From Isosphaeraceae bacterium EP7 (GTDB lineage: Bacteria; Planctomycetota; Planctomycetia; Isosphaerales; Isosphaeraceae), in NCBI GenBank assembly GCA_038400315.1, contig CP151667.1, positions 248,001 through 312,000 of the forward strand: a DNA stretch of 64,000 nucleotides. The letters run 5' to 3'. Below are positions 1 through 64,000 of the stretch, one piece after another. Below the pieces are notes generated by a model. The model made no database searches and was not told the origin of the DNA. It saw only the letters and a program-made list of their open reading frames with translations. The position numbers and the translations under genes were made by a program. Position 1 is the stretch's first letter, and every line of letters begins with the position of its first letter.

Positions 1-1807
1 GGTAGACGTCGGCGGGAGCGGGAGGTCCGTTCGCAGGGTCTTGAGTCCGCAGCGGCACCATGGGTCGAGTCACGACGAAGATGGATTCGGTCGCGATCCC
101 TGGGCCGCGGATCAGGAGCGTCGCGATCCGCTCTCGGCCGATTCCTCGAAGCGTGAATAGGCCCTTGCCATCGGCGACGGCCGGGGGATAGAGGGACGTG
201 AAGTCGAATCCAGACCACCAGTTCATCAGCCCGTCCTGGGCGGTCAATGCCTCGCCGCCGGCTTGGATCGCGCGTAGCCAGTCGTCGAGATTGCCCTTCG
301 GGGACCAGCGGATTCCGACGAGTTCGGCAGTGGCGCCGGCCACCGGTCGACCCTTGCTGTCGAGCACCCGGCCGACGATGGGGACGTCGTCCACGGCGAA
401 TTTCAGGACGGCCTCGCCGGCCGAATCGGCGAAGGCGGGGCCAAAGCCCTCGGCCATGGCGGCGAGCATCCGCTTCTCGGGCTTATCTGAACCCGGCTTG
501 TGGGCGGGCCCGGCGGGGGGCCGGAACGTGCCGTCGGGGCCGGTGGTCGCGACGAGAGTGAGAGCATAGGACCGGCCGATCTTCCTGTCCTCGTCGGGCT
601 CTCCGTAGACCCTGGCGCCGGCGACGGGCCTGCCGTCGGGGTCGACCACCCTCCCGAGTTTGGAATCAACGCGAATGGATGCTTTTGGGGATTCGGCCGT
701 CGCCGGTTGCTGGGGAGGCCCCGCATTGGCGGGGCTCAGGGTGAGCGAGGCGAGGCCCAGAATCAGGGCGGTGGCGGCGGTGTTGAGGGCGAGGTTCCAC
801 CTGCGCGGGCAGGCGGATTCGACCTGGGCATCGAGGTCGAGGAGCATGACAATCCTCCGTTTGAGCTGCGACGGACGCTCGAACAGGGCGAGCGCGCCTC
901 CGGCGGCACGCGGGTAGGCGGGAGAGTGCTGAGACCAGGCGAGGAGGGCCTCGGCGTAGGGGAGGCGGCCGTTGAGTTCGGCCGCGGCGGCGTCGGCGAG
1001 TGCTTCCTGGTCGTCCCGGATGCGGCGGCGGAGCCACCAGTAGGCGGGGTGCAGGTAGAGGATCGGCAGCAGGAGACGCAGCAGGGCGACCAACCAGAGG
1101 TCGCGGTTGCGGATGTGGGCCCACTCGTGGGCGAGCGCGGCGTCCAGGCGGGACTCGGGGGCTCCCTCGGCGAGGTTGGCCGGGAGGATGATGGTGGGGC
1201 GGGCAAGCCCCATGGCCAGCGGTTGATGCAACGATTCGCTGATGAGAAGGCGGGGCGCTGGGCCAAAGTCGCCAACGATCCTTGCGAGGGCCTCGCGGGC
1301 GTGCTCAGGGGCCGGTCTGGCCCGGCGCCTGAGCGTCGTGACGCGGCAGGCCCCGAGCGCGAGCCAGGCCAGCATCAGGACGAAACCGGCCAGGAGTGCG
1401 GCCCTGATGATTTGCGACCGGGACAATGTGGCGGGGGACATGGGGGCGGTCGAGGGGCGGCGAGAAGGCTCGGCCGTGGAGGGCTCGGGGCGTCGATCGG
1501 CCTTCGTGATGCGGCTAATCGTCGGTCGTTCGACCGGATGCATCTGATCTATGCCGGCATGAGCGATTGACAATGCTGTGGCGGTAGGCCCGGCCCGGGG
1601 TGGCAGGACGTTGGCCCTCGGCCACGACGGCAGCATGGCGAACGCCAGCAGGCCGAAGAGGCCGAGCAGGGCGGCGCGGGCAACGGCCAGGCGGCGGGCG
1701 GGCTGACGGATTGCGGCCGAGGCGAGGCAGGCGGCGAGGAGGACGACGGTCGCGGCGGCGTACCAGTCGAGCGCCGATGGCCAGGGGGTTTCGAAGGGGC
1801 CGATCAT
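1..1807 (-). CDS. BlaR1-type M56 family zinc metallopeptidase with carboxypeptidase-regulatory-like repeats (3' end cut by window)
   Basis: Reading frame open from an ATG at 1807 to the window edge, about 602 codons, so the C-terminus is missing. The first ~40 residues and a stretch near residues 155-175 are hydrophobic. HEWAH, with its first His at residue 227, is the M56 zinc/catalytic motif. After a further hydrophobic helix the protein continues into modules beginning VVDPDGRPVAGARVYG and VLDSKGRPVAGATAEL, typical of carboxypeptidase-regulatory-like beta-sandwich domains. In the BlaR1/MecR1 family a membrane protease senses a signal and inactivates the BlaI repressor. Its start overlaps the BlaI stop by 4 bp, so the two are co-transcribed and probably translationally coupled. 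The signal is unknown; beta-lactam sensing should not be assumed in planctomycetes. Confidence 0.85.
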   Translation of the reverse strand, partial: MIGPFETPWPSALDWYAAATVVLLAACLASAAIRQPARRLAVARAALLGLFGLLAFAMLPSWPRANVLPPRAGPTATALSIAHAGIDQMHPVERPTISRITKADRRPEPSTAEPSRRPSTAPMSPATLSRSQIIRAALLAGFVLMLAWLALGACRVTTLRRRARPAPEHAREALARIVGDFGPAPRLLISESLHQPLAMGLARPTIILPANLAEGAPESRLDAALAHEWAHIRNRDLWLVALLRLLLPILYLHPAYWWLRRRIRDDQEALADAAAAELNGRLPYAEALLAWSQHSPAYPRAAGGALALFERPSQLKRRIVMLLDLDAQVESACPRRWNLALNTAATALILGLASLTLSPANAGPPQQPATAESPKASIRVDSKLGRVVDPDGRPVAGARVYGEPDEDRKIGRSYALTLVATTGPDGTFRPPAGPAHKPGSDKPEKRMLAAMAEGFGPAFADSAGEAVLKFAVDDVPIVGRVLDSKGRPVAGATAELVGIRWSPKGNLDDWLRAIQAGGEALTAQDGLMNWWSGFDFTSLYPPAVADGKGLFTLRGIGRERIATLLIRGPGIATESIFVVTRPMVPLRTQDPANGPPAPADVY

Positions 1808-2214
1808 CGAGATCCCCCCTTCTCTCCTCGCGCCTGGGCCTGTTTCTTGGCCTCGGCGATCAGGGCCTCGATCTCCTCGAGCTCGGCGAGCGAGGGCTTG
1901 CGCGACTGGAGGGCGCGGGCGACGTACTCGCCCATGGCGCCGTCGAAGACCTGGTCGAGGAACCCTCCGGCCAGGCTGCGGAAGACGCTGTCGCGGCGGA
2001 CCTTGGCGAAGTAGGCGTAGGCCTTGCCGGCGGGCTCGTGGCCGACGAGCCCCTTCTGCTCCATGGTCTGGAGCAGGCTGAGCGCCGTGGTGTAGGCCAT
2101 GCCCCCCTCGCCGGGCTCGAGCTGGTTATAGACTTCGCGGACGGTGCAAGGGCCGCGGGCCCAGAGGACCTTGAGCGCCTCCAGCTCCCGCGAAGTGGGG
2201 GTGGGATCGGCCAT
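1804..2214 (-). CDS. BlaI/MecI/CopY-family transcriptional repressor
   Basis: 136 aa, the usual length for this winged-helix family. The N-terminal half matches the family pattern (PTSRELEALKVLWARGPCTV, then EVYNQLEPGEGGMAYTTALS, which is the recognition-helix region). The middle holds the MEQKGLVGHEPAGKAYAYF wing. The C-terminal helices mediate dimerisation in characterised members. A clear AGGAG Shine-Dalgarno lies 7-8 bases before the ATG. The gene ends in an ATGA overlap with the M56 peptidase gene. By family knowledge it represses its own operon until the partner peptidase causes its cleavage. Confidence 0.93.
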   Translation of the reverse strand: MADPTPTSRELEALKVLWARGPCTVREVYNQLEPGEGGMAYTTALSLLQTMEQKGLVGHEPAGKAYAYFAKVRRDSVFRSLAGGFLDQVFDGAMGEYVARALQSRKPSLAELEEIEALIAEAKKQAQARGEKGGSR

Positions 2215-2251
2215 CGTCGTCTCCTACGGGAAGAGGCGTAGCAGCGGATCG

Positions 2252-2280
2252 TATGGTACTGTCCGTCCCGTAGAAGTCAA
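2252..2280 (-). promoter_or_regulatory. Candidate promoter/operator of the blaI-M56 operon
   Basis: On the minus strand a TTGACT -35 box (2280-2275) is followed after 17-19 bases by weak -10 candidates (ACCATA/CATACG). The spacer contains TACGGGACGGACAGTA (about 2258-2273), whose TAC...GTA ends recall the TAC/GTA half-sites of BlaI operators. The -35 is good and the -10 is poor; the assignment to BlaI is inference. Confidence 0.4.
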
Positions 2281-2470
2281 CGGGTCGTTCTGCGTGAATT
2301 CCGCAGGTGGGACGTGCCCGGCCGATGAGGACGGCATCGCCGGGCCCGCTGGCCTTGGGGTTCGCGTTCAGGATGCGGGCCGCCGCATCAAGCCGGGTCC
2401 GGACCGCTGCCGAGAGCCAATCGGCCCCGGGGCATCGCGGTCTCGGACGATTGCTCGCGGCCCACCGCGT

Positions 2471-3499
2471 TCACTTTCGAAGGCCGAGGAGGCGGGCACC
2501 CTTCGACTTGGTCTGCTTCAGGAGCCGTTTCAGGTGATAAGGCCGAGCGAACTGGAGCCAGGCGAGGGAGGAGTCGACCCTTCTGGAGATGGGGCCCGTC
2601 TCCTGAAGGAGCAGGGCTTGAGAGGCGATCCAATGGAACATCTGGTCGGGCCCGAAGTTGTCTTCCCAGGCCTGACGGGCCGCCTTGCCCATCGCGACGG
2701 CGTCCGCCTCGCGCTCGCGGAGGATGGCCGGGATGCGGTCGATCTGATCCTCGCGGATGCGCAACGAGCATCGACCCCAGTCGATCCCATCGGGCTCGAC
2801 CCATGCATCCGAGACGATGATCGGGGCCCGCCCCATCTCGAGCGACTCGAAGACCCGGAAGCTCGACGACCCCGTCCCCCGAGGGCAGAGGCTGAACTTG
2901 CTGGCAAGCGTCATCTCGACGTAATACCGCTTCATCTCGTTCAATCGAGCCTCATCCCCCGCGCGGATGGCATCCACGAACGGGCCTGAGGTATCCTCGA
3001 GGAGGATCCGATCGTCCCGGAGCTGGAGCATCCTCAGGCGAACGGCCTTGTTCTTGGCGCTCCCGATGAACGAGGCGAGCCAACCGACGTCGGTCGGCAT
3101 CTGGTCGAGCGGGCAGTAGCGAAGGAACGGGTTCGAGTCGACGAGGTAAGGGCCTGAGCGGGCGACCGACCTGCGGTGCCATCCGCGTTCCATGGAGGCA
3201 TAGATCCCCGGCATGAGCGGCACGATCCGATCCATGCCCGAGATGATGACGCTCTTGTCGCGATACTTGCGGAAGACCGGGTCGCTGCGGATCTGTTCGA
3301 AGTAGGGGCCGCTCGCCGAGTCGTCGCGATGGGATTCGCAGAAGAGAATCAGATCCGCCCGGTCCGGGGCATCGACCGTCTCGTGCTCTCGCCGGCGATC
3401 GGTGGCGGCTGCGGCTTGCAAGACGCGCAGGGGGACCAGATTCGCGTCGCCCTCGGAGCCCGACTTTTCCGCGACGCTGGTCAGATAGATGCGTGCCAT
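2471..3499 (-). CDS. Exostosin-like (GT47-type) glycosyltransferase
   Basis: 342 aa, cytoplasmic, no signal peptide. The C-terminal half carries the segment KFSLCPRGTGSSSFRVFESL (about residues 205-225), then MGRAPIIVSDAWVEP. This matches the conserved exostosin/GT47 pattern in which a CPRG..s.R..E motif is followed by a G..PVIvsD sugar-nucleotide-binding strand. The N-terminal half is variable, as usual. Likely transfers a sugar onto a cell-surface polysaccharide; donor and acceptor cannot be read from the sequence. It stands alone, divergent from the polyketide operon and convergent with no sugar gene. No strong ribosome binding site precedes the ATG. Confidence 0.75.
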   Translation of the reverse strand: MARIYLTSVAEKSGSEGDANLVPLRVLQAAAATDRRREHETVDAPDRADLILFCESHRDDSASGPYFEQIRSDPVFRKYRDKSVIISGMDRIVPLMPGIYASMERGWHRRSVARSGPYLVDSNPFLRYCPLDQMPTDVGWLASFIGSAKNKAVRLRMLQLRDDRILLEDTSGPFVDAIRAGDEARLNEMKRYYVEMTLASKFSLCPRGTGSSSFRVFESLEMGRAPIIVSDAWVEPDGIDWGRCSLRIREDQIDRIPAILREREADAVAMGKAARQAWEDNFGPDQMFHWIASQALLLQETGPISRRVDSSLAWLQFARPYHLKRLLKQTKSKGARLLGLRK

Positions 3500-3823
3500 G
3501 TTGGACTCGAGTTGCCCCTTGGATCAGATCGGCCGACGTGGTCGGGGCCGTCGAGGAGCGTCCCTGCGAGATGACCCGATGCCCACTCCGCGAGGTCTCG
3601 ATTCTCCGATCGCGGGGCGTCCGGTCAATGGGGAGCCGGCCCACGGCGGATGCGGGCGGGTCGAGCGTCCCGGTCTCATGGCCACGCCCGGCGATGAGGT
3701 GCCCTGGCCGTGCGACTGCCGGCCGAGGTGAGGTCATGCTCGACGCCGATGCCCGCCGCGCTTAGAACTAGCGGTGCGTCGGGCGTCGGTTTACGGAGCG
3801 GTGAGATTGGCCTTGGGGGTGGG
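3500..3823. other. Divergent intergenic region, no gene seen
   Basis: About 320 bp between the divergent glycosyltransferase and methyltransferase genes. An open frame runs from 3710 into the methyltransferase, but its extra N-terminus is low-complexity and unlike the family. No convincing promoter boxes, hairpins or small ORFs were recognised here. Confidence 0.5.
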
Positions 3824-4549
3824 ATGGGCCTTGTGAGCGATTTGAGGACCCGGCACAGGACGCCGGAGGTGATGGATCAGCCGGGGCTGGACGGCGCGGC
3901 GCATCGCGAGGCGCTGGAGGCCTTGCGGCGGGTGAACGGGCTGAGCGCCGGGGTCCGGGCGGTCTGGCCCCTGATCCGGGCGTTCTCCGAGGAGCGGCGG
4001 CGCAAGGGCGACTCGCGGCCGGTCCGCGTGCTGGACCTGGCGACCGGCGGCGGAGACTTCCCGGTCCGGCTCTGGAAGCGGGCCCGGAAGGCGGGGGTCG
4101 CCCTGGAGATCGCCGGGTGCGACATGAGCGACCTGGCCGTGGACCACGCCTCGGCGCACGCGTTGAACGCCGGCGCGGCGGTCCGGTTCTTCCGGCATGA
4201 CGTGCTGGCCGACCCGCTGCCCGAGGGGTACGACGTGCTGACCTCGTCGCTCTTCCTGCATCACCTGGACGAGCCCGAGGCGATCGAACTGCTGAGGCGG
4301 ATGCGCCAGGCGGGCGAGCTGGTGCTGGTGGACGACCTGCTGCGATCTCCCGTGGGCTGGCTGCTGGCCTATGCGGGAATCCGGATCCTGTCGCGGTCTA
4401 AGGTGGCGCATGTCGATGGTCCATTGTCGGTCGAGGGGGCGTTCACCTGCGAAGAAGTCAGGGAGTTGGCCCGATTGGCGGGCTGGCCCGAGGCGGACGT
4501 GACCCCGCGCTTCCCTTGCCGGTTCCTGCTGGTCGGGCGGCGGGCATGA
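3824..4549 (+). CDS. Class I SAM-dependent methyltransferase of a type III PKS cluster
   Basis: 241 aa from the ATG at 3824, chosen because the conserved N-terminus RTRHRTPEVMDQPGLD begins just after it. A frame from 3710 adds unconvincing sequence. SAM-binding motif I is VLDLATGGGDFPVRL (about residue 70), with an acidic motif II (IAGCDMSD) and a post-motif LTSSLFLHHLD. It is the first gene of a tight three-gene operon with a flavoprotein (4-bp ATGA overlap) and a type III polyketide synthase. By analogy with Streptomyces srsA-srsB-srsC, it probably methylates a phenolic-lipid or quinone-like product. Confidence 0.85.
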   Translation: MGLVSDLRTRHRTPEVMDQPGLDGAAHREALEALRRVNGLSAGVRAVWPLIRAFSEERRRKGDSRPVRVLDLATGGGDFPVRLWKRARKAGVALEIAGCDMSDLAVDHASAHALNAGAAVRFFRHDVLADPLPEGYDVLTSSLFLHHLDEPEAIELLRRMRQAGELVLVDDLLRSPVGWLLAYAGIRILSRSKVAHVDGPLSVEGAFTCEEVRELARLAGWPEADVTPRFPCRFLLVGRRA

Positions 4550-5670
4550 CCATCGACTCCTATGACGCGGTGGTGGTGGGCGCGGGCCCTGCCGGGTCGA
4601 TGACAGCCCGCGAACTGGCGAGGCGCGGGGCGCGGGTGCTGCTGGTCGACCGGGCGACGTTCCCTCGATCGAAGGTCTGCGGCTGCTGCGTCAATCCTCG
4701 GGCGTTGCATGTGCTGGAACTGGCGGGTCTGGGCGGCCTTGCGGCCAGCCTGGGGGCGGTCCCGCTCACGAGCATGGAGCTTGCCAGCGGCGGGCGGCGT
4801 GCCGTGATCGGGCATCCGCTGGGCGTCGCACTGTCGCGTGAGGCATTCGACCTGGCCTTGATCGAGGCGGCAATGGACGCGGGGGCGAGCTTCGAGCCTG
4901 GGACGACGGCGACACTGCTCCAGCGGGATGATGACGGCGGGCGAGGGGTCAGGCTGCGGCGCGACGGCGTCGAGTGGCGGGTTCGAGGTCGGTTCGTGGT
5001 CTCGGCGACGGGCCTGGCCGATTCGCTGGCCGAGGGAGGCGGGCCTGCGGGGGGGCGCGGGCACCGGCTTGCCGCGGGTTCCAAGATTGGCGCGGGTTGC
5101 GTGGCCCCTCGGGTGCCCGACGGGTACGCGGCCCATCGGATCTGGATGGCCTGCGGGGCCGATGGGTATGTGGGGCTGGTTGCCCTGGAAGACGGCCGGC
5201 TCGACCTGGCCGCCGCGATGCGGCCCGAGGCCGTCCGGGATGCCGGCGGGATCGGTCGGCTGGCGGCCGAGATCCTGGCGACGGCCGGCCTGCCGCCGGT
5301 CCCCGGGGTGGAATCGCTCGCCTGGAAGGGGACGCCCGCGCTGACCCGGACGGCGCATAAGTTGGCCGAAGGGGGCGTCTTCCGGGTGGGGGACGCCGCC
5401 GGCTACGTCGAGCCATTCACCGGCGAGGGCATGGCCTGGGCGCTGGCTGGGGCCCTGAAATTGGCCGAGATCCTGGCCTGCGGAGACCCCTCGACGGCCG
5501 AGCGGGCCTGGGCTGAAGCCCACCGCCGCGAGGTGGGACGGCGGCAGGTTGTCTGCCGGGCGGCGAGGCTGGTCTTGCGCACACCCTGGATGATGCGGGG
5601 TCTGTTGCCTATCCTGAGAGGATGGCCGACCCTGGCAAGGCCGGTGATCCGGGCGATGCACCACGCCTGA
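4546..5670 (+). CDS. FAD-dependent oxidoreductase (geranylgeranyl-reductase/UbiH-like flavoprotein)
   Basis: 374 aa. The start is the ATG overlapping the methyltransferase stop (ATGA); the frame opens upstream at 4516, but the Rossmann fold begins right after this ATG. The dinucleotide-binding motif is DAVVVGAGPAGSMTARELA (residues ~5-24). A mid motif FPRSKVCGCCVNPRALHV and a C-terminal GDAAGYVEPFTGEGMAWAL are the FAD-binding signatures of the PHBH/UbiH-like superfamily. It probably hydroxylates or reduces the polyketide or phenolic intermediate made by the downstream synthase. It is soluble, with a hydrophobic C-terminal region (LPILRGWPTLARPVI). Confidence 0.85.
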   Translation: MTIDSYDAVVVGAGPAGSMTARELARRGARVLLVDRATFPRSKVCGCCVNPRALHVLELAGLGGLAASLGAVPLTSMELASGGRRAVIGHPLGVALSREAFDLALIEAAMDAGASFEPGTTATLLQRDDDGGRGVRLRRDGVEWRVRGRFVVSATGLADSLAEGGGPAGGRGHRLAAGSKIGAGCVAPRVPDGYAAHRIWMACGADGYVGLVALEDGRLDLAAAMRPEAVRDAGGIGRLAAEILATAGLPPVPGVESLAWKGTPALTRTAHKLAEGGVFRVGDAAGYVEPFTGEGMAWALAGALKLAEILACGDPSTAERAWAEAHRREVGRRQVVCRAARLVLRTPWMMRGLLPILRGWPTLARPVIRAMHHA

Positions 5671-5771
5671 CCCCCTCGACGGGCCCCCCTCAAGCCACGA
5701 GCGAAGAGGCGGATCGGGCCGATCCCGGCCCTCGTTCGCCCCAATCCGAATTTGCAGAACCGAAGGATCAG

Positions 5772-6878
5772 ATGATGAAAGCCGCGTTGCTCGGCGTGGG
5801 GACGGCAGTCCCTGCGCTTCGGATCAGCCGCTCGGAATCGGTCGATGCCGCCGGAACCCTCTGTGCGGAGACCGACGATCACGCCGGGCTGCTGGAGAGC
5901 CTGTATCGGCAGGCGGGCGTCCAGTCGCGACACATCGTGTTCAGCCGAGAGGAGTTCCGTCGCGTCGTCTATGACGAGGGGGACTTCCAGTCGGCCTTCA
6001 GCTCCAAGGGGAAGGGCGACCTCGGGCCGTCGACCTCCGAGCGGATGACCCGGTACGAGCGCGAGTCGGTGCCGCTGGCGCTGGAGGCCAGCCGGGCGGC
6101 GGTCGCGGAGGCGGGCATTGATGTCGGCTCGATCACGCACGTGGTGACGGTCTCGTGCACCGGGATGTCGGCGCCCGGGATGGACATCGCCCTGATCAAG
6201 GGGCTGGGGTTGCAGGCGACCGTCGAGCGGACGCACGTCGGGTTCATGGGGTGCCATGGGGCTTTGAATGGATTGCGGGTGGCCCGGGGCCTGATCGCGG
6301 CCGAGCCGAACGCACGGGTCCTGCTTTGCGCCGTCGAGCTTTGCAGCCTGCACTATTCGTATGGCTGGAACCCCAAGAAGGTCGTGGGCAACGCCCTCTT
6401 CGCCGACGGTGCCGCGGCCCTGGTGCTTGGGGCCGAATCGGAGAAGCGTGGCGACGGCTGGCGGCTGGCGGCGAACGGTGCCTGCCTGTTCCCGGACTCA
6501 GAGAAGGCGATGGCCTGGAATGTCCGCGACCACGGCTTCGACATGATCCTGTCCTCCCGTGTACCCGGCCTGATCGCCGAGCACCTGCGGCCCTGGCTGG
6601 TCCGCTGGCTGGCCGGGCATGGCCTGCGCATCGAGGACGTCGCGAGCTGGGCGGTCCACCCCGGCGGCCCTCGGGTCCTGACGTGTGTGGAAGAGGCCCT
6701 GGGGCTCCCCGAGGGGGCGACGGAGGTCTCGCGGTCGATCCTGGAGTCGCACGGGAACATGTCGTCGACGACCGTGATCTTCATCATCCAGGAGTTGATG
6801 CGTCGGGGTGCGGGCTTACCCTGCGTCTCGCTCGGGTTCGGGCCCGGGCTGGCGGCCGAGGCGGCCCTTTTCGCCTGA
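5772..6878 (+). CDS. Type III polyketide synthase (chalcone/stilbene-synthase-like)
   Basis: 368 aa from 5772 (an ATG directly follows at 5775); AGGA lies just upstream. The catalytic triad is visible: Cys129 in TVSCTGMSAPG, His296 in WAVHPGGPRV and Asn329 in SHGNMSSTTVIF. LSFGFGPG-like CVSLGFGPGLAAE closes the protein. Type III PKSs condense a starter acyl-CoA with malonyl-CoA; in bacteria a neighbouring methyltransferase and flavoprotein usually mean alkylresorcinol, alkylpyrone or alkylquinone lipids. It is the last gene of the three-gene operon, 101 bp after the flavoprotein. Product and chain length cannot be deduced here. Confidence 0.92.
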   Translation: MMKAALLGVGTAVPALRISRSESVDAAGTLCAETDDHAGLLESLYRQAGVQSRHIVFSREEFRRVVYDEGDFQSAFSSKGKGDLGPSTSERMTRYERESVPLALEASRAAVAEAGIDVGSITHVVTVSCTGMSAPGMDIALIKGLGLQATVERTHVGFMGCHGALNGLRVARGLIAAEPNARVLLCAVELCSLHYSYGWNPKKVVGNALFADGAAALVLGAESEKRGDGWRLAANGACLFPDSEKAMAWNVRDHGFDMILSSRVPGLIAEHLRPWLVRWLAGHGLRIEDVASWAVHPGGPRVLTCVEEALGLPEGATEVSRSILESHGNMSSTTVIFIIQELMRRGAGLPCVSLGFGPGLAAEAALFA

Positions 6879-6888
6879 CCGGAGCAGG

Positions 6889-6905
6889 CCGGAGGATTCC
6901 TTCGG
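6889..6905 (+). terminator. Hairpin just after the polyketide synthase gene
   Basis: CCGGAGG / CCTTCGG pair into a 7-bp stem (one G-U) with loop ATT, 11 bases after the stop. No T-tract follows, so intrinsic termination is uncertain. Confidence 0.35.
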
Positions 6906-7063
6906 CGGGTTGTCGCGTGACCTCGTCCCCCGACCGATCCGCTCGAAGGGATCCGATCCTCGTGCCCCGAAGGAAGGCGACCGGCGATCGCTAAGATTTG
7001 CCGACCCCGCACGTTATCCTGGTAGGCATCCCTTCAGCCGACCTTGGAACGTGAGGTATTGTC

Positions 7064-7978
7064 ATGGCGACTCAGTGGGCGCGTTACCTGGCCGCGTGCG
7101 TCGTGACGATCCTGGGCGGTTGCTCGGAGGTCCAGTACGAATCTTCCTCGGCGAAGATCGCTTTCTCGCCCAGGTCGCCTGCGCCTGTTCAGGCAGAGCG
7201 GGCGGCCACGCCGGCAGCGGACGCGACGACCGCTTCTCCGATGACGCCGGGCGGGGAGGTTCCGCCCGCGATGCCCCGCAAGATCATCTACAACGGATAT
7301 ATCGATCTCGTCGTCGACGACCTCGGCGGCGTCGAGTCCAAACTGATGGCGCTGCTCAAGGGGAGGAACGGCTACGTCTCGGAGACCAATGTCTCCGGTT
7401 CGCCCGGTTCGCAACGCTCCGGCGCGTGGAAGGTCCGCGTGCCGGCCGAGCACTTCACCGAGCTGATGGCCACCATCGCCGGGCTGGGAGAACTGCGGTC
7501 GACCCGCACCGACTCGCAGGACGTGAGCGAGGAGTTCTACGACATCGAGGCCCGGATCGCGGTCAAGAAGCAGGAGGAGAAGCGGCTCCTGAAGATTCTC
7601 GACGAGGCGGCCGGGAAGCTGAAAGACATCCTGGAGGTCGAGAAGGAATTGAGCCGGGTCCGCTCCGAGATCGAGCAGATGGAGGGGAGGCTCCGCTGGC
7701 TCTCCCACAACTCCTCCCTGAGCACGATCAGCCTGACCGTCACCGAGATCAAGGACTATGAGCCGCCGGTGGCGCCGACCTATGCCCAGCAGGTGACGCG
7801 GCGTTTTCAGGCTTCGATGACGAGCGTCGGCGAGTTCCTCTTGCAAGCCTCGCTATTCGTCGTGGGAATCGTCCCCTGGCTGGTCGTGATCATCCCCGCC
7901 GGTGTTCTCGCCTTGCTCGCCTTCCGGCGGTTCAGGGCACGCGTGGCCCTCAGGGCGCCTCATCCCCTTCAGTCGTAG
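7064..7978 (+). CDS. DUF4349-domain lipoprotein
   Basis: 304 aa. The signal sequence ends in a lipobox (ILGGC, Cys21), so the protein is probably lipid-anchored. After a low-complexity linker, the DUF4349 domain starts at PRKIIYNGYIDLVVDDL (about residue 71). It contains the typical DSQDVSEEFYDIEARIAVKKQ segment, then a coiled coil (about 170-215; EVEKELSRVRSEIEQMEGRL). A strong C-terminal membrane helix lies near residues 262-287, followed by a basic tail. The architecture suggests an envelope protein anchored at both ends. The family function is unknown. It is monocistronic by spacing. Confidence 0.82.
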   Translation: MATQWARYLAACVVTILGGCSEVQYESSSAKIAFSPRSPAPVQAERAATPAADATTASPMTPGGEVPPAMPRKIIYNGYIDLVVDDLGGVESKLMALLKGRNGYVSETNVSGSPGSQRSGAWKVRVPAEHFTELMATIAGLGELRSTRTDSQDVSEEFYDIEARIAVKKQEEKRLLKILDEAAGKLKDILEVEKELSRVRSEIEQMEGRLRWLSHNSSLSTISLTVTEIKDYEPPVAPTYAQQVTRRFQASMTSVGEFLLQASLFVVGIVPWLVVIIPAGVLALLAFRRFRARVALRAPHPLQS

Positions 7979-8183
7979 AAGGGACGGGCCGGAGAAGCCT
8001 GAACGAAGGGAAACGGGGTAAGGGCGACGCAGTTGGCCCGAAACCGGGCCAGACGGCCGGCCATCCGAGCAATTCCCGCAGGGTGGGCACCGCCCACCGA
8101 GGGGGCCAGGGGATTGCCCGCTCCCCTGCCCTTGGATCACCGTCTTGTCAAAGAACCCCACATCCCGCGAAGGCCCGCCAGCC

Positions 8184-9278
8184 TCAGCAGGAGGCCAGCG
8201 ACGCCGCGGCCACCCTGCGACGCTCATTCGACTGCCGCAACTTGCGTGAATTGCGAGACTTGGGTTTCAAATCGGTGGTCGCGGCGACCAGCCCGCCCGG
8301 GGCCACCATCGGGCCCAAATCGGTCCCGCCTTGCATCCCGCTCGGGGCCGTCATCGCCGCGGCGAATTTGCCCCGATCGGCCAGGTTTGGCCCCTCGCGT
8401 TGGGTTCGTTCGGCGCGGGCCTCGGGCTGGCTGGCCGGGTCGGCCGGCTCCTGGGTCTGGCCGCTTGCGCGGGCCTTCCCCTTGCTCAGCAGGTCCATCG
8501 CCCACCGCATCCGCCGCAGGCTGGCCGTCTCGTAGCGACGGATCAGGGTCAGCGTCGGGTCGGCCACCACGTCCAGGCCCTGCATCGCCGCCTCGCGCAT
8601 CTCGGCCTCGATCGCGTCGAGGGCCTGCTCCTTCCGATCCATCAGCCGGCCGAGCTGGTTCTCGACCAGCTCGAACCGGAACGCGAGCCCGTCCGGCCCG
8701 TCGGCGTCGTCCAGCGGGCTGGGCAGCTCGCGCAGGTCGGGATCAATCCCCAGCATGTCCAGGGCGAGTGATTGCTGGGCCTCGGTCCACCCGCCGTTGC
8801 AGTCCAGGGCATACCCCAGCATCTTCCAGCGGTCGATCAGCCAGTCGCACCCCGGCGCCGACGACGCCAGCTCCATCGCCGTCTCGGCCGGCCGCGCGGC
8901 CAGCGTACGCGCCTCGCGTGCGATCGAGGCCTTGCGCTCATCCTCCCAGCAATGTTCGGCCCGACGGGCCTTGAAGTCGCGGGCCAGCCGCTCCTCGGCC
9001 CTGCACCGCTCGACCCGCAAACTCTCCACCGCGACCGTCTCGACGAGCACCCCTTCGAACGCATCAACCGGCCCCAGAGCCTCGCGGCACTCCTCGGCCC
9101 GAACCCGCAGCGCCTCGGTCTCGCGCTCAAAAAGCACCACCCCGACCCCGGCCAGCCCATGAACCAGGCTGTTCCGCCGAGACTTCGCCTTCCCCTCGGC
9201 CGTCCTGGGCCCGGTGCTGAGCGCGGCATTGCGGCGATTGGCGTCGATGCGCCTCTGGCTGGTGGCAGTCGTACCCAT
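8184..9278 (-). CDS. Conserved hypothetical protein with N-terminal STGPRT.EGK..SRRN motif
   Basis: 364 aa, very charged, no signal peptide or membrane helix. The N-terminus ANRRNAALSTGPRTAEGKAK followed by SRRNSLVHGLAG is a motif seen at the start of many uncharacterised bacterial proteins, common in planctomycetes. The middle is largely alpha-helical, and the C-terminal third is low-complexity and basic. I do not recognise a function. It lies 236 bp from a hexanucleotide repeat tract and borders the retron-like island. It could be a host gene at the insertion border or part of accessory DNA. Confidence 0.7.
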   Translation of the reverse strand: MGTTATSQRRIDANRRNAALSTGPRTAEGKAKSRRNSLVHGLAGVGVVLFERETEALRVRAEECREALGPVDAFEGVLVETVAVESLRVERCRAEERLARDFKARRAEHCWEDERKASIAREARTLAARPAETAMELASSAPGCDWLIDRWKMLGYALDCNGGWTEAQQSLALDMLGIDPDLRELPSPLDDADGPDGLAFRFELVENQLGRLMDRKEQALDAIEAEMREAAMQGLDVVADPTLTLIRRYETASLRRMRWAMDLLSKGKARASGQTQEPADPASQPEARAERTQREGPNLADRGKFAAAMTAPSGMQGGTDLGPMVAPGGLVAATTDLKPKSRNSRKLRQSNERRRVAAASLASC

Positions 9279-9514
9279 GGGGCTGCGTCGCTTCCTTGGG
9301 AGGTGCTCATTCGAGCGAGATCAACACCGGCGGCGGTGTGGCCGGGGACACGCACCATCGCGCCATCACCCAACCTGATCTCATCGTATCCCCGCATCCA
9401 GGCGGTCGTCCACGCTAAATAAGGAAAATGGGCGAGATTTTCCGAGGAGGCAAGTTGGCCAGATCAGGCCGGATGACGGGCAGGGAGAACGGATCGAAAC
9501 GCAGGCCGATTCTT

Positions 9515-9715
9515 CCTTGTCCTTGTCCTTGTCCTTGTCCTTGTCCTTGTCCTTGTCCTTGTCCTTGTCCTTGTCCTTGTCCTTGTCCTTGTCCTTGTCC
9601 TTGTCCTTGTCCTTGTCCTTGTCCTTGTCCTTGTCCTTGTCCTTGTCCTTGTCCTTGTCCTTGTCCTTGTCCTTGTCCTTGTCCTTGTCCTTGTCCTTGT
9701 CCTTGTCCTTGTCCT
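9515..9715. repeat. Perfect hexanucleotide microsatellite (CCTTGT)33.5
   Basis: 201 bp of uninterrupted CCTTGT units (33 full copies plus CCT). Any frame across it gives alternating dipeptides (Cys-Pro, Ser-Leu, Asp-Lys and so on). No start signal supports translation, so I do not call a gene. The lack of any interruption implies recent or ongoing slippage. It sits 26 bp outside the left duplicated segment flanking the retron-like cassette. Confidence 0.98.
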
Positions 9716-9740
9716 GAACCAAGAATGTTGGCCCATATCT

Positions 9741-9995
9741 GATGAGCTTCGTACAGCGGAGAGGAATGTCGGGGGCTCATGCGAACTCGAGACAGTCCGG
9801 AGCAGTTCGCCAAGTTTTACGCGAAATCCAAGGCGACCGCGAAGCCGGAGCGGGGGGAAAGTAGAATCTCCGTTTCCCGAGTGCGACCATTTTTTCTGTG
9901 CAAGTGGACCAGATCTGCTTGTAGGAAATTAACCACAAGTTGAAGACTTTTCGGAAACCGGCTTGACGTCACGTTAAAGTGAGGCTTTAATGATG
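9741..9995. repeat. Left copy (A) of a ~250-bp duplicated upstream region flanking the retron-like cassette
   Basis: Aligns by eye along its length with 12760-13003. Shared blocks include GATGAG...CGTAC..CGGAGAGG, ATGTCGGGG, CATGCGA, TCGCCAAGTTT.ACGCGA, a TTTTTTCTG run, and the end GTCAC.T.AAAG.GAG. Identity is roughly 70-80% in the first 120 bp and lower afterwards. In copy B this DNA is the leader of the secreted-protein gene at 13000; in copy A it supplies the cassette promoter. Confidence 0.75.
9963..9991 (+). promoter_or_regulatory. Sigma-70-type promoter of the retron-like cassette
   Basis: TTGACG (9963-9968), a 17-base spacer and TTTAAT (9986-9991): a near-consensus housekeeping promoter, and the best one seen in the window. 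Transcription would start near 9998, just upstream of the structured region and the RT operon. Confidence 0.7.
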
Positions 9996-10009
9996 ACGGA
10001 CAGTCCGAG

Positions 10010-10259
10010 CCTCCTAAGCACGTGCTTGCATGTTGCCCTATGGGCCTGAAACGGTCTGCTTCCCGACGGCCATTTCTCGAAAGAGGAAGGCACGAGGGCG
10101 ATCAGATCGAAGTTAGACGCGGGGTGGGGGTAGGTGGGCGGTCATCGGGCCGCGCGTTCCTCATTTTCCTAGGCGGGTGTCTGCGAGACGGGCGTTCCAG
10201 TCGCGTCGCAGGCACTGTGGTTGGGGTCAACGTTTGGCCCCGTCGCAGCCCCTAGGAGG
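10010..10259 (+). ncRNA. Structured leader RNA of the cassette (alternative msr-msd candidate)
   Basis: About 250 nt between the promoter and the first ORF, with no supportable protein. It contains many short stem-loops: GCCC-TAT-GGGC (10035-10045), CTTCC/GGAAG enclosing TTTC/GAAA (10059-10089), CGATC-A-GATCG (10099-10109), GTCT-GCG-AGAC (10179-10189) and GGGGTCAA-CGT-TTGGCCCC (10223-10241). Its ends can pair: CCTCCTA (10010-10016) with TAGGAGG (10253-10259), the left arm followed by AGC as in retron msr genes. The right arm is also the Shine-Dalgarno of the next ORF, so the pairing could be chance or could control translation. Confidence 0.45.
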
Positions 10260-10267
10260 TATGTTCC

Positions 10268-10528
10268 ATGAGAGTTCATGGTTCCGGATTGTCCCCCGGC
10301 CGCACGAGTTCCAGGGAGAGCGATAGGAATCGACGGATCGAAGTGATCATCGATTTCTGGAACAAACTCCGGACGAATGAGCAGTTGGGTGCGACCACAT
10401 GGAGCGTGCTAGAGCCCCTGGAGCGAATCGTGACAGACGCCTTTTCCACATCGCCGAAAAACCTGAATAAGGCCGATGCGGCGACGGCTGAGGCGTTTTC
10501 TCACATTCTCGGCTTCACGGAACTCTAG
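10268..10528 (+). CDS. Small protein of unknown function, first ORF of the retron-like operon
   Basis: 86 aa. A perfect AGGAGGT Shine-Dalgarno sits 7 bases before the ATG, and third positions are G/C-rich in the second half, both favouring a real gene. The protein is helical and unrecognised (IEVIIDFWNKLRTNEQLG, then EPLERIVTDAFS). Oddly, its last 43 codons coincide with an inverted-repeat RNA candidate (10400-10537), and its stop codon lies inside the right arm. Either the RNA overlaps a real gene, or the ORF is partly fortuitous. Confidence 0.5.
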   Translation: MRVHGSGLSPGRTSSRESDRNRRIEVIIDFWNKLRTNEQLGATTWSVLEPLERIVTDAFSTSPKNLNKADAATAEAFSHILGFTEL

Positions 10529-10537
10529 CACGCTCCA
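10400..10537 (+). ncRNA. Candidate retron msr-msd RNA bounded by a perfect 15-bp inverted repeat
   Basis: TGGAGCGTGCTAGAG (10400-10414) is the exact reverse complement of 10523-10537, with 108 nt between. Inside are nested arms ACGCCT (10437-10442)/AGGCGT (10491-10496), TCGCCG (10451-10456)/CGGCGA (10479-10484) and CCT/AGG (10462-10464/10470-10472). In retrons, a1/a2 repeats flank msr-msd and the branching G lies just inside a1 in an AGC context. Here AGC is 10413-10415, making G10414 the candidate. The right arm ends 20 bp before the regulator gene and is upstream of the RT. The 108-nt interior is short for a retron. Confidence 0.5.
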
Positions 10538-10557
10538 ACCAAATCACGGGCACAGGC

Positions 10558-10875
10558 ATGGCGATCCCGCTGGGAAAGACTGCCCGCAATCTGCGGGAGA
10601 CGGTCGGCCTCACTCAGAGGGCGATGGCGGAAGAATTGGGGATTTCCGCGGTCCACCTCTGCAACATTGAGAAGAACAAATCGGTGCCGTCCCAGGACAT
10701 CTTGGATCGGTACCGTGCGTTGTGGGGGGTCGACCTCTACGTCCTAGCCTGGTGCCTGCACGGTGACATCGGCAGCCTCCCCGAGTCGCTGCGAGCCGCG
10801 GCAGCGGCGATCGCGGAGGGGTGGCAGAAGGAACTGGGCGTCAAGCTGAAGAAGATCCGTGCGGGGCCCGATTAG
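10558..10875 (+). CDS. XRE-family helix-turn-helix regulator of the cassette
   Basis: 105 aa. A Cro/C1-type HTH occupies roughly residues 7-60: TARNLRETVGLTQRAMAEEL, then GISAVHLCNIEKNKSVPSQD and ILDRYRALWGVDL. The C-terminal part is amphipathic helix with a Lys-rich end. It ends 2 bp before the RT start, so it is in one operon with it. HTH proteins occur as accessory genes in some retron types; it could repress the operon promoter at 9963-9991 or bind msDNA. The ribosome binding site is weak, and the 15-bp inverted-repeat arm lies 20 bp upstream. Confidence 0.88.
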   Translation: MAIPLGKTARNLRETVGLTQRAMAEELGISAVHLCNIEKNKSVPSQDILDRYRALWGVDLYVLAWCLHGDIGSLPESLRAAAAAIAEGWQKELGVKLKKIRAGPD

Positions 10876-10877
10876 CG

Positions 10878-11933
10878 ATGCTCAACGTCCGATCCCTGCG
10901 ATGCCTGGCGACGATCATGGGGGTTTCGGTCGGGGCCTTGCACAGGGGGGTGTCTGGGGCCGAGCAGGATCACCGCGAGTTGCTGCTGATCGACCCGCGG
11001 AAGCCAGACAAGGTCCGGGTCGTCCTGGACGTCTTCGGGCTGCGGAAGCAGCTCCTCGGTTCCTTGTATAAGAGACTATTCCTCAAAAGACTCACCCCTT
11101 CGGTGTTCAGCCACGGAGGGGTGCGAGGCCGGTCGATCGTCAGCAACGCGAACGCGCACCGGGCGTCCGTTCACGTCTATAAAGCGGATATTTCCGACTT
11201 CTTCCCCACGATTCATCGCCAGAAGGTCTACGACACGATCGTTGGGAAATTCGGATGCTCACCTGACGTCGCCAGCATCTGCACCCGGCTCTGCACGCAC
11301 AATCATCACCTCGCCCTCGGCCTGACGACGAGCCCGATACTCGCGGATCAGATCATGAGCAGGGTCGACGAACGGATCGGTGCGGCGTGCAAGAAGGAGG
11401 GGCTCGTGTACACCAGGTTCGTCGACGATATGACGATCAGCGGAAGTTTCGATCTCGAGCAGAGCGGATTCATCAATCTGATCGCGAAAATTGTCAAGCA
11501 GGATGGCTTCGAGATCAATGCGTCGAAGAATACATTCGGCAGGCTCTCCGACGGCCTGTCCATAACAAGCCTGCGTATCCGCAAGGGAAGGCTGGATGTG
11601 CGGAGCGAATATTGCGATGAGGTAGAGAGGCAGATCAGGGATGCAAGATCCTTAATCGATACCACTGAGAACTTTGAAGGGCCATATTTCACGCCGACCC
11701 AGATTTTCGGCAGGGTTCAATTCGTATCGACGATCAATCGCGGCAGGGGCTATCGCCTCCTGCGTCAATACAGGTCGGTTGACTGGAGCAGGGTGGTGGA
11801 AGCGGCCGCTCTGGCCGGACTAGTCGTGTGCAGAATTCACCTGGTTCCACGTAATTCTGGGAGTCAACCGATTCCTCCAGGAGAGAATTTGCCGGAGATT
11901 CAGGAAAAACTTCAAAAAGAATTCGATGGCTGA
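10878..11933 (+). CDS. Retron-type reverse transcriptase
   Basis: 351 aa from the ATG 2 bp after the regulator stop (an upstream in-frame start at 10821 would overlap the regulator). It aligns from memory with the Ec86 retron RT: NANAH at 90-94 fits NAxxH, then YKADISDFFPTI with catalytic Asp104, LALGLTTSPILADQ in place of LPQGAPTSP, YTRFVDDMTISG with Asp183-Asp184 in place of YADD, and SITSLRIRKGRL in place of VTGLVIS. The C-terminal thumb (FGRVQFVSTINRGRGYRLL) resembles the Ec86 HVRGWLSFILSVD region. It therefore has both retron-specific regions, but with diverged catalytic context. It would copy the cassette RNA into msDNA. No maturase or integrase domain is present. Confidence 0.88.
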   Translation: MLNVRSLRCLATIMGVSVGALHRGVSGAEQDHRELLLIDPRKPDKVRVVLDVFGLRKQLLGSLYKRLFLKRLTPSVFSHGGVRGRSIVSNANAHRASVHVYKADISDFFPTIHRQKVYDTIVGKFGCSPDVASICTRLCTHNHHLALGLTTSPILADQIMSRVDERIGAACKKEGLVYTRFVDDMTISGSFDLEQSGFINLIAKIVKQDGFEINASKNTFGRLSDGLSITSLRIRKGRLDVRSEYCDEVERQIRDARSLIDTTENFEGPYFTPTQIFGRVQFVSTINRGRGYRLLRQYRSVDWSRVVEAAALAGLVVCRIHLVPRNSGSQPIPPGENLPEIQEKLQKEFDG

Positions 11934-11974
11934 GTCATTGACCCTCCAGTTTATACCTGTGGAGTCGCAAGAAG

Positions 11975-12685
11975 ATGCTTATCGACATCATGAAGCAGCT
12001 CGGCATCGTCTTTGGCGGTACGACTGCTGCCGTTGTGGTGCTTGCCTACCTAAGTCGGTCGCTTCTGACCCAACGCTTCGCTCGGGATATGGAGAGGCAC
12101 AAGGCCGAACTGAAAGTGAAGACCGACGCTGAGGTTGAGATCCTAAAGAGCAAGCTCAAAGCGCAAGGCGACCTTGAGATTGAGCGACTAAAACATGACC
12201 TAAGGCTACAGTCCTTCGAGCACGAAACCCGCTACCGGAGACTTCACGAGGATGTAGCAAAAACGATTTCCGAGACCTATCCTCTTCTATTAGAACTATA
12301 CAATAATATAGCGACAATGGTTTCGCCTGCTGAGTTTTCATGGCAGCCCTCCAAGGATGAGTTGATAGCCATGGCCGAAGCTAGCTCCAAGAAATTCGTA
12401 GAGTACTTCACCGCTCACCGCCTCTACTACCCCAAGGATCTGTTTAAGAAGATCGAGGATCTCAATGGGATTTTAACTAAGACTGCCAATAAATTTAAGA
12501 TGGCCTATGAACGGGACAAAGCCGGTAAGGTGGATGCGTTGCTTGAGTGGAACGCGGCTTGGGTAGAAATAATGGAGAAGGCCAGCCCGCTGTTCGGCAC
12601 GATGCATGATGACTTCCAGCGTATCCTGGGCTTCAGGGAACGGGAGCCTGAAGAGCCAATCAAACCAATCCCGCCAACCCCTTGA
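11975..12685 (+). CDS. Membrane-anchored coiled-coil protein, candidate effector of the retron-like system
   Basis: 236 aa. One N-terminal membrane helix (about residues 9-31: GIVFGGTTAAVVVLAYLS) is followed by a long coiled coil (about 35-90, rich in Lys/Glu heptads such as MERHKAELKVKTDAE) and a helical C-terminal domain. It resembles uncharacterised TM-plus-coiled-coil proteins found in bacterial accessory DNA. Codons are visibly A/T-richer than in neighbours (about 12200-12520), suggesting horizontal origin. It starts 41 bp after the RT stop, same strand. In characterised type IV retrons (Ec48) a membrane protein is the killing effector; that role here is inference. Confidence 0.75.
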   Translation: MLIDIMKQLGIVFGGTTAAVVVLAYLSRSLLTQRFARDMERHKAELKVKTDAEVEILKSKLKAQGDLEIERLKHDLRLQSFEHETRYRRLHEDVAKTISETYPLLLELYNNIATMVSPAEFSWQPSKDELIAMAEASSKKFVEYFTAHRLYYPKDLFKKIEDLNGILTKTANKFKMAYERDKAGKVDALLEWNAAWVEIMEKASPLFGTMHDDFQRILGFREREPEEPIKPIPPTP

Positions 12686-12759
12686 TGCTCATCTACTTCC
12701 TCTCTCTGCGAGGAGCGACGTTGGTGATTGACCGACGCCGTGGACGCAGGCCCGGACCC

Positions 12760-13003
12760 GATGAGTCCCGTACGACGGAGAGGGATGTCGGGGAATCTCC
12801 CATGCGAGCGCGATCCAGTTCGGGCCGGATCGCCAAGTTTCACGCGACATCCAGGGTGGTCGCCACGCCGGAGTGAGGTAAGAGCCGAACGACCGCTTTT
12901 TTCTGAATGGGGGCAGGTCATTTCGGCAAGTTGGCTGATTGGGTAATTTGTAATCGCGATTCTTCGCTCGGTGAGGTCACTTAAAAGAGAATACGCATCA
13001 TGA
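12760..13003. repeat. Right copy (B) of the duplicated upstream region, leader of the 13000 gene
   Basis: Diverged direct repeat of 9741-9995, same orientation. It makes up almost all of the 314-bp gap between the coiled-coil gene and the secreted-protein gene and runs into the latter's ATG. The end GAGGTCAC.TAAAAGAGA aligns with the promoter zone of copy A (GACGTCACGTTAAAGTGAG). No near-consensus -35/-10 pair is visible in this copy. Confidence 0.75.
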
Positions 13004-15762
13004 ATGTCGCCATCTCGATGATAAAGCGGCTCTTTGAACTGAATGCCCGGTCGTCGCGTTCCAAGGGCACGGGCCGCGCGCGTTCAGCCGGGGGGCGAGC
13101 CCACCACGGGATTCAGGTGACGGCCGAGATTTATCGCCTTGAAGACCGTTGCTTACTCAGTTTGTTGCCCAATCAGTTTCCGCCTAATCAGGTGAAGAAC
13201 GCGGTTCCGTTATCGACCATCCTCTGGAACGGCGGACCGGCGATGCCGGGCGCCCCGTCGACCGCGAGCGTCCAATCGCCGTCCGCGGCCGGCGCGATGA
13301 AGACCATCACGCTCACCAACAACGGCAACTCGATGGTTTATCCCTTCATCCGCGGCGCCAACACGGGGCAGGATCCGAACGCGACATCGACGAACAAATA
13401 TTACGACCCCCAGGATGTTGTCGGGCAGGAATACCGTCAATACATCGGGTATCAAACACGTGGCGGCACGTTTATTGGATTGCCCAGGGGCGCGACCATC
13501 ACATTCCAGGTCCCCCTGGTCTTGTGGGATGGGGACAATTTCTTCATCGCGACCGACCCGAAGTACCTGACGTCGAATAAGCCGGTTTACAATTACAACC
13601 CGAGCGGACTCATCAGCGTCGCCGGGACGAAGCCCGTCGGCACCACCCCCGAGAACACGACGACCTGGGTGACGGGCCGCTCCGGCTATCCCCTCGGCGC
13701 GAATCCCGTCGTCGTCTTCTACCGCTCGCCGACGCCCGCCACCGTGTTGCGCGCCGCCTCAGCCCAGCTCGGCGAGTGGACGTTCCGAGACCCCTACCTG
13801 ACCAACTTCATCACCGATCCGTTACAAACCTTCCCGCTCATCAACTACGATGTCTCCTATGTGAATAACCTCACGGCACCCGTCTCGATCGAGGCGAGCA
13901 AGGTGCCGATCACGTCGGGAGATCGACTGAGCCTCACGTCTCCCACTTACTTTGGTTATCAGGATTACGGCTGGAACCCCACCAACCTTGGCGCCCCCGC
14001 CTTCCAAGCGGCGGTTCAAAGCTTCATCGCCAACAACGGCATCGCCGCAATCGGCAACTATTTTGGCGGCAAGGGCTGGCCCTCCTATTACAACACCAAT
14101 TCCGGCGATCTCGTGATCCCCTCCGGCGCCAACGCCTTCCTGGACAGCCCCCTCACCAACGCCAGGTCGCCGTACGCCGCGGATAACAATTACTACCTGC
14201 TCACCAGCACGAACAGCGGCGCCGGGCCGATCCAGCTCGCGAGCCTCGGGGCGATTTCTGCGCAGGGCAACACCATTCGTTTCGCCCCGAACTACATGCC
14301 GCAACTCGTGGCACTGAAGAGGGCGTATAACGGCGGCGAGACGATCGGCGTCAATGCGAGCAAGGGCGATTATCCGGCCGGGACCACGGTGACGGGCGTC
14401 AACCTCACCAATTTCACCGTCACCGTGAGCAATAGCCATACCGACAAAATCTCGGGCGGCGTCTACAATTTCGTCCGCCCCGTCAATGATTATGCCGTCT
14501 CACTCATCACAAAACTCTTCTATTCCTGGGCGCATTACTACGTCACCCAGTTCGCGAATTTCCAGCCCGTAACCGCAAGCGCCAGCTACAGCCCGGTCCT
14601 GCCCATCGGGCCGACGAACGAAATCACCCTCACCTCCGTTCCCGCCGCGCCGTTGAAGGTCGGGATGACGGTGTCGGGCCCGGGTCTTCTCCCCGGGACG
14701 ACCATCCTCACCATCGTCGACTCCAACAATAACCCCATCGGCTCCGCCGGTGCCGTCGGGGACCAGATCTCCCTCAGCCTGGTCCCCTCCGGCCTCCCGA
14801 CCGGGACGAGCAGCTTCACATTCGGCAAGCCGACGGACATCCCTTACACCAATTACAGCTCGACCAATTTCTCATTCTCGCCCTATGCATTCAGCTTTAC
14901 GACGCCCGCCGCGCAGCAGCAAGCCCTGCTCTTCGCCTCGTCCGTCTACGCGGCGATGTCCGCCGAGGCCGGTGCGCTCCAGCCTTCTCCGCTCCCCCCG
15001 CCCGCGCAACTTGTCGGCCAGGTCATCCAGTTCTATGCAAACCTGCCGACCGATGGTTCCCCGGGAGGGAAGTACCTCACCGGCCAGGTTCGGGACGTCG
15101 TGAAATCCATCCTCCGCGGCGTCTGGAATTTCGTCGCCATCCCCGATCAATCGAGCTGGTATGCGAACCCCGGAGTGTCCACACCGAATGCAATGGTCGA
15201 TGGTAAGCCCGCGACGTTCGGGATCTACAACCTCGACCCATACGTCTGGTTTGTTCACGACGTCGTGAATATGGCGGGATATGCCTTCTCCGTTGACGAC
15301 GACGTGGCCAATCCCGCCGCCCCCGGCCCCGTCGCGGCGCCGGGTTCAACTCCCGCCAATCCGATTTACAACCACTTCCCCAACAACCTTCAAATCTCTT
15401 ACGGCGGAATCCAGGGCTTCGGCACCCAGTCTCCTTGGTTCCCGACCATTCCCTGGGGCAAAATCAGCACCCAGGCGACCATCAGCAAACAAGTGGGCGG
15501 CGCTTATGACGGATCTTACATGATCACGCTGACGGCCAAAAACGCACTGACGCTCTTCAACCAGATCAACAATCCCGGCCCAGGGCAGGTTGGCGCGTAC
15601 GTCACGGCGGCGGGGTTCATTCCCAAGGGGACCACGCTCATCTTCAAAGGTCCCAACGGCGACACAAATCCCCAGATCGTCATGCTGCCGCCCCCGAATG
15701 GCACAGTCAAGCTAACCAGCAAGGCCATCCCGATCACGATCACGGGTACCTTGCCCGGATAA
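13000..15762 (+). CDS. Large secreted planctomycete protein with LEDRxLLS N-terminal signature
   Basis: 920 aa. After a basic N-terminus comes YRLEDRCLLSLL (about residues 46-57), the LEDRxLLS-type signature common on exported planctomycete proteins. From about residue 100 the sequence is beta-rich, with Asn, Thr, Gly and Pro abundant (KTITLTNNGNSMVYPFIRG; WDGDNFFIATDPKYL). A module near 535-600 contains LKVGMTVSGPGLLPGTTI, a repeat-like segment found in bacterial surface proteins. No catalytic motif is recognised; a glycan-binding or glucanase-like role is possible but unproven. Codons are less G/C-biased than neighbouring genes. The ribosome binding site is weak. Confidence 0.8.
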   Translation: MNVAISMIKRLFELNARSSRSKGTGRARSAGGRAHHGIQVTAEIYRLEDRCLLSLLPNQFPPNQVKNAVPLSTILWNGGPAMPGAPSTASVQSPSAAGAMKTITLTNNGNSMVYPFIRGANTGQDPNATSTNKYYDPQDVVGQEYRQYIGYQTRGGTFIGLPRGATITFQVPLVLWDGDNFFIATDPKYLTSNKPVYNYNPSGLISVAGTKPVGTTPENTTTWVTGRSGYPLGANPVVVFYRSPTPATVLRAASAQLGEWTFRDPYLTNFITDPLQTFPLINYDVSYVNNLTAPVSIEASKVPITSGDRLSLTSPTYFGYQDYGWNPTNLGAPAFQAAVQSFIANNGIAAIGNYFGGKGWPSYYNTNSGDLVIPSGANAFLDSPLTNARSPYAADNNYYLLTSTNSGAGPIQLASLGAISAQGNTIRFAPNYMPQLVALKRAYNGGETIGVNASKGDYPAGTTVTGVNLTNFTVTVSNSHTDKISGGVYNFVRPVNDYAVSLITKLFYSWAHYYVTQFANFQPVTASASYSPVLPIGPTNEITLTSVPAAPLKVGMTVSGPGLLPGTTILTIVDSNNNPIGSAGAVGDQISLSLVPSGLPTGTSSFTFGKPTDIPYTNYSSTNFSFSPYAFSFTTPAAQQQALLFASSVYAAMSAEAGALQPSPLPPPAQLVGQVIQFYANLPTDGSPGGKYLTGQVRDVVKSILRGVWNFVAIPDQSSWYANPGVSTPNAMVDGKPATFGIYNLDPYVWFVHDVVNMAGYAFSVDDDVANPAAPGPVAAPGSTPANPIYNHFPNNLQISYGGIQGFGTQSPWFPTIPWGKISTQATISKQVGGAYDGSYMITLTAKNALTLFNQINNPGPGQVGAYVTAAGFIPKGTTLIFKGPNGDTNPQIVMLPPPNGTVKLTSKAIPITITGTLPG

Positions 15763-16039
15763 CCTTCTTCAAACAACGGATCGGCCCACATGGGCGGGGT
15801 CGCAAAGGCTCGAAGCCGGCGGCCTCGCCCTTCCTACTTCCGCACATTGGTCGCTGATGTGATGATGACTGACGTGCCCCTGATTCCCGTGATCGCTGGA
15901 TGGGAAATGGGGAGCAGGCCAGGCGTGGACAAGGTGAAGCGGATCGCGGATCTGTTACGTGAATCCCGACTCAAACCCCTGAGGAGGCCTCGCCATCAGC
16001 CGCACCGACCTGGAAGTTTACAACGAGGCGACGGGTTTC

Positions 16040-16732
16040 ATGATCGCCTCGGAAGGCCTATGCGGCGAGGACTTCTCCTCGGTCGGGGCCGAGGATGACG
16101 AATGGCTCCAGGCAATCAAGGACGGCGTGTTCCTGCCGTTCATGCTGGTCCAGGATGACGCGTTCATGATCCGCGTCGTGCTCGAGGAACCGCTCACCGG
16201 TCAGGAGGAGGCGGAATGGGTCGGTTACACCCGCCACAAGCTCCGCATCCCCGACGGGCGTCTCGTCGTGATCGGCGGTGGCCCGGAGTACCTGTGGGGT
16301 GAGGACATGGAGGAGTTCACCCGCGTTCTCGACGTCCCTCCCGGCGATTACCTGGCCGAGCTCTACACGTTCTTCCACGGCATTAACGGCGAATACTGCC
16401 TGAATGGGGTCGAACCGAGAGAGCCGATCGGTTCCTACTTCAGACGGACGCGACCGGGCGAGCCGTTCCCGCTCTGGCTCCGCAACCAGTGCGCGGACGA
16501 TCCGCACGCGGACCCGGGCCACGACGAGGAGTGGGAGGATGCGGAGGCGGACTACGAAACCGAGCAGCCGACCTACGTTGGATTCCTTCTCAGGCTGACG
16601 GCATTGGAGGTCGAGCCCGAGGTCCCCGAGATGCAGGATGCCTGGTTCAAGATCGGTGAGGGGGCAAGGAGGCCCCCCGTCTGTCCCGTCGGTGTCGTGG
16701 CCGAGTCTCTGCTGCCCAAGGAGGACGAATGA
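16040..16732 (+). CDS. Hypothetical acidic protein; true start probably upstream at a non-canonical ATC
   Basis: 230 aa from the first ATG, very acidic, soluble, no recognised domain (VVIGGGPEYLWGEDMEEFTR, then VLDVPPGDYLAELYTFFHG). The frame is open back to 15983. A perfect GAGGAGG lies 7 bases before an ATC at 15995, giving an extra N-terminus ISRTDLEVYNEATGF that looks genuinely coding. This suggests either an AUC start or an original ATG lost by mutation. The 16040 ATG has no Shine-Dalgarno. An IS relic follows directly. The ~230 bp before it (15763-15994) holds no convincing gene. Confidence 0.7.
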   Translation: MIASEGLCGEDFSSVGAEDDEWLQAIKDGVFLPFMLVQDDAFMIRVVLEEPLTGQEEAEWVGYTRHKLRIPDGRLVVIGGGPEYLWGEDMEEFTRVLDVPPGDYLAELYTFFHGINGEYCLNGVEPREPIGSYFRRTRPGEPFPLWLRNQCADDPHADPGHDEEWEDAEADYETEQPTYVGFLLRLTALEVEPEVPEMQDAWFKIGEGARRPPVCPVGVVAESLLPKEDE

Positions 16733-16734
16733 TC

Positions 16735-17075
16735 GAACGGCTCCACGACTGGACGCGCACGGCCTGGTTGTCCGTCACCGAAGCAGGTGACGGCCCGATC
16801 ACGGCGTCGAAGTTCTCCGGCACCCCGTAGCTTGGCCCGGGGGAGTCGACGACCTGATCGCAGCCAGCGCGAGCGGGGCCGGCCCGCCTCGCCGGCGTGG
16901 GCGTGCGGGCGGCCGGGGGTGAAGTCGACCAACTGCCTCTGATGGGCGCGCAGTACCGCTAGGTGCGCGAACGAGCAGAATCCGCGGTCGCCGACGAGCA
17001 CATCAAGAATGTCCCCTTTTCCCGCTTCCGGAATCCCCAGCTGCTGCTAAGCCCGGTCTCGGCGAGGGTGGGGGG
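16735..17075 (-). pseudogene. IS4-type DDE transposase relic
   Basis: Reading the minus strand from about 17040 gives QQLGIPEAGKGDILDV, then LVGDRGFCSFAHLAVL and HQRQLVDFTPGRPHAH, a conserved core of planctomycete IS4-like transposases. An in-frame TAG precedes QQLGIPEAG, a few residues seem deleted between AVL and HQRQ, and the frame is lost after SRWLRS. No intact ORF or clear terminal inverted repeats remain. An open frame 17001-16573 crosses this region, but most of it is antisense to the preceding gene. This is a decayed insertion sequence, not a functional gene. Confidence 0.7.
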
Positions 17076-17115
17076 CCCCAGCGACCAGGAAGTAAGACAT
17101 GAACAAATAATAATT

Positions 17116-17145
17116 GCATCTTAGAATAACTTTATTCTAGGATGC
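17116..17145. terminator. Bidirectional intrinsic terminator
   Basis: GCATCTTAGAATAA and TTATTCTAGGATGC form a 14-bp stem (one G-U) with a 2-base loop. The TAG stop of the PEP-CTERM gene lies inside the stem. A T-run follows on the plus strand (TGATTTTTTAA) and an A/T-rich tail on the minus strand, so it can act both ways. Confidence 0.8.
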
Positions 17146-17877
17146 TGATTTTTTAATCGATGCGCCGGCGAGCACCCCCATGCCGGTCAGCACCATCAAC
17201 ACCGACGATGGCTCCGGTACGACAGTCAGGGATCGATTAAAGCTCTGGCCGATGAGCAGGTCTCTCGTCGGATCGAACCCGGGACCTAGCTGGAGGTAGA
17301 GGTTGAGACGCTCGGGGCTGACGAAGGTCGTTCCCACCGGATACGGCAAACCGGTCAGGCTCGCGGTGAAGATCGCGGCCGGGTCCGGGTCGCTGTAAAT
17401 CGTCGTCCCGTCGGGGAGGACCTGCTTGAAGAAGGAGACCGTGCTGGAATCTCCCGAGACGAAGCTCGAGGCGGAGCCGGTGGCGAAGCCGGGATCATTG
17501 GGATTCTGCACGACGTTCGAGATGACGCCTAAGCTCGGCGGGAGGTCGGGCGTTCCGGCCAGAATTTCGAACGGGATCGGCTGTAACGGTGATGGGAAGA
17601 CTCCCGACAGGCGGGCCGACACATCGATGTTGATCACGTTGCCGACCTGCGCCGAATATTTCACAGTCAAACTGCCGCTCGCCAGGACGGTCACGGTGAA
17701 GGGGTCTGTGCCCGGGTTGAACGGTGTCCCGGCGAAGAGTTCGATGGACTGCTGATTGAAGACCGAAACCGTAAAGCTACCGGGCACGATTGGCTCGGCC
17801 CGGGCCGGCGTGACGGCGAATAATCCCAGAAACGCAAGGGAGAAGAGGCGAAAGACTCGCGAGCGAGAGGCAAACAT
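17137..17877 (-). CDS. PEP-CTERM sorting-domain protein
   Basis: 246 aa from the ATG at 17877, chosen over an earlier in-frame start (17979) because it has a GGAGGGAG Shine-Dalgarno and opens a normal signal peptide (FRLFSLAFLGLFAVTPARA, cleavage after about residue 28). The mature part is a beta-rich domain without cysteines. It ends in VPEPSSVLMVLTGMGVLAGA plus a Lys-containing tail, the PEP-CTERM signal for exosortase-dependent sorting to the cell surface. No exosortase gene is in the window. Function of the mature domain is unknown. Confidence 0.9.
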   Translation of the reverse strand: MFASRSRVFRLFSLAFLGLFAVTPARAEPIVPGSFTVSVFNQQSIELFAGTPFNPGTDPFTVTVLASGSLTVKYSAQVGNVINIDVSARLSGVFPSPLQPIPFEILAGTPDLPPSLGVISNVVQNPNDPGFATGSASSFVSGDSSTVSFFKQVLPDGTTIYSDPDPAAIFTASLTGLPYPVGTTFVSPERLNLYLQLGPGFDPTRDLLIGQSFNRSLTVVPEPSSVLMVLTGMGVLAGASIKKSAS

Positions 17878-18390
17878 TCTTGACTCCCTCCACCGGCTGA
17901 AACACGGGGCCCAATGGACCGAGAACACGCCCGGTCCGCGTAGGGTCGCATTAGATCGCGGCCGGGGTCTTCGGTCCAAGGAAAAACATCAGTCTAAGCA
18001 AGATTTGTTTAATTCAGTTTTGAATTCGGCTCCATCAAGATTGACGCGCAACCGACTTCTCATTCACCTTCCTGCCGAGCCTTCGGGCGTGTAGTGATCT
18101 TTAGTATAGTGGTGGACGTCGTATCGGGGATGATCACACGCCAACCCGATCCGGGCGACGTCCCCGACGCCGAGTGGCACTTCGTCTTGCCCTTGCCGCC
18201 CGCTTGCTTCTCTCGGCGCGCCTTCCCGACGACGACCGGAGTTTGACTCGATCGGGGCGGAGCCCGGCCGCCGATCGCGGGGTTTCTTCGGCGGTTTGTG
18301 GACTCTGGCCGCCGATCGCGTAGCATGGTGGCTCGGTGGGCCGGGTGTCTTACCGGCCATGTTGGGCTCGCGCGACGAAGGGACTTCCGG
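17878..18390. other. Divergent intergenic region between the PEP-CTERM gene and the sugar operon
   Basis: About 510 bp. The stretch 17985-18060 is A/T-rich (for example TTGTTTAATTCAG) and probably carries the promoter of the PEP-CTERM gene. The remainder is ordinary G/C-rich DNA. Open frames here (18060-18545 minus; 18298 plus, leading into the reductase) lack family-like sequence and start signals. Confidence 0.5.
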
Positions 18391-19365
18391 ATGCAGTTCC
18401 GGCCGCTTGGACAGACGGGGCTCGACCTTTCCTGGATCAGCTTCGGCGCCTCGTCGCTGGGGCAGGAGTTCCGGCCGGTCGACCTGAATGAGGCGATCAG
18501 GTCGGTGCAGGTGGCGCTCGACCTGGGGATGAACTTCATCGACACGTCCCCGTTTTACGGCCGGGGGATGAGCGAGGTCTTGCTGGGCGTCGCCCTGCGC
18601 GGGGTGCCTCGCGACCGGTACTTGCTGGGCTCGAAGCTGGGGCGGTACGACCGGGCCCACTTCGACTTCTCGGCGAAGCGCGTGGCCGAGAGCGTGGACG
18701 TCAGCCTCCAGCGATTGGGGGTCGACTACCTCGACGTCATGCTCTGCCACGACATCGAGTTCGTCGAGATGTCGCAGATCGTCGAGGAGACGCTGCCGGC
18801 CCTGGAGCTTGCCAAGGAGCAGGGGAAGGTGCGGTTCATCGGGATTAGCGGCTATCCGATGAACATCTTCAAGTACGTGCTCGACCGGGCGAGGCTTGAT
18901 GTGGTGCTGTCTTACAACCACTACACGCTCCAGAACACGATGCTGGCGGGCCTGGTGCCGTACCTTCAAGGCAAGGGAGTGGGCATCATGAACGCCGCGC
19001 CGTTCTCGGCCAGGCTGCTGACCAACGCGCCCCTGCCCCCCTGGCACAAGGCGACCCCGCTGGTGCGCGAGACCTGCCGGATGGCGGCCGAGCATTGCGC
19101 CACGGCGGGCGTGGACATCGCCCAGCTTGCCTTGCAGTTCTCGCTGGCCAACCCCGACATGGCCACCTGCGTGGTCGGCTCGGCCAACCCCGAGAACGTC
19201 CGGAAGTGGGTCGAATGGGCCGAACAGCCCCCCGACCCCACGCTGCTGTCCGAGGTGCGAGCCATCCTCAAGCCCATCCATAATTGGACTTACGTCGAGG
19301 GTCGGCCCGAGAATAACGATGCTTCGTCTCAGCCCGAGCTGAGCGTGGAAGGGACCGGAGCATGA
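18391..19365 (+). CDS. Aldo/keto reductase (sugar dehydrogenase-like), first gene of a sugar-catabolic operon
   Basis: 324 aa, a TIM-barrel AKR of usual length. The ATG at 18391 is used because the family N-terminus MQFRPLGQTGLDLSWISFG starts there; an in-frame start at 18298 adds unrelated residues. The catalytic tetrad is visible: Asp in NFIDTSPFYG, Tyr in the same segment, Lys in LGSKLGRY and His in MLCHDIEF. The cofactor region is CVVGSANPENVRKW. Its stop overlaps the next dehydrogenase start by 4 bp. With FucU and a tagaturonate-reductase-like enzyme downstream, an L-fucose, L-galactose or related pathway is likely. Confidence 0.85.
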   Translation: MQFRPLGQTGLDLSWISFGASSLGQEFRPVDLNEAIRSVQVALDLGMNFIDTSPFYGRGMSEVLLGVALRGVPRDRYLLGSKLGRYDRAHFDFSAKRVAESVDVSLQRLGVDYLDVMLCHDIEFVEMSQIVEETLPALELAKEQGKVRFIGISGYPMNIFKYVLDRARLDVVLSYNHYTLQNTMLAGLVPYLQGKGVGIMNAAPFSARLLTNAPLPPWHKATPLVRETCRMAAEHCATAGVDIAQLALQFSLANPDMATCVVGSANPENVRKWVEWAEQPPDPTLLSEVRAILKPIHNWTYVEGRPENNDASSQPELSVEGTGA

Positions 19366-20387
19366 AGGCCATCCAGCTCGAATCGCCGAAGAATTTCCGC
19401 AGGCTCGACGTGCCCGAGCCCGAGTCGCCCGGCCCCGGCATGGCCCTGGTGAAGGTGCACCGCGTGGGGATTTGCGGCACCGACGTGAGCGGGTATCTGG
19501 GGAAGATGCCCTTCTTCAAATATCCGCGTATTCCCGGCCATGAGCTGGGCGTCGAGGTGATCGCGGTCGGCCCCGAAGTGGGCGGCATCAAGGTCGGCGA
19601 CCGCTGCTCGGTCGAGCCTTACATGAACTGCGGCCACTGCCATGCCTGCCGCAAGGGGGCGACCAACTGCTGCGCCACCCTGGAAGTGCTGGGGGTGATG
19701 GTCGACGGCGGCCTGCGCGAGCGGTTCCTGGTGCGGGCCGACAAGCTTCACCCTTCGACGACACTGGGATACGACGAGCTGGCCCTGGTCGAGACGCTGG
19801 CCATCGGCTGCCACGCGGTGGCCAGGTCCGGGTTGCAGGCGGGGGAGCCCTGCCTGATCGTGGGGGCCGGGCCGATCGGGCTGGCGAGCCTGCAATTCGC
19901 CAGGCTGGCAGGGGCCCGGACGATCATGCTGGACATGAACCCGACGCGGCTGGAATTCTGCAAGGCGTCGATGGGGGCCGAGCATATCCTGATGCCTTCG
20001 GACCACCTGGACGACGACCTGCGGGCACTGACCGACGACGGCAGCCTGCCGGACGTCCTGATCGACGCGACCGGGTCGGCCGCGTCGATGTCGGCGTCGT
20101 TCGGGCGGGTGGCGCCCACGGGGCGGGTCGTGTTCGTGGGGATCACCACCGACGAGGTGACGTTCCGCCACCCGATCTTCCACCGGCCAGAGGGGACCTT
20201 GTTCTGTTCGCGCAACGCCCTGCCGGCCGACTTCCGCCGGATCATCGGGCTGATCGAGGGGGGGCAGGTCGACACGGCCCCCTGGATCTCGCATCGGGCG
20301 TCATTTGATTCCTTGATCGACGTCTTCCCCGGCTACACGAAGCCCGAGACCGGGGTGATCAAGGCGATCGTCGAGATGGATGTTTGA
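19362..20387 (+). CDS. Zinc-dependent medium-chain alcohol/sugar dehydrogenase
   Basis: 341 aa. Catalytic zinc ligands lie in GICGTDVSGYLG and IPGHELGVEVIAVG. A structural-zinc lobe CGHCHACRKGATNCC sits near residues 89-103. The Rossmann motif is IVGAGPIGLASLQFARL (about residues 166-182), with Asp in MLDMNPTRLEF suggesting NAD preference. It resembles threonine/sorbitol/L-fucose-type dehydrogenases that oxidise a sugar or sugar acid hydroxyl. The start ATG overlaps the reductase stop (ATGA), so expression is coupled. Substrate not determined. Confidence 0.88.
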   Translation: MKAIQLESPKNFRRLDVPEPESPGPGMALVKVHRVGICGTDVSGYLGKMPFFKYPRIPGHELGVEVIAVGPEVGGIKVGDRCSVEPYMNCGHCHACRKGATNCCATLEVLGVMVDGGLRERFLVRADKLHPSTTLGYDELALVETLAIGCHAVARSGLQAGEPCLIVGAGPIGLASLQFARLAGARTIMLDMNPTRLEFCKASMGAEHILMPSDHLDDDLRALTDDGSLPDVLIDATGSAASMSASFGRVAPTGRVVFVGITTDEVTFRHPIFHRPEGTLFCSRNALPADFRRIIGLIEGGQVDTAPWISHRASFDSLIDVFPGYTKPETGVIKAIVEMDV

Positions 20388-21528
20388 TATGAACGAATCG
20401 GCGCATGCGAAGTCTGAGACGATCCTGCAACTCGGAGCGGGGCGGTTCCTGCGGGGCTTCTTCGATCGGTTCGTCCAGGAGGCGAACGACGCGGGCGGGA
20501 ATGTGGGCAAGGTGGTCGTCGTGCAGTCGACCGCCGGCCGTCGCGCCGAGTTGCTGAGCGACAGCGGCGGCGCTTATCATGTGCTGGTGCGCGGGATCGA
20601 GGAGGGCGAGCCGGTCGACCGCGTGGAGAAGGTGGGCTGCATCAGCCGGGCCCTCTCGGCGGCGACTCATTGGGACGACGTCCTGGCGCTGGCCCGCTCG
20701 CCCTACCTGAAGTTCGTGGTGTCGAACACGACCGAGGCGGGCTATGTCCTGTTCGAGGGCGACGCCTTCGATGCCGCGCCCCCTTCCGGCGCCCCGGCCA
20801 AGCTGGCCCGGCTGCTGTTCGAGCGTTTCAGGGCCGGGCTGCCGCCGCTGACTCTGCTGCCCTGCGAGCTGATCGAGCGCAATGCCGACCGCCTGCGCGA
20901 CCTGGTCGCTGAGCAGGCCAGACGCTGGCGGCTGTCCGATGAGTTCCTGGGCTGGCTGACCCGCGAATGCACATGGCTGAATAGCCTGGTGGATTGCATC
21001 ATCACCGACGGCCCGCCCGACCACCCGCTGACCGCCGAGGACCCGCTGCTGATCTCGGCCGAGCCCTACCGGCTCTGGGCGATCGAGAAGCCCGCAGGGC
21101 GTGACTTCCCGGTCTTCGACCACCCCAACATCCGCCCGGTCACCGACCTGGCCCCGTTCTACCTGCGCAAGGTCCGGATCTTGAACGGGGCGCACACGGC
21201 CCTGACGGCGAAGTTCCTGCCCGAGGGGTTCCGCACCGTGCGCGAGGTGGTGTCCGACCGCCGCGCGGCACGCTGGGTGCGTGACCTGATCTTCGAGGAG
21301 ATCGTGCCGACGCTGGTGGGCCAGGTCGAGGGGGTCGCGGAGTTCGCCGACGACACGTTCGACCGCTATCGCAACCCTTATCTCGACCACCTGCTGGCCA
21401 ACATCACCATGAACCACGCCGAGAAGGAGCGGGTGCGCCTCTGGCCGACCCGCGACGCCTATCGAGGCCTTTACGGCAAGGACCCGGCCCGCCTGTCCGA
21501 GATCCTCGGATGGATCCCCCCCGCCTGA
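20380..21528 (+). CDS. Tagaturonate reductase / mannitol dehydrogenase family protein
   Basis: 382 aa from 20380, which overlaps the dehydrogenase stop by 8 bp; an in-frame ATG at 20389 is equally plausible. The N-terminal LQLGAGRFLRGFFDRFVQEA is the Rossmann entry of the UxaB/mannitol dehydrogenase family. VVSNTTEAGYVLFEGDAF, LLPCELIERNADRL and the C-terminal KVRILNGAHTALTAKFLP with its catalytic-region Lys/Asn/His are characteristic. UxaB interconverts tagaturonate and altronate with NAD. In this operon it may act on a related keto-sugar acid. Confidence 0.87.
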   Translation: MFDMNESAHAKSETILQLGAGRFLRGFFDRFVQEANDAGGNVGKVVVVQSTAGRRAELLSDSGGAYHVLVRGIEEGEPVDRVEKVGCISRALSAATHWDDVLALARSPYLKFVVSNTTEAGYVLFEGDAFDAAPPSGAPAKLARLLFERFRAGLPPLTLLPCELIERNADRLRDLVAEQARRWRLSDEFLGWLTRECTWLNSLVDCIITDGPPDHPLTAEDPLLISAEPYRLWAIEKPAGRDFPVFDHPNIRPVTDLAPFYLRKVRILNGAHTALTAKFLPEGFRTVREVVSDRRAARWVRDLIFEEIVPTLVGQVEGVAEFADDTFDRYRNPYLDHLLANITMNHAEKERVRLWPTRDAYRGLYGKDPARLSEILGWIPPA

Positions 21529-21550
21529 GCACGTTTTGGAGGGAGCCGCG

Positions 21551-22372
21551 ATGAAGTCGAGCGTCACGATCTGCCTGGTGCCCGAGGCCCTCGGCGGGCC
21601 GTTCGTCTATCGGGATAGCCTGCCCACGTCGGTCGCCCGCGCCGCCGCGCTGGGCTTCGACGCCGTCGAGGTCTTCCCCCCCGGGGCCGAGCCCGAGGAC
21701 GTCGACCGCCCCCTGCTCCGCCGACTGCTGACCGACCACGGCATGGCACTGGCCGCCGTGGGCACGGGCGCGGGCTGGGTGCGGCACAAGCTCACGCTGA
21801 CGCATGAGGATGCGGGCGTTCGCGAGGAGGCGCGCGACTTCGTCCGGCGGATCATCGACTTGGCCGGCCCCTTCCACGCACCGGCCATCGTCGGCTCGAT
21901 GCAGGGGCGGCACGGCGACGGTGTGGAGAAGGATCGGGCGCTGGGATATCTGGGTGAGGCCCTGGCCGAGCTGGGCGAGCACGCCAAGGCGTACGGCGTC
22001 CCGCTCCTGTTCGAGCCCCTGAACAGGTACGAGTCGAACCTGTCGAACACGGTCGAGGACGCCTTGAAGCTCCTGACCGCCAGCGGTGCCGAGAACGTGG
22101 CGCTGCTGGCCGACCTGTTCCACATGAACATCGAAGAGGTGCACATCGCCGACGGCCTGCTGTCGGGGGGCCCGAGGATCGGCCACGTCCACTTCGTCGA
22201 CTCCAACCGCAGGGCCGCCGGCATGGGCCACATCGACTTCGGCCCGATCATCTCGGCCCTGCGTTCGATCCGCTACAAAGGGTACCTCTCGGCCGAGGCC
22301 CTCCCCCTGCCCGATCCCGAGGCCGCCGCCCGCCGGACCATCGCAGCCTTCCACAGCTTGACGACCGGCTGA
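21551..22372 (+). CDS. Sugar phosphate isomerase/epimerase (xylose-isomerase-like TIM barrel)
   Basis: 273 aa. The ATG at 21551 has GGAGGGAG 8 bases upstream; an earlier in-frame start at 21536 would place the Shine-Dalgarno inside the ORF. It is an AP-endonuclease-2-type barrel with LGFDAVEVFPPG near the start, VPLLFEPLNRYESNL (metal-binding Glu), LLADLFHMNIEE (Asp/His) and IGHVHFVDSNRRAAGMGHID with metal His and Glu partners at the end. It probably isomerises or epimerises a keto-sugar intermediate of the same pathway. It lies 23 bp after the preceding gene. Confidence 0.85.
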   Translation: MKSSVTICLVPEALGGPFVYRDSLPTSVARAAALGFDAVEVFPPGAEPEDVDRPLLRRLLTDHGMALAAVGTGAGWVRHKLTLTHEDAGVREEARDFVRRIIDLAGPFHAPAIVGSMQGRHGDGVEKDRALGYLGEALAELGEHAKAYGVPLLFEPLNRYESNLSNTVEDALKLLTASGAENVALLADLFHMNIEEVHIADGLLSGGPRIGHVHFVDSNRRAAGMGHIDFGPIISALRSIRYKGYLSAEALPLPDPEAAARRTIAAFHSLTTG

Positions 22373-22401
22373 CACCGCCTCGAGACTCGAGACCAACTTT
22401 C

Positions 22402-22848
22402 ATGCTCAACCACCGGCTCATCCACCCGAAGATCAACGAGGTTCTCGCACGCGCGGGTCACCACTCGATGGTCCTGATCGCCGACGGCAACTATCCGGCC
22501 TCGACCAAGAAGGGCCCCAACGCCGAGCTGGTCAGCCTGAACCTGGCCCCGGGCCTGGTGACCTGCGCCCAGGTGCTGGAGGTCCTCCTGACCGCCGCCC
22601 CGTTCGACGCGGTGCACACCATGATGTACGAATCCTCCGATCCGTACACGCTCGACGCCGACCCCCCGGTCTGGGACGAGTACCGCGACGTGATCCGCCG
22701 GGCCGGCCTTCCCTTGACCCTGGATCCGATCAAGAAGTGGGATTTCTACGAGGCGGTCATCACGCCCGACCATGTCCTGACGATCCAGACCGGCGACCAG
22801 CAGCGATTCGCCAATATCCTGCTCTCCATCGGTGTGCGGATGGACTGA
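22402..22848 (+). CDS. RbsD/FucU-family sugar mutarotase (FucU-like)
   Basis: 148 aa, the family's usual size. HPKINEVLARAGHHSMVLIA and DGNYPASTKK near the N-terminus, plus the C-terminal VLTIQTGDQQRFANILL, match FucU/RbsD (catalytic His about residue 20; Asp/Tyr around DGNYP). These proteins speed alpha/beta anomer conversion of fucose or ribose before catabolism. Its place after four sugar enzymes is the strongest pointer to L-fucose-like substrates. It starts 30 bp after the isomerase; ribosome binding site weak. Confidence 0.88.
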   Translation: MLNHRLIHPKINEVLARAGHHSMVLIADGNYPASTKKGPNAELVSLNLAPGLVTCAQVLEVLLTAAPFDAVHTMMYESSDPYTLDADPPVWDEYRDVIRRAGLPLTLDPIKKWDFYEAVITPDHVLTIQTGDQQRFANILLSIGVRMD

Positions 22849-22890
22849 TCCCCCGGCCCCTCTCCCTCTCAACGACGGTGGACCCTGACG

Positions 22891-23346
22891 ATGACGGCCG
22901 GACGACGCTCGCTCCAATTCCAGACGCTCGACGACGTGATGGCCGACGCTGAGCGGCTGCTTGCCGGCCACGAGACCGTCGGCCAGTGGTCGCTTGCGCA
23001 AATCTTCCTGCACCTGTCCACCGTGATGCGCAAGGTCGTCGACCTGCCCGCCTCGACGCCGGTTGATCCCGCGGCGCTCCTCGACGCGGAGACCAAACGC
23101 CGGGTCCTCGAAGACGGGATCCTCCCCGAAGGCCTGCCGAAACCCCCCGCCTTCGAGCCGACCGATGCGGGCAACCCCCGCGACGAGGCCGAGGGCCTGA
23201 GGGCTGCCATCGCCCACTACAAGTCGAAGGGAGGCCCCGTCGCCCCCCACCGCCTCTTCGGCCCCCTGAGCAAGGCTGAGTGGGAACGCCTCCAGTGCGT
23301 CCACTGCGCCCACCACATGAGCTTCGCAGTGCCCAAGGAAGGTTGA
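22891..23346 (+). CDS. DUF1569 (DinB-like) protein
   Basis: 151 aa. TLDDVMADAERL, GQWSLAQIFLHLSTVMRKVV and the terminal ERLQCVHCAHHMSFAVPKEG, with metal-binding-type histidines, fit DUF1569 of the DinB four-helix superfamily. Biochemical role unknown. It is 43 bp after the mutarotase on the same strand, so it may be the operon's last gene, though a functional link to sugar breakdown is not evident. It is convergent with the next gene. Confidence 0.8.
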   Translation: MTAGRRSLQFQTLDDVMADAERLLAGHETVGQWSLAQIFLHLSTVMRKVVDLPASTPVDPAALLDAETKRRVLEDGILPEGLPKPPAFEPTDAGNPRDEAEGLRAAIAHYKSKGGPVAPHRLFGPLSKAEWERLQCVHCAHHMSFAVPKEG

Positions 23347-23449
23347 CGATCTCGATCGGGCCGACTCGAACGGATGCGCCGCCCGGGCTGCCGCTGCGCT
23401 CGGCGAGAGGTCGGGACAGAGTAGGCTTGTCGCGATCTCCCGGCCACTC

Positions 23450-25774
23450 TCAGTTCTGCTCGGGCCTGGAAAGCGGCCGCCGTCCGGAGGGACGCTGGGA
23501 TGGGCGAGATGGCTTGGTGGCCTCGTCCGCTTCTCGCTTCTCCTCGTCGCTCATGAGTGTGGTGGGCTGGCTGGAAACGATCTCGCCGGCTTTGAGCTCA
23601 GGCCCGATCTCGATCTGCTCGCCGTCGTCCAGGCCCGTGGTGACCTCTCGCCAGTCGAAGCCGCCGGCGGGATTTTTCACCGCGACGTGGGGCTTACCCT
23701 TGCGGTTGACGACCGACAGGATGGGGATGAGGACCGCGTTTTTTTTCTCGCCAAGCGAGATCTCGGTGCCGGCGGTCATGCCGGGGCGAAGGCCGTCGAG
23801 GCCGGCTTCGAGTTTGACCAGGGTCGTGTAGACCTTCCTGCCGTCCGAGTTGAACGTGCTCGGGTCGGGTCGCGGGGCCACGCTGGCGATAACCGCCGAG
23901 ACGGACTGGCCAGAGTAAGCATCGATTTGGACGAGGACTTTCTGGCCGAGGACGACGCGGTCGACGATCGATTCGGGGACCTTGAAGTTGAGCCGCATGG
24001 GGTCGTCTGGGCGCATGATATTGAAGAGGAGCTGCCGCTCGCGGACCCTTGCACCGACGCCGATCGTCGGACCCTCGCTGATTTTGTTCGGATCATTGGA
24101 GTGGAAGACTCGACCGTCGGCGGGGGCGGTGAGCGTGACCGTCCCGGCCTCCATTCGGGCTTCCGCCTCCTTCTTTTTTCCCTCCGCGGATTCCAGGGCC
24201 GACTTCGCCTCGTCCTCGGTGATTTTCGCCTTGAAGACTTCGAGTTCGAGTTTTTTGACGACCGATCTCTTGCTGTATTTCTGCAGGATATCCAGCTTCG
24301 TCATGGCCCGTTCGAAGCGGGATTTTGCGCGTTCGAGGTTGGGGAGGGCCTCGGCCGCACGATCGTCGAGTTCGAGTTTGGCCAAGAAATCGGTGGGAGT
24401 TGGATCCGTCCTTGCGGCAAGCGCTTTGGCTCCCGCCTGCTGGACTGCTTTTAGAACTTCCAGGCGTTCTTCGGCCAAAGTCAGCGTGGATTTGGCCAGG
24501 GCGACTTCAGCTTTCAAGCCTTCAAGCTCAGCTTTGTAGTTTCCGTCCCGATACTCCACCACGGCGATCTCGGCGATTTCGCGCTCAAGGGTGCTTTTGG
24601 CAACGCCAGAGTCCGCTGTTTTCACTTCGCGAGTCAGGGCGGCAAGGCGTTCCTCGGTGGTCGGATTCACAAGCTTGCCGACGACGTCTCCCTTCTTGAC
24701 GCGCGTCCCATCGGGGACGATCGAGGCGATTGATGAGATGCCCGCGATCGGATTGTCCACCGAGATGGGGGCTGTCGCCTCGACGATTCCTCGGGCTTTC
24801 AGGGTGGGCTGGAGCGTTCCGAGCTTGGCGACTGAGACTTCGGTGTCCGCCTTGGCTTCGGCGCGGGCAACGGAAGGCTCATTCTTCGGGCTTTCAGCCT
24901 GACCCTGCCCGCCGTCGGAAGGGCCGGCGAGGGCGAGGTGGACGACTCCGGTGGCGGTGGCCGTCATGAGGGTGAGGACGGCGGCGGCTTTCAGGGATCG
25001 GAGGATGGTCATGGCGCGGAGGACCTCCCAGGTCAGGGTTGTGGCGAGGCCGAGGGGGAGCGTTCGAGACGCGGCGAAGCGGGTGGCCAGGGTGACGGTG
25101 GATTTCAGCAATGATGGCGGGACAACGGGCAGGTCGACGGCGAGGGGGACGAGCGGGGACAGGCCCCGTCGGATCAACCTCAGTTTCAGGCGATCGCGGG
25201 CACGAGTGAGGCGGCTCTTGACGGTGCCGATGGGCCAGCCCAGGTGACGGGCGGCCTGCTCGTGGGTCTGGCCTTCGAGGTCGCAGAGGACGAGCGGAGC
25301 CCGATCGCGGTCGGGGAGGCGGGCGAGCTCGGCGTGCAGGACTTGGGATTGCTCGGCGAGGGTGGCCTCGCGGGTCGGATCGGAATAGGTCCTGGCCTCG
25401 GTGGCGCGGGCTTCCAGGCGACGGCGGCGGCCGTTGGCGGAACGGGCGCAGGTGGCGGTCCGGTGGGCGACTTCGTGGATCCAGGGGGCGAGCGAGTCCT
25501 TGATCCAGAGGCGATGGGCGCGGCGGGCCAGGACGAGGAAGGTGGCCTGGAAGGCGTCGTGGGCATCGGGCTCGTTGCCCAGGACCGCGCGGCAGGTGCG
25601 CAGGACCATCGGGCCGTGGCGGTCGACGAGCGCCGCGAAGGCGAGCTCGGCAGGGTCGCCGCGCGAGGTGCAGAAATGCTCCAGGAGCTGGCCGTCGGTC
25701 AGCCCCCGGGTGGTGCCCAGGGTCAGCAGGGTGAGGAGCTGCCTGGATGTGGCCGGGTTGTCGCCGATTGCCAA
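23450..25774 (-). CDS. Fusion of an ECF sigma factor and an HlyD-like periplasmic adaptor
   Basis: 774 aa from a TTG start (GGGAGGG upstream). Residues ~20-210 are a complete ECF sigma factor: region 2 in DAHDAFQATFLVLARRAHRL and region 4 in LAEQSQVLHAELARLPDRDR with GWPIGTVKSRLTRARDRL. Near residues 255-285 a membrane helix (LKAAAVLTLMTATATGVVHL) leads to an RND/HlyD adaptor. This comprises a lipoyl half (VSVAKLGTLQPTLKARGIVE), a long coiled-coil hairpin (about 350-520), the second lipoyl half (VTLTAPADGRVFHSND) and beta-barrel/proximal domains. A sigma factor anchored to its own extracytoplasmic domain could act as a transmembrane sensor. No efflux pump gene is adjacent. Confidence 0.88.
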   Translation of the reverse strand: MAIGDNPATSRQLLTLLTLGTTRGLTDGQLLEHFCTSRGDPAELAFAALVDRHGPMVLRTCRAVLGNEPDAHDAFQATFLVLARRAHRLWIKDSLAPWIHEVAHRTATCARSANGRRRRLEARATEARTYSDPTREATLAEQSQVLHAELARLPDRDRAPLVLCDLEGQTHEQAARHLGWPIGTVKSRLTRARDRLKLRLIRRGLSPLVPLAVDLPVVPPSLLKSTVTLATRFAASRTLPLGLATTLTWEVLRAMTILRSLKAAAVLTLMTATATGVVHLALAGPSDGGQGQAESPKNEPSVARAEAKADTEVSVAKLGTLQPTLKARGIVEATAPISVDNPIAGISSIASIVPDGTRVKKGDVVGKLVNPTTEERLAALTREVKTADSGVAKSTLEREIAEIAVVEYRDGNYKAELEGLKAEVALAKSTLTLAEERLEVLKAVQQAGAKALAARTDPTPTDFLAKLELDDRAAEALPNLERAKSRFERAMTKLDILQKYSKRSVVKKLELEVFKAKITEDEAKSALESAEGKKKEAEARMEAGTVTLTAPADGRVFHSNDPNKISEGPTIGVGARVRERQLLFNIMRPDDPMRLNFKVPESIVDRVVLGQKVLVQIDAYSGQSVSAVIASVAPRPDPSTFNSDGRKVYTTLVKLEAGLDGLRPGMTAGTEISLGEKKNAVLIPILSVVNRKGKPHVAVKNPAGGFDWREVTTGLDDGEQIEIGPELKAGEIVSSQPTTLMSDEEKREADEATKPSRPSQRPSGRRPLSRPEQN

Positions 25775-25879
25775 GGGGTTGGCCCTCCCTCCCGCCGCGA
25801 TGTCCCGAACCGATGCAACCTATGGCATGCCGAGGGCCGGCGGTTCCAAGAATCCGGGAGGGGGGGCGAGATTTCGAGA

Positions 25880-26281
25880 TCAGCCGGCGAAGGCGGCGAG
25901 GGTGGCGTTCTGGTTGGGCTCGCGGAAGAGGAGGCGGTTGCCGAAGGGATCGATGACGGTCAGGGCCCGGGCGTCCCACGGCTCGTGCTCGATGCCGGGC
26001 TTCATGAACGGGTTGTTCTTGGTGGTGATCTCGGCGTGGAAGGCGTCCAGTCCGTTCGTGATGATCGTCGTGGCGCTGCCGGGGCAGGCGTCGCCGTGGT
26101 GCTCGGAGAGGTGGAGGAGGAGGCCGGATCGGGAGACCTGGAGGAAGAGCGGGGCCTCGGGGGCGAAGCGGTGCTCCCAGTCGACCCGGAAGCCGAGGAA
26201 GTCGACGTAGAAGGCCTTCGCCTTGGCCTCGTCGAAGATGCGGAGGACGGGGATCGCCCTGAGGAATTCCGGCTCGGACAT
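25880..26281 (-). CDS. VOC-superfamily glyoxalase/bleomycin-resistance-like protein
   Basis: 133 aa from the ATG at 26281, preceded by a perfect AAGGAGG; a longer frame begins at 26323. It shows the paired beta-alpha-beta-beta-beta modules of the vicinal oxygen chelate fold: AIPVLRIFDEAKAKAFYVDF, LFLQVSRSGLLLHLSEHHG and ALTVIDPFGNRLLFREPN, typical of glyoxalase/BRP-type proteins. Possible metal ligands are His in HLSEHHGD and Glu in FREPN. Substrate unknown. It is monocistronic, upstream of the sigma-adaptor gene on the same strand. Confidence 0.85.
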   Translation of the reverse strand: MSEPEFLRAIPVLRIFDEAKAKAFYVDFLGFRVDWEHRFAPEAPLFLQVSRSGLLLHLSEHHGDACPGSATTIITNGLDAFHAEITTKNNPFMKPGIEHEPWDARALTVIDPFGNRLLFREPNQNATLAAFAG

Positions 26282-26351
26282 GGGGTGTTCCTCCTTGAGG
26301 TCTGACCGGGCCCAGCGCGACATTCGGCCGGGCCCGGTGGGCGGTTCCTGG

Positions 26352-27869
26352 TTACTTCAGCTCGGGCCTGATGTCTCCATAGGGCCAGGCCTTGCTGTTG
26401 AACGGCGGGCGAGCGGCGGCGCCCGGGTTGACGCCGGGGGTGAGCTTGCGGGCGAGGTCGATCCCGGTGTCGCGGAACTGGTCGCCGGCGGTGATTTCCA
26501 GGTTGCTGTAGCTGGTCAGGCGAGTCTCATAGCCGCCGCCGTCGGGGTTGAAGGCTTCGAGGGTCGGGACGTAGCCGACGCAGCCGTTGGCCAGCGAGAC
26601 CGGGAAGGTGAACGGGAAGCCGCTGGCGGCCTTGATTTCGAGGCCGTAGCGGCAGAAATACTCGGCCGGGTTCGTGACGAAGACGGCCGGCCCGACCTGG
26701 ATGGCCTGGACCTCGACCTGCACGGCCGGCTCGCGCTTCAGGAGCGCGTCGAGGACGACCGTCTCCTTGGCGAAGGTGCGGGTGGTGTCGTCGACCTTCG
26801 AGGTGGCGGGATCCTGGGTGACGATCTCGTAGGCGGTCTTCACGCGTGCGGGGTCGGGGACGCGGCGGGCGATAGTCCAGGTCTTCGACAGCGCGGCGAC
26901 CGGGGTGAGCGGGCCGGGGTCGGCGGCGAGCAGGACCTTGAGGGCCTCGGCGCCGACCTTGCCGCCGACGCGCTGGGCCCAGCGGTCGCCGGACGGGTGG
27001 ACGGTCGGGCTCTGGTTGTTGACCTGGGTGACGTCGCCCGAGGCGCCCGCGAGGAAGACGACGACGGTGTCCTTGCCGTAATAGCCCTGAATGACCTTCT
27101 CGATGTAGTGGATGTAATTGGCCGAGGCGCCCACGGGGCTGGTGGTGGCGTGGCAGGCGAAGTTCACGATGCAGCCGAGCAGCTTGTCGGGGTCGTCCGC
27201 CGCCCAGGCGCCGATGACTCCGACCTCGGGGTCGACCGGCCCGGCGGGCTCGATGATCTCGGGGTTGCCCAGGCCCGGATGGGTGACCGTGCGGCCGTCC
27301 CTCATGCGGAACCTGCGGTTGTAGGCGACGGTGGTCTCGTACCCCTTGCCCGCGGCGGCCTTGGCCTCGACCTTCTTCGCGTCGGCCTCGACGATGGCGT
27401 CGACGAGGGCGGCCTCGACCTGGGCGAGATACTTCGAGTCGACGATGGTCGACTCGTCATAGGCGAGCTTCTGGATCAGCTCGGGCGCGTCGTCGAAATC
27501 CCCGCGCATTGTCCAGACGAGCGGGCCCGAGGAGTGCGAGTGCGAGGCGCCAATCAGGATGGAGCCGGCGGGGATGCCGGTCTTGGCCTCGGCGGCGGCC
27601 CGGACCTTGGCGACCGTGTCGCCGCGGATGCCCAGGGCGTCGATGCCGACGACGGCGACGCGGCTCTTGCCGTCGTCGAAGACCGAGGCCCGCACCTTGC
27701 TCGGATCGTGGATCGACGTGTGGTGCGCCTTGCCGTATCCGCCAGGCGCCTCCATGCCGACGGCCGGCGTGATGTCGCGCTCGGCGAAGCCCGCCTTGAA
27801 GCCTTCCGCCGCTGCGGGGGATGCGATCAGGCCGATCGCCAGGGTGGCGTTGATGAACGGAAATCTCAT
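26352..27869 (-). CDS. Neutral/alkaline non-lysosomal ceramidase-like protein 1
   Basis: 505 aa from the ATG at 27869 (an in-frame TTG at 27884 is possible). The signal peptide FPFINATLAIGLIASPAAA is followed by FKAGFAERDITPAVGMEAPG, the normal N-terminus of this family. ASHSHSSGP supplies the first metal-site histidines and NFACHATTS the next. VVVFLAGASGDVTQVN is the conserved catalytic-domain segment. Secreted ceramidases hydrolyse the ceramide amide bond, but bacterial homologues are diverse and the planctomycete substrate is unknown. A second member lies at 32907-34274. Confidence 0.85.
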   Translation of the reverse strand: MRFPFINATLAIGLIASPAAAEGFKAGFAERDITPAVGMEAPGGYGKAHHTSIHDPSKVRASVFDDGKSRVAVVGIDALGIRGDTVAKVRAAAEAKTGIPAGSILIGASHSHSSGPLVWTMRGDFDDAPELIQKLAYDESTIVDSKYLAQVEAALVDAIVEADAKKVEAKAAAGKGYETTVAYNRRFRMRDGRTVTHPGLGNPEIIEPAGPVDPEVGVIGAWAADDPDKLLGCIVNFACHATTSPVGASANYIHYIEKVIQGYYGKDTVVVFLAGASGDVTQVNNQSPTVHPSGDRWAQRVGGKVGAEALKVLLAADPGPLTPVAALSKTWTIARRVPDPARVKTAYEIVTQDPATSKVDDTTRTFAKETVVLDALLKREPAVQVEVQAIQVGPAVFVTNPAEYFCRYGLEIKAASGFPFTFPVSLANGCVGYVPTLEAFNPDGGGYETRLTSYSNLEITAGDQFRDTGIDLARKLTPGVNPGAAARPPFNSKAWPYGDIRPELK

Positions 27870-28071
27870 GGGTTGCACGTCCAATCTGAGGGGTTGGGGG
27901 CGACCTTCGCCCGGCAGGTCTTGCCCCCCAACGTAGTGGGTGCGCGGGCCGCCAGGAAGGGCCGGCCCGCGGCCGGGTTGTTGGCAGTCGGCGGGCGGGC
28001 TACAGTGTTGGATGGTTGTTCAACGAATGCAAGTTGATGCCGGGGCCTCCATCGACGAGGAGGGAGACGCC

Positions 28072-29499
28072 ATGCTCTCGATTTCTGGGGGCCGCCCCGT
28101 GCGGGCCTGTGACGGTGCCACCAGGCGCGAAGTGCTGCGGGTCGGCGGGCTCTCGCTGTTCGGCTCGATGACTCTGCCGAGGCTCTTGCAGGCTCGACAA
28201 CTGGCCCCGGCTCCACGGAGCGGACGGGCCAAGTCGATCGTCCTGGTGAACCTGTTCGGCGGGCCCAGCCACATCGACACGTTCGACATGAAGCCCGATG
28301 CGCCGGCGGAGGTCCGCGGGCCGTTCAAGGCCATCTCCACCAGCCTGCCCGGCGTCTCGATCTGCGAGCACATGCCGAAGCTGGCGAAGTGGATGCACAA
28401 GGCCTCGCTCATCCGGTCGGTGACGCACGGCTACAACAGCCACAACCCGTACGCGATGCTGACGGGCTTCACCGGCGGCGACGACCGCGAGAATTATTAC
28501 GCCAAGCGCAGCGACCATCCGGGCGTGGCGGCCGTCTGCCAGCAGCAGGGGCTGGGCCCGCGCGACCTGCCCGCGTCGGTCTTCCTGCCGTCCCACCCCG
28601 GGTACAGCCAGGGCTTGCGCCGGGCCGGGCCGTATGGGGGCTACCTCGGCGGCCAGTTCGACCCGATGTTCTCGGGGTGCGACCCGAAGTTCGACCGCGA
28701 GTTCAACCAGGATGCCGAGTTCTACAACCCGATCTCGCCCAAGGGGGAGCCTCGGCTCCCCTCGTTGGACGAGATGCCCGGCCTGACCCCCATCCGCCTG
28801 AGCGGCCGGAGCAGCCTGCTGGGGGAGATGGACAGGCACCTGTCGGTCCTGGATCGGTCGCGCGAGTTCGTCGCGATGGACCACGTCCGGGCCAAGGCGA
28901 TGGAGCTGATCACCTCCAGCCGAGCCCGCGCCGCCTTCGACCTGAGCCGGGAGACCGAGGCCACGCGGGCTCGCTACGGGACCTCGCTGTTCGGCACGAG
29001 CATGCTGGTCGCCCGCAAGTTGGTCGAGGCCGAGGTGCCGTTCGTGGCGGTGACCACCGAGTCTCGGGGCGCGGGCCACTGGGACGCGCACGAGAAGAAT
29101 TTCTCGATGCTGCAAGATTTCAACCTGCCCAACCTCGACGAGATCGTCACGCCACTGCTGGAAGACCTCGAGACCCGAGGCCTGCTGGACAGCACGCTCG
29201 TCGTCGTGATGGGCGAGATGGGGCGTTCGCCCAAGGTGAACGGCAAAGGGGGCCGCGACCACTGGCCGCAGTGCGGCTTCGCGCTGCTTCTCGGCGGTGG
29301 CGTGAAGGAGGGCTGCGTCGTCGGCTCCAGCGACCGCATGGGCGGACTGCCGAGGGACCGGCCGGTGACGCCCGGCGACCTGGTGGCGACCATGTACCAG
29401 CTCCTGGGCATCGACCCGACCCTGATGCTGCCGGACCTCACCGGCCGGCCGATCCACATCGCCCACGGCGGCGAACCGATCTCCGAGATCCTGGCCTGA
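28072..29499 (+). CDS. DUF1501 (sulfatase-like) secreted protein 1
   Basis: 475 aa. The ATG at 28072 has GAGGAGGGAG upstream; longer in-frame starts (27940) lack one. ATRREVLRVGGLSLFGSMTL near the N-terminus is a twin-arginine-type signal. SIVLVNLFGGPSHIDTFDMK is the family's metal-site segment, followed by VVVMGEMGRSPKVNGKGGRD with HWP and the C-terminal GDLVATMYQLLGIDP. These are the hallmarks of planctomycete DUF1501 proteins, which have an alkaline-phosphatase/sulfatase-like fold and are exported. Function unknown. The usual DUF1549/DUF1553 partner is absent. Confidence 0.9.
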   Translation: MLSISGGRPVRACDGATRREVLRVGGLSLFGSMTLPRLLQARQLAPAPRSGRAKSIVLVNLFGGPSHIDTFDMKPDAPAEVRGPFKAISTSLPGVSICEHMPKLAKWMHKASLIRSVTHGYNSHNPYAMLTGFTGGDDRENYYAKRSDHPGVAAVCQQQGLGPRDLPASVFLPSHPGYSQGLRRAGPYGGYLGGQFDPMFSGCDPKFDREFNQDAEFYNPISPKGEPRLPSLDEMPGLTPIRLSGRSSLLGEMDRHLSVLDRSREFVAMDHVRAKAMELITSSRARAAFDLSRETEATRARYGTSLFGTSMLVARKLVEAEVPFVAVTTESRGAGHWDAHEKNFSMLQDFNLPNLDEIVTPLLEDLETRGLLDSTLVVVMGEMGRSPKVNGKGGRDHWPQCGFALLLGGGVKEGCVVGSSDRMGGLPRDRPVTPGDLVATMYQLLGIDPTLMLPDLTGRPIHIAHGGEPISEILA

Positions 29500-29649
29500 A
29501 TGTGGCGAAAATTCATCCCTGATTCCTTGGGTGGATGATGGCGAGCCTGAGATGGGCCTGGATGTTTTGCCGGCAAATGTTAAACTTCGAGTGGTGAGCG
29601 CGCCCGGCGGGAGAGCCGACGGGGCGACCTTGGTTCAGGAGCTGATCCG

Positions 29650-31032
29650 ATGGCCCGACCTGACTTCCTCCGCGGCGGGGGCAACCTGCTGACTCGTCGT
29701 TCGTTCGTTCAGGTCGGCTGTTCTGGCTACCTAGGGCTGGGTTTGCCCGGCCTGCTGGCGGCGCGCGGGGCCAGTGCAGCGACGGGCAAAGGGGGCCGGC
29801 CCAAGTCGGTGATCCTGATCCTGATGAGCGGCGGGCTGGGCCAGCACGACTCGTTCGACATGAAGCCCGACGCCCCCGAGGGGATCCGAGGCGAGTTCAA
29901 GCCGATCGACACGGCCGTGCCGGGCATCCAGATGTGCGAGCACCTGCCGGGCCTCGCCTCGCAGGCCAAGAAGCTGGCGATCGTCAGGACGATGTCGCAC
30001 CCCGAGGGGAACCACCTGCTGGCGGTGCACCGGGTGCTGACCGGCCAGGTGAGCAGCCCGCGCGGGGCGAGCGACCTGGACCGTGTGGCGTCTCGCGACG
30101 ACTTCCCCTGCTATGGCGCGGTGCTCGACAGCATGGGCGGGAGCCGGGGCGAGGGGGTTCCCAACGGCGTTGCGCTGCCGGTCAGGCTGGTGGAAGGGCC
30201 GCTGACCTGGCCCGGCCAGGACGCCGGGTTCCTCGGCTCGCGGCACGACCCCTGGCAGCTCAAGATCGACCCCAACAAGCCCGAATCACGCGACGACAGC
30301 CTGTCGCTGGCCGAAGGGCTGGACAGCCCACGCCTGCACCGCCGCCGCCACCTGATGAGCCAGGCGGCGCCGATGCCCGCGGGCGACGCCTTCGTCGACC
30401 AGCAAGACGCCGCGCTGGCCATGCTCTCCAGCGGCCGGGTGGGCAAGGCGCTCGACCTCGAGCGCGAAGACCCGAAGCAACTCGACCGCTACGGCCGCCA
30501 CCTCTTCGGCAGGTCGCTGCTGATGGCCCGCCGCCTGGTCGAGGCCGGTGTGCCGATCGTGCAGGCGACGATGGGAATTGTGCAGACCTGGGACACGCAC
30601 ACCGACAACTTCCCCCGACTGAAGAACGCCCTGCTGCCGCCGCTGGACCGCGCGGTCTCGGCCCTGCTGGACGACCTGGAAGTGCGCGGGATGCTGGACG
30701 ACACCCTGGTGGTGCTGCTGGGCGAGTTCGGCCGGACGCCGAAGATCGCCGAGCTGACGCCGGGCGCCGTGCCGGGCCGCGACCACTGGCCGGCGGTCTT
30801 CCCGGCCGTCTTCGCCGGCGGCGGCGTGGTGGGCGGTCAGGTCATCGGCAAGTCGGACAAGATGGGCGCCTTCCCCGTCACCCGCGCCTTCAGCCCGACC
30901 GACCTTGCCGCGACGATCTATGGCGCCCTGGGCGTCGATCCCGCCTCCGAAGTGCGCGACCGCCTGGGCCGCCCGCTGCGGATCTGCACCGGCGAGCGCA
31001 TCGAGCCGCTGTACACCGCCGCGTCGGTCTGA
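29650..31032 (+). CDS. DUF1501 (sulfatase-like) secreted protein 2
   Basis: 460 aa. Tat-like N-terminus LLTRRSFVQVGCSGYLGLGL. SVILILMSGGLGQHDSFDMK, VVLLGEFGRTPKIAEL with GRDHWP, and FSPTDLAATIYGALGVDP align with the first DUF1501 gene 150 bp upstream, so the two are tandem but diverged paralogs. It is also exported; the substrate is unknown. A strong hairpin terminator follows at 31066-31113, which fits the end of a transcription unit. Confidence 0.9.
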   Translation: MARPDFLRGGGNLLTRRSFVQVGCSGYLGLGLPGLLAARGASAATGKGGRPKSVILILMSGGLGQHDSFDMKPDAPEGIRGEFKPIDTAVPGIQMCEHLPGLASQAKKLAIVRTMSHPEGNHLLAVHRVLTGQVSSPRGASDLDRVASRDDFPCYGAVLDSMGGSRGEGVPNGVALPVRLVEGPLTWPGQDAGFLGSRHDPWQLKIDPNKPESRDDSLSLAEGLDSPRLHRRRHLMSQAAPMPAGDAFVDQQDAALAMLSSGRVGKALDLEREDPKQLDRYGRHLFGRSLLMARRLVEAGVPIVQATMGIVQTWDTHTDNFPRLKNALLPPLDRAVSALLDDLEVRGMLDDTLVVLLGEFGRTPKIAELTPGAVPGRDHWPAVFPAVFAGGGVVGGQVIGKSDKMGAFPVTRAFSPTDLAATIYGALGVDPASEVRDRLGRPLRICTGERIEPLYTAASV

Positions 31033-31065
31033 CGTCGCCTCGATTCAATCAATCGAGATGCATGA

Positions 31066-31113
31066 AAAAGCGATCGGATCGGGCGGCCATTGGCCGTGGG
31101 TTCGGTCGCTTTT
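31066..31113. terminator. Terminator after the DUF1501 pair
   Basis: AAAAGCGA (31066-31073) pairs with TCGCTTTT (31106-31113), enclosing a second hairpin CGGCC-ATT-GGCCG. The T-rich arm closes the structure. The outer arms share the GGTCGCTTT core of the terminator at 39745-39759. Confidence 0.7.
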
Positions 31114-31221
31114 CCTTGCGCTGCGCTTCCCTCGGAGGGGCCGCGCGACCGCCCGGTCCTTTGCCGTCATCAGGGGCGACTGAACGTCCTCATCGCGGTG
31201 AGTTTCTGTGAGGTGAGAAAA

Positions 31222-31297
31222 GCCAGAAATCTTCTGGCATATGTAAACGGAACGCTGTATCTTGCGCGGCAACTGGCCGGAATTCTTCCGAATTCCG
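31222..31297. promoter_or_regulatory. Two perfect dyads upstream of the first DUF1559 gene
   Basis: GCCAGAA-ATC-TTCTGGC (31222-31238) and CGGAATTC-TTCC-GAATTCCG (31278-31297) lie 100-170 bp before the DUF1559 start, in a ~360-bp gap (31033-31394) otherwise without genes apart from the terminator at 31066. They could be operators or leader-RNA hairpins. No near-consensus promoter was identified. Confidence 0.45.
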
Positions 31298-31394
31298 ACA
31301 CGTTGCCTTCATTCGGATCTTGCCCCGCCTCCTCTCCCTCCCGCACGCCCGCTCCCACCCCCTGCCCGCGGCTTCTCACTCGAGGATCCCATCG

Positions 31395-32474
31395 ATGCGC
31401 CGGACTCGTGGATTCACCCTGATCGAGCTCCTCGTCGTCATCTCGATCATCGCCGTCCTGATCGCGTTGCTGCTGCCCGCCGTGCAGAGCGCCCGCGAGG
31501 CCGCCCGCCGCGCCCAATGCATCAACAACTTGAAGCAGCTCGGCCTGGCGGCACAAAATTACATCGCGACGTATGAAACGATGCCCATGCAGTGCAATTA
31601 CAACACCTCCGAGACCCAGGACTCGGGCTTCTCCTGGTCCTGGGCGGTCGCCATCCTGCCCCAGCTCGAGCAGTCGCCGCTTTATGACTCGATGAACTTC
31701 TGGCAGGGTAACTACGGCTATCAGGCGACCACCGCGGGATACACCCAGGTGGCGTCGCTGCTCTGCCCCTCGGAGAGCATCGGCCAGCGACCCGGCTACC
31801 CCTGGGCGTCGATCAGCTATGTGGGGAATTTCGGCGGTCCCGGCCAGATCATGGCGTATAGCGGCACGATCATCCCGCCGAAGGATCTGAAGCTTAACGG
31901 CGATATCGGAACGACCGGCTGGGGGGGAGGGGCCGGCCTCGTCCGCATCTCGTCGATCACCGACGGCACGTCCAACACCGCCGTCTTCAGCGAGCACCTC
32001 ATCGGGATCGGGACGAACGCCAGCGCCGCCCCGATCACGCCCAACTCGCCCAACGCCAAACGCGTGATCTTCCCCGGAACCGACTCCTCGAAGATCAACA
32101 CCGGGGCCGCCGGCGCGACCCAGTTCGCGATGAGCTGCAAGAGCCTGCCCAACACGACGGTGGCCAACGGCACCGCATCGGTCTACCTGGGCTACAACTG
32201 GCTGCTGGCTTATCCGACGCACGTCAGCCTGGTGAATTACATGCACGTCAACGGGCCGAACAGCCTGCAATGCGGCAACGCCGGCGACATTCCCTACGTC
32301 CAGTTCGTCGGGCCGGCCGGCTCGGCGGCGTCCAGCAGCAACCACCCCGGCGGCGTGAACGTCGCCATGGCCGACGGCTCCGTCCGGTTCATCAAGGACA
32401 CCATCGCCTTGCCGACCTGGTGGGCCCTGGGCAGTCGCGGGCTGGGCGAGGTCATCAGCTCCGACTCCTACTGA
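31395..32474 (+). CDS. DUF1559 type IV prepilin-like protein 1
   Basis: 359 aa from the ATG at 31395 (GAGGA upstream). RGFTLIELLVVISIIAVLIA is the class III prepilin signal, cleaved before Phe with Glu5; LPAVQSAREAARRAQCINNL is the planctomycete DUF1559 continuation. The large globular domain ends with the diagnostic HPGGVNVAMADGSVRFIKD. Exported via a type IV pilus/type II secretion-like route and probably assembled into or attached to the envelope. Planctomycetes carry many paralogs. It is followed by a small lipoprotein gene. Confidence 0.95.
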   Translation: MRRTRGFTLIELLVVISIIAVLIALLLPAVQSAREAARRAQCINNLKQLGLAAQNYIATYETMPMQCNYNTSETQDSGFSWSWAVAILPQLEQSPLYDSMNFWQGNYGYQATTAGYTQVASLLCPSESIGQRPGYPWASISYVGNFGGPGQIMAYSGTIIPPKDLKLNGDIGTTGWGGGAGLVRISSITDGTSNTAVFSEHLIGIGTNASAAPITPNSPNAKRVIFPGTDSSKINTGAAGATQFAMSCKSLPNTTVANGTASVYLGYNWLLAYPTHVSLVNYMHVNGPNSLQCGNAGDIPYVQFVGPAGSAASSSNHPGGVNVAMADGSVRFIKDTIALPTWWALGSRGLGEVISSDSY

Positions 32475-32554
32475 GTCTGTTCGCCCTCGGAAGCCGCGAG
32501 TCTTTCGGCTGTTCGCCCGGCGTCGCCCTCGCGTCCGAACCCTCACCTCCAGAG

Positions 32555-32791
32555 ATGAACTCTATGCGACGCCCAATCGCGCGGTTCGCAGCCTTGTTCC
32601 TGGTCTCGACGCTCCTCGGCTGCGGATCGGAAGACCGCTTGACCGGGACGCCCAAGAACCTGCCTCCGGGCACCATGCCCCCCGCGCCTCCACTGGGGCA
32701 GACGCCCGCCGAGCTAGCCCGGATACGCAAGTCGGGGAAGAAGGTTGCCACGCCCAAGGCGATCAACCCGGTGCCTTCGCCAGCCTCCTGA
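32555..32791 (+). CDS. Small secreted lipoprotein paired with DUF1559 gene 1
   Basis: 78 aa from 32555 (an in-frame ATG at 32564 gives 75 aa). The signal sequence FAALFLVSTLLGC ends in a lipobox Cys. The mature part is ~55 residues of Pro-rich, basic sequence (LPPGTMPPAPPLGQTPAELA). It starts 80 bp after the DUF1559 gene on the same strand. A similar small lipoprotein sits before the second DUF1559 gene at 38343, so the association recurs. Too short for a domain call. Confidence 0.75.
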   Translation: MNSMRRPIARFAALFLVSTLLGCGSEDRLTGTPKNLPPGTMPPAPPLGQTPAELARIRKSGKKVATPKAINPVPSPAS

Positions 32792-32906
32792 GCCGCGCGA
32801 TCCGCGACCTTTCCCGCCTGGGGGGCGGCTTCGCGCCGCCGCCCGGCTTAAACTATGGAATTCCCGAAACGCCGGCCCCGGGCCGGCGCCGTGTGAATCT
32901 GCGGAG

Positions 32907-34274
32907 ATGACGGCGATGATGCGACGGAACCTCGCGGCAATTGGGATCCTCCTGGGCTCTGTCGGCCCTTTCGCCCACGCCGAAGCCGGCGAGCTGATGG
33001 CCGGCGCCGCGGCCGTGGACCTGGTCGCGGACGACTCGCTGGTGATCGGCGGCGGGATCGGCCCGTACAAGGTCAAGGGCCAGGAGGGGAGGCTGCGGGC
33101 CTCGGCCGTCGTGATCCAGGACCCCAAGGGGGCAAAGGTCGCGCTGGTGGAGTGCGACGTGCTGATGGTCAATCGCGACGTGCTGGACCGCTCCGCTCGC
33201 GCGATCGAGAAGGCCACCGGCATCCCGTTCGACAACATCCTGATCAACGCGACGCACACGCACCACGCCCCCACGACGGTGACCATCCACGGATATACAC
33301 GCGAAGAGGCCTTCACCCAACAGGTGGGGGACCGGGCGGTCGAGGCGGCCATCGCGGCTGACAAACGGCTGACGCCCGTGACGATGGAGTTTCGCCAGGG
33401 CGAGGAGTCATCCGTCGGCCGCAACAGCCGGCTCCTCCTGTCCAACGGGATGATCTTCTGGGTCGGCGCGTTGGATGACGTCCTGCGGCCCACCGGCCCG
33501 TTCGACCCCGAGCTTCCCGTCTGGGCCTTCCGCCGCAAGGACGGGTCGCTCGAAGCCCTCATGTTCAACCACTCCACCCACACCATCGGCGGGAAGACGC
33601 CCGGCAAGCGTTCCCCGGCGTTCTACGGCCTGGCCGCGCAGGAGCTGGAAGACGCCGAAGGGGGGACCGTCCTGTTCTTCGAAGGCGCCTCGGGCTCGAC
33701 CCACAACCTCGACCTGAAAGCCGCCGAGATGACCATCCGCATCAAGCAGGCGGTGCGCGACACCCTGGCCAAGGCGACCCCCAGCCCGGTCGGTGTGGTG
33801 AAGGGGATCCGCAAGGAGATCACCGTCAAGGTGCGCGACTTCGACGAGGCCAAGGACGACGCCGCCGTGGTGGCGTACGAGGCGCACAAGGTGAAGGATG
33901 CCAAGGCCGCCCAATCCGTCGTCGACGTCTTCCGATCCATGCGCAAGGAGCTGGCACCCCTGAAGGGGCAGGAGCGCAAGACCTGGGTCCAGGCAATCCG
34001 GGTGGGAGACACCGCCATCGTCGGCGTGCCCGCCGAGTTCTTCACCGTGCTGGGCCAGGACATCAAGCGGCGCTCGCCGTTCCGGCACACCTATGTCTTC
34101 GAGCTGGCCAATGACTACATCGGCTATGTGCCCGACCGCAAGGGGCACGAGCTTGGCGGTTACCAGACCTGGACCGGCCTTCACAGCTTCGTGCCGCCGG
34201 GCACCGGCGAGATGATCGTCGACGAGGCCATCGGGCTGCTGAATCAGCTCCACGACGAGGCCAAGGCCCGCTGA
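32907..34274 (+). CDS. Neutral/alkaline non-lysosomal ceramidase-like protein 2
   Basis: 455 aa from the ATG at 32907 (32916 also possible). Signal peptide LAAIGILLGSVGPFAHAEA. LMAGAAAVDLVADDSLVIGG replaces the usual ITP motif. INATHTHHAPTT and FNHSTHTIGG hold the metal-site histidines, and VLFFEGASGSTHNL is the catalytic-domain strand. It is shorter than, and only distantly similar to, protein 1. It is followed closely by a PVC cytochrome and a DUF1080 gene on the same strand, a combination common in planctomycete carbohydrate- and lipid-degrading loci. Substrate unknown. Confidence 0.83.
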   Translation: MTAMMRRNLAAIGILLGSVGPFAHAEAGELMAGAAAVDLVADDSLVIGGGIGPYKVKGQEGRLRASAVVIQDPKGAKVALVECDVLMVNRDVLDRSARAIEKATGIPFDNILINATHTHHAPTTVTIHGYTREEAFTQQVGDRAVEAAIAADKRLTPVTMEFRQGEESSVGRNSRLLLSNGMIFWVGALDDVLRPTGPFDPELPVWAFRRKDGSLEALMFNHSTHTIGGKTPGKRSPAFYGLAAQELEDAEGGTVLFFEGASGSTHNLDLKAAEMTIRIKQAVRDTLAKATPSPVGVVKGIRKEITVKVRDFDEAKDDAAVVAYEAHKVKDAKAAQSVVDVFRSMRKELAPLKGQERKTWVQAIRVGDTAIVGVPAEFFTVLGQDIKRRSPFRHTYVFELANDYIGYVPDRKGHELGGYQTWTGLHSFVPPGTGEMIVDEAIGLLNQLHDEAKAR

Positions 34275-34323
34275 ACGCGGGGGTATGGACGCGGGTTCAG
34301 ACCTCGAGACCGATGGAATCTCA

Positions 34324-37233
34324 ATGATGTGGTATGCGCCTCGTCCCGCCCGTCGACTCCTCGTCGTCGGGGCGGTCGCCTTGCTTCCCTTGGGCTGGGT
34401 CGCGGCCCTTTCGGCCGAGGGGCCAGCCCCGACCGGGCCCCTCTCGCCGGCCGACGAGCGGGCGACCCTGCGGCTGGCCGACCCCGACCTGACGATCGGC
34501 CTGGTCGCCGCCGAGCCCGACATCGCCAGCCCGGTGGCCGTGGCCTGGGACGCCGACGGGGCGCTCTTCGTCGCCGAGATGACCGACTACCCGGTCGGCC
34601 CGAAGTCGGGCAAGGTCCGCCGGCTGGAAGATCGCGACGGCGATGGCCGATACGAGATCGTCACGACCTATGCCGATGGGCTGAACTTCCCGAGCGGCCT
34701 CCTGCCCTGGGCGGGAGGGGTGCTGGTCACCGCCGCCCCCGACATCGTCTTCGTCAAGGACAATGACGGCGACGGCGTGGCCGATGAGCGCCGCGTGGTG
34801 CTGACGGGCTTCGTTGAGGGGAACCAGCAGCTCCGCGTGAACGGGCTGAGCTGGGGGGCCGACAACTGGGTGTACGCCGCCAACGGCCGCAGCGACGGCC
34901 TGATTCGTCGACCGGGCGATCCGGCCGACAAGGCCCTGGCCCTCGGCCGGCATGACTTCCGCTTCAGGCCCGACACCGGTGAGGTCCAGCTCATCTCGGG
35001 ATTCAGCCAGTTCGGCCTGCCCCGCGACGATTGGGGCAACCGCTTCCCGTCCTGGAACACGATCCCGGTCCGCCACGTCGTGCTCGAAGAGGCCACGCTG
35101 GCTCGCAACCCCTACCTGGCCGAGTCGTCGACCGTTGCGCCGATCCTCGACCCCGCCGACGGCGGCCGGGTCTTCCCCATTAGCCCGTCGCCGACCACCT
35201 TCAACCGCGAATCGACCGCCTACTTCAACGCGAGCTGCGGCCCGACGATCGCCCGCGGCGGTGCGCTGGGAGAGGGCTATCGCGGCAACGCATTCGTCTG
35301 CGAGTCCCTGACGAACCTGGTGCAGCGGCGGATCCTGGAGCCGCGCGGGGCGACCTTCCTGGCACGAAGAGCAGAGCCCGACCGCGAGTTCCTGGCGTCG
35401 ACCGACCCCTCGTTCCGGCCTGTGAACCTGGCGAACGGGCCCGACGGGGCCCTGTACGTGGTCGACTTCTACCGCGAGATGGTCGAGCACCCGCAGTTCG
35501 TGCCCGAGGACCTGCGCAAGTCGGTCGACTTCCGCCGCTGGAACAACCGAGGCCGACTCTGGCGCATCGCCAGGCGGGACTCGATGGCCGGCACCCTGCC
35601 CCGCCTGGGCAAGGCCCCGACCACCGAACTCGTCGCCGCGCTGTCGCACCCCGACGGCTGGTGGCGTGACACGGCCCAGAGGCTGATCGTCGAACGGCAC
35701 GACACGGCGGCGGTCCCGGCGCTGGTCGAGCTGGCGGCGGGCGGTAAGACCCCGCTAGGCCGTGCCCATGCCCTCTGGACGCTTGACGGCCTGGGATCGC
35801 TCGATGACGCCTCGCTGTCCGGTGCGCTCGCCGATCCTTCGGCCGGAGTGCGCGAGGCCGCCGCCAGGCTTGCGGCCGGCCGCCGTGGGCTGGCTGACGC
35901 CTTGATCAAGGCGGCCGACGACCCCGAGATCAGGGTCCGGATGCGGGCGGCGATCGCGCTGGGTGATCTGGACGACGCACGCGTTCCGGCGGCGCTGGCG
36001 CGGGTGGCCGCGCGGGACTCGGGCGACGAGTGGGCACGCCTGGCGGTGCTGAGCGGGTTGCGCCGGACGGCCTGGACATTCTTGCAGGCGTTGATCGAGG
36101 CGAAGCCCGGCTGGCTGGCCTCGGCCGACCCCGACCAGGGCCGGATGCTGGCGATGGCGGCCTCGATCGTCGGGGCCAGCGATCGGCCCGACGAGGTCCG
36201 GGCGCTGGCCGCGCGGTTGACCCCCGGTGCGGGAGAGTCCTCGGTCGACGGCCGGCTCGCGCTGTTGTCCGGGCTGTCCGACGGCCTGGCCCGAGCCGGC
36301 AAGCCGCTGCGATTGCGAATGTCCGAAGACGCCGGATTCGCAGGGATCGAAGCCCTACTCGACCGCTCGGCCGAAGTCGTCGCCTCGGCTGACGCGGCTC
36401 CCGAGGCACGCGCCCGGGCGCTCGCCGTGCTGGCCCTTTGCCGCCCCGAGGCAGCCTCCTCGGTCGTCCCCTCGCTGCTCCGCGCCGGCCAGCCCGACTC
36501 GGTGCAGTCGGCCGCCGCCCGATCGATCGGCGAGGTCGACTCGCCCGGCCTGGCCACGACGATCCTGGCGGAATGGGCGGGGCTCTCCACCCGCGTCCGG
36601 CGCGAGGTCCTGGCCTCCTTGACCCGCTCGGTGCCGCTGGCCTCGGTCCTGGTCGACGCGATCGAGGCCGACACGATCGCCCTGACGGAGCTGTCGCCTG
36701 CCGACCGCGACGCCCTGCGGCTGACGCCCGACACCAAGCTTCGCGGTCGGGTCGAGGCGTTGCTCGCCGGCTCGACCCCGCCGGATCGAGCCGCGGTGGT
36801 CCGGGCCTTCCAGCCGACCCTGAACCTGGGCGGCGACGCCCGACGCGGCGGCGAGCTGTTCGCGAAAAACTGCCTGACCTGCCACCAGCGCCAGGGACGT
36901 GGGGCCCGCGTGGGCCCCGATCTGTCCGGCGTGGCGGGACGGCCGGCACCGGCCTTGCTCAAGGATATCCTCGACCCCAATGCCGACGTCTCGGCCGAGT
37001 TCGTCGCCTTCCTCGTCGTCACCAAGCGGGGCCAGACCCTCTCGGGACTGCTGGTCGAGGAGACGGGCTCGAGCCTCAAGCTGCGGGCCGCCGAGGGGGT
37101 CGAGCAGTCGGTCCTCCGCTCCGAAGTCGAGGCGATGCGGCCCAGTGGGCGGACCCTGATGCCCGAGGGGCTCGAAGAAGCCCTCGGGGCACAGGGCCTG
37201 GCCGACGTGATCGCCTATCTCAAGTCGCCCTGA
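34324..37233 (+). CDS. PVC-type heme-binding CxxCH protein (membrane-bound dehydrogenase domain, HEAT repeats, cytochrome c)
   Basis: 969 aa from 34324 (ATGATG; a longer frame starts at 34285). A signal/anchor LLVVGAVALLPLGWVAALSA leads to an N-terminal beta-propeller of the planctomycete membrane-bound dehydrogenase type (VAWDADGALFVAEMTDYPVG; ANGPDGALYVVDFYREMVEH). This is followed by HEAT-like repeats (about 430-780, Ala/Arg-rich) and a C-terminal cytochrome c domain with CLTCH (Cys850, Cys853, His854), then RVGPDLSGV. Likely a periplasmic heme enzyme or electron carrier that oxidises a sugar; substrate unknown. It starts ~50 bp after the ceramidase-like gene. Confidence 0.92.
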   Translation: MMWYAPRPARRLLVVGAVALLPLGWVAALSAEGPAPTGPLSPADERATLRLADPDLTIGLVAAEPDIASPVAVAWDADGALFVAEMTDYPVGPKSGKVRRLEDRDGDGRYEIVTTYADGLNFPSGLLPWAGGVLVTAAPDIVFVKDNDGDGVADERRVVLTGFVEGNQQLRVNGLSWGADNWVYAANGRSDGLIRRPGDPADKALALGRHDFRFRPDTGEVQLISGFSQFGLPRDDWGNRFPSWNTIPVRHVVLEEATLARNPYLAESSTVAPILDPADGGRVFPISPSPTTFNRESTAYFNASCGPTIARGGALGEGYRGNAFVCESLTNLVQRRILEPRGATFLARRAEPDREFLASTDPSFRPVNLANGPDGALYVVDFYREMVEHPQFVPEDLRKSVDFRRWNNRGRLWRIARRDSMAGTLPRLGKAPTTELVAALSHPDGWWRDTAQRLIVERHDTAAVPALVELAAGGKTPLGRAHALWTLDGLGSLDDASLSGALADPSAGVREAAARLAAGRRGLADALIKAADDPEIRVRMRAAIALGDLDDARVPAALARVAARDSGDEWARLAVLSGLRRTAWTFLQALIEAKPGWLASADPDQGRMLAMAASIVGASDRPDEVRALAARLTPGAGESSVDGRLALLSGLSDGLARAGKPLRLRMSEDAGFAGIEALLDRSAEVVASADAAPEARARALAVLALCRPEAASSVVPSLLRAGQPDSVQSAAARSIGEVDSPGLATTILAEWAGLSTRVRREVLASLTRSVPLASVLVDAIEADTIALTELSPADRDALRLTPDTKLRGRVEALLAGSTPPDRAAVVRAFQPTLNLGGDARRGGELFAKNCLTCHQRQGRGARVGPDLSGVAGRPAPALLKDILDPNADVSAEFVAFLVVTKRGQTLSGLLVEETGSSLKLRAAEGVEQSVLRSEVEAMRPSGRTLMPEGLEEALGAQGLADVIAYLKSP

Positions 37234-37256
37234 GCGTTCCCGCCAATCCTCTCACC

Positions 37257-38084
37257 ATGGATCTCCAATCGATGATCTCCACGACGATCGCGGCGGCCCT
37301 GATGCTCGTCGCCCAGGCGCAGGAGCCCGCGGGGGCCGACGAGGGCTGGAAGCCCCTGTTCAACGGCCGGGACCTGACCGGATGGTATACGTTCCTCCAG
37401 GTTCATGGCAAGGACAAAGATCCGGATCATGTCATCACGATCGAAGATGGCATGATCCGTCTGTATAAGAATGCAGAACATGGAAGCAAGGTCGTGATGG
37501 GATATATCGGTACAAATGATGAATATGGAGACTATCATTTTCGGTTCAAGTACCGCTGGGGCAAGAAGCAGTTCGAGCCCCGCCTGAAGCTCAAGCGTGA
37601 CGCGGGCTTGTATTATCATATTCTCGGGAAAGACGCGGTCTGGCCCAGGTCGCTCCAGTTCCAGGTGCAGCAGACCGACGTGGGCGACCTGATCGCGCTG
37701 GATCAATTCCAGGTCGACACCTGGACCGACCCGAAGACGCTGACGGCCGAGATCCCCACCTTCATGCCGGCCGACCGCGGCGGCGAGGTCCGCGTGATGG
37801 GGGGCAAGGGGATCGCGTACCAGGGCCGTCTGCCCGGCCCGATCGAGGTTGAGGGCTGGAACACCGCCGAGATCATCGTGAGCGGCGACAGCACGACGCA
37901 CATCCTCAACGGGACGGTCGTCAATCGCGCCGTGAAAGTTCGGCTCGTCGAGGACCCCTCCAAGCCGGGCGAGTCGAGGCCGATCACGCGCGGGAGGATC
38001 GCGCTGGAGATCGAGGCGGCGGAGGTCGATTTCCGCGACGTCGAGATCCGTTCGCTGCCGGCCGCTACGTCTGCCAAGCCATAA
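37257..38084 (+). CDS. DUF1080 (3-keto-disaccharide hydrolase-like) secreted protein
   Basis: 275 aa; start ATG 37257, 24 bp after the cytochrome gene, so probably co-transcribed. Signal peptide STTIAAALMLVAQAQ. WKPLFNGRDLTGWYTFLQVH is the DUF1080 opening, YGDYHFRFKYRWG and GLYYHILG the core of the concanavalin-like beta-sandwich, and IALEIEAAEVDFRDVEIRSL the closing strands. Characterised relatives hydrolyse 3-keto-glycosides. The stretch 37380-37630 is A/T-richer in codon use than its surroundings. Pairing with a membrane dehydrogenase-type protein would suit oxidation followed by hydrolysis, but this is inference. Confidence 0.9.
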   Translation: MDLQSMISTTIAAALMLVAQAQEPAGADEGWKPLFNGRDLTGWYTFLQVHGKDKDPDHVITIEDGMIRLYKNAEHGSKVVMGYIGTNDEYGDYHFRFKYRWGKKQFEPRLKLKRDAGLYYHILGKDAVWPRSLQFQVQQTDVGDLIALDQFQVDTWTDPKTLTAEIPTFMPADRGGEVRVMGGKGIAYQGRLPGPIEVEGWNTAEIIVSGDSTTHILNGTVVNRAVKVRLVEDPSKPGESRPITRGRIALEIEAAEVDFRDVEIRSLPAATSAKP

Positions 38085-38167
38085 TATGTATCTCAATCTC
38101 ATGACAGGCAAAGCGTGTAAGTTTTCGCCGGGACGATCCGGCGATTGCCCCAGAATTAGGAATTTCA

Positions 38168-38196
38168 TTGCAGCCGGGATAGTGATTGGGTATAAG
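38168..38196 (+). promoter_or_regulatory. Promoter of the second lipoprotein/DUF1559 unit
   Basis: TTGCAG (38168-38173), a 17-base spacer and TATAAG (38191-38196). Well-spaced housekeeping-type promoter about 150 bp before the lipoprotein start. Confidence 0.6.
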
Positions 38197-38210
38197 TGAT
38201 GCCATCAGTC

Positions 38211-38236
38211 AATCAGCCGTCGCTCGTCGGCTGATT
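38211..38236 (+). promoter_or_regulatory. Leader hairpin downstream of the 38168 promoter
   Basis: AATCAGCCG (38211-38219) and CGGCTGATT (38228-38236) form a perfect 9-bp stem with an 8-base loop, starting within about 10 nt of the predicted transcription start. It may stabilise the mRNA 5' end or be an operator. Confidence 0.5.
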
Positions 38237-38342
38237 CGGTCGCCGCTCGGCCCCCATTCCTCGGGGGCCCCGGCATTTCCCACCCGCTTCCATCCCTCCT
38301 CGCCCATTTCGTTCCCCACACAATCTGATCCGAGGTTCCTGG

Positions 38343-38549
38343 ATGCCCTCCCTCCGCACATCCGCCTCCCTCATTGCGCCCCTGGTCGTCGCATTTGTCG
38401 CGGGATCGGGTTGCAACAATGCGCCGCAAGCGGGCCCCGAGAACACCCTCCACAAGGTCCATCAATTCACCAAGGAAGAGCTCAACGCCCCGTTGAGCGC
38501 CAAGGCGAAAGCCCGCGGATCGATGGTCGCGCCGCCCCCGGTGCGTTGA
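38343..38549 (+). CDS. Small secreted lipoprotein paired with DUF1559 gene 2
   Basis: 68 aa. Signal sequence ASLIAPLVVAFVAGSGC with lipobox Cys about residue 24. The mature part is ~45 residues (HKVHQFTKEELNAPLSAKAK) ending in Pro-rich sequence. It lies 89 bp before the DUF1559 gene, mirroring the lipoprotein after the first DUF1559 gene. A recognisable promoter and leader hairpin precede it. Function unknown; possibly an envelope partner of the pilin-like protein. Confidence 0.75.
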   Translation: MPSLRTSASLIAPLVVAFVAGSGCNNAPQAGPENTLHKVHQFTKEELNAPLSAKAKARGSMVAPPPVR

Positions 38550-38638
38550 CGCACCGCCCAATCCCGCCCCAACTCCGCCCATAACCGCCCTCCTCGATAT
38601 CGCCCGCGATCATCGCGAGCACTGAAGGACATTGCCCC

Positions 38639-39688
38639 ATGCGACGTTCCCTCCGCCGTGGCTTCACGCTGATCGAATTGCTCGTCGTCATCTCCATCAT
38701 CGCCGTCCTGATCGCGCTGCTGCTTCCGGCCGTGCAGAGCGCCCGCGAGGCCGCCCGCCGCGTCCAGTGCACCAACAACCTGAAGCAGCTCGGGCTGGCC
38801 GCTCATAATTACCTGAGCACGCATAGCGCGCTGATTCCGTCGGTGCTCATCCCCTCGCCCATTGATAGCTGGGGTTGGGGGCCGTCGGGCTTTCTGAGCC
38901 TGCTGCCCTTCGTCGAGCAGAGCACGCTCTGGAATGCGTACAACGTGGGCGCGGTCCAGCCCAACGCCTCGGGCTCCGGGTACTACGCCCAGAACACGAC
39001 CGTGTTCAACACCCAGGTTGCCGGTTACCTCTGCCCGTCCGATTCCCCGATGCGCCGGGTGACCATGAGCAACTACGTCGGCAATGCCGGCGGCCCCTTC
39101 GCCCTGGGCGGCTTCACCGGGACGTTCATCCCGACGAATGACTGGGACATCAGCCCGAACTACCAGAGCGGCGTGCTGAAGATTGCCGCGCTGACGGACG
39201 GCACGAGCAACACGTCACTCTGGAGCGAAGTGCTCACCGGCCACAGCACGCCGTCGTCGGTGACGGCCGGCGACAGCAACCCGAACAACTGGAAGCGGGT
39301 CCACTTCGAGACCGGCCTGAACAACCCGGCCATGACCGGCGAAGCTGCGATGGCCCTCATCAACGCCTGCAAGGCGTTGCCGCCCAGCACCATCGGCGTC
39401 GGTGGGTCCCGCGGCGACTGGTACCAGTCCTACCCCAGGTACGTCAATTTCTCGATGTTCAACCACGTCGGCACGCCGAACACCCGGTCGTGCTCGAACA
39501 ACCCCTGGGGCACTTACGGCCAGGACGTCTTCGGCTCGGCCCCGCCCACCAGCAACCACGCTGGCGGCGTGAACATCGCGCTGGCCGACGGCTCGGTCCG
39601 GTTCGTCAAGGATACCGTCAACCAGCAGACCTGGTGGGCCCTCGGCACCAGGGCCGGCGGCGAGGTCATCAGCGCCGACGCTTATTGA
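38639..39688 (+). CDS. DUF1559 type IV prepilin-like protein 2
   Basis: 349 aa. RRGFTLIELLVVISIIAVLI is followed by LPAVQSAREAARRVQCTNNL, almost identical to the first DUF1559 protein over the N-terminal 60 residues but diverged afterwards. It ends with NHAGGVNIALADGSVRFVKD, the family signature. Exported through a prepilin peptidase-dependent pathway. A long hairpin terminator begins 29 bp after its stop. Confidence 0.95.
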   Translation: MRRSLRRGFTLIELLVVISIIAVLIALLLPAVQSAREAARRVQCTNNLKQLGLAAHNYLSTHSALIPSVLIPSPIDSWGWGPSGFLSLLPFVEQSTLWNAYNVGAVQPNASGSGYYAQNTTVFNTQVAGYLCPSDSPMRRVTMSNYVGNAGGPFALGGFTGTFIPTNDWDISPNYQSGVLKIAALTDGTSNTSLWSEVLTGHSTPSSVTAGDSNPNNWKRVHFETGLNNPAMTGEAAMALINACKALPPSTIGVGGSRGDWYQSYPRYVNFSMFNHVGTPNTRSCSNNPWGTYGQDVFGSAPPTSNHAGGVNIALADGSVRFVKDTVNQQTWWALGTRAGGEVISADAY

Positions 39689-39717
39689 TCGGCGGCCCGA
39701 CCCCGCTCTGACATCGA

Positions 39718-39759
39718 CGAAAGCGACCGGCATGCCATCGGGTGTGCCGGTCGCTTTCG
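39718..39759 (+). terminator. Strong terminator hairpin after DUF1559 gene 2
   Basis: CGAAAGCGACCGGCA (39718-39732) is perfectly complementary to 39745-39759 (15 bp), with a 12-base loop. The 3' arm ends in GCTTTCG; no long T-tract. The intergenic stretch 39689-39915 holds nothing else recognised. Confidence 0.75.
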
Positions 39760-39915
39760 CGCGCCCGGCGTGGCGGCCGATTCGAGGTTTACCCCGTGCG
39801 TCGCTTTGGTTTACCCTGGTTCGGTGCGAGGCGAGTGGGCGGGCCGTGGGCCGTCCGCAACGGCTTCGGGTTCGAGACGTCGGGCTGGCCGGCGGAGAAA
39901 TAGGGACTGCGCATC

Positions 39916-41586
39916 ATGAAGGTGTTCGTGCTGGGCCTTGATGGTGCCACCTGGGACGTGCTCAATCCGCTGATCGAAGCCGGCGACCTGCCGAACCTGG
40001 CCCGGCTGAAGGGGGCCGGCGCCTCGGGGACGCTCTCGTCGATCTTCCCGCCGCTGAGCCCCGTGGCCTGGACCGGCGTGATGACCGGCAAGAACTCGGG
40101 CAAGCACGGGATCTTCGAGTTCCTGGAGTACAGCCACGACCCCATGGGCGGCCGGGTCAACTCGTCCAGGGCCATCAAGGCCGATCTGGTCTGGGAGGTC
40201 GCAGGCCGCCACGGCAAGCTCACCGTCGCCGGCGGCGTGCCCATGAGCTACCCGGCGCGGTCGGCCCCCGGGTTCTACCTGGGCGACTTCCTCAGCCCGG
40301 CCAACGCCCCCGACTTCGCCAGCGACAAGGCCCTCTTCGACGAGCTCCAGAAGGAAGTGGGCCCTTACCGCCCCTGGTCGACCACCGTGCACGACGGCGG
40401 CAACGAGGCCGCCGCCCTGGCCGATCTGACCGACTTCCTGGAGCACCATCTCAAGTCCGTCGAGTTCCTCGCCAGGCGGTGCGACTGGGACTTGTTCATG
40501 TACGATCTGATGGCGACCGACCGGATCCAGCACGAGCTCTGGCATGCCTGGGACCCCACCCACATGCTGGCCAAGGGGCGCGACCTGTCGGCGATCCGCG
40601 ACGGCTTCATCGACTTCTGGAAGCGGCTCGACGACGGGATCGGCCGCATCGAGGCCGCGCTGCCGGCCGACACGGCCCTGATCCTGATGAGCGACCACGG
40701 CTTCGGGCCGGTCGAGTGGTACGTCAACTTCAATGTCTGGCTGCTCCAGCGCGGCGACATTGCGCTGCAGGATTCGTTCTACGTCAAGCAGAAGCGGTTC
40801 TTCTACGATCGGGGGATCACCCCCGAGTGGTTCTATGGGTTGATGTCGAAATGGGGCGGGGCCTCGCAGCGGGTGAGCCGGTTCCGGGGCAAGCAGATGA
40901 GCCCGCTGGAGCGGGTTGCCGAGGCCGGGTTCCTGTCGAAGCGGCACATCGACTGGTCGAAGACGAAGGCGTACACGCAGGGGAACTTCGGCCAGATCTT
41001 CGTCAACCAGAAAGGCCGCCAGCCGCAGGGTTGCGTGAACCCTGAGGATGTCAGGCCGCTGCTCGACGACCTGAAGGCCGGGCTCCTGGAGATCCCCCAT
41101 CCCGAGACCGGCGAGCCCTTGGTCGAGAAGGTCTACGAGCGCGAAGACCTGTACGACGGGCCCAACTCGGGGCTGGCGCCCGACCTGACCGTGGTCCTGG
41201 GAGACTGGCGCTACCGGACGATCGGGCTGTATGACTTCACGACCAACAAGCTGATCTCACCGGCGTTCGGGCCGACGGGCGACCACCGGATGGAAGGGGT
41301 GATCGTCGCCTCGGGCCCCGCGTTCCGCAAAGGCGCCGAGCCCGTGGGCGCGACCCTGATGGACGTCGCGCCGACGGTGCTGCACCTGCTGGGCGTGCCG
41401 GTGCCGGCCGACATGGACGGGCGAGTGATCACCGAGATTCTCGACCCCGCGGTGGTCAGGGGTGTTGATGCCTCGACCCCGGACCACGACGGCGAGGAAG
41501 CCGGCCAGCCGGCCGAGGCGATGGCCTACAGCGACGAGGAAGACGCCGCGATCCAGCAGCGCCTGGCCGACCTGGGCTACCTTTGA
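39916..41586 (+). CDS. Alkaline-phosphatase-superfamily phosphodiesterase/nucleotide pyrophosphatase-like protein
   Basis: 556 aa. KVFVLGLDGATWDVLNPLIE opens the fold (metal-binding Asp). TGVMTGKNSGKHGIFEFLEY contains the candidate nucleophile Thr/Ser region, LILMSDHGFGPVEWYVNF the Asp-His metal pair, and FGPTGDHRMEGVIVASGP the last metal His. DVAPTVLHLLGVPVPADMDG is the C-terminal signature seen across this superfamily. No signal peptide, so it is probably cytoplasmic. Substrate not inferable. Transcribed alone, convergent with rtcA. Confidence 0.87.
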   Translation: MKVFVLGLDGATWDVLNPLIEAGDLPNLARLKGAGASGTLSSIFPPLSPVAWTGVMTGKNSGKHGIFEFLEYSHDPMGGRVNSSRAIKADLVWEVAGRHGKLTVAGGVPMSYPARSAPGFYLGDFLSPANAPDFASDKALFDELQKEVGPYRPWSTTVHDGGNEAAALADLTDFLEHHLKSVEFLARRCDWDLFMYDLMATDRIQHELWHAWDPTHMLAKGRDLSAIRDGFIDFWKRLDDGIGRIEAALPADTALILMSDHGFGPVEWYVNFNVWLLQRGDIALQDSFYVKQKRFFYDRGITPEWFYGLMSKWGGASQRVSRFRGKQMSPLERVAEAGFLSKRHIDWSKTKAYTQGNFGQIFVNQKGRQPQGCVNPEDVRPLLDDLKAGLLEIPHPETGEPLVEKVYEREDLYDGPNSGLAPDLTVVLGDWRYRTIGLYDFTTNKLISPAFGPTGDHRMEGVIVASGPAFRKGAEPVGATLMDVAPTVLHLLGVPVPADMDGRVITEILDPAVVRGVDASTPDHDGEEAGQPAEAMAYSDEEDAAIQQRLADLGYL

Positions 41587-41610
41587 TCCGAAGACGGACG
41601 GCGGCGAGCG

Positions 41611-42657
41611 TCAGCGAATAACGACTCGCCCCGTGCCGTCGCCGGCCTCCTCAATGTCGATGGCCCGGTCGAGGAAGGCCGTGATGGTCTTCGCGTTGGT
41701 CCGCAGGTGGCCGGTCACCTCGGTGACGTTGTAGATGCTGCGGCCCTCGGCCAGGGCCAGCGGCAGCAAGATCTGGTCGGCCGAGTGCGAGTCGACGGCG
41801 CCGTCGCGGGCTTCGAACGCGAGCAACTGGGCGACCGCGTCGCCGGCGACCGACTCGGCGGGCAGCCCTCTGCGGCCAAGGCCGACGAAGGTCGCGGGGA
41901 TGGAGTCTGGCCCGTGATGCGCGGTCAGCGAGAGGGCGGCGCCCGGGCTGGAGGCCTGCCACTCGATGATCCTGATGTCGATCTCGACCCCCAGGTCAGC
42001 CAGGCTGGCCTCGGCCTGTGCCTTGAGCCGGTCGGCGATGCCTCGGTCGAGGCCTGCGACCCCGGCGATGCCGGTGATCCTGGTCAGCGGGCCCCGGCCG
42101 TCGAGGACGATCGCCCTGGGCTGTCCGGGCTCGATCCAGGCGTCCAGTCGGCCGCTGCCTCGGGGGTAGAAGCCGGCGCGGGGGCTGGTCAACCCGATCG
42201 GCAGGCCGATCGCGTCCAGATGGGCCTTCCAGGTGGAGAGGAGGAACGGTTCGCTGGGGGCGGCCTCGTTGAAGGTTCCGCCGTTCAGCCGCAGGAGCAC
42301 CGCGCGGTCGGAGCGGGTGGCCAGCGGCAGGTGCAGCGTCTGGAGCACGAGGGCTGTCGAGCCGGCGGTGCCGATATCCAGGTCGAGGTCACGCGGGTCG
42401 AGCGTGCCGGGGCGGAAGGTCAGGTCCGCGGAGCCGACTGAATCGCCGGTCACATCGGCGTTGCAAAGGGTTGCGGCGGCCCGGACGGCCATCAGGTGCT
42501 GGGGTCGAAGCCCGGGATTCGAGCGGTTGGCCCGCACGCCGGTCAGGCGAAAGGAACGCCCGGTGAGCATCGACAGCGTCAGAGCCGTCCGCAGGATCTG
42601 GCCGCCGCCTTCGCCGGCCGAGCCATCAAGCGTCACAATCTTCGAGTTGTTCGGCAT
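41611..42657 (-). CDS. rtcA: RNA 3'-terminal phosphate cyclase RtcA
   Basis: 348 aa. The ATG at 42657 is the true start; the open frame continues upstream to 43743, but there it is antisense-like shadow over the lipoprotein gene. VTLDGSAGEGGGQILRTALT is the hallmark N-terminus, FRLTGVRANRSNPGLRPQHL the next conserved block, and AVDSHSADQILLPLALAEG carries the catalytic His that becomes adenylylated. RtcA converts RNA 3'-phosphates to 2',3'-cyclic phosphates with ATP. No rtcB or rtcR gene is adjacent. Confidence 0.95.
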   Translation of the reverse strand: MPNNSKIVTLDGSAGEGGGQILRTALTLSMLTGRSFRLTGVRANRSNPGLRPQHLMAVRAAATLCNADVTGDSVGSADLTFRPGTLDPRDLDLDIGTAGSTALVLQTLHLPLATRSDRAVLLRLNGGTFNEAAPSEPFLLSTWKAHLDAIGLPIGLTSPRAGFYPRGSGRLDAWIEPGQPRAIVLDGRGPLTRITGIAGVAGLDRGIADRLKAQAEASLADLGVEIDIRIIEWQASSPGAALSLTAHHGPDSIPATFVGLGRRGLPAESVAGDAVAQLLAFEARDGAVDSHSADQILLPLALAEGRSIYNVTEVTGHLRTNAKTITAFLDRAIDIEEAGDGTGRVVIR

Positions 42658-42893
42658 GGAGGTCGCCCCCCGCGGTTCGCGGGTTGTCGGGGCACGATGC
42701 GGGGCCGAGGCAAGGTCGCCGTGCCCGTCGTGGGCGACCCAGCGCTTGGCAGACACCGGGGCTTGTGGTTGGTTCCCGCCGGCCAGAATTCGGAGCCAAT
42801 CCATGGCGTCCTCCCCGCTCGATTTCGGTCTCGACGCGTCGAGGGGCAACTCCGCCCGTCGGCCGCATTCGGTTGATGTTCGGACCCCGTCCG

Positions 42894-43943
42894 TCAGTCG
42901 GGCTTCTTGGGCAAGCCTGCGGCCCCGTCCCCGGCCGGCTCGGCTTCGGGCGTCTCGGCTTGCTTGTCTTCGTCCTTGTCGCGACCGAGCTTCAGGGCCT
43001 TGAATAGCGGGAACGCGGGGGGCTCTTCCTGCGCGGTCGGGGGGGCGGAATGGCCGAAGGCGTCGGCGTTGGAGGGCTTGCCCTCGATGAGGACGACCGA
43101 ACGCATCAGGCGGTCGGAGTTGGCCTCGTTGCTGATGAAGAAGAAGTCGCCCAGGCTCCGGTCGCGGTCGGACAGGGCGCCCAGGATGGCGATCTGGCCG
43201 GGCTGGACGACCAGATGGATCGCCAGTTCGCGGAAGACGGACTCGTCCTGGCCCTGCTTGAAGACGAATTCTTCGGGCTCGTAGGGGCTCAGGTTGGGGG
43301 CGGCCGCGTAGCCATTGCGGACCTGGCCGTGGTGCACCTCGGGCAGGAAGTTGAGGCTCACGCCTTCGGGGCCATCCTGATGGGTGGTCAGGCGGAAGAT
43401 CCCCTTGGCGTTGGTGTATTCCTTGCCGGTGGCGCTGTCGCCCAGGTTGACGAGCAGGCTGGCCGACTGGACGGCCGGGCTGGGCTGGACCAGGTAGTGC
43501 GAGCCGTCGGGCACGGTCACCGTGGTCCTGACCCCGCGTTCGGCCACGGGGGTCTGTTCCTGGAGCAGCCGCTCGACCTCGGGCGGGAGGCCGCCGCTGA
43601 GGATCCCCGCGCGGATGCCGTTGGCGGCGAGCAGCCGCCTGGACTCCGGCGAGATACTCTGGTCGTCGACGGTCTGCCAGAGGGTCTTGACCAGGAGCGG
43701 GTCGTCCAGGGGGCGGGTCAGGATGACCGAGGTCAGGTCGCACCGCTTGGGCGCGAGCATCTTGACCCCTTTGGTTGCATCGGACTGCGAGGAGGACACG
43801 AACGCGGTGGTCTGGGCGACCTTGTCGTCGCGCCTGGCCTCCTTGTCCTTGGCCTCTCTCCCCCGTTCAGGCTTGATCGCGGCGCATCCCGCAGTCGCCA
43901 GGAGCGCGACCAGGGCCATCCGGGCCGGTATCCTCGGGTCCAT
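42894..43943 (-). CDS. Secreted lipoprotein of unknown function
   Basis: 349 aa. The signal ends in a lipobox (LLATAGC, Cys20). The mature protein starts with a charged Lys/Asp-rich linker and continues with a mixed alpha/beta domain (MLAPKRCDLTSVILTRPLDD; SASLLVNLGDSATGKEYTNA; FFFISNEANSDRLMRSVVLI). The C-terminal tail is acidic/basic low complexity. No recognised family. It is 236 bp upstream of rtcA on the same strand; a functional link is not evident. Likely envelope-localised. Confidence 0.75.
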   Translation of the reverse strand: MDPRIPARMALVALLATAGCAAIKPERGREAKDKEARRDDKVAQTTAFVSSSQSDATKGVKMLAPKRCDLTSVILTRPLDDPLLVKTLWQTVDDQSISPESRRLLAANGIRAGILSGGLPPEVERLLQEQTPVAERGVRTTVTVPDGSHYLVQPSPAVQSASLLVNLGDSATGKEYTNAKGIFRLTTHQDGPEGVSLNFLPEVHHGQVRNGYAAAPNLSPYEPEEFVFKQGQDESVFRELAIHLVVQPGQIAILGALSDRDRSLGDFFFISNEANSDRLMRSVVLIEGKPSNADAFGHSAPPTAQEEPPAFPLFKALKLGRDKDEDKQAETPEAEPAGDGAAGLPKKPD

Positions 43944-44291
43944 CGGCGGAATCCTTTCCGCGGGCCAGGCCTGTGGGCCGTTCGATCGTCGACCGACCCA
44001 ACCGGGCCATCCCCGGGCCCGGCGACATGTTGCGTCGGCGCACTCTAGGCGAGATCGAAGACTCGGTCAACCGCAAGCAGGCCGCTCGACCGAGAACCAC
44101 CGTCCGGACAAAGTCAGAACCACCTGGCAACTTGACGATGTCCAGGACAGGGGCGGCCGTCCGGGCCATTCGGTTCGTCGGGCGACGAGGACCTGGGGCG
44201 TTGAGGCGAAAGCGTTGTCGAGGGAAATCCGGGAGAGTCGGGGAATCTCCCGGATCGTCGGGTCGTGATTCGTTCTCGTATTCGTCTCCGG
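43944..44291. other. Intergenic region without recognised gene
   Basis: About 350 bp between two minus-strand genes, presumably carrying the promoter of the lipoprotein gene. Short open frames on both strands lack family-like sequence. No repeats or clear hairpins were recognised. Confidence 0.45.
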
Positions 44292-45659
44292 TCATTCCCT
44301 GGCAAGGAGGGCCTTGATGCTGGCGGCAACCCGGTCACGGAGATGCGGGGAATAACCGATATGGACGTCGGCGATCTTGCCGGCTTTGTCGAGGATCAGG
44401 AGGGTGGGGTAGGCGTTGACCTGATAGGTCTCGGCGATTTCCTGGGCCTTCAGGGTCGGGTAATTCAGCGACATGACGTCGAGGACCAGGCGGGCATCCT
44501 TCTCGTCGGGGTCGGTGTTCATCCCCAGGATGGCGACCGGCTGCCCCTGGAAATCGTCCGCGAGCTGCTTGATCTGGGGCATGGCCTGAATGCACCAGCC
44601 GCAGCCTCGATTCCAGAAGTCGAGGATGACGACCTTGCCGCGGAAATCTTTCAAAGCGTGCGGCTTGCCATCCAGGTCGGTCGTCTGCCAGTCGGCCACG
44701 TCCATGCCCATGAGCTTGGCGCGGTCCTTGGCCTCCCGGTGGAGGTGAGTCGAGAGCCGGTCGTGCTTCTTCAGCAGGGCGTCAAGCTGGTCGAGAAAGT
44801 CAGGCAGCCGGAAGGTGTCGCGGGCTTCGACCAGGGTTGCCTTGACCTGGGCCAGCAAGGCCTCGGTGCGCAATGGATCCCTGGTTGCCTCGTCGAGCAT
44901 CTCGTCGCGGCGGCGAGCAAGGTCGAAGAATCGGTCGGCCTCGTCGGCGAAGGTGGCGGCCTTCTCGATGGGTTGCTCCTCGATGGCGATCAGCTCGGTG
45001 GTGCCCGAACCCTTCGAGTGGACGCCGTAATCCTGGGTATGTCGGTTTTCAGAGCGGGTGATCAGCCCCCGCTCGCGGTCGAAGGTCAGACGTGCCCCGC
45101 CCGTCGAGAGATAAACCTTGTTCATCTGGCTGTGGTGTTCACTTTCGAACACGAAGGCGGAGGGATCGGCGGCGGGCGGATCGGCGCGATGGTATTCGGT
45201 GTGCCCATTCTGCAACGGCAACGTGCCTTGCCAGCCGTTGCTCAGTTCGGCCGCGTCACGCGGGAGCTGCGGGAAGAGATTCGCCAGCGAGATCTGCGTG
45301 CTCAGCGAGTCATTGGGGGAGAACTGGCCATCCGGCCTGAGATCCGCGTAAACAAGGATCAGGCTGGCCGGCCCGTCGTCCTGGGTCTTGCCCGCGTTGG
45401 TCGTCGTCTCCTTGCTTCTGGAGCGGAGCACCACCCGCCAGCCGCCGTCGGGGTTCTGCCGCACGACCCAGCCCCGCCAGTCGGTCGAGCTTCCGAAGCC
45501 ACGCTCGCCGTACTTCGTCGAGCTCTCCGCGTGATAATTCAGAATCTGCCCGACCTTCAGCCGGTAGGTGGGAATCGTCGCCCCCGCGTCGGCCCTCGCC
45601 GAGGTCGCGAGCACGAACAGGAACACGAACGCGAGGAAGGTCCGAGATGATCGAGGCAT
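44292..45659 (-). CDS. Secreted protein with C-terminal TlpA/thioredoxin-like domain
   Basis: 455 aa; ATG 45659 with AAGGAG 5 bases upstream (the frame extends to 45971 without one). Signal peptide TFLAFVFLFVLATSARA. Residues ~25-260 form an unrecognised beta-rich domain (YRLKVGQILNYHAESSTKYG). The C-terminal third is a thioredoxin fold: KGKVVILDFW-type DFRGKVVILDFWNRGCGWC with CGWC redox cysteines, then VAILGMNTDPDEKDA and cis-Pro in NAYPTLLILDKAG. Probably a periplasmic disulfide reductase or isomerase; the N-terminal domain may bind a client. The adjacent small gene at 45862 is on the same strand. Confidence 0.88.
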   Translation of the reverse strand: MPRSSRTFLAFVFLFVLATSARADAGATIPTYRLKVGQILNYHAESSTKYGERGFGSSTDWRGWVVRQNPDGGWRVVLRSRSKETTTNAGKTQDDGPASLILVYADLRPDGQFSPNDSLSTQISLANLFPQLPRDAAELSNGWQGTLPLQNGHTEYHRADPPAADPSAFVFESEHHSQMNKVYLSTGGARLTFDRERGLITRSENRHTQDYGVHSKGSGTTELIAIEEQPIEKAATFADEADRFFDLARRRDEMLDEATRDPLRTEALLAQVKATLVEARDTFRLPDFLDQLDALLKKHDRLSTHLHREAKDRAKLMGMDVADWQTTDLDGKPHALKDFRGKVVILDFWNRGCGWCIQAMPQIKQLADDFQGQPVAILGMNTDPDEKDARLVLDVMSLNYPTLKAQEIAETYQVNAYPTLLILDKAGKIADVHIGYSPHLRDRVAASIKALLARE

Positions 45660-45861
45660 GACATCTCCTTCGATGATTAGGTCGAGTTCGATGTCAGACG
45701 GTACGTCTTTGTGGGGAGATTGTCCATGACTCAACAGGGTGTGGGTGACGGCCTGCGGAAGTCCCTCGAACTTGAGGGCGAAGTCATGCTGGATCCTGCG
45801 TCGGTCCGCAACATGCTCATCCCCTGAACAATGGCTGCGGTGTTCGACCGCGGTTCTGTGT

Positions 45862-46296
45862 TCACTTCGAACGATCTCGGGCCTGTTGCAGCCAGGTCTC
45901 TGCTTCGAGGATCTGGTAACGCAGATCGTTGCCCCCCTCTTTCGACGCGGTCTCCGCCTCTTGCTCGGCACGTTGATCAGACTCGAGAACTTTGAGGTGG
46001 TTGATGTAAGCCTTGAAATCGGCGTCGATGTCCGCTTTCGGGCCTCCGAAATCGCGTCGCGTTTCCGCGATGCGTTTCATCCAGGCCGTGATCCTGGGCC
46101 AGTCGTCGTGGTTCTTCGGATCCAGGCAATCGCTGAGCGTCTCGCGGGCGAGCCCGATCCGGGCCTCGGCCAGAGCGTCGAGTGGTCGAGGCGCGGCTTG
46201 AGGGGCCATCGCCCGCACGGTCATCGTGCAGGCGAGGAGGATCAAGGCCCCCATCGCGAGTACGATCGGGCTATAATGCCATTGAGACTTCATCAT
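45862..46296 (-). CDS. Small exported hypothetical protein
   Basis: 144 aa. The N-terminal hydrophobic stretch SPIVLAMGALILLACTM could be a signal peptide or lipobox-type anchor (Cys near residue 23). The rest is helical and charged (WPRITAWMKRIAETRRDFGG; KVLESDQRAEQEAETASKEG). No family recognised. It is 42 bp from the sigma-PD40 gene and upstream of the TlpA protein, all on the minus strand, so the three may form a loose unit. Confidence 0.65.
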   Translation of the reverse strand: MMKSQWHYSPIVLAMGALILLACTMTVRAMAPQAAPRPLDALAEARIGLARETLSDCLDPKNHDDWPRITAWMKRIAETRRDFGGPKADIDADFKAYINHLKVLESDQRAEQEAETASKEGGNDLRYQILEAETWLQQARDRSK

Positions 46297-46338
46297 GATT
46301 TAATTTGTATAGAGTTTGGTGATCCGGCCGTCGGCGGG

Positions 46339-49300
46339 TCAACGCCAGTCCAGAGAACCGATCCCGGTGATGCCGAGCTTGTCGAGATCCAGGCGGCTGA
46401 TCTTACCGGTGGCGGGAGTGGCTGTGAAAAGTTCCATATGTCTCGGCGAGGAGGAGACTTTCTGGCGTCCGAGCATCCAGGTGACCGTCTTGCCGTCGGG
46501 GGACCAGCAGGGCATCGAGTGAAGGTCGAACTCGTGACTGCCCTGCCTCAGGTCGTGGATGGCCGCGAGATCCTGGGGCGGACTGCCGTCGAGGGTCTGG
46601 ACGACGGCCAGGTGTTGCCGACGGCCGTCGATGTGGCGGACCTCGGTGAAGGCGAGGCGTTTGCCATCCGTTGAAAAGCGGGCGTTGATGCTGTCGTGGT
46701 CGGGCGGGCCGATGCTGAAGGGCTTGCGGTCGGTACCGTCGGGCTTGACCAGGGAAAGCCGACGAAGGGGATAGGTCCCTTTTTGTTCATAGGTCAGCTT
46801 CGGATTGGACTCGATGACGGCGAACGATTGGCCGTCAGGAGACCAATCGCTGACGATGTCGGTTTCGGAGAGCGGCAAGGGGCGAATCTTGCCGTTGCTC
46901 GCGTCGATGAGGAAATTCTCGACCGAGTTCTCATCGCGCCTTCGGTAAGCAACGAGTTGAGTGCCATCGGGTGACCAGGCCATGAGGGTCGCGTTCTCGG
47001 TGAGTTTCTTCCTGCCGCCCTCGGCCGAGAAGACCCACGACGAGGCGGAGCGATGGACACCTTCCACGGCGGGATCCAGGATGCTGAATGCCAGGCGGGA
47101 ACCATCGGGAGACACCCGGCCGATCTCGATGAATTCGTCCTTGCCCAGGGTGAGCAGTGTCTCGGGGTCAGAGCCGTCGAGGTCCATCGCCTCGATGGCC
47201 GATGTGCCGGGGCGGTCGGCGCGGGTGGTTCCGAAGAGGATGAGCTTGCCACTGTAAGAGACACGAGGCTCGGAGAGGGGCGGGGCCTTGACGGTCGGTG
47301 CGGGTGGGTCGTCGTTCAGGAGATTGAGTGGGAGTGGTTCAGGGACACGTCTGGTTTGAGGCGGGAGTCGGTCGGCGAGTCCTCCGGCCAGGCCGAGGAG
47401 GGCCCAGGCTTTTGTGGTCGGAATCGTCTCGCGTTCGATCCAGGCCAGTGCGGTCGCCTGTTCACCGATCTCGGCCTGTGCCTTGGCCAGGTAGCCGAAG
47501 GCATCCCGGGTTGGGTTCCAGTACTCCGACGTTTGCGCAACGACGGAGGCTTCTCCCCTGATCCTGGTGAAAAGCTCGTCGGCCTCGCGTTGGTGCCCTT
47601 CCATGGCAAGGCCTTTGGCGAGGTCGACCCGGGCCCGAATTCGTACGGATGGATCTGAGGCGGCGTCGGCGACCCTTCGTGCGTGTTCAAAGTCGCCGGT
47701 CTTGATGAGGGCCTTGACGACCGGCTCGACGGACCATTTTTTCAAGTCATCGTTCTTGACGCGTTCCAGGGTAGCGATGGCCAGCTTGGGGTCACCGCGG
47801 AACGCTTGGGCCGATGCGAGGTCGACCCAGGCTTGGTCGAGTAGTTTCGACGGGATACGCATGCCCTGGATGATTTCCTGGGCCCTTGCGTCATCGCCGG
47901 CTCGGGCCACGCCGGCCGCGAGCGAGATCATCGCCCAGGTCCGATCGCCCCACTCGAGTCCATCACCGTCAATCACGCGGGGAATCGATCGAGCGGCCTT
48001 AACCGCGCGTTCCAGGGTGATCGCGGCGTTCGGGTCTTTGAGGCGGGACTGAGCCGCGGCAACGGCCAGCAACGCACGGGGGCGTTCATTGCGAAAGTAG
48101 GAATCCTCGTCCTGCTTCAAGTCCGGCTGATCGTCATACAACGCTTCGACGGCCCGCATGGCACCCGAGAGATCGTCACGGTCTGCGCGGAGTGAAGCAA
48201 TCGTGGCAAGGACCTCGGCTCGACTTCGTGCCTCCTTGATCGCGGCGGCAGTCCGCAGCGCGCCGTCCAGGTCGCCTGCGACGGCCATGTTTGCAACAAC
48301 GGATACAAGGGAGTTCATGCGATCGTCGTTCTTGCGTATTTCGTTCACGAGCTGGAAGGCTCGCGCACCACGCCCAAGGCCAGCCAGGTAGCCGGCGACA
48401 TCGCGTCGGCGCTGGTCGCTTTCCGACTCGTTGGCGTCGCGGATGACCTGCTCGATGGTGGATTCGAGGGGCTTTTCGAGGCCGGCCCTCCCCTGGATGC
48501 GGGCGAGCTCGCAGAGGATGAAAATCCGATCGTCGAGGTCCGTGATCGCGGGAATGATGGCTATCAGTCGATTCAAGGCATCATCGGTATCGGCGCGGAG
48601 CTTGCCGATGTCTTCGGCCCTGGCGGCCGTCGGCGGCTTGGTCGCAGGTTGTAATTGACGAAGCTCGGTCGGGGGGGAGGCAAGGGCCATGTAGGAGAAC
48701 GTACCACCGAGCGCCAAGGTCATCACCGCAACGGTGATGAGTGTCGTCTGGAGGCCGGCGATTCGGGTTCCCCAGTCGGCCAGAGCGGCAACACGGGACG
48801 AGATGGCTCCGGCAGGCAGGGAGCCGGAGAGGGCGAGACTCGCAGTGTGAGCGGCCTTGGCAGCGAGGCCTGCGGGGAGGATGAGGCCGGCGGGCAGGGC
48901 GCGAGCGGGATCGTCGGGGTTGATGGGGGACAGGCCACGGCGGGCGAGGCGGGCGGCGAGTCGGGCTCGGCCCCGGGCGAGGCGGCTGGCCAGGGTTCCG
49001 GCGGGCCAGCCCAGGTGCCGGGCAGCCTCGGCGCGGGTGCGGCCTTCGAGGTCGCAGAGGACGATCGCGGATCGCTGGGATTCGGGCAGGCGGGCCAGCT
49101 CGATGTCGAGCAGGGCGGCGAGGTCGTGGGTAGGGGCGGCCTCTGTGGCGGAGTTGGGTCGAGTCCAACTTGCCAGGCGGTGCTCGCGGGCCTTGCGGCG
49201 TGCGGCCGTGGTGCGGGCCTTGCGTGCGGTTCGGGTGGCGACCCCGTGGAGCCAGCCCCCGACGGACTCGCGTGGGGAGACGCTGGCGGCCTTGCGGGCC

Positions 49301-49521
49301 AGGACGAGGAAGGCGGCCTGAAACGCGTCTTCGGCGTCGTGGTGGTCGCCCAGGACACGGCGGCAGACGCCCCAGACCATCGGCCCGTGGCGCTCCAGGA
49401 GGCGCTCGAAGGCGAACTCATCGCGGCTGGCGACGAACTGTTCCAGCAGCCGGCCGTCGGACAGGCCGCCGACGGCCCCGGAGAAGAACAGGGTTCGCAT
49501 GTCTCGCTGGATCGTATCCAA
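46339..49521 (-). CDS. Fusion of an ECF sigma factor with TPR-like and PD40/TolB-type beta-propeller domains
   Basis: 1060 aa from a TTG start with GGAGG six bases upstream (the ATG at 49500 is an alternative). Residues ~20-200 are an ECF sigma factor (HHDAEDAFQAAFLVLARKAA; GWPAGTLASRLARGRARLAA). A membrane helix near 255-280 (TTLITVAVMTLALGGTFSYM) separates it from a long extracytoplasmic part. That part comprises helical repeats (about 300-720, ARIQGRAGLEKPLESTIEQV and similar units, including AGDLDGALRTAAAIKEARSR) and a C-terminal PD40 propeller (LMAWSPDGTQLVAYRRRDEN; DIVSDWSPDGQSFAVIESNP). A tethered sensor-sigma protein is the likely arrangement. Confidence 0.9.
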   Translation of the reverse strand: MDTIQRDMRTLFFSGAVGGLSDGRLLEQFVASRDEFAFERLLERHGPMVWGVCRRVLGDHHDAEDAFQAAFLVLARKAASVSPRESVGGWLHGVATRTARKARTTAARRKAREHRLASWTRPNSATEAAPTHDLAALLDIELARLPESQRSAIVLCDLEGRTRAEAARHLGWPAGTLASRLARGRARLAARLARRGLSPINPDDPARALPAGLILPAGLAAKAAHTASLALSGSLPAGAISSRVAALADWGTRIAGLQTTLITVAVMTLALGGTFSYMALASPPTELRQLQPATKPPTAARAEDIGKLRADTDDALNRLIAIIPAITDLDDRIFILCELARIQGRAGLEKPLESTIEQVIRDANESESDQRRRDVAGYLAGLGRGARAFQLVNEIRKNDDRMNSLVSVVANMAVAGDLDGALRTAAAIKEARSRAEVLATIASLRADRDDLSGAMRAVEALYDDQPDLKQDEDSYFRNERPRALLAVAAAQSRLKDPNAAITLERAVKAARSIPRVIDGDGLEWGDRTWAMISLAAGVARAGDDARAQEIIQGMRIPSKLLDQAWVDLASAQAFRGDPKLAIATLERVKNDDLKKWSVEPVVKALIKTGDFEHARRVADAASDPSVRIRARVDLAKGLAMEGHQREADELFTRIRGEASVVAQTSEYWNPTRDAFGYLAKAQAEIGEQATALAWIERETIPTTKAWALLGLAGGLADRLPPQTRRVPEPLPLNLLNDDPPAPTVKAPPLSEPRVSYSGKLILFGTTRADRPGTSAIEAMDLDGSDPETLLTLGKDEFIEIGRVSPDGSRLAFSILDPAVEGVHRSASSWVFSAEGGRKKLTENATLMAWSPDGTQLVAYRRRDENSVENFLIDASNGKIRPLPLSETDIVSDWSPDGQSFAVIESNPKLTYEQKGTYPLRRLSLVKPDGTDRKPFSIGPPDHDSINARFSTDGKRLAFTEVRHIDGRRQHLAVVQTLDGSPPQDLAAIHDLRQGSHEFDLHSMPCWSPDGKTVTWMLGRQKVSSSPRHMELFTATPATGKISRLDLDKLGITGIGSLDWR

Positions 49522-49871
49522 AGGGTGCCTCCCCCCTACAACTGACGGACGCGGCTCGGACGATCTTACCGCACCGGGAGACTTGCCCGTCGAGCCCGGT
49601 TTTGATCCCGAAATTCTCGGATCGATGTCTCAGGGAATGGACGCATTCGGCCGTTGGGTGGGGAAGTTCGGCAATTCGGGCGGATGGTGGGTGAATCGGG
49701 CGGCGGCGCCTATGATTTCAACGCTGAGGAATCCGGCCGACGTTGGCCCGGCGCCTTGGGGAGGACGCTCCCCGGGACGCATGTTCGAGGCGGAGATGGT
49801 CGCTTCACGCGGGGGATCGAACCATTGACGGGGTATCTCAGGTCGCCGAGAAGGCCTGTATTCTGCTGACG
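49522..49871. other. Divergent promoter region between the sigma-PD40 gene and the two-component pair
   Basis: 350 bp. Open frames here are shadows or the uncertain N-terminus of the sensor kinase (in-frame TTG at 49743). No near-consensus promoter or hairpin stands out. Confidence 0.4.
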
Positions 49872-51026
49872 ATGACGCTGGCGTTGGCCCATGCCGACCT
49901 GCTCGCCCGGCAGATTCGCCGGGACCGGGCCGGGCGGGGACGATCGACGGTGGCGGCCCTGTTCGTCATGGCAGGAATGGCCTTGATTGTCGAGGTGGTG
50001 GCGCATCGCTACACGCCGGCCGGGGCGCAATCGATCGTGGCAAGCGCCGCGGGTTTGCTGGCCGGTCCCTTGGTGGGGATCGCCGTGGGGGTGGGGGCGA
50101 CCCTGATGGGCCTGACGCTTCCGGCGGCGCAGGCGATCGGCGGTCTGGGGGCGTTTGCCGGAGGGGTGGCCGGCGGGCTGCTGCATCTGTGCTGGCCGGG
50201 CTGGGCCAGGCGGCCGGCGGTGGGGTTTGCGCTCGGGTTGACCTCGGCCGCGTTCAGTCAGTGGCTGCTGGACCCGTCGGGGATCGGCCGCTTGGCGGGA
50301 ATGGTGGCGATCGGATTCGGCGGCCTCGGGGTCGCCCTGGTGTTGGCGGTCGTCTCCGAGGTGCGGGCCCGAGAGGCCGAGACGCAGGCGACGGCGCTGG
50401 CGGAGATCCGGTCGTTGCAGGCGCGCATGAACCCGCACTTCCTCTTCAACGCGTTGAACACGATCGCGGCGCTGTCGGTGGTCTCCCCGAGCTTGGTCCC
50501 GGGAGCGGTCTCAAGGCTGGCGACGTTCCTGCGCTGGGGCCTGGACCGGCACGACCGGGCGACCGTGCCGCTGGGAGAAGAGTTGGAGATTGTCGGGGCT
50601 TACCTGGACATCGAGGCGCTGCGGCTGGGGGGTCGGCTGAACGTCGAACGGCAGATCGAGCCCGAGGCGCTTCTTGCCCTGATCCCCCCCTTGTCGTTGC
50701 AGCCGCTGGTGGAAAATGCGATCGTCCACGGGATCGCTCCAAGTCCGGTCGGCGGCAAAATCAGGCTGGAGGCACGCGTGCGAGACGGTGAGCTGACTCT
50801 AGTTGTCTCGGACACCGGCTTGGGCCTGCCCGGCGGCATGGCGGCCTGGAAAGCTCCTGATCGCGAGGACGGGGCCGTCCACGCCCTGGAGCTTCTGATG
50901 CGCCGGCTCGACGCCCTGTACCCCAAGGATTACGCCTTCGACGTGCGTCGAAGCCCGCTGGGGGGGACGACGGCGACCTTGAGAATCCCGTCGGGGCTGG
51001 TCGAGGATGGGAGTCTTCGGCCTTGA
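49872..51026 (+). CDS. LytS-type membrane sensor histidine kinase
   Basis: 384 aa from the ATG at 49872. The first helix may begin a few residues earlier, so a start upstream (for example TTG 49743) is possible. Residues ~30-160 contain several membrane helices rich in Gly/Ala (SIVASAAGLLAGPLVGIAVG), like the 5TMR-LYT domain. The HisKA_7-type box is LQARMNPHFLFNALNTIAAL, the N-box LQPLVENAIVHGI and the G-box VVSDTGLGLPGG. The start of the LytTR regulator overlaps its stop by 4 bp, making a cognate pair. Ligand unknown. Confidence 0.88.
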   Translation: MTLALAHADLLARQIRRDRAGRGRSTVAALFVMAGMALIVEVVAHRYTPAGAQSIVASAAGLLAGPLVGIAVGVGATLMGLTLPAAQAIGGLGAFAGGVAGGLLHLCWPGWARRPAVGFALGLTSAAFSQWLLDPSGIGRLAGMVAIGFGGLGVALVLAVVSEVRAREAETQATALAEIRSLQARMNPHFLFNALNTIAALSVVSPSLVPGAVSRLATFLRWGLDRHDRATVPLGEELEIVGAYLDIEALRLGGRLNVERQIEPEALLALIPPLSLQPLVENAIVHGIAPSPVGGKIRLEARVRDGELTLVVSDTGLGLPGGMAAWKAPDREDGAVHALELLMRRLDALYPKDYAFDVRRSPLGGTTATLRIPSGLVEDGSLRP

Positions 51027-51751
51027 TCCGGGCGGTCGTGGTCGAGGATGAGCCGCTGGCCTTGCGGTATCTGGTCAGCCTGCTGGGTGCGACCGGCCTG
51101 GTGGACGTGGTGGGCGAGGCGGTCGACGGCCGGGCCGGATTCACGCTTTGCCAGGAGGTGCGGCCCGACGCCGCGTTCCTCGATATCCAGATGCCGGTCT
51201 GGGACGGCCTGTCGGTCGCGGCCCGACTGCTGACGTTGCCGACGGCCCCACTGGTCGTGTTCGTGACCGGATTCGACGGCCACGCCGTGGATGCGTTCGG
51301 GGTAGAGGCAGTCGACTACCTGCTCAAGCCGATCGACGCCGACCAGGTCCAGCGGGCCGTCGGCCGGCTCCAGCACCGACTGGCCGCGGTGAAAGCCTCG
51401 GAGGAGGCCCCGCGGATGCCGATCAAGGTGGCCGGGTCGGACGTGGTGCGGCTGCTGACGCGGGCCGAGGTGGTGGCGGTGCTGCGCCGCCGCCGGAAAG
51501 TCTGGATCCACACGGCGACGGAGGAACTGCCCACCCCGCAGCCGATCTCGAGCCTGGCGGAATGGCTGGGCGCCCCGCCGTTCTTGCAGGTGGCCCGCGA
51601 CGCGATCGTGAATATGGGAGCCGTGGTCGAGATCGTGCGCCGGGGCGACCGCCAGTACCGCCTGAAGCTGGCCGATCGGCCGGGCACGGTGGTCGAGGCT
51701 TCGCGCTCGGGCGCGGCCAAGCTCGCGCCGTTCCTCAAGCATCCGTCGTGA
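51023..51751 (+). CDS. LytTR-family response regulator
   Basis: 242 aa from a TTG start inside a TTGA overlap with the kinase stop. The receiver domain has the acidic pair in VVEDEPLALRYLVSLLGATG and phosphoacceptor Asp54 in DAAFLDIQMPVWDG, with Lys in DYLLKPIDADQV. The C-terminal LytTR domain covers about residues 140-240 (VLRRRRKVWIHTATEELPTP; FLQVARDAIVNMGAVVEIVR). It is phosphorylated by the adjacent kinase and binds DNA repeats upstream of target genes. Confidence 0.92.
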   Translation: MIRAVVVEDEPLALRYLVSLLGATGLVDVVGEAVDGRAGFTLCQEVRPDAAFLDIQMPVWDGLSVAARLLTLPTAPLVVFVTGFDGHAVDAFGVEAVDYLLKPIDADQVQRAVGRLQHRLAAVKASEEAPRMPIKVAGSDVVRLLTRAEVVAVLRRRRKVWIHTATEELPTPQPISSLAEWLGAPPFLQVARDAIVNMGAVVEIVRRGDRQYRLKLADRPGTVVEASRSGAAKLAPFLKHPS

Positions 51752-51769
51752 GCGAAGGTCGAATTCGAT

Positions 51770-53317
51770 TCAGGGGGCGGATGGCGGCTCGACGCCGAGC
51801 TTGAACGTCTTCAGGAGGTCCTCGACCATCTTGCGGAAGTCGAGCGGGGGGTCTTCCCCGGTGTAAGCCTCGGCGTAGGCCACCCGGTCGCCGTCGAGCT
51901 TGATGAGGTAGCCGTCGAAGTGGAGCCGGCTGGCCCCGACGGGGGCGCCCGCCCCGGCAGCTGGCTTCATTGCGGCCTCGACGCGGTAAACCTTCAGGCC
52001 GGGCCATTCGACCTCGGGAAGCCACTCGGCGGGCCCCCTGAGGACTTCCAGGCCCTTCTTCTCCCAGTCGTTATAGAAGGCGTCGCGCCAGACTTCGGCC
52101 GTGTTCTTCGGGTCGGGGGTGGCGGGGACGTCGATGGTGATGACGTCGGGACCGTTGGAGCCCATTCGGACGAGGTGAAGCTCGTCGCCGCCGGTCTTTG
52201 GTGGCGTGGCGCGGAAGTCTTGCGGGTATCGGACGTGGAACCGGCCTGCGGGGTCGGTGTGGGTCAGCCACGAGTTGGCCATGGTCGGGGCGGGAGGCTC
52301 CGGCGGCAGGGCCAGCGGCGTGGTGCCCGTGCGCGTCTGGCGCTGGAGCACCAATTCGCGGCGGTCGGTCCGGCGCTTGCGATTCTGGGGATCGTCCCCG
52401 ACCGGCACGACGGTGACGGCGGTCAGGCGGAAGTTGGTGACGGCGCCTCGGGCCTCGACGCCGCCATCGGCCCGAGGCTTGGCGGCGGCCCCCGTGGCGG
52501 AGGCTGGAGCGGGCTCGAAGCTGAAGAGGGCCTCGGCGCTGATCGTCGTGTTCCCCGAGAGCCGGCCCGCGATCCCGACAACCGCCGTGAACAGGCCGCT
52601 CTGCGGGTCGCGGCGGATCTCCATCAGCTTCGCGGCGAGGCTCTCGGTGGCGGCGATCCGCTCGCCGCGCTGGGCGATGGCCTCGATGGCCGCGGCCGAG
52701 ACGCGCCAGGTGTCGCCGATCCGGCTGGGGAGCACGGGCATCACGCCGGAGAGGTTGGGAAGGAAGATCCCGCGCGTCGCCAGGTTGAAGTCGGAGACCT
52801 GCAACGTCCGGTCGCCGGAGAGACTGATGATCGTCGGCGGCCGCCCCGTCCTCGTCTTGTACCAGATCAAGAGCCCGTCGACCGGCCTGGGTGCGGCGCC
52901 CTCGGTGGGCGGGACGCGTTCGAGCTTGGCCCGCTCATAAAGCCGGACGGTCGCGGTCACCGTGCCGACGGAGCTGACCTCGTAGGGCCGCTCGGTGTAG
53001 ATCGTCTGGAGTTGAGTGACGGACCGCCCCTTGTCCCCCTCGGGCAGGTCGATCCCAATTTTGACCGTCTCGCGGGTGGCCACGCGGTACTGGCCATTCT
53101 CCCCCGGCCTGAGGCTGGCCGACGATGAATAACGCTCGATGAACTTGTATCGTGCGTTCAGGTCATTGACCCGCTCGTACGCCGGCTTTTCCGCGGGGGC
53201 CTGCGCCCGCGTGACCGGAGCCCAGGCGATTACGAGCGTCAGGGCGGCCAGAAACCGGTCGCGCCGGGCGCGGTTGACTCGGACGATGCAGAGGCATGAA
53301 GCAAGTGTCGTCGTCAT
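51770..53317 (-). CDS. Large exported hypothetical protein
   Basis: 515 aa. N-terminal signal FLAALTLVIAWAPVTRAQ. A beta-rich domain follows (about 55-330), with segments such as YRVATRETVKIGIDLPEGDK and GIFLPNLSGVMPVLPSRIGD, then a Pro-rich linker. The C-terminal alpha/beta domain (HVRYPQDFRATPPKTGGDEL; WRDAFYNDWEKKGLEVLRG) resembles PsbP/DUF1795-type stress domains only loosely. It precedes and follows the pattern of the next gene (53380), which has a similar overall design, so the two may be distant paralogs in an operon. Function unknown. Confidence 0.72.
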   Translation of the reverse strand: MTTTLASCLCIVRVNRARRDRFLAALTLVIAWAPVTRAQAPAEKPAYERVNDLNARYKFIERYSSSASLRPGENGQYRVATRETVKIGIDLPEGDKGRSVTQLQTIYTERPYEVSSVGTVTATVRLYERAKLERVPPTEGAAPRPVDGLLIWYKTRTGRPPTIISLSGDRTLQVSDFNLATRGIFLPNLSGVMPVLPSRIGDTWRVSAAAIEAIAQRGERIAATESLAAKLMEIRRDPQSGLFTAVVGIAGRLSGNTTISAEALFSFEPAPASATGAAAKPRADGGVEARGAVTNFRLTAVTVVPVGDDPQNRKRRTDRRELVLQRQTRTGTTPLALPPEPPAPTMANSWLTHTDPAGRFHVRYPQDFRATPPKTGGDELHLVRMGSNGPDVITIDVPATPDPKNTAEVWRDAFYNDWEKKGLEVLRGPAEWLPEVEWPGLKVYRVEAAMKPAAGAGAPVGASRLHFDGYLIKLDGDRVAYAEAYTGEDPPLDFRKMVEDLLKTFKLGVEPPSAP

Positions 53318-53379
53318 CGGCCTTTGAAATCTCTCGGCGACGTCGTCGGTGCGGTCTCTCGGTCAGTCGGGCCGTTCGT

Positions 53380-54744
53380 TCAGCGATCCGGCTGGGGCTT
53401 GCGAACGCCCCAGCGGATCGATTCAATGAGCCGCATATCCTGGTCGCCGAACGACTTGGACTGGGCCTCGCCGAGCGTGAAGGTGGCCAGGAGCTGCGCA
53501 CCCTCGGCGTCCGCAATCAGATAATAGTACCAGATCACGCCGACGTCTCCTTCCCGTCCCTGGGCGGCCACCTTGTAGCGGAACTCGCCAGGCGGTGCGC
53601 CCTCGACCTCGCCGGCTCCAAGGAACTGGACGAATCGACCGCCGAGCGCCTTGCGGATGTCGTCCCGGAACTGCGAGGGGTCCTGGTGTCGGCCACGGCC
53701 CGCCTCGGGGCCCTTCGAGATGTTGCACTGGGCGACCAGCTCGCCGTGATCGAGCCGCTTGAGCACCACTCTACGATCGTCGTCCCAGGCGATGTGCCAG
53801 TCGCGGTCGACCTCCGCCCCGGCGCGGCCGCCCGGCAGGTCGAGCGTCAGCCGCTCGAAGGCCGGGTCGATCGGGACTTCAAGCCCCTTGATGGCGTCGT
53901 CGGCCAGCTCGGGCGGGGCGTCGGCGGTTTGCTGGCGCACGTCCAGGGAACTCTTCATGTCCAGGCCGTTCTCGACCTGTCCGGCCTTGCGGACCTCGGC
54001 CCGCTCCACCTTGAGCTGGCGGACGAACCCGCCGGCCCGGTCGAAGACAGCCGTCCCGTGCAGTGCCATCGAGCCCTCTCCGCCCAGCGAAGCACCCCGG
54101 ACGTCGCCCACCAGCGCGATCCGCGCCGTCTCGGCGTCGATCGACTCCAGCGTGGCCTCCAGTGTGTTGCTGGCCAGGGCGTCATACCCGCTGATCGATC
54201 GGGCGAAGGAGTCGGAGACCGTCCAGCGATCCCCCTTCCCGACCGCCTTGATGGGCAGTAATCCAGCCAATGTGAGCGAGTCTCCGGGGCCCTGAATCAG
54301 TTCCAGCTCACGCCGGCTGAGCGGCCCGGCCGGGCTGAAGACCGTCACCCCCTGCTCGCGGCGATCGGCGACCAGCGTCGTTAACTCCGGGCGCAACGCC
54401 AGCGCGAACGGCCGGACCTCGCCGTTGACCGCCACGGCCGCGCGGCCGATTCGCCTGGCCGACCGGCTCGGCACACCGTTGTCATCGACGGACAGCAATT
54501 TCTCGGCGTACTCCAGGCTGGTCTCGACCTTCAGCGCCATCGGCTTGGGGGGCGCCTCGGCCTTGGACCCGGGCGGCTGCCCCGGGGTCCACTCGCCTTC
54601 GGCCTTCAACGAGATCGAGACTCGCGTCGTCCGGCCCGCCTTCGCACGCTCGCGTAGCTCATCCGCCTTTAAGGCCTGGCCGGGGGCCGAGATCTGGCCG
54701 GCGAGCGCCAGCGCCACGATTGCGTAAGTTCTCGGAATGGCCAT
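53380..54744 (-). CDS. Exported hypothetical protein, possible paralog of the 51770 protein
   Basis: 454 aa from the ATG at 54744, with AAGGAG 8 bases upstream; a longer frame starts at 54780. Signal peptide TYAIVALALAGQISAPGQA. The beta-rich N-terminal region (TTRVSISLKAEGEWTPGQPP) and a C-terminal domain with VGVIWYYYLIADAEGAQLLA and MRLIESIRWG parallel the layout of the downstream 515-aa protein. No family recognised. It is 62 bp from that gene, same strand, consistent with co-transcription. Confidence 0.7.
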   Translation of the reverse strand: MAIPRTYAIVALALAGQISAPGQALKADELRERAKAGRTTRVSISLKAEGEWTPGQPPGSKAEAPPKPMALKVETSLEYAEKLLSVDDNGVPSRSARRIGRAAVAVNGEVRPFALALRPELTTLVADRREQGVTVFSPAGPLSRRELELIQGPGDSLTLAGLLPIKAVGKGDRWTVSDSFARSISGYDALASNTLEATLESIDAETARIALVGDVRGASLGGEGSMALHGTAVFDRAGGFVRQLKVERAEVRKAGQVENGLDMKSSLDVRQQTADAPPELADDAIKGLEVPIDPAFERLTLDLPGGRAGAEVDRDWHIAWDDDRRVVLKRLDHGELVAQCNISKGPEAGRGRHQDPSQFRDDIRKALGGRFVQFLGAGEVEGAPPGEFRYKVAAQGREGDVGVIWYYYLIADAEGAQLLATFTLGEAQSKSFGDQDMRLIESIRWGVRKPQPDR

Positions 54745-55109
54745 CCTTAGCGCTCCTTCACCGGGGAACTTCCGCAGCATGGCCCGATGCTAGCCCCCCT
54801 CCCTCGGCGCTGTCAATTCGGGGCGGGCCCACTTCCGCTCAACGAAGACCTAGATCCGGCTCGCTTGCCCAATTTTCAGACAATTTGTAAGCCCGATTCG
54901 TTTCGGAGACGTAGGACAGGAAGAGGAATCGGGCGCTTCGATGACGAATTTCGGGTGTCACGGACGCAAGGGTGCATGCGTTAATTTGGAGTTGCTTCCG
55001 TGCCACGTCCGAACCTATTGGTAGTCGACTTGTCGAAATCTTCGGGGCGAATTAGTGAGACTCTCCCCTAACGTCTCGCGGAATCGCTCGGGAATCGTGG
55101 CAAATTATG

Positions 55110-55140
55110 TTGATTTCGTTGAATGATCTGAGAATACAAT
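55110..55140 (+). promoter_or_regulatory. Candidate promoter of the sigma factor gene
   Basis: TTGATT (55110-55115) and TACAAT (55135-55140), 19-base spacer (or 17 to AATACA). The -10 is good; spacing slightly long. About 170 bp before the start codon, directly upstream of the hairpin at 55149. Confidence 0.5.
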
Positions 55141-55148
55141 GAACAAGT

Positions 55149-55180
55149 CGCTCGTTTGAAACGTCTGTTTGAAACGAGCG
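55149..55180 (+). promoter_or_regulatory. Perfect symmetrical hairpin/operator at the start of the sigma factor transcript
   Basis: CGCTCGTTT and AAACGAGCG pair over 9 bp; after one G-G mismatch, AAAC and GTTT pair again around loop GTCT. The unit GTTTGAAACG occurs twice. It begins about 9 bp after the candidate -10, so it could be an operator or a 5'-end RNA hairpin. Confidence 0.6.
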
Positions 55181-55307
55181 TTGGATGCCGAGTTAACTTC
55201 GGGCACCTTGTTTGCAGAAGATGGGAGTCGTCGCAAGTTCGGACCGGATTTCGCTCAGTGGAATAGGGGCGGGAGTCGATCGGAATTCAACCGGGAGGGC
55301 CGTCGAG

Positions 55308-56978
55308 ATGTCTCAGACCTATCGCCAGCTTGCTTTCCGGCAGTTGAAGGATCAACTCCGCTACGTCCCCCGCGATCGGCGTCTCGAGCAGATCGACCGG
55401 GCCGAGGCGCTGCTGGCCGAGATCGAGCCGGGGCGTTGCTATCCGATCGACTACGTCACGTTCCGGATCACGGGCTATCGCCCGGAAGTCACCCCGTCGG
55501 CCGTCCTCGACGGCCCGGATGTCACCCACGACCTGCTCACGTTCATCGAGGACATCTCCAAGACCGTGGGTCAGGATGCCAGTCAGGTCGCCGAGCCGGT
55601 CCTGACTGTCGAGGCGGTCGGACATCGATATCACGTGTCGACCCGGACCGTGAACCGCTGGCGTGCCCAAGGGCTCGTCGCAAGGCGGTTCATCATCGAA
55701 GGGAAGACCAAGGTCGGTTTCCTGGAATCGAGCCTGTCACGCTTCATCGCAGCACACCAGGATCAGGTGGACCGGGGCACCCGGTTCCGACAATTGACTG
55801 ACGCGGAACGGGACGAGATCGTCCGCCGCGCCCGTCGCATGGCCTCGGTCGGCCAGCATGGCCTGATCGAGATCGCGCGGAGGATCGCACGCAAAATGGA
55901 ACGCTCCACCGAGACCATCCGGACGACCCTGAAGGCCTACGACGCCGAGCACCCGGACCGGCCCATCTTCCGGCCCGCGACCGGGCCGCTCGATGACCAG
56001 GCCAAGGCGGCGCTCTACCAGAAATTCAGGCTCGGGTTCTCCGTCGAGGCGCTCGCCGCCGAGACCGGCCGGACGCGCTCCAGCATCTATCGTTTCATCA
56101 ACGAGATGCGCGCCGTACGACTCCTGGAGACCAAGCTCGAGTTCATGCCGAACGAGAGCTTCGACGAGGCGTCGCAGCACGACGCCATCCGCGCCGAGAT
56201 GCCCCTGCCGGCAGACGGCAAGCCCGCCAGGCGGACCAAGCCGCCCAAGGGCCTGCCCCCCTACCTGGCGAGCCTGTACGAGGTTGCCCTGCTCTCTCGC
56301 GAGCAGGAGGCCCACCTCTTCCGCAAGATGAACTTCCTCAAGAGCCGGGCCGCCAAGCTTCGCGAGACCCTCGACCCGGCCAAGGCCAAGGCCACCACCC
56401 TGGACCGAATCGAGTCGCTCCAGGACGAGGCCCTGGCCGTGAAGAACCAGATCATCCGGTCCAACCTCCGGCTGGTCGTCTCCATCGCCAAACGCCACGT
56501 CGGCCCCTCGAACAACTTCTTCGAGCTGGTCAGCGACGGCAATATGTCGCTCATCCGCGCCGTCGAAAAGTTCGACTACAGCCGAGGCAACAAGTTCAGC
56601 ACATACGCCTCCTGGGCGATCATGAAGAACTTCGCCCGCACCATCCCCGAAGAGAACTATCGCCGCGACCGGTTCGTCACCGGCCACGAGGAGATGTTCG
56701 AGGCCGCCGCCGACAACCGGGCCGACGAGCACGAGTACGAGAGCGCCCTGAAGCGAATGCAGGAAGCCGTACGTGGCATGCTCGGTCGGCTCGACGAGCG
56801 CGAGCGGAAGATCATCATCAGCCGCTACGGGCTCAACGGCGTCAGCGAGCAGACCCTGGAACAGCTCGGCCGAGAACTGGGCATCACCAAGGAACGCGTG
56901 CGACAGATCGAGTCACGAGCCCAGGACAAGCTCAGGCGCATCGCCGACGACGAGAAGCTCGAATTGCCGATGTTCTAA
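55308..56978 (+). CDS. Sigma-70 family RNA polymerase sigma factor with three N-terminal HTH modules
   Basis: 556 aa; ATG 55308 with GGGAGGG upstream. The N-terminal half has three DNA-binding-like modules: a MerR/excisionase-type HTH (TVEAVGHRYHVSTRTVNRWR, about 105-150), a second helical module (DAERDEIVRRARRMASVGQH, about 165-215) and a third HTH (FSVEALAAETGRTRSSIYRF, about 240-275). Then come region 1.2 (LPPYLASLYEVALLSREQEA), region 2 (SNLRLVVSIAKRHVGPSNNF; GNKFSTYASWAIMKNFARTI) and region 4 (TLEQLGRELGITKERVRQIE). Region 3 looks reduced. It is upstream of the tRNA/tuf/ribosomal block. Whether it is the primary sigma factor is unclear. Confidence 0.92.
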   Translation: MSQTYRQLAFRQLKDQLRYVPRDRRLEQIDRAEALLAEIEPGRCYPIDYVTFRITGYRPEVTPSAVLDGPDVTHDLLTFIEDISKTVGQDASQVAEPVLTVEAVGHRYHVSTRTVNRWRAQGLVARRFIIEGKTKVGFLESSLSRFIAAHQDQVDRGTRFRQLTDAERDEIVRRARRMASVGQHGLIEIARRIARKMERSTETIRTTLKAYDAEHPDRPIFRPATGPLDDQAKAALYQKFRLGFSVEALAAETGRTRSSIYRFINEMRAVRLLETKLEFMPNESFDEASQHDAIRAEMPLPADGKPARRTKPPKGLPPYLASLYEVALLSREQEAHLFRKMNFLKSRAAKLRETLDPAKAKATTLDRIESLQDEALAVKNQIIRSNLRLVVSIAKRHVGPSNNFFELVSDGNMSLIRAVEKFDYSRGNKFSTYASWAIMKNFARTIPEENYRRDRFVTGHEEMFEAAADNRADEHEYESALKRMQEAVRGMLGRLDERERKIIISRYGLNGVSEQTLEQLGRELGITKERVRQIESRAQDKLRRIADDEKLELPMF

Positions 56979-56992
56979 GCACCTCGCGGGAC

Positions 56993-57012
56993 GCCCGGGA
57001 GCCAACCCGGGC
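56993..57012 (+). terminator. Hairpin after the sigma factor gene
   Basis: GCCCGGG-AGCCAA-CCCGGGC, 7-bp stem, 14 bp after the stop; no T-tract. A second hairpin GGCCTT-GCAA-AAGGCC follows at 57050-57065. The rest of the ~370-bp gap to the first tRNA holds only the tRNA promoter. Confidence 0.5.
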
Positions 57013-57295
57013 GGCCCAGCTCGGCCGAGATTGGGAAAATCAACGAGACGGCCTTGCAAAAGGCCCGATCCTCAGACTAACATCGTCGTCGCTCCGCCCA
57101 AGACGCACGCCATCGTCCATTCGACCGCGTCCCGATCGCCGGCCCCTCCCCCTCAAGGCGGGACGACCCTCGGACGCGGTCGCGTTGTCGAAGGATTGCT
57201 CGAGGCCGCTCGCAACAACCGAACCCGACGTCCAGGCCGAGCCGATACGGTGACTGGATCAAGGGGCGGAAAAGTGTCAGACGGCCGGAAAGCCC

Positions 57296-57325
57296 TTGCA
57301 ATGCGGACGACCGGAAGTGTATTTT
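57296..57325 (+). promoter_or_regulatory. Promoter of the tRNA-tuf cluster
   Basis: TTGCAA (57296-57301), 18-base spacer, TATTTT (57320-57325). Transcription would begin near 57332, about 18 bp before the first tRNA. Confidence 0.6.
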
Positions 57326-57349
57326 TGGGGATTCAACGGCACCCAGGTC

Positions 57350-57422
57350 GCTGGCGTAGCTCAACTGGCAGAGCACCGGTTTTGTAAACCGACGGTTGTG
57401 AGTTCGACTCTCACCGCCAGCT
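57350..57422 (+). tRNA. tRNA-Thr (anticodon UGU)
   Basis: Acceptor GCTGGCG pairs with CGCCAGC. The anticodon loop TTTGTAA is flanked by CCGGT/ACCGA, giving TGT. The T-arm contains GTTCGAC. No encoded CCA. First of four tRNAs upstream of tuf. Confidence 0.95.
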
Positions 57423-57532
57423 CTTCACCGCTTTGGCTACGGACGAGACAAAGACCGGTCACCGCGGATCGAAAGCGACCGAACCCGGATTTCACAATTC
57501 CGGTCTTCCTTGCTGGACGAGACGCCGAAACC

Positions 57533-57614
57533 GGGTGGATACCCAAGTGGCTAAAGGGGCCAGACTGTAAATCTGGTGGTTCTACCTTCGCAGGTTCGAA
57601 TCCTGCTCCACCCA
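57533..57614 (+). tRNA. tRNA-Tyr (anticodon GUA)
   Basis: 82 nt. Acceptor GGGTGGA pairs with TCCACCC. The anticodon loop CTGTAAA lies between CCAGA and TCTGG, and there is the long class II variable arm expected of bacterial tRNA-Tyr. T-arm GGTTCGAATCC. Confidence 0.95.
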
Positions 57615-57742
57615 CTCCGAACGGACACTCTGGCAGCCGGAGAATTCGACCACGCAAGCTGGACCTACACTCACGACGCGGACCAGTCCCTCGCCGGGAT
57701 CCGGCCTCTGAGGGAAAGTTTCGACGGGAATGGGGTCTTCTC

Positions 57743-57813
57743 GCGGGTGTAACTCAATGGTAGAGTACCTGCCTTCCAAGCAGGCAACGTGGGTTCGATT
57801 CCCATCACCCGCT
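57743..57813 (+). tRNA. tRNA-Gly (anticodon UCC)
   Basis: 71 nt. Acceptor GCGGGTG pairs with CACCCGC. Anticodon loop CTTCCAA between CCTGC and GCAGG. T-arm GGGTTCGATTCCC. Confidence 0.95.
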
Positions 57814-57918
57814 CTCGGAGGTTTGATTCGACACGTTCGGTTCGAGGCGGGACCTAAAATCCCGCAAAGAGCCAGATGAGTCGAGCAATTCGACGAACTG
57901 CCTTCGACACCAAAAAAC

Positions 57919-57991
<73 letters not shown>

Positions 57992-58172
57992 TTCAGGTTT
58001 GTCGCCCGTACCCCGGGCGGCGCGGCATTTTCGGCGATCTGCCCCAGATTGTCGAGAAGCCCGCTCTGGGCGCGGACCGATTTCGAGGCGTGGGGCGGCT
58101 GGGCGGGGCGGCTCCCGCCACTGTGACGAGCGACCGAGACCTACAGGGAAGCCGTGAGGCGCTGAGCAAGCA

Positions 58173-59384
<1,212 letters not shown>

Positions 59385-59436
59385 TCCTTCGATCGTCCCG
59401 GCCCCTCGGGTCGGGCGACTCGGCTTGGTCCGGATT

Positions 59437-59462
59437 CCTCTCCCGTATTGATGCGGGAGGGG
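59437..59462 (+). terminator. Hairpin between tuf and rpmG
   Basis: CCTCTCCCG and CGGGAGGGG pair over 9 bp (one G-U) around an 8-base loop. A T6 run lies 15 bases later. It could be a weak terminator or a processing site. Confidence 0.4.
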
Positions 59463-59557
59463 ATCTTTCCTTGGGATTTTTTGCTTCCCACTGCTGGGAT
59501 GACGATTCAATATGCCGGCCCCGCGGTCGCCTGCGGCCGGCCGAGGAGCAGACTCAA

Positions 59558-59710
59558 GTGCGTGAGTACGTTTGGCTGGAATGCACCTCGTGCGGCGACC
59601 GCAACTACCGGACTCAAAAAGAGACCCGTGGTGCCGAGCGGCTCGAGCTCAAGAAGTATTGCAAGCGTGAGCGGAAGCACTTCGCTCACAAAGAATCACG
59701 CAAGAAGTGA
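59558..59710 (+). CDS. rpmG: 50S ribosomal protein L33
   Basis: 50 aa from a GTG start preceded by GAGGAG; a longer frame from 59471 is mostly non-L33. VREYVWLECTSCGDRNYRT is the N-terminal strand with its first zinc-type Cys pair. LELKKYCKRERKHFAHKESR is the conserved C-terminus, where the second pair is reduced to one Cys (YCKRE instead of YCxxC). Partial loss of zinc binding is therefore likely. Between tuf and tRNA-Trp/secE, its normal genomic place. Confidence 0.92.
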   Translation: MREYVWLECTSCGDRNYRTQKETRGAERLELKKYCKRERKHFAHKESRKK

Positions 59711-59866
59711 CCTGAAGGGTCACTTCTCCGGCCTTGACTCCCATTGGGCACGCTCAGGCGTGATCTCGGGGAGTCGAGGCGGGACGACGGCGATCTTTCT
59801 CGCCTCGGCCGTCCTTATTGGGTAGGCTGAGGTCGCGGATTTGCGAGTCGGACTTAACGCAACGAT

Positions 59867-59939
59867 ACGAGAGTAGCTCAATTGGTAGAGCACTGGTCTC
59901 CAAAACCAGCGGTTGGGGGTTCGATTCCCTCCTCTCGTG
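59867..59939 (+). tRNA. tRNA-Trp (anticodon CCA)
   Basis: 73 nt. Acceptor ACGAGAG pairs with CTCTCGT. Anticodon loop CTCCAAA between CTGGT and ACCAG. T-arm GGGTTCGATTCCC. Precedes secE, a widespread bacterial order. Confidence 0.95.
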
Positions 59940-60029
59940 CTCAGGCCTGCCTCGGGTATTGCCTTTCGTCATCGATCTGCCGGCCCCTGGCCTCGCTTCC
60001 CCAGTGTCCCCGCTTGTGAGACAGGTGTC

Positions 60030-60554
60030 ATGGGCAAAGTCAAAGATGGACCGCCGGCATCGAAGGCCGTCAAGCCGGTCAAGGGGGGGGCCCTCCACGA
60101 GTCCCGACGCCACCTGGTGTCGTTCTTCTCTAACCTCCTGCTCACCCGCGTCTACAAGCCTCTCCAAGGCTGGAACGCCCGAGTCTATACGGCCGCGGGC
60201 TTAGGCTTCGTCGCGGTCTTGGGACTTTACCGACTTCATGAGACGCTCCAGCCTTATGGCCCGAACGTCCGGTTCGGTATCCCGTCCGCCCTTGGCCTCA
60301 TCATGGCCTGGATCCTCTACCGCACCGTTCAATATCCGCCGTTCGTGGATTTCCTGATCGCCACGGAGGCCGAGCTGAACAAGGTCTCCTGGACGAGCAA
60401 GGAAGACCTGAAGCGGTCCACGGCCGTCGTGCTCTCGACCGTCATTCTGATGTCCGTCTTCCTGTTCGGCGTCGACTGGCTCTGGTCGAGCCTACTCCAG
60501 TTGATCGGCGTGCTCCGATTTGACGGCGGGGGCGGTTACGGTTCGAACGCCTGA
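60030..60554 (+). CDS. secE: Preprotein translocase subunit SecE
   Basis: 174 aa from the ATG at 60030. Two extra membrane helices (AAGLGFVAVLGLYRL and GIPSALGLIMAWILYR) precede the conserved SecE core: amphipathic TEAELNKVSWTSKEDLKRST and the membrane helix VVLSTVILMSVFLFGVDWLW. This is longer than the single-helix SecE of many bacteria but like the three-helix E. coli form. It forms the SecYEG channel. Between tRNA-Trp and nusG. Confidence 0.93.
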   Translation: MGKVKDGPPASKAVKPVKGGALHESRRHLVSFFSNLLLTRVYKPLQGWNARVYTAAGLGFVAVLGLYRLHETLQPYGPNVRFGIPSALGLIMAWILYRTVQYPPFVDFLIATEAELNKVSWTSKEDLKRSTAVVLSTVILMSVFLFGVDWLWSSLLQLIGVLRFDGGGGYGSNA

Positions 60555-60673
60555 TCGCTGAGTTGTCCTGCGTCGGACGGGCCCTCACTGGCCTTTCCGT
60601 TCGCCTCGACTCAACCCGGACCAAGACGATCCCGCCTCGGATGCCCTGAACTCTTTCTCCGCGTGGCCACCGC

Positions 60674-61315
60674 ATGAGCCTTCCGACCGACGAGTCTTTC
60701 GATCAGGACGACGAGCAGCCGTCAGCGCTGGCGCCGATGCCCGATGACGATCCGCCCCCGAAGCTGGTCTGGTACGTCCTGAAGGTTCAGAGTAGCCGCG
60801 AGGATACGATTCGCGATGCTCTGGAGCGTCGGGTCAAGATCCAGGGGCTGGGGATCTACTTCGGTCGGATCGTGGTGCCGACGGAGAAGATCACCGAGAT
60901 CCGCAATAACAAGAAGCGCATCGTTGAGCGGAAGACCTATCCCGGTTACATCATGATCGAGATGGAGCTCAACGAGAAAACCTGGTTCACCGTGCGTGAA
61001 ACCCCCGGCGTCGGCGACTTTGTCGGCGGTGCCCGTGGGACGCTCAGCGAGCCCTGGAAGCACGCCACGCCGATGACCGAGGCCGAGGTGAACTCGATGC
61101 TCGGTCAGGAGACCGCCAAGGCCGAGGATGCCCCCCGCGTCCGGATCGACGTGGAGCGTGGCGATCGGGTCAAGATCAAGGACGGCCCGTTCGAGAACTT
61201 CGAAGGGACCGTCGAAGAAGTGATCGAGGCCCGTGGCCTGGTCAAGGTTATGCTGATCATCTTCAATCGACCGACACCGGTCGACCTCGAATACTGGCAG
61301 GTGGAGCGGATCTGA
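60674..61315 (+). CDS. nusG: Transcription termination/antitermination factor NusG
   Basis: 213 aa. After an acidic N-terminal extension of ~30 residues comes the NGN domain (LVWYVLKVQSSREDTIRDAL; KTYPGYIMIEMELNEKTWFT; VRETPGVGDFVGG). The C-terminal KOW domain follows (ERGDRVKIKDGPFENFEGTV). It binds RNA polymerase and couples it to Rho or the ribosome. It is 119 bp after secE in the conserved secE-nusG-rplK order. Confidence 0.96.
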   Translation: MSLPTDESFDQDDEQPSALAPMPDDDPPPKLVWYVLKVQSSREDTIRDALERRVKIQGLGIYFGRIVVPTEKITEIRNNKKRIVERKTYPGYIMIEMELNEKTWFTVRETPGVGDFVGGARGTLSEPWKHATPMTEAEVNSMLGQETAKAEDAPRVRIDVERGDRVKIKDGPFENFEGTVEEVIEARGLVKVMLIIFNRPTPVDLEYWQVERI

Positions 61316-61448
61316 CGACCCGAGCCCGGCTGCCCGCCTCATCGCGGGCTTCTTGGCATTGAACGGGGCGAGGATCTCTGGGGACGAGGCGAGACACCGG
61401 CGTGACCCTCAAGCGGGGACGCCCAAGCGAAGCTAGGGTGGATCGACG

Positions 61449-61874
61449 ATGGCTAAGGTGATGACGGCGAAGGTGAAGCTCCAGTGCCCCGGCGGGCAGG
61501 CGACCCCCGCCCCGCCGGTCGGCCCCGCCCTGGGCCAGCACGGCGTGAATATCGGCCAGTTCGTGATGCAGTTCAACGACCGCACGAAGGAGATGAAGGG
61601 GACGATCATCCCCGTCGAGATCACGATCTATTCGGATCGCTCCTTCGAGTTCATCCTCAAGAGCCCGCCCGCCGCGATCCTGCTGAAGCAGGCCGCCGGC
61701 ATCGCCGCTGGCTCGGCCGTGCCGCACAAGACCAAGGTTGGCACCGTCACCAGCGACCAGGTCCGCAAAATCGCCGAGACCAAGATTAACGACCTGAATG
61801 CCCGCGACATGGAGCACGCCATGCGGATCATCGCCGGGACGGCGAGGAGCATGGGCGTCGAGATCAAGGGCTGA
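61449..61874 (+). CDS. rplK: 50S ribosomal protein L11
   Basis: 141 aa, standard length. [20 protein letters not shown] and [17 protein letters not shown] are the N-terminal signature. The C-terminal rRNA-binding domain contains [20 protein letters not shown] and [18 protein letters not shown]. It binds the GTPase-associated centre of 23S rRNA. The cysteine in the N-terminal signature is a Cys-for-Ala change seen at KLQCPGG. Confidence 0.97.
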
Positions 61875-62059
61875 TCGAAGCATGCTGAGGCCTTCGACGA
61901 CTGATGCCCGGCCCGTCTCGACGGGTCGTCCCCTTCGTGTTGTCGGCGGCCTGTAGTTCTGACGATGCTCGTCCCGGCGCGACCGCCCGCCGGATTCGGT
62001 CCTCCCCGGCCGATGCGAGCCTAAACTTGGGCGGCAGCCCTCCCCCAGGAGAGCGAACG

Positions 62060-62743
62060 TTGGGATATCAGTCGAAGCGCTATCGCGCACTCCTCGGTAA
62101 GAAGTCGAAGCTCGCCGAAGCGCTCCCCTTGGCCGATGCGGTCAAGCAGCTCAAGGCGTTCGATTCCACGAAGTTCGTCCAGACCGTTGAAGTCTCGACG
62201 AATCTCGGCATCGACCCTCGCCAGAGCGACCAGAACGTCCGCGGCAGCGTTGCCCTGCCTCACGGCATCGGTAAGGCCGTCCGCGTGGCGGTCTTCGCCC
62301 AGGGCGAAAACGCCGAGAAGGCGACCGCCGCCGGTGCCGACATTGTCGGAGCCGACGACCTCGCTCAGCGGATCAAGGGCGGTTTCATGGACTTCGACGT
62401 CGCCCTGGCGACGCCGGACATGATGGGCATCGTCGGTCCCCTCGGCCGTGTGCTCGGCCCTCGCGGCCTCATGCCCTCGCCCCGCTCCGGCACCGTCACC
62501 ACGGACATCGCTGCTGGCGTGCGCGAGTTCAAGGCGGGCAAGATCGAGTTCCGCAGCGACAAGGGCGGGAACGTCGCCGGCGCCGTCGGGAAGCTCAACT
62601 TCAGCGACGAGCAGCTGATCGATAATATTAACACGTTCCTCAACCACCTCCGATCGCTCAAACCGACGGCGGCCAAGGGGACCTATATCCGGTCGATCAC
62701 CATCTCGGCCACGATGAGCCCGGGTATCCGGATCATCGCCTGA
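62060..62743 (+). CDS. rplA: 50S ribosomal protein L1
   Basis: 227 aa from a TTG start with AGGAG upstream. The frame is open from 61904, but that extension is not L1-like, whereas the homologous N-terminus [20 protein letters not shown] starts exactly here. [40 protein letters not shown] and the C-terminal [14 protein letters not shown] are typical. It forms the L1 stalk and often autoregulates its operon. A TTG start may lower its translation relative to rplK. Confidence 0.95.
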
Positions 62744-62814
62744 CATCGCCGTCGACTGGAACGGGACCCTCGACCCTTGGCGCCGCGTGCGACGCGGCGA
62801 GCGTGGACGGACAT

Positions 62815-63384
62815 ATGAGTAAGTACGTCAAAGAATTGATGATGGACCAGTTCCGCGCCGACCTCGGCGACGCGAAGTCGGTCCTGATCCTCGACCTGAA
62901 GGGCCTCGACGCGGTCTCGGAGTACCACCTCCGTCGCGACCTGCGGAAGAAGAAGATTAAGGTCAGGACCCTGCGTAACACGCTGGCCCGGAAGGTCTTC
63001 ACCGAAGCGGGGATCGGCGGGCTGGCCCAGTTTCTGACCGGCCCGAGCGTGGCGGCCTGGGGCGGAGACGGCGTCGCCGAACTCGCCCAGGAAGTCTCCG
63101 CACAGGTCAAGAAACTGAAGAAGCCCGAGATCAAGGGAGGCGCCGTCGACGGGACGGTCATCTCCCCGACGCAAGTCGAGGCCATCACAAAGCTGCCGAG
63201 CCGCGAGGCGTTGATCGCTCGCGTCGTCAGCCTGGCCCTGGCCCCGGCCCAGCGGATCGTCTCGCTGGCCAATGCCCCGGCCTCCGGGCTGCTCGGGCAG
63301 TTGAAGACCCTGGCCGGACCGGCCGAGGAAGAGTCCGAGTCCGAGGCCCCCGCGGCCGAGGGCGAGGCCGAAGCCGCCGGTTGA
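62815..63384 (+). CDS. rplJ: 50S ribosomal protein L10
   Basis: 189 aa from the ATG at 62815. DLGDAKSVLILDLKGLDAVS, LRRDLRKKKIKVRTLRNTLA and the C-terminal L7/L12-binding helix SNAPASGLLGQ-like NAPASGLLGQLKTLAG identify it. It ends in an acidic Glu/Ala tail. It anchors L7/L12 dimers on the ribosome stalk. It is 71 bp after rplA. Confidence 0.95.
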   Translation: MSKYVKELMMDQFRADLGDAKSVLILDLKGLDAVSEYHLRRDLRKKKIKVRTLRNTLARKVFTEAGIGGLAQFLTGPSVAAWGGDGVAELAQEVSAQVKKLKKPEIKGGAVDGTVISPTQVEAITKLPSREALIARVVSLALAPAQRIVSLANAPASGLLGQLKTLAGPAEEESESEAPAAEGEAEAAG

Positions 63385-63498
63385 TCCCTGACCGACGGCC
63401 GGCGGCACGCTTGCCCGCCGCTGCGACGTGACCCGACCGACTGCCCCAGACCGACACGAACTGTAGCCGGGAAAGCCCGGCGGATTTCTTCACTCGCG

Positions 63499-63523
63499 AC
63501 CCGGTGCGAACGACGCACCGGGT
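63499..63523 (+). promoter_or_regulatory. Perfect hairpin between rplJ and rplL
   Basis: ACCCGGTGCG (63499-63508) and CGCACCGGGT (63514-63523), loop AACGA; preceded by smaller stems (GCCGGG/CCCGGC near 63467-63482). It ends 25 bp before the rplL ATG. Candidate attenuator, processing site or stabiliser setting the L10:L12 ratio. Confidence 0.55.
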
Positions 63524-63548
63524 TGAACCCGAAAGGATCGATCGAGCC

Positions 63549-63956
63549 ATGGCCACCGCCGAAGTCGCCTCGTTCGCCGACAACATCAAGACCCTGGGCG
63601 ACACGATCGTCAAGCTGACCGTCCTGGAAGCCAAGTCGCTGGGCGACTACCTCGAAGAGGTCCATGGCATCAAGGCTGCCGCTGCTGCCGTCGTCGCCGG
63701 CCCCGCCGTCGCCGCCGGTCCGGCTGCCCCGGTCGAAGAGCAGACCGAGTTCACCGTGGTCCTGGAGAGCTTCGACGCCGCCAAGAAGATTGGCGTCATC
63801 AAGGTTGTCCGGGCCGCCACGAGCCTCGGCCTGAAGGAAGCCAAGGACCTGGTCGAGGCCGCCCCCAAGGACGTCAAGGTCGGGATCTCGAAGGACGACG
63901 CCGCCAAGCTCAAGAAAGAGCTGGAAGAGGCCGGGGCCGTCATCAAGATCAAGTGA
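63549..63956 (+). CDS. rplL: 50S ribosomal protein L7/L12
   Basis: 135 aa from the ATG at 63549 (an upstream in-frame start at 63504 would span the hairpin). The N-terminal dimerisation domain ([20 protein letters not shown]) is followed by an Ala-rich hinge ([20 protein letters not shown]) and the C-terminal domain [20 protein letters not shown] and [20 protein letters not shown]. It recruits translation factors. The 44 bp left in the window hold no further gene. Confidence 0.97.
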
Positions 63957-64000
63957 TCCTGGCGGCCGGCTGGCGGGCGGATTCCTCCGCCCTCCTCGCC

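Follow-up and report, generated by a model that had tools for sequence, protein, structure and literature searches.

Our comparison of homologous cassettes identifies a perfect 15-bp inverted repeat in a planctomycete type VI retron as the helix that closes a conserved RNA rod, one that the sense strand forms within the retron mRNA. The rod (positions 10400 to 10537) overlaps the 3′ half of a small open reading frame (ORF); its basal helix covaries across the 13 cassettes that were aligned, and its interior is folded more stably than the encoded protein alone would demand. The best explanation, to which we assign a probability of somewhat under one half (about 0.45), is that the rod and the a1/a2 helix of a separate, upstream msr-msd RNA together keep the small ORF untranslated and leave the genes for the XRE-family regulator and the reverse transcriptase (RT) open. 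All positions refer to the window, that is, the whole 64-kb stretch of DNA that was analyzed, and all features discussed as parts of the cassette are on its forward (+) strand.

The retron cassette and its msr-msd RNA

Retrons are bacterial defense cassettes with an RT. By its profile matches and gene order, the planctomycete locus belongs to type VI and consists of a noncoding RNA (ncRNA), an 86-aa ORF, an XRE regulator, and an RT. As summarized in PMC8541194 (citing Mestre et al. 2020), type VI retrons combine an RT with a DNA-binding protein and a small auxiliary protein. The RT of the window (10878 to 11933) matches the PADLOC profile RT_VI with an E value of 3.1e-50, the best of 80 families, and RT_VI is also the best family for the RTs of L041, L042, L046, and L061; in the alignment it carries the retron RT motifs NANAH (NAxxH) and FVDD (the catalytic xxDD). 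Directly before it lies the gene for an XRE-family helix-turn-helix (HTH) protein (10558 to 10875; PADLOC HTH_VI, E value of 1.2e-14), which in turn is preceded by the small auxiliary ORF, conserved in all 15 cassettes. The sequence also contains a putative cassette promoter, TTGACG-N17-TTTAAT (9963 to 9991), and similar TTGAC...TTTAAT elements are present upstream of several other cassettes. At residue ~230, in place of the retron motif VTG, the window RT has ITS, and some relatives have T-K or T-Q.

We found 14 homologous cassettes (15 with that of the window itself), 12 of them close (L002, L033, L040, L041, L046 to L052, and L058) and 2 distant (L042 and L043). These homologues are from Planctomycetota. 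Scanning genome contigs with single sequences or alignments yielded at most one relative; the others were retrieved when whole genomes were searched with RT alignments, the window RT, and the profile for type VI RTs. The gene order is the same in all cassettes: upstream RNA, small ORF, XRE, and RT. The locus thus shares with type VI retrons an RT and an HTH protein that match the type VI profiles, a small ORF preceding the HTH gene, and an ncRNA upstream, but it belongs to a planctomycete branch whose RT is at most 54% identical to those of the relatives found. We regard it as a new type VI retron from the planctomycetes; type VI as a group appears to have been little studied.

Sequence comparison supports an RNA at about 10009 to 10260, with the same layout in the homologous cassettes, as the true msr-msd of the cassette. 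Its a1 arm, GCCTCCTA (10009 to 10016), would pair with the a2 arm, TAGGAGGT (10253 to 10260), and an AGC branch site (10017 to 10019) directly follows a1. The a2 arm contains AGGAGG, the Shine-Dalgarno sequence of the small ORF. When the region after the promoter was compared with the region before the small ORF, this flanking helix was the best complementary pair in nearly every cassette, with lengths of 16 bp in L041, 13 bp in L043, 12 bp in L042, and 10 bp in L047 and L052; only in L033 and L048 was it weak. The 190 to 290 nt between the two arms hold small msr-like hairpins and longer hairpins, and a comparable layout is found in known retrons (PMC6868368). A motif of the GGGCCTGAAACGG type, at ~10042 to 10054 and after a small hairpin, is common to most of the upstream RNAs and is possibly an msr recognition element. 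The a1/a2 helix, the AGC, and the small and longer hairpins are thus all found at 10009 to 10260, as in a canonical msr-msd of the Retron-Eco1 type. The rod at 10400 to 10537 differs from that type in lying in coding sequence and in having neither a conserved AGC branching G nor separate msr stem-loops.

The RNA rod over the small ORF

The small ORF (10268 to 10528) has homologues in all 14 other cassettes and is under protein-level selection, with a dN/dS of ~0.4 (dN of ~0.6 and dS of at least 1.5 where calculable). Its 86-aa product, assigned as the type VI small auxiliary protein, is modeled by AlphaFold2 as three helices (pLDDT of 82); it had no match in Pfam, NCBIfam, or PADLOC, a fold search gave no PDB match, and it looks soluble and not obviously toxic. 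L049 alone, which comes from a fragmented assembly, has its small ORF shifted in frame by 1 nt; the shift falls in a run of G at about position 360, counted in the orientation of the RT gene. The rod is kept downstream of this frameshift, which is either a sequencing error or a sign of a pseudogene.

The sequence TGGAGCGTGCTAGAG at 10400 to 10414, over the codons W-S-V-L-E of the small ORF, recurs as its exact inverse at 10523 to 10537, 108 nt away. This right arm covers the TAG stop codon of the 86-aa ORF (10526 to 10528) and is followed by an A-rich stretch. Among perfect 15-bp inverted repeats with a gap of 20 to 250 nt, the pair is the only one in the whole window, where 0.07 would be expected by chance (first-order Markov sequences of the same composition). 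An earlier note on this DNA had held that the repeat exceeds chance and that its right arm ends 20 bp before the regulator-RT genes; both statements are confirmed, with 20 nt between position 10537 and the XRE start at 10558. The nested pairing that the note had described between the arms proved to be stronger than claimed. The ~138 nt from 10400 to 10537 fold into one continuous rod of -74.2 kcal/mol (z score of -8.6 against dinucleotide shuffles), the minimum-free-energy structure is identical to the centroid, and averaged pair probabilities across the cassettes give an unbroken rod from base to tip.

When compared with exact permutations of synonymous codons, which preserve the protein, the rod interior gave a mean z score of -2.33 and a Stouffer value of -8.7, versus 0.05, -0.8, and -2.4 for the XRE control windows in the same test. 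Some excess structure is also present in the 5′ half of the ORF (Stouffer value of -4.2). The exact inner pairs of the rod drift in register between homologues, which indicates that a shape, and not a motif, is conserved.

The stem at the base of the rod is present in all 15 cassettes at the same place, extending from codons in the middle of the ORF to its stop codon or just beyond, and encloses 103 to 117 nt (137 nt in the two distant cassettes). The repeat is conserved alongside the small protein. Covariation analysis, proposed in the earlier note as a check, supports the helix. Of the cells formed by its 15 pairs in the alignment of 13 cassettes, 87.8% are standard pairs; changes on both sides occur in 13 of the 15 pairs (35 cells), a level that none of 500 shuffles reached. 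Slid versions of the pairing dropped to 39 to 51% paired, and RNAalifold, unprompted, recovered 12 of the 15 pairs. Departures within the arms left G-U in the sense strand 16 times and A-C 4 times (P = 0.006), and this bias points to a helix of the sense-strand RNA, not to paired DNA operators or an antisense RNA.

A search of window positions 9000 to 13500 with the Rfam 15 models gave no match up to an E value of 5. The rod, compared in both orientations with the ncRNA of the same cassette, had no similarity beyond that of cross-cassette controls, and we rejected the idea of its mimicking or pairing with the msd of the cassette. The possession of this second conserved RNA structure, over the small ORF, sets the window cassette apart from type VI retrons as described; the coding-overlapping rod is absent from Rfam, and a partial literature search gave no description of it.

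Possible functions of the rod

In about 12 of the 15 cassettes, a2 overlaps the Shine-Dalgarno sequence of the small ORF. Folds of the whole leader predict an unpaired fraction of 0.27 for this Shine-Dalgarno sequence versus 0.55 for that of the XRE gene (Wilcoxon P = 0.0006). From its position in a2 and its predicted pairing, we infer that production of the small protein is locked twice. The a1/a2 helix of the msr-msd would hide the Shine-Dalgarno sequence of the small ORF, the probable effector gene, and, as long as ribosomes are absent, the rod would tie up the 3′ half of the ORF together with its stop codon. It would thereby block leaky or partial translation and would probably expose the mRNA to cleavage by a double-strand-specific RNase, while the more open XRE-RT start region would be translated. 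If the RT-ncRNA complex were disturbed, for example by phage attack, the Shine-Dalgarno sequence would be freed; synthesis of the protein would follow, as ribosomes translating the small ORF melt the rod. Such an arrangement would resemble a type I toxin mRNA with the retron as its lock. Among type I toxin-antitoxin mRNAs, hok, for example, is subject to fold-back inhibition. What the two would have in common is a small, toxin-like ORF on an mRNA locked by a stable long-range structure; the lock proposed here differs in being partly the a1/a2 helix of a retron, and toxicity and regulation in our case are putative. The rod and the Shine-Dalgarno sequence within a1/a2 would thus provide a scheme in which an effector is held back at translation, not by protein sequestration, and which links retrons to the logic of type I toxin-antitoxin systems.

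When the left arm was opened in silico, the XRE start region was predicted to stay as it was, which gives no support to a direct action of the rod on XRE-RT. We rejected a switch in which the rod, by holding its CCUCC-like right arm, would free the Shine-Dalgarno sequence of XRE: accessibility was unchanged, with a mean difference of -0.01 that was positive in 5 of 15 cases.

The rod may instead be a processing signal, at which RNase III would separate the msr-msd and small-ORF part from the XRE-RT mRNA and destroy the small-ORF message. In favor of this, the rod is a long and unbroken near-duplex that has kept its general shape but not its individual pairs, it is located between the two halves of the operon, and for Eco1 a review reports cleavage of the RT transcript from the msr-msd prior to folding (PMC6868368). 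A site between the ncRNA and the ORF would, however, be simpler than one placed over the 3′ half and stop codon of a gene, and we consider processing as the primary function possible but somewhat doubtful. Rod cleavage by a double-strand-specific RNase is compatible with the translational lock and may belong to the same function. It is also conceivable, though we think it unlikely, that the rod is a second retron RNA, which is bound by the RT, the XRE protein, or the small protein, or is reverse transcribed, and which forms part of a sensing complex or an autoregulatory site. Its conservation in 15 of 15 cassettes with strong covariation, the similar structures that phage type VI retrons have in small ORFs of unrelated sequence (see below), and its resemblance in shape to an msd hairpin would fit this. 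Against it stand the lack of msr-like hairpins and of a conserved branch G, the dissimilarity to the ncRNA of the same cassette in either orientation, and the drift of the interior pairs between homologues, which is unusual for a motif recognized by a protein. With a similarly low likelihood, type VI retrons would as a class comprise two structured RNAs, the rod being conserved across phyla despite an unrelated small protein as a working part of the defense complex, either bound or copied by the RT or sensing the trigger; if this were true, one stretch of RNA would serve as both effector gene and sensor.

Two readings of the arms that had been put forward in the earlier note are now very improbable. 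According to the one, the arms are the a1 and a2 of a compact msr-msd with a branching G at 10414. Their length does resemble that of a1/a2, and they lie upstream of the regulator-RT genes. The upstream RNA, however, appears to be a complete msr-msd with its own a1/a2, at exactly the place (10010 to 10259) that the note had named as speaking against its proposal; position 10414 is not conserved, being A in L002 and C or T in other homologues; and the fold is a single rod without msr hairpins. What stands of the original proposal is that the retron cassette contains a functional RNA fold over a genuine small ORF; the identity of this fold as msr-msd does not stand. An inverted repeat beside a retron RT need not be a1/a2. 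The other reading, to which we give just as little credence, takes the arms as a pair of inverted operators at which the XRE protein would bind DNA; the XRE gene begins only 20 nt downstream, and the coevolution of the arms would agree with this. Symmetry at the DNA level would show no strand bias, however, and the 16:4 preference for sense-strand G-U over A-C disfavors it; moreover, the interior is structured at the RNA level too, and ~400 bp separate the promoter from the arms, which are internal to the operon.

Proteobacterial and phage elements and the surroundings of the cassette

For comparison we used 19 distinct type VI elements of Proteobacteria, most of them phage-borne (phage loci among L061 to L067 and L082 to L120). 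Their small ORFs are unrelated to the planctomycete protein and mostly encode 47 to 54 aa (up to 67 aa); the predicted peptides are rich in lysine or arginine, cationic, and amphipathic and thus resemble membrane toxins, with the appearance of type I toxins. Most of these ORFs lie within stable rods. Against codon permutations, the small-ORF regions gave a mean z score of -1.57 (Stouffer value of -6.8), versus -0.72 (-3.1) for the XRE control, and a long rod persists in the enterobacterial subset, where 4 of 61 pairs are compensatory. Pairs that bridge coding and post-stop sequence were discarded as evidence, because permuted controls gave them in 11.5 of 19 cases; this leaves moderate z scores and a few compensatory pairs as the basis for the generalization to phages. 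As far as sequences can tell, the rod is likely general to type VI, including phage cassettes. Shewanella phage MuM16-1, Peduovirus P22H1, and Klebsiella ST147-VIM1phi7.1 (PMC8541194) share with the window the order ncRNA, small ORF, HTH, and RT. Elements of this kind also share the placement of most small ORFs in stable RNA rods, the MuM16-1 ORF being an exception (the Shewanella phage element L065 gave no rod signal, with z scores of +0.9 to +1.4), and they differ in their unrelated, short, and cationic small protein.

Downstream of the RT gene, a 236-aa ORF (11975 to 12685) encodes an N-terminal membrane segment and a coiled coil; its weak PADLOC matches to CARF3 and DruG are likely due to the coiled coil. 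We considered this ORF as a part of the system and rejected it, as the related loci that were retrieved held no convincing homologue. The retron cassette and this next ORF are flanked by a 125-bp direct repeat (9730 to 9850 and 12749 to 12873; 74% identical), whose two copies are the only ones found in the genome, and this suggests insertion or duplication of the unit. A perfect array of the hexanucleotide TCCTTG, with 33.7 copies, occupies positions 9514 to 9715, ~250 bp before the retron promoter.

Follow-up and report, generated by a model that had tools for sequence, protein, structure and literature searches.

A conserved fusion of an ECF57-like sigma factor with a pump-adaptor domain in Isosphaeraceae, a candidate envelope-controlled regulator

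Domain architecture of the fusion gene

The window, by which we mean the whole 64,000-nucleotide stretch of DNA analyzed here, comes from a 7.2-Mb genome of the family Isosphaeraceae and carries on its minus strand, at positions 25774-23450, a frame that is open over 774 codons from a TTG start. The start position is common to the aligned fusions described below, and the relatives mostly use GTG there. Codon-position GC is coding-like throughout the frame, including the junction, with its weakest stretch at residues 431-516. In the encoded protein of 774 amino acids, Pfam places Sigma70_r2 at residues 49-112 (positions 25439-25630, containing Cys61), Sigma70_r4_2 at residues 144-196 (25187-25345, containing Cys164), and HlyD_3 at residues 547-665, all over their cut-offs (37.2 against 22.2 for HlyD_3), and the NCBIfam model RND_mfp likewise exceeds its own (101.9 against 94.9). 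The preliminary description of this locus as a sigma factor and an HlyD adaptor in one polypeptide is confirmed by the presence of these domains, above cut-off, in a single frame.

All further elements of the protein are encoded on the same strand. The sigma regions are followed by a conserved linker (residues 205-258; 25001-25162), in which L222 and M255 are each present in 94% of 50 aligned sequences (31 fusions and 19 paralogs from the window's own genome), and by a putative membrane helix (residues 260-281; 24932-24997). Next come the first half of a barrel-sandwich (lipoyl-like) domain, delimited by alignment (approximately residues 335-380; 24635-24772; motif PDGTRVKKGD at 354-363), an alpha-helical hairpin (residues 390-542; 24149-24607), and the second lipoyl half with the beta-barrel/membrane-proximal region (residues 547-743; 23546-24136), where HlyD_3 and RND_mfp match. 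Barrel-sandwich, hairpin, and beta-barrel sequence, the parts that define the adaptor family, are all present. The hairpin limits come from two AlphaFold models, which were built from 5 and 3 sequences and are poor (pTM 0.28 and 0.33); our conclusions draw on them for the position of the hairpin turn alone, which lies at residues 455-459 in both, within an insert (residues 454-471; 24362-24415) that stands in place of the pump-adaptor tip motif.

The single membrane helix posited in the preliminary description finds better support in the relatives than in the window's own copy. A candidate hydrophobic segment was found at the same position in 30 of the 31 fusions and in all 19 paralogs (49 of the 50 sequences), but in the window's protein it is only marginally hydrophobic, with a Kyte-Doolittle value of 1.42 against a threshold of 1.4 that was our own choice; the AlphaFold helix at residues 242-281 is of low confidence. 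Ten flanking genes were scanned with Pfam and matched families of sugar and alcohol metabolism, RbsD/FucU, DUF1569, glyoxalase, and DUF1501, one gene having no match; neither a pump nor an anti-sigma factor was among them, and the pump and channel genes that mark a pump adaptor do not accompany the window's fusion. The earlier statement that no pump or anti-sigma factor lies alongside holds for these ten genes, whereas in a relative, G070, the fusion adjoins an RND pump.

Conservation of the fusion in two families

Full-length fusions, defined as matches extending from query residue 13 or earlier through residue 730 or beyond, were detected in 13 of the 45 Isosphaeraceae genomes searched. A profile search of 297 genomes of the class revealed full-length fusions in at least 14 of 36 members of the family and at least 4 of 261 other genomes, counts that are lower bounds because scoring was limited to the top three candidates of each genome. 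The four genomes outside Isosphaeraceae all belong to a second family (f3), and in a fifth f3 genome (G180, locus L142) Pfam finds the sigma and adaptor domains in one frame. Following the frame through related genomes and counting similar fusions, as the preliminary description had proposed, thus gave a positive answer in both respects. The outcome that it had named as fatal, two separate genes joined by a sequencing or assembly error, is vanishingly improbable: in one related contig (G017, locus L043) the frame is indeed broken into two, but the full-length relatives, which come from two families and in several cases from few-contig assemblies, refute an error.

Variants of the arrangement were also observed. 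Tandem pairs of fusions occur in G001, G002 (which contains the same contig as Aquisphaera insulae NZ_JAALJH010000057.1), G021, and G016. The adaptor halves of the tandem fusions at L086:286-2457 and 2607-4886 (plus strand) differ, one grouping with RND-type and the other with MacA-type adaptors. Five short fusions, L099:7136-8848 (minus), L100:6979-8694 (minus), L098:7048-8856 (plus), L143:6754-8601 (minus), and L144:7781-9544 (minus), stop after the barrel-sandwich and have no beta-barrel region.

Type and origin of the adaptor half

A profile search of solved structures returned an RND adaptor first (6vej, 2e-38) and MacA next (6e-37), a single-sequence search matched MacA weakly (1e-4), and the top Foldseek match of the first, poor AlphaFold model was MacA. 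The nearest free-standing adaptor in the window's own genome is encoded in an operon that also specifies an OEP protein, an ABC ATPase, and a MacB permease. The same operon order was recognized by similarity in five relatives (L145, L146, L147, L148, and L150), with some of the neighbors in L145, L146, and L148 confirmed by Pfam, and two further free adaptors (L151 and L152) adjoin OEP or MacB genes. The fused module is therefore of the MacA type, and the assignment to an HlyD/RND type in the preliminary description has to be revised: the nearest free-standing relatives are MacA-type adaptors in MacB/TolC-like operons.

Trees were used to assess how often the two halves were joined. In a maximum-likelihood tree of 50 sigma halves, a single clade of the HlyD-fused ones was rejected (p-AU 0.0001), as was a single fused clade when 31 fused and 14 free adaptor domains, 45 in all, were placed in one tree (p-AU 4e-93); the adaptor tree rerun without four long branches gave the same pattern, with 8 changes between the fused and free states. 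The split frame of L043, the fusions of L092 and L096, which are cut by contig ends, and L142 of G180 were left out of the trees. The fused domains of f3 were sister to a free RND adaptor from the same G070 gene cluster (97/95), in genus g19 two short fusions paired as sisters with the MacA of that genus (95/94), and L090 and three short fusions joined the MacA of g20 (100/100; the fusions 97/95). The main fusion clade was separate (100/100) and enclosed two free adaptors, which are perhaps later splits. If pump adaptors are ancestral, the trees imply at least four captures, a number that we infer because the tests do not distinguish gains from losses. The repeated joinings suggest that pump parts were turned into sensors acting directly on transcription.

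Replacement of the hairpin tip

The hairpin tip of these adaptors presumably docks to TolC. All 8 adaptors adjoining pump or channel genes have the tip G-[YF]-[VIT]-[ST] and no insert. In the main-clade fusions the tip is replaced by 14-19 extra residues without exception (16 of 16), and both free adaptors nested in that clade are also tip-less, with inserts in the same size range. The window's protein has an 18-residue insert in place of the conserved tip, and a motif frequent among the inserts is T-P-x-[DE]-[IV]-x-A-x-[LV]-[DE]-[LI]-x-[DE]. The tip was lost in L090, L098, L143, and L144 as well; it was kept, or nearly so, in L093, L099, and L100, so a fused adaptor need not be tip-less. A signature motif in adaptor hairpins, and the action of adaptors on outer-membrane channel gates, have been reviewed (PMC8277102).

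These observations bear on whether the fused adaptor is still a working pump adaptor, serving a pump of the MacB or RND type together with an outer-membrane channel, with the sigma half reporting pump assembly or occupancy. Such a role would suit the three fusions that retain the tip motif, the ABC exporter gene directly upstream of the fusion on the same strand in G032 (L095), and the cluster in G070 (L153:7492-19501), where the fusion shares one stretch with an RND pump, the free adaptor of that pump, and two OEP genes, and where this free adaptor and the fused domain are sisters in the tree. We nevertheless consider it unlikely, since the tip is replaced throughout the window's clade, the beta-barrel region is missing from the five short forms, and no pump gene lies beside the window's fusion, the same genome having an intact MacA operon elsewhere.

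Selection and gene neighborhoods

Across eight close pairs, dN/dS was 0.10-0.30 for the sigma half and 0.19-0.67 for the adaptor half, compared with 0.23 and 0.27 for two pairs of pump MacA. Both halves are under purifying selection, the adaptor half less so. The faster evolution of the adaptor half (dN/dS up to 0.67, and above the two pump MacA pairs in at least five of the eight pairs) is what speaks for regarding it as a decaying passenger, a drifting C-terminal half behind an unregulated sigma factor. We hold this to be very improbable, as dN/dS stays below 1 in all eight pairs, the frame is open despite great divergence (approximately 40% identity), captures occurred repeatedly, and the tip insert retains a recognizable motif.

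The 21 fusion-locus neighborhoods had no pump, protease, or anti-sigma gene in common. In two sister genomes an HtrA-like gene (Trypsin_2 plus PDZ; L088:5825-7000 and L089:5987-7054, minus strand), with no obvious signal peptide, lies directly downstream of the tandem fusions, and in two other genomes (L099 and L100) such a gene is located approximately 5 kb from the fusion. HtrA was considered as a protease partner and rejected, as the HtrA genes of the window's own genome are not enriched near these sigma factors; a Trypsin_2 gene falls within 5 kb at one locus only, that of two adjacent sigma genes out of 19, and for that reason we claim no protease partner. In two genomes of genus g13, a gene with a weak match to a DisA-type diadenylate cyclase was noted upstream of sigma-adaptor and adaptor genes (L096:3077-4399; L094:12858-14336, minus strand).

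The sigma half and its paralogs

According to a published account of ECF sigma factors, ECF57 members have a conserved pair of cysteines, through which sigma2 and sigma4 are proposed to be linked, together with long C-terminal extensions that contain WD40-like repeats, and they are discussed as being activated through protein interaction (PMC8999054). The window's protein has ECF-type sigma regions 2 and 4 with one conserved cysteine in each, Cys61 and Cys164 being invariant in all 50 sequences, whereas the WD40-like repeats, a prevalent but non-universal trait of the group, are missing and HlyD is found instead. A search for the zinc anti-sigma motif H-x3-C-x2-C, the one motif searched for, found it in none of the 50. 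Because of the two invariant cysteines and the long extension, we call the sigma half ECF57-like, an assignment by shared features and not by the group's own classification model.

The window's own genome encodes approximately 20 paralogs whose similarity to the fusion is confined to the sigma half, linker, and hydrophobic segment. Among the 19 analyzed with Pfam, the C-terminal parts matched WD40 or PD40 propellers, CarboxypepD_reg with thioredoxin or AhpC (two proteins), DUF1559, OEP of the TolC family (L064), and Poly_export (two neighbors in L063, one of them with SLBB), and several had no match past the sigma regions. Of the 45 family genomes, 20 have a full-length sigma-Poly_export fusion and 3 (G000, G026, and G029) have a full-length sigma-OEP fusion. 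The sigma-OEP gene (L064:4040-6145, plus strand; C1:6348039-6350144 of the window's own genome) is preceded by the promoter GCAACC-N17-CATTAC and has full-length relatives in G026 and G029. The adjoining sigma-Poly_export genes lie at L063:4071-5699 and 6211-8247 (plus strand; C1 near 1895000-1899000), the first being the one counted in 20 family genomes; a free Poly_export-like protein of the same genome shows 57% identity across the domain fused in L063. The window itself contains a second sigma factor of this kind at 46342-49629 (minus strand), a 1096-codon frame with C-terminal PD40 propeller repeats and, as judged by eye, a long repeat region between the sigma and PD40 parts.

OEP, Poly_export/SLBB, HlyD, and thioredoxins of this type are domains known outside the cytoplasm. 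Their presence at the same place in sister proteins is our main argument that the C-terminal half of the window's protein is likewise outside; we argue from the sister proteins because the window's own helix is weak. That weakness is compatible with a different topology, in which the C-terminal half would be a cytoplasmic protein-interaction or scaffold module and the hydrophobic stretch would be a helix that is buried, a view put forward for ECF57 members with WD40 repeats; the suggested activation of ECF57 members by protein interaction also fits (PMC8999054). For Tuwongella immobilis, detergent-soluble fractions were reported to contain some ECF sigma factors, a finding that favors neither topology (PMC8567305). 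With HlyD, OEP, Poly_export/SLBB, and thioredoxin/AhpC at one position in the sister proteins and the segment conserved in 49 of 50 sequences, a cytoplasmic scaffold seems to us more doubtful still than a working pump adaptor.

A shared candidate promoter upstream of the fusion genes

A putative ECF-type promoter was identified at 25819-25847 on the minus strand, with GGAACC (25842-25847), a 17-base spacer, and CATAGG (25819-25824). Its -35 element fits the family consensus, but the -10 element deviates from the CATTAC of the relatives, and the window's genome has no exact match to GGAACC-N17-CATTAC. This consensus was found at 10 or more of 12 positions, with the 17-base spacer, upstream of 15 of the 18 long MacA-type fusions (set T1, in which close genome pairs are not independent), 8 of them perfect, and at the same stringency before 3 of the 19 paralogs, including the sigma-OEP gene, and none of the 14 free adaptors. 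Because the consensus was itself derived, by visual inspection, from these upstream sequences, chance values for the T1 matches are circular, and the genome count against the reversed pattern is the fairer test: the 13 genomes scanned contained 13 exact matches versus 5 for the reversed pattern. Eight of the 13 are located 36-54 bases before a T1 fusion, four lie inside open frames, and one precedes another gene resembling this kind of sigma factor.

The four f3 fusions share a different sequence, GGAGAAC-N16-CTCTA[CT], and no match at 12 or more of 13 positions was found before the neighboring channel genes of f3. A pump regulon found no support either: at 10 or more of 12 positions, no match to the main consensus lay ahead of MacA operons in a location adjoining a gene start. 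The textbook rule AAC-N15-18-CGT was also tried and gave no enrichment. The occurrence of an ECF-type promoter before many of the fusion genes suggests autoregulation.

A proposed mode of action

On balance, we think it probable that the protein combines regulator and sensor in one chain: an ECF57-type sigma factor tethered to the membrane, with a pump adaptor put to new use as its sensor. This reading builds on the observed fusion and its conservation, on the several independent captures, on tip loss in the main clade, on the promoter that the genes have in common, and on purifying selection in both halves; the weak helix of the window's copy, the lack of a conserved gene partner, the deviating -10 element of the window, and the tips kept in L093, L099, and L100 count against it. 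Control of the sigma factor by an envelope domain, as the preliminary description had it, is therefore retained as the best reading of a fusion that is real and conserved in relatives.

The sigma half would reside in the cytoplasm, tethered by the conserved linker and one membrane helix, and the MacA-type adaptor, minus its channel-docking tip, would act as the sensor module outside the cytoplasmic membrane. A signal at the adaptor, such as a bound pump part, substrate, or lipid, or a change of oligomer, would free or re-orient the sigma half, and the freed sigma factor would drive its own promoter first. For this step we prefer release by stepwise proteolysis in the manner of IutY, which by analogy appears quite possible, over activation by conformation alone, which we find rather doubtful.

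More tentatively, planctomycetes may repeatedly fuse ECF57-type sigma factors to spare envelope-export parts (pump adaptors, a TolC-like channel, and Wza-like polysaccharide-export proteins), each spare copy being a decoy that reads its parent machine and conveys the state to RNA polymerase with neither an anti-sigma factor nor a kinase. If true, this would be a signaling route in which a machine is watched through its own copy. Many planctomycete ECF57-type sigma factors have huge extensions; here the extension is recognizable and its donor can be named as a pump adaptor from within the lineage, which, together with a candidate promoter, makes the signal, the need for cleavage, and the targets testable.

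Comparison with known systems

The preliminary description considered the arrangement undescribed. This stands insofar as a pump adaptor differs from the described WD40-like extensions, but long extensions as such are on record for ECF57 (PMC8999054). The literature searched contained no paper combining extracytoplasmic function, HlyD, and planctomycetes, and a single paper in it named ECF57; the novelty of the sigma-adaptor fusion is provisional because the primary ECF classification papers were outside the reach of that search.

In its adaptor half, the protein resembles MacA of MacAB-TolC by the barrel-sandwich, alpha hairpin, and beta-barrel and by its profile match to MacA structures; unlike MacA, it has an N-terminal sigma factor, a replaced hairpin tip, and no adjoining MacB or TolC gene. 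HlyD is also joined to a regulatory domain in the GAF-HlyD proteins reported near secondary SecA loci of planctomycetes and other bacteria (PMC4452313), but that domain is GAF rather than a sigma factor, and the locus differs. SCO4117 (ECF52), ECF48, and ECF53 of Actinobacteria combine a sigma factor with a C-terminal membrane helix and an outer domain, and proteolysis has been proposed for them (PMC8999054); they differ in having a zinc-finger anti-sigma part, joined in SCO4117 by a carbohydrate-binding domain, and not an adaptor. In IutY of Pseudomonas putida (ECF243), as in the fusions, a sigma factor and a membrane-spanning control region form a single protein, from which the sigma factor is freed by Prc and RseP (PMC8999054). 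IutY has an anti-sigma domain, whereas the fusions are devoid of the H-x3-C-x2-C motif and their outer part is a pump adaptor. The sigma2-sigma4 arrangement, the cysteine pair, and the long C-terminal extension are shared with ECF57, whose described extensions are WD40-like repeats, while that of the window's protein is a pump adaptor.
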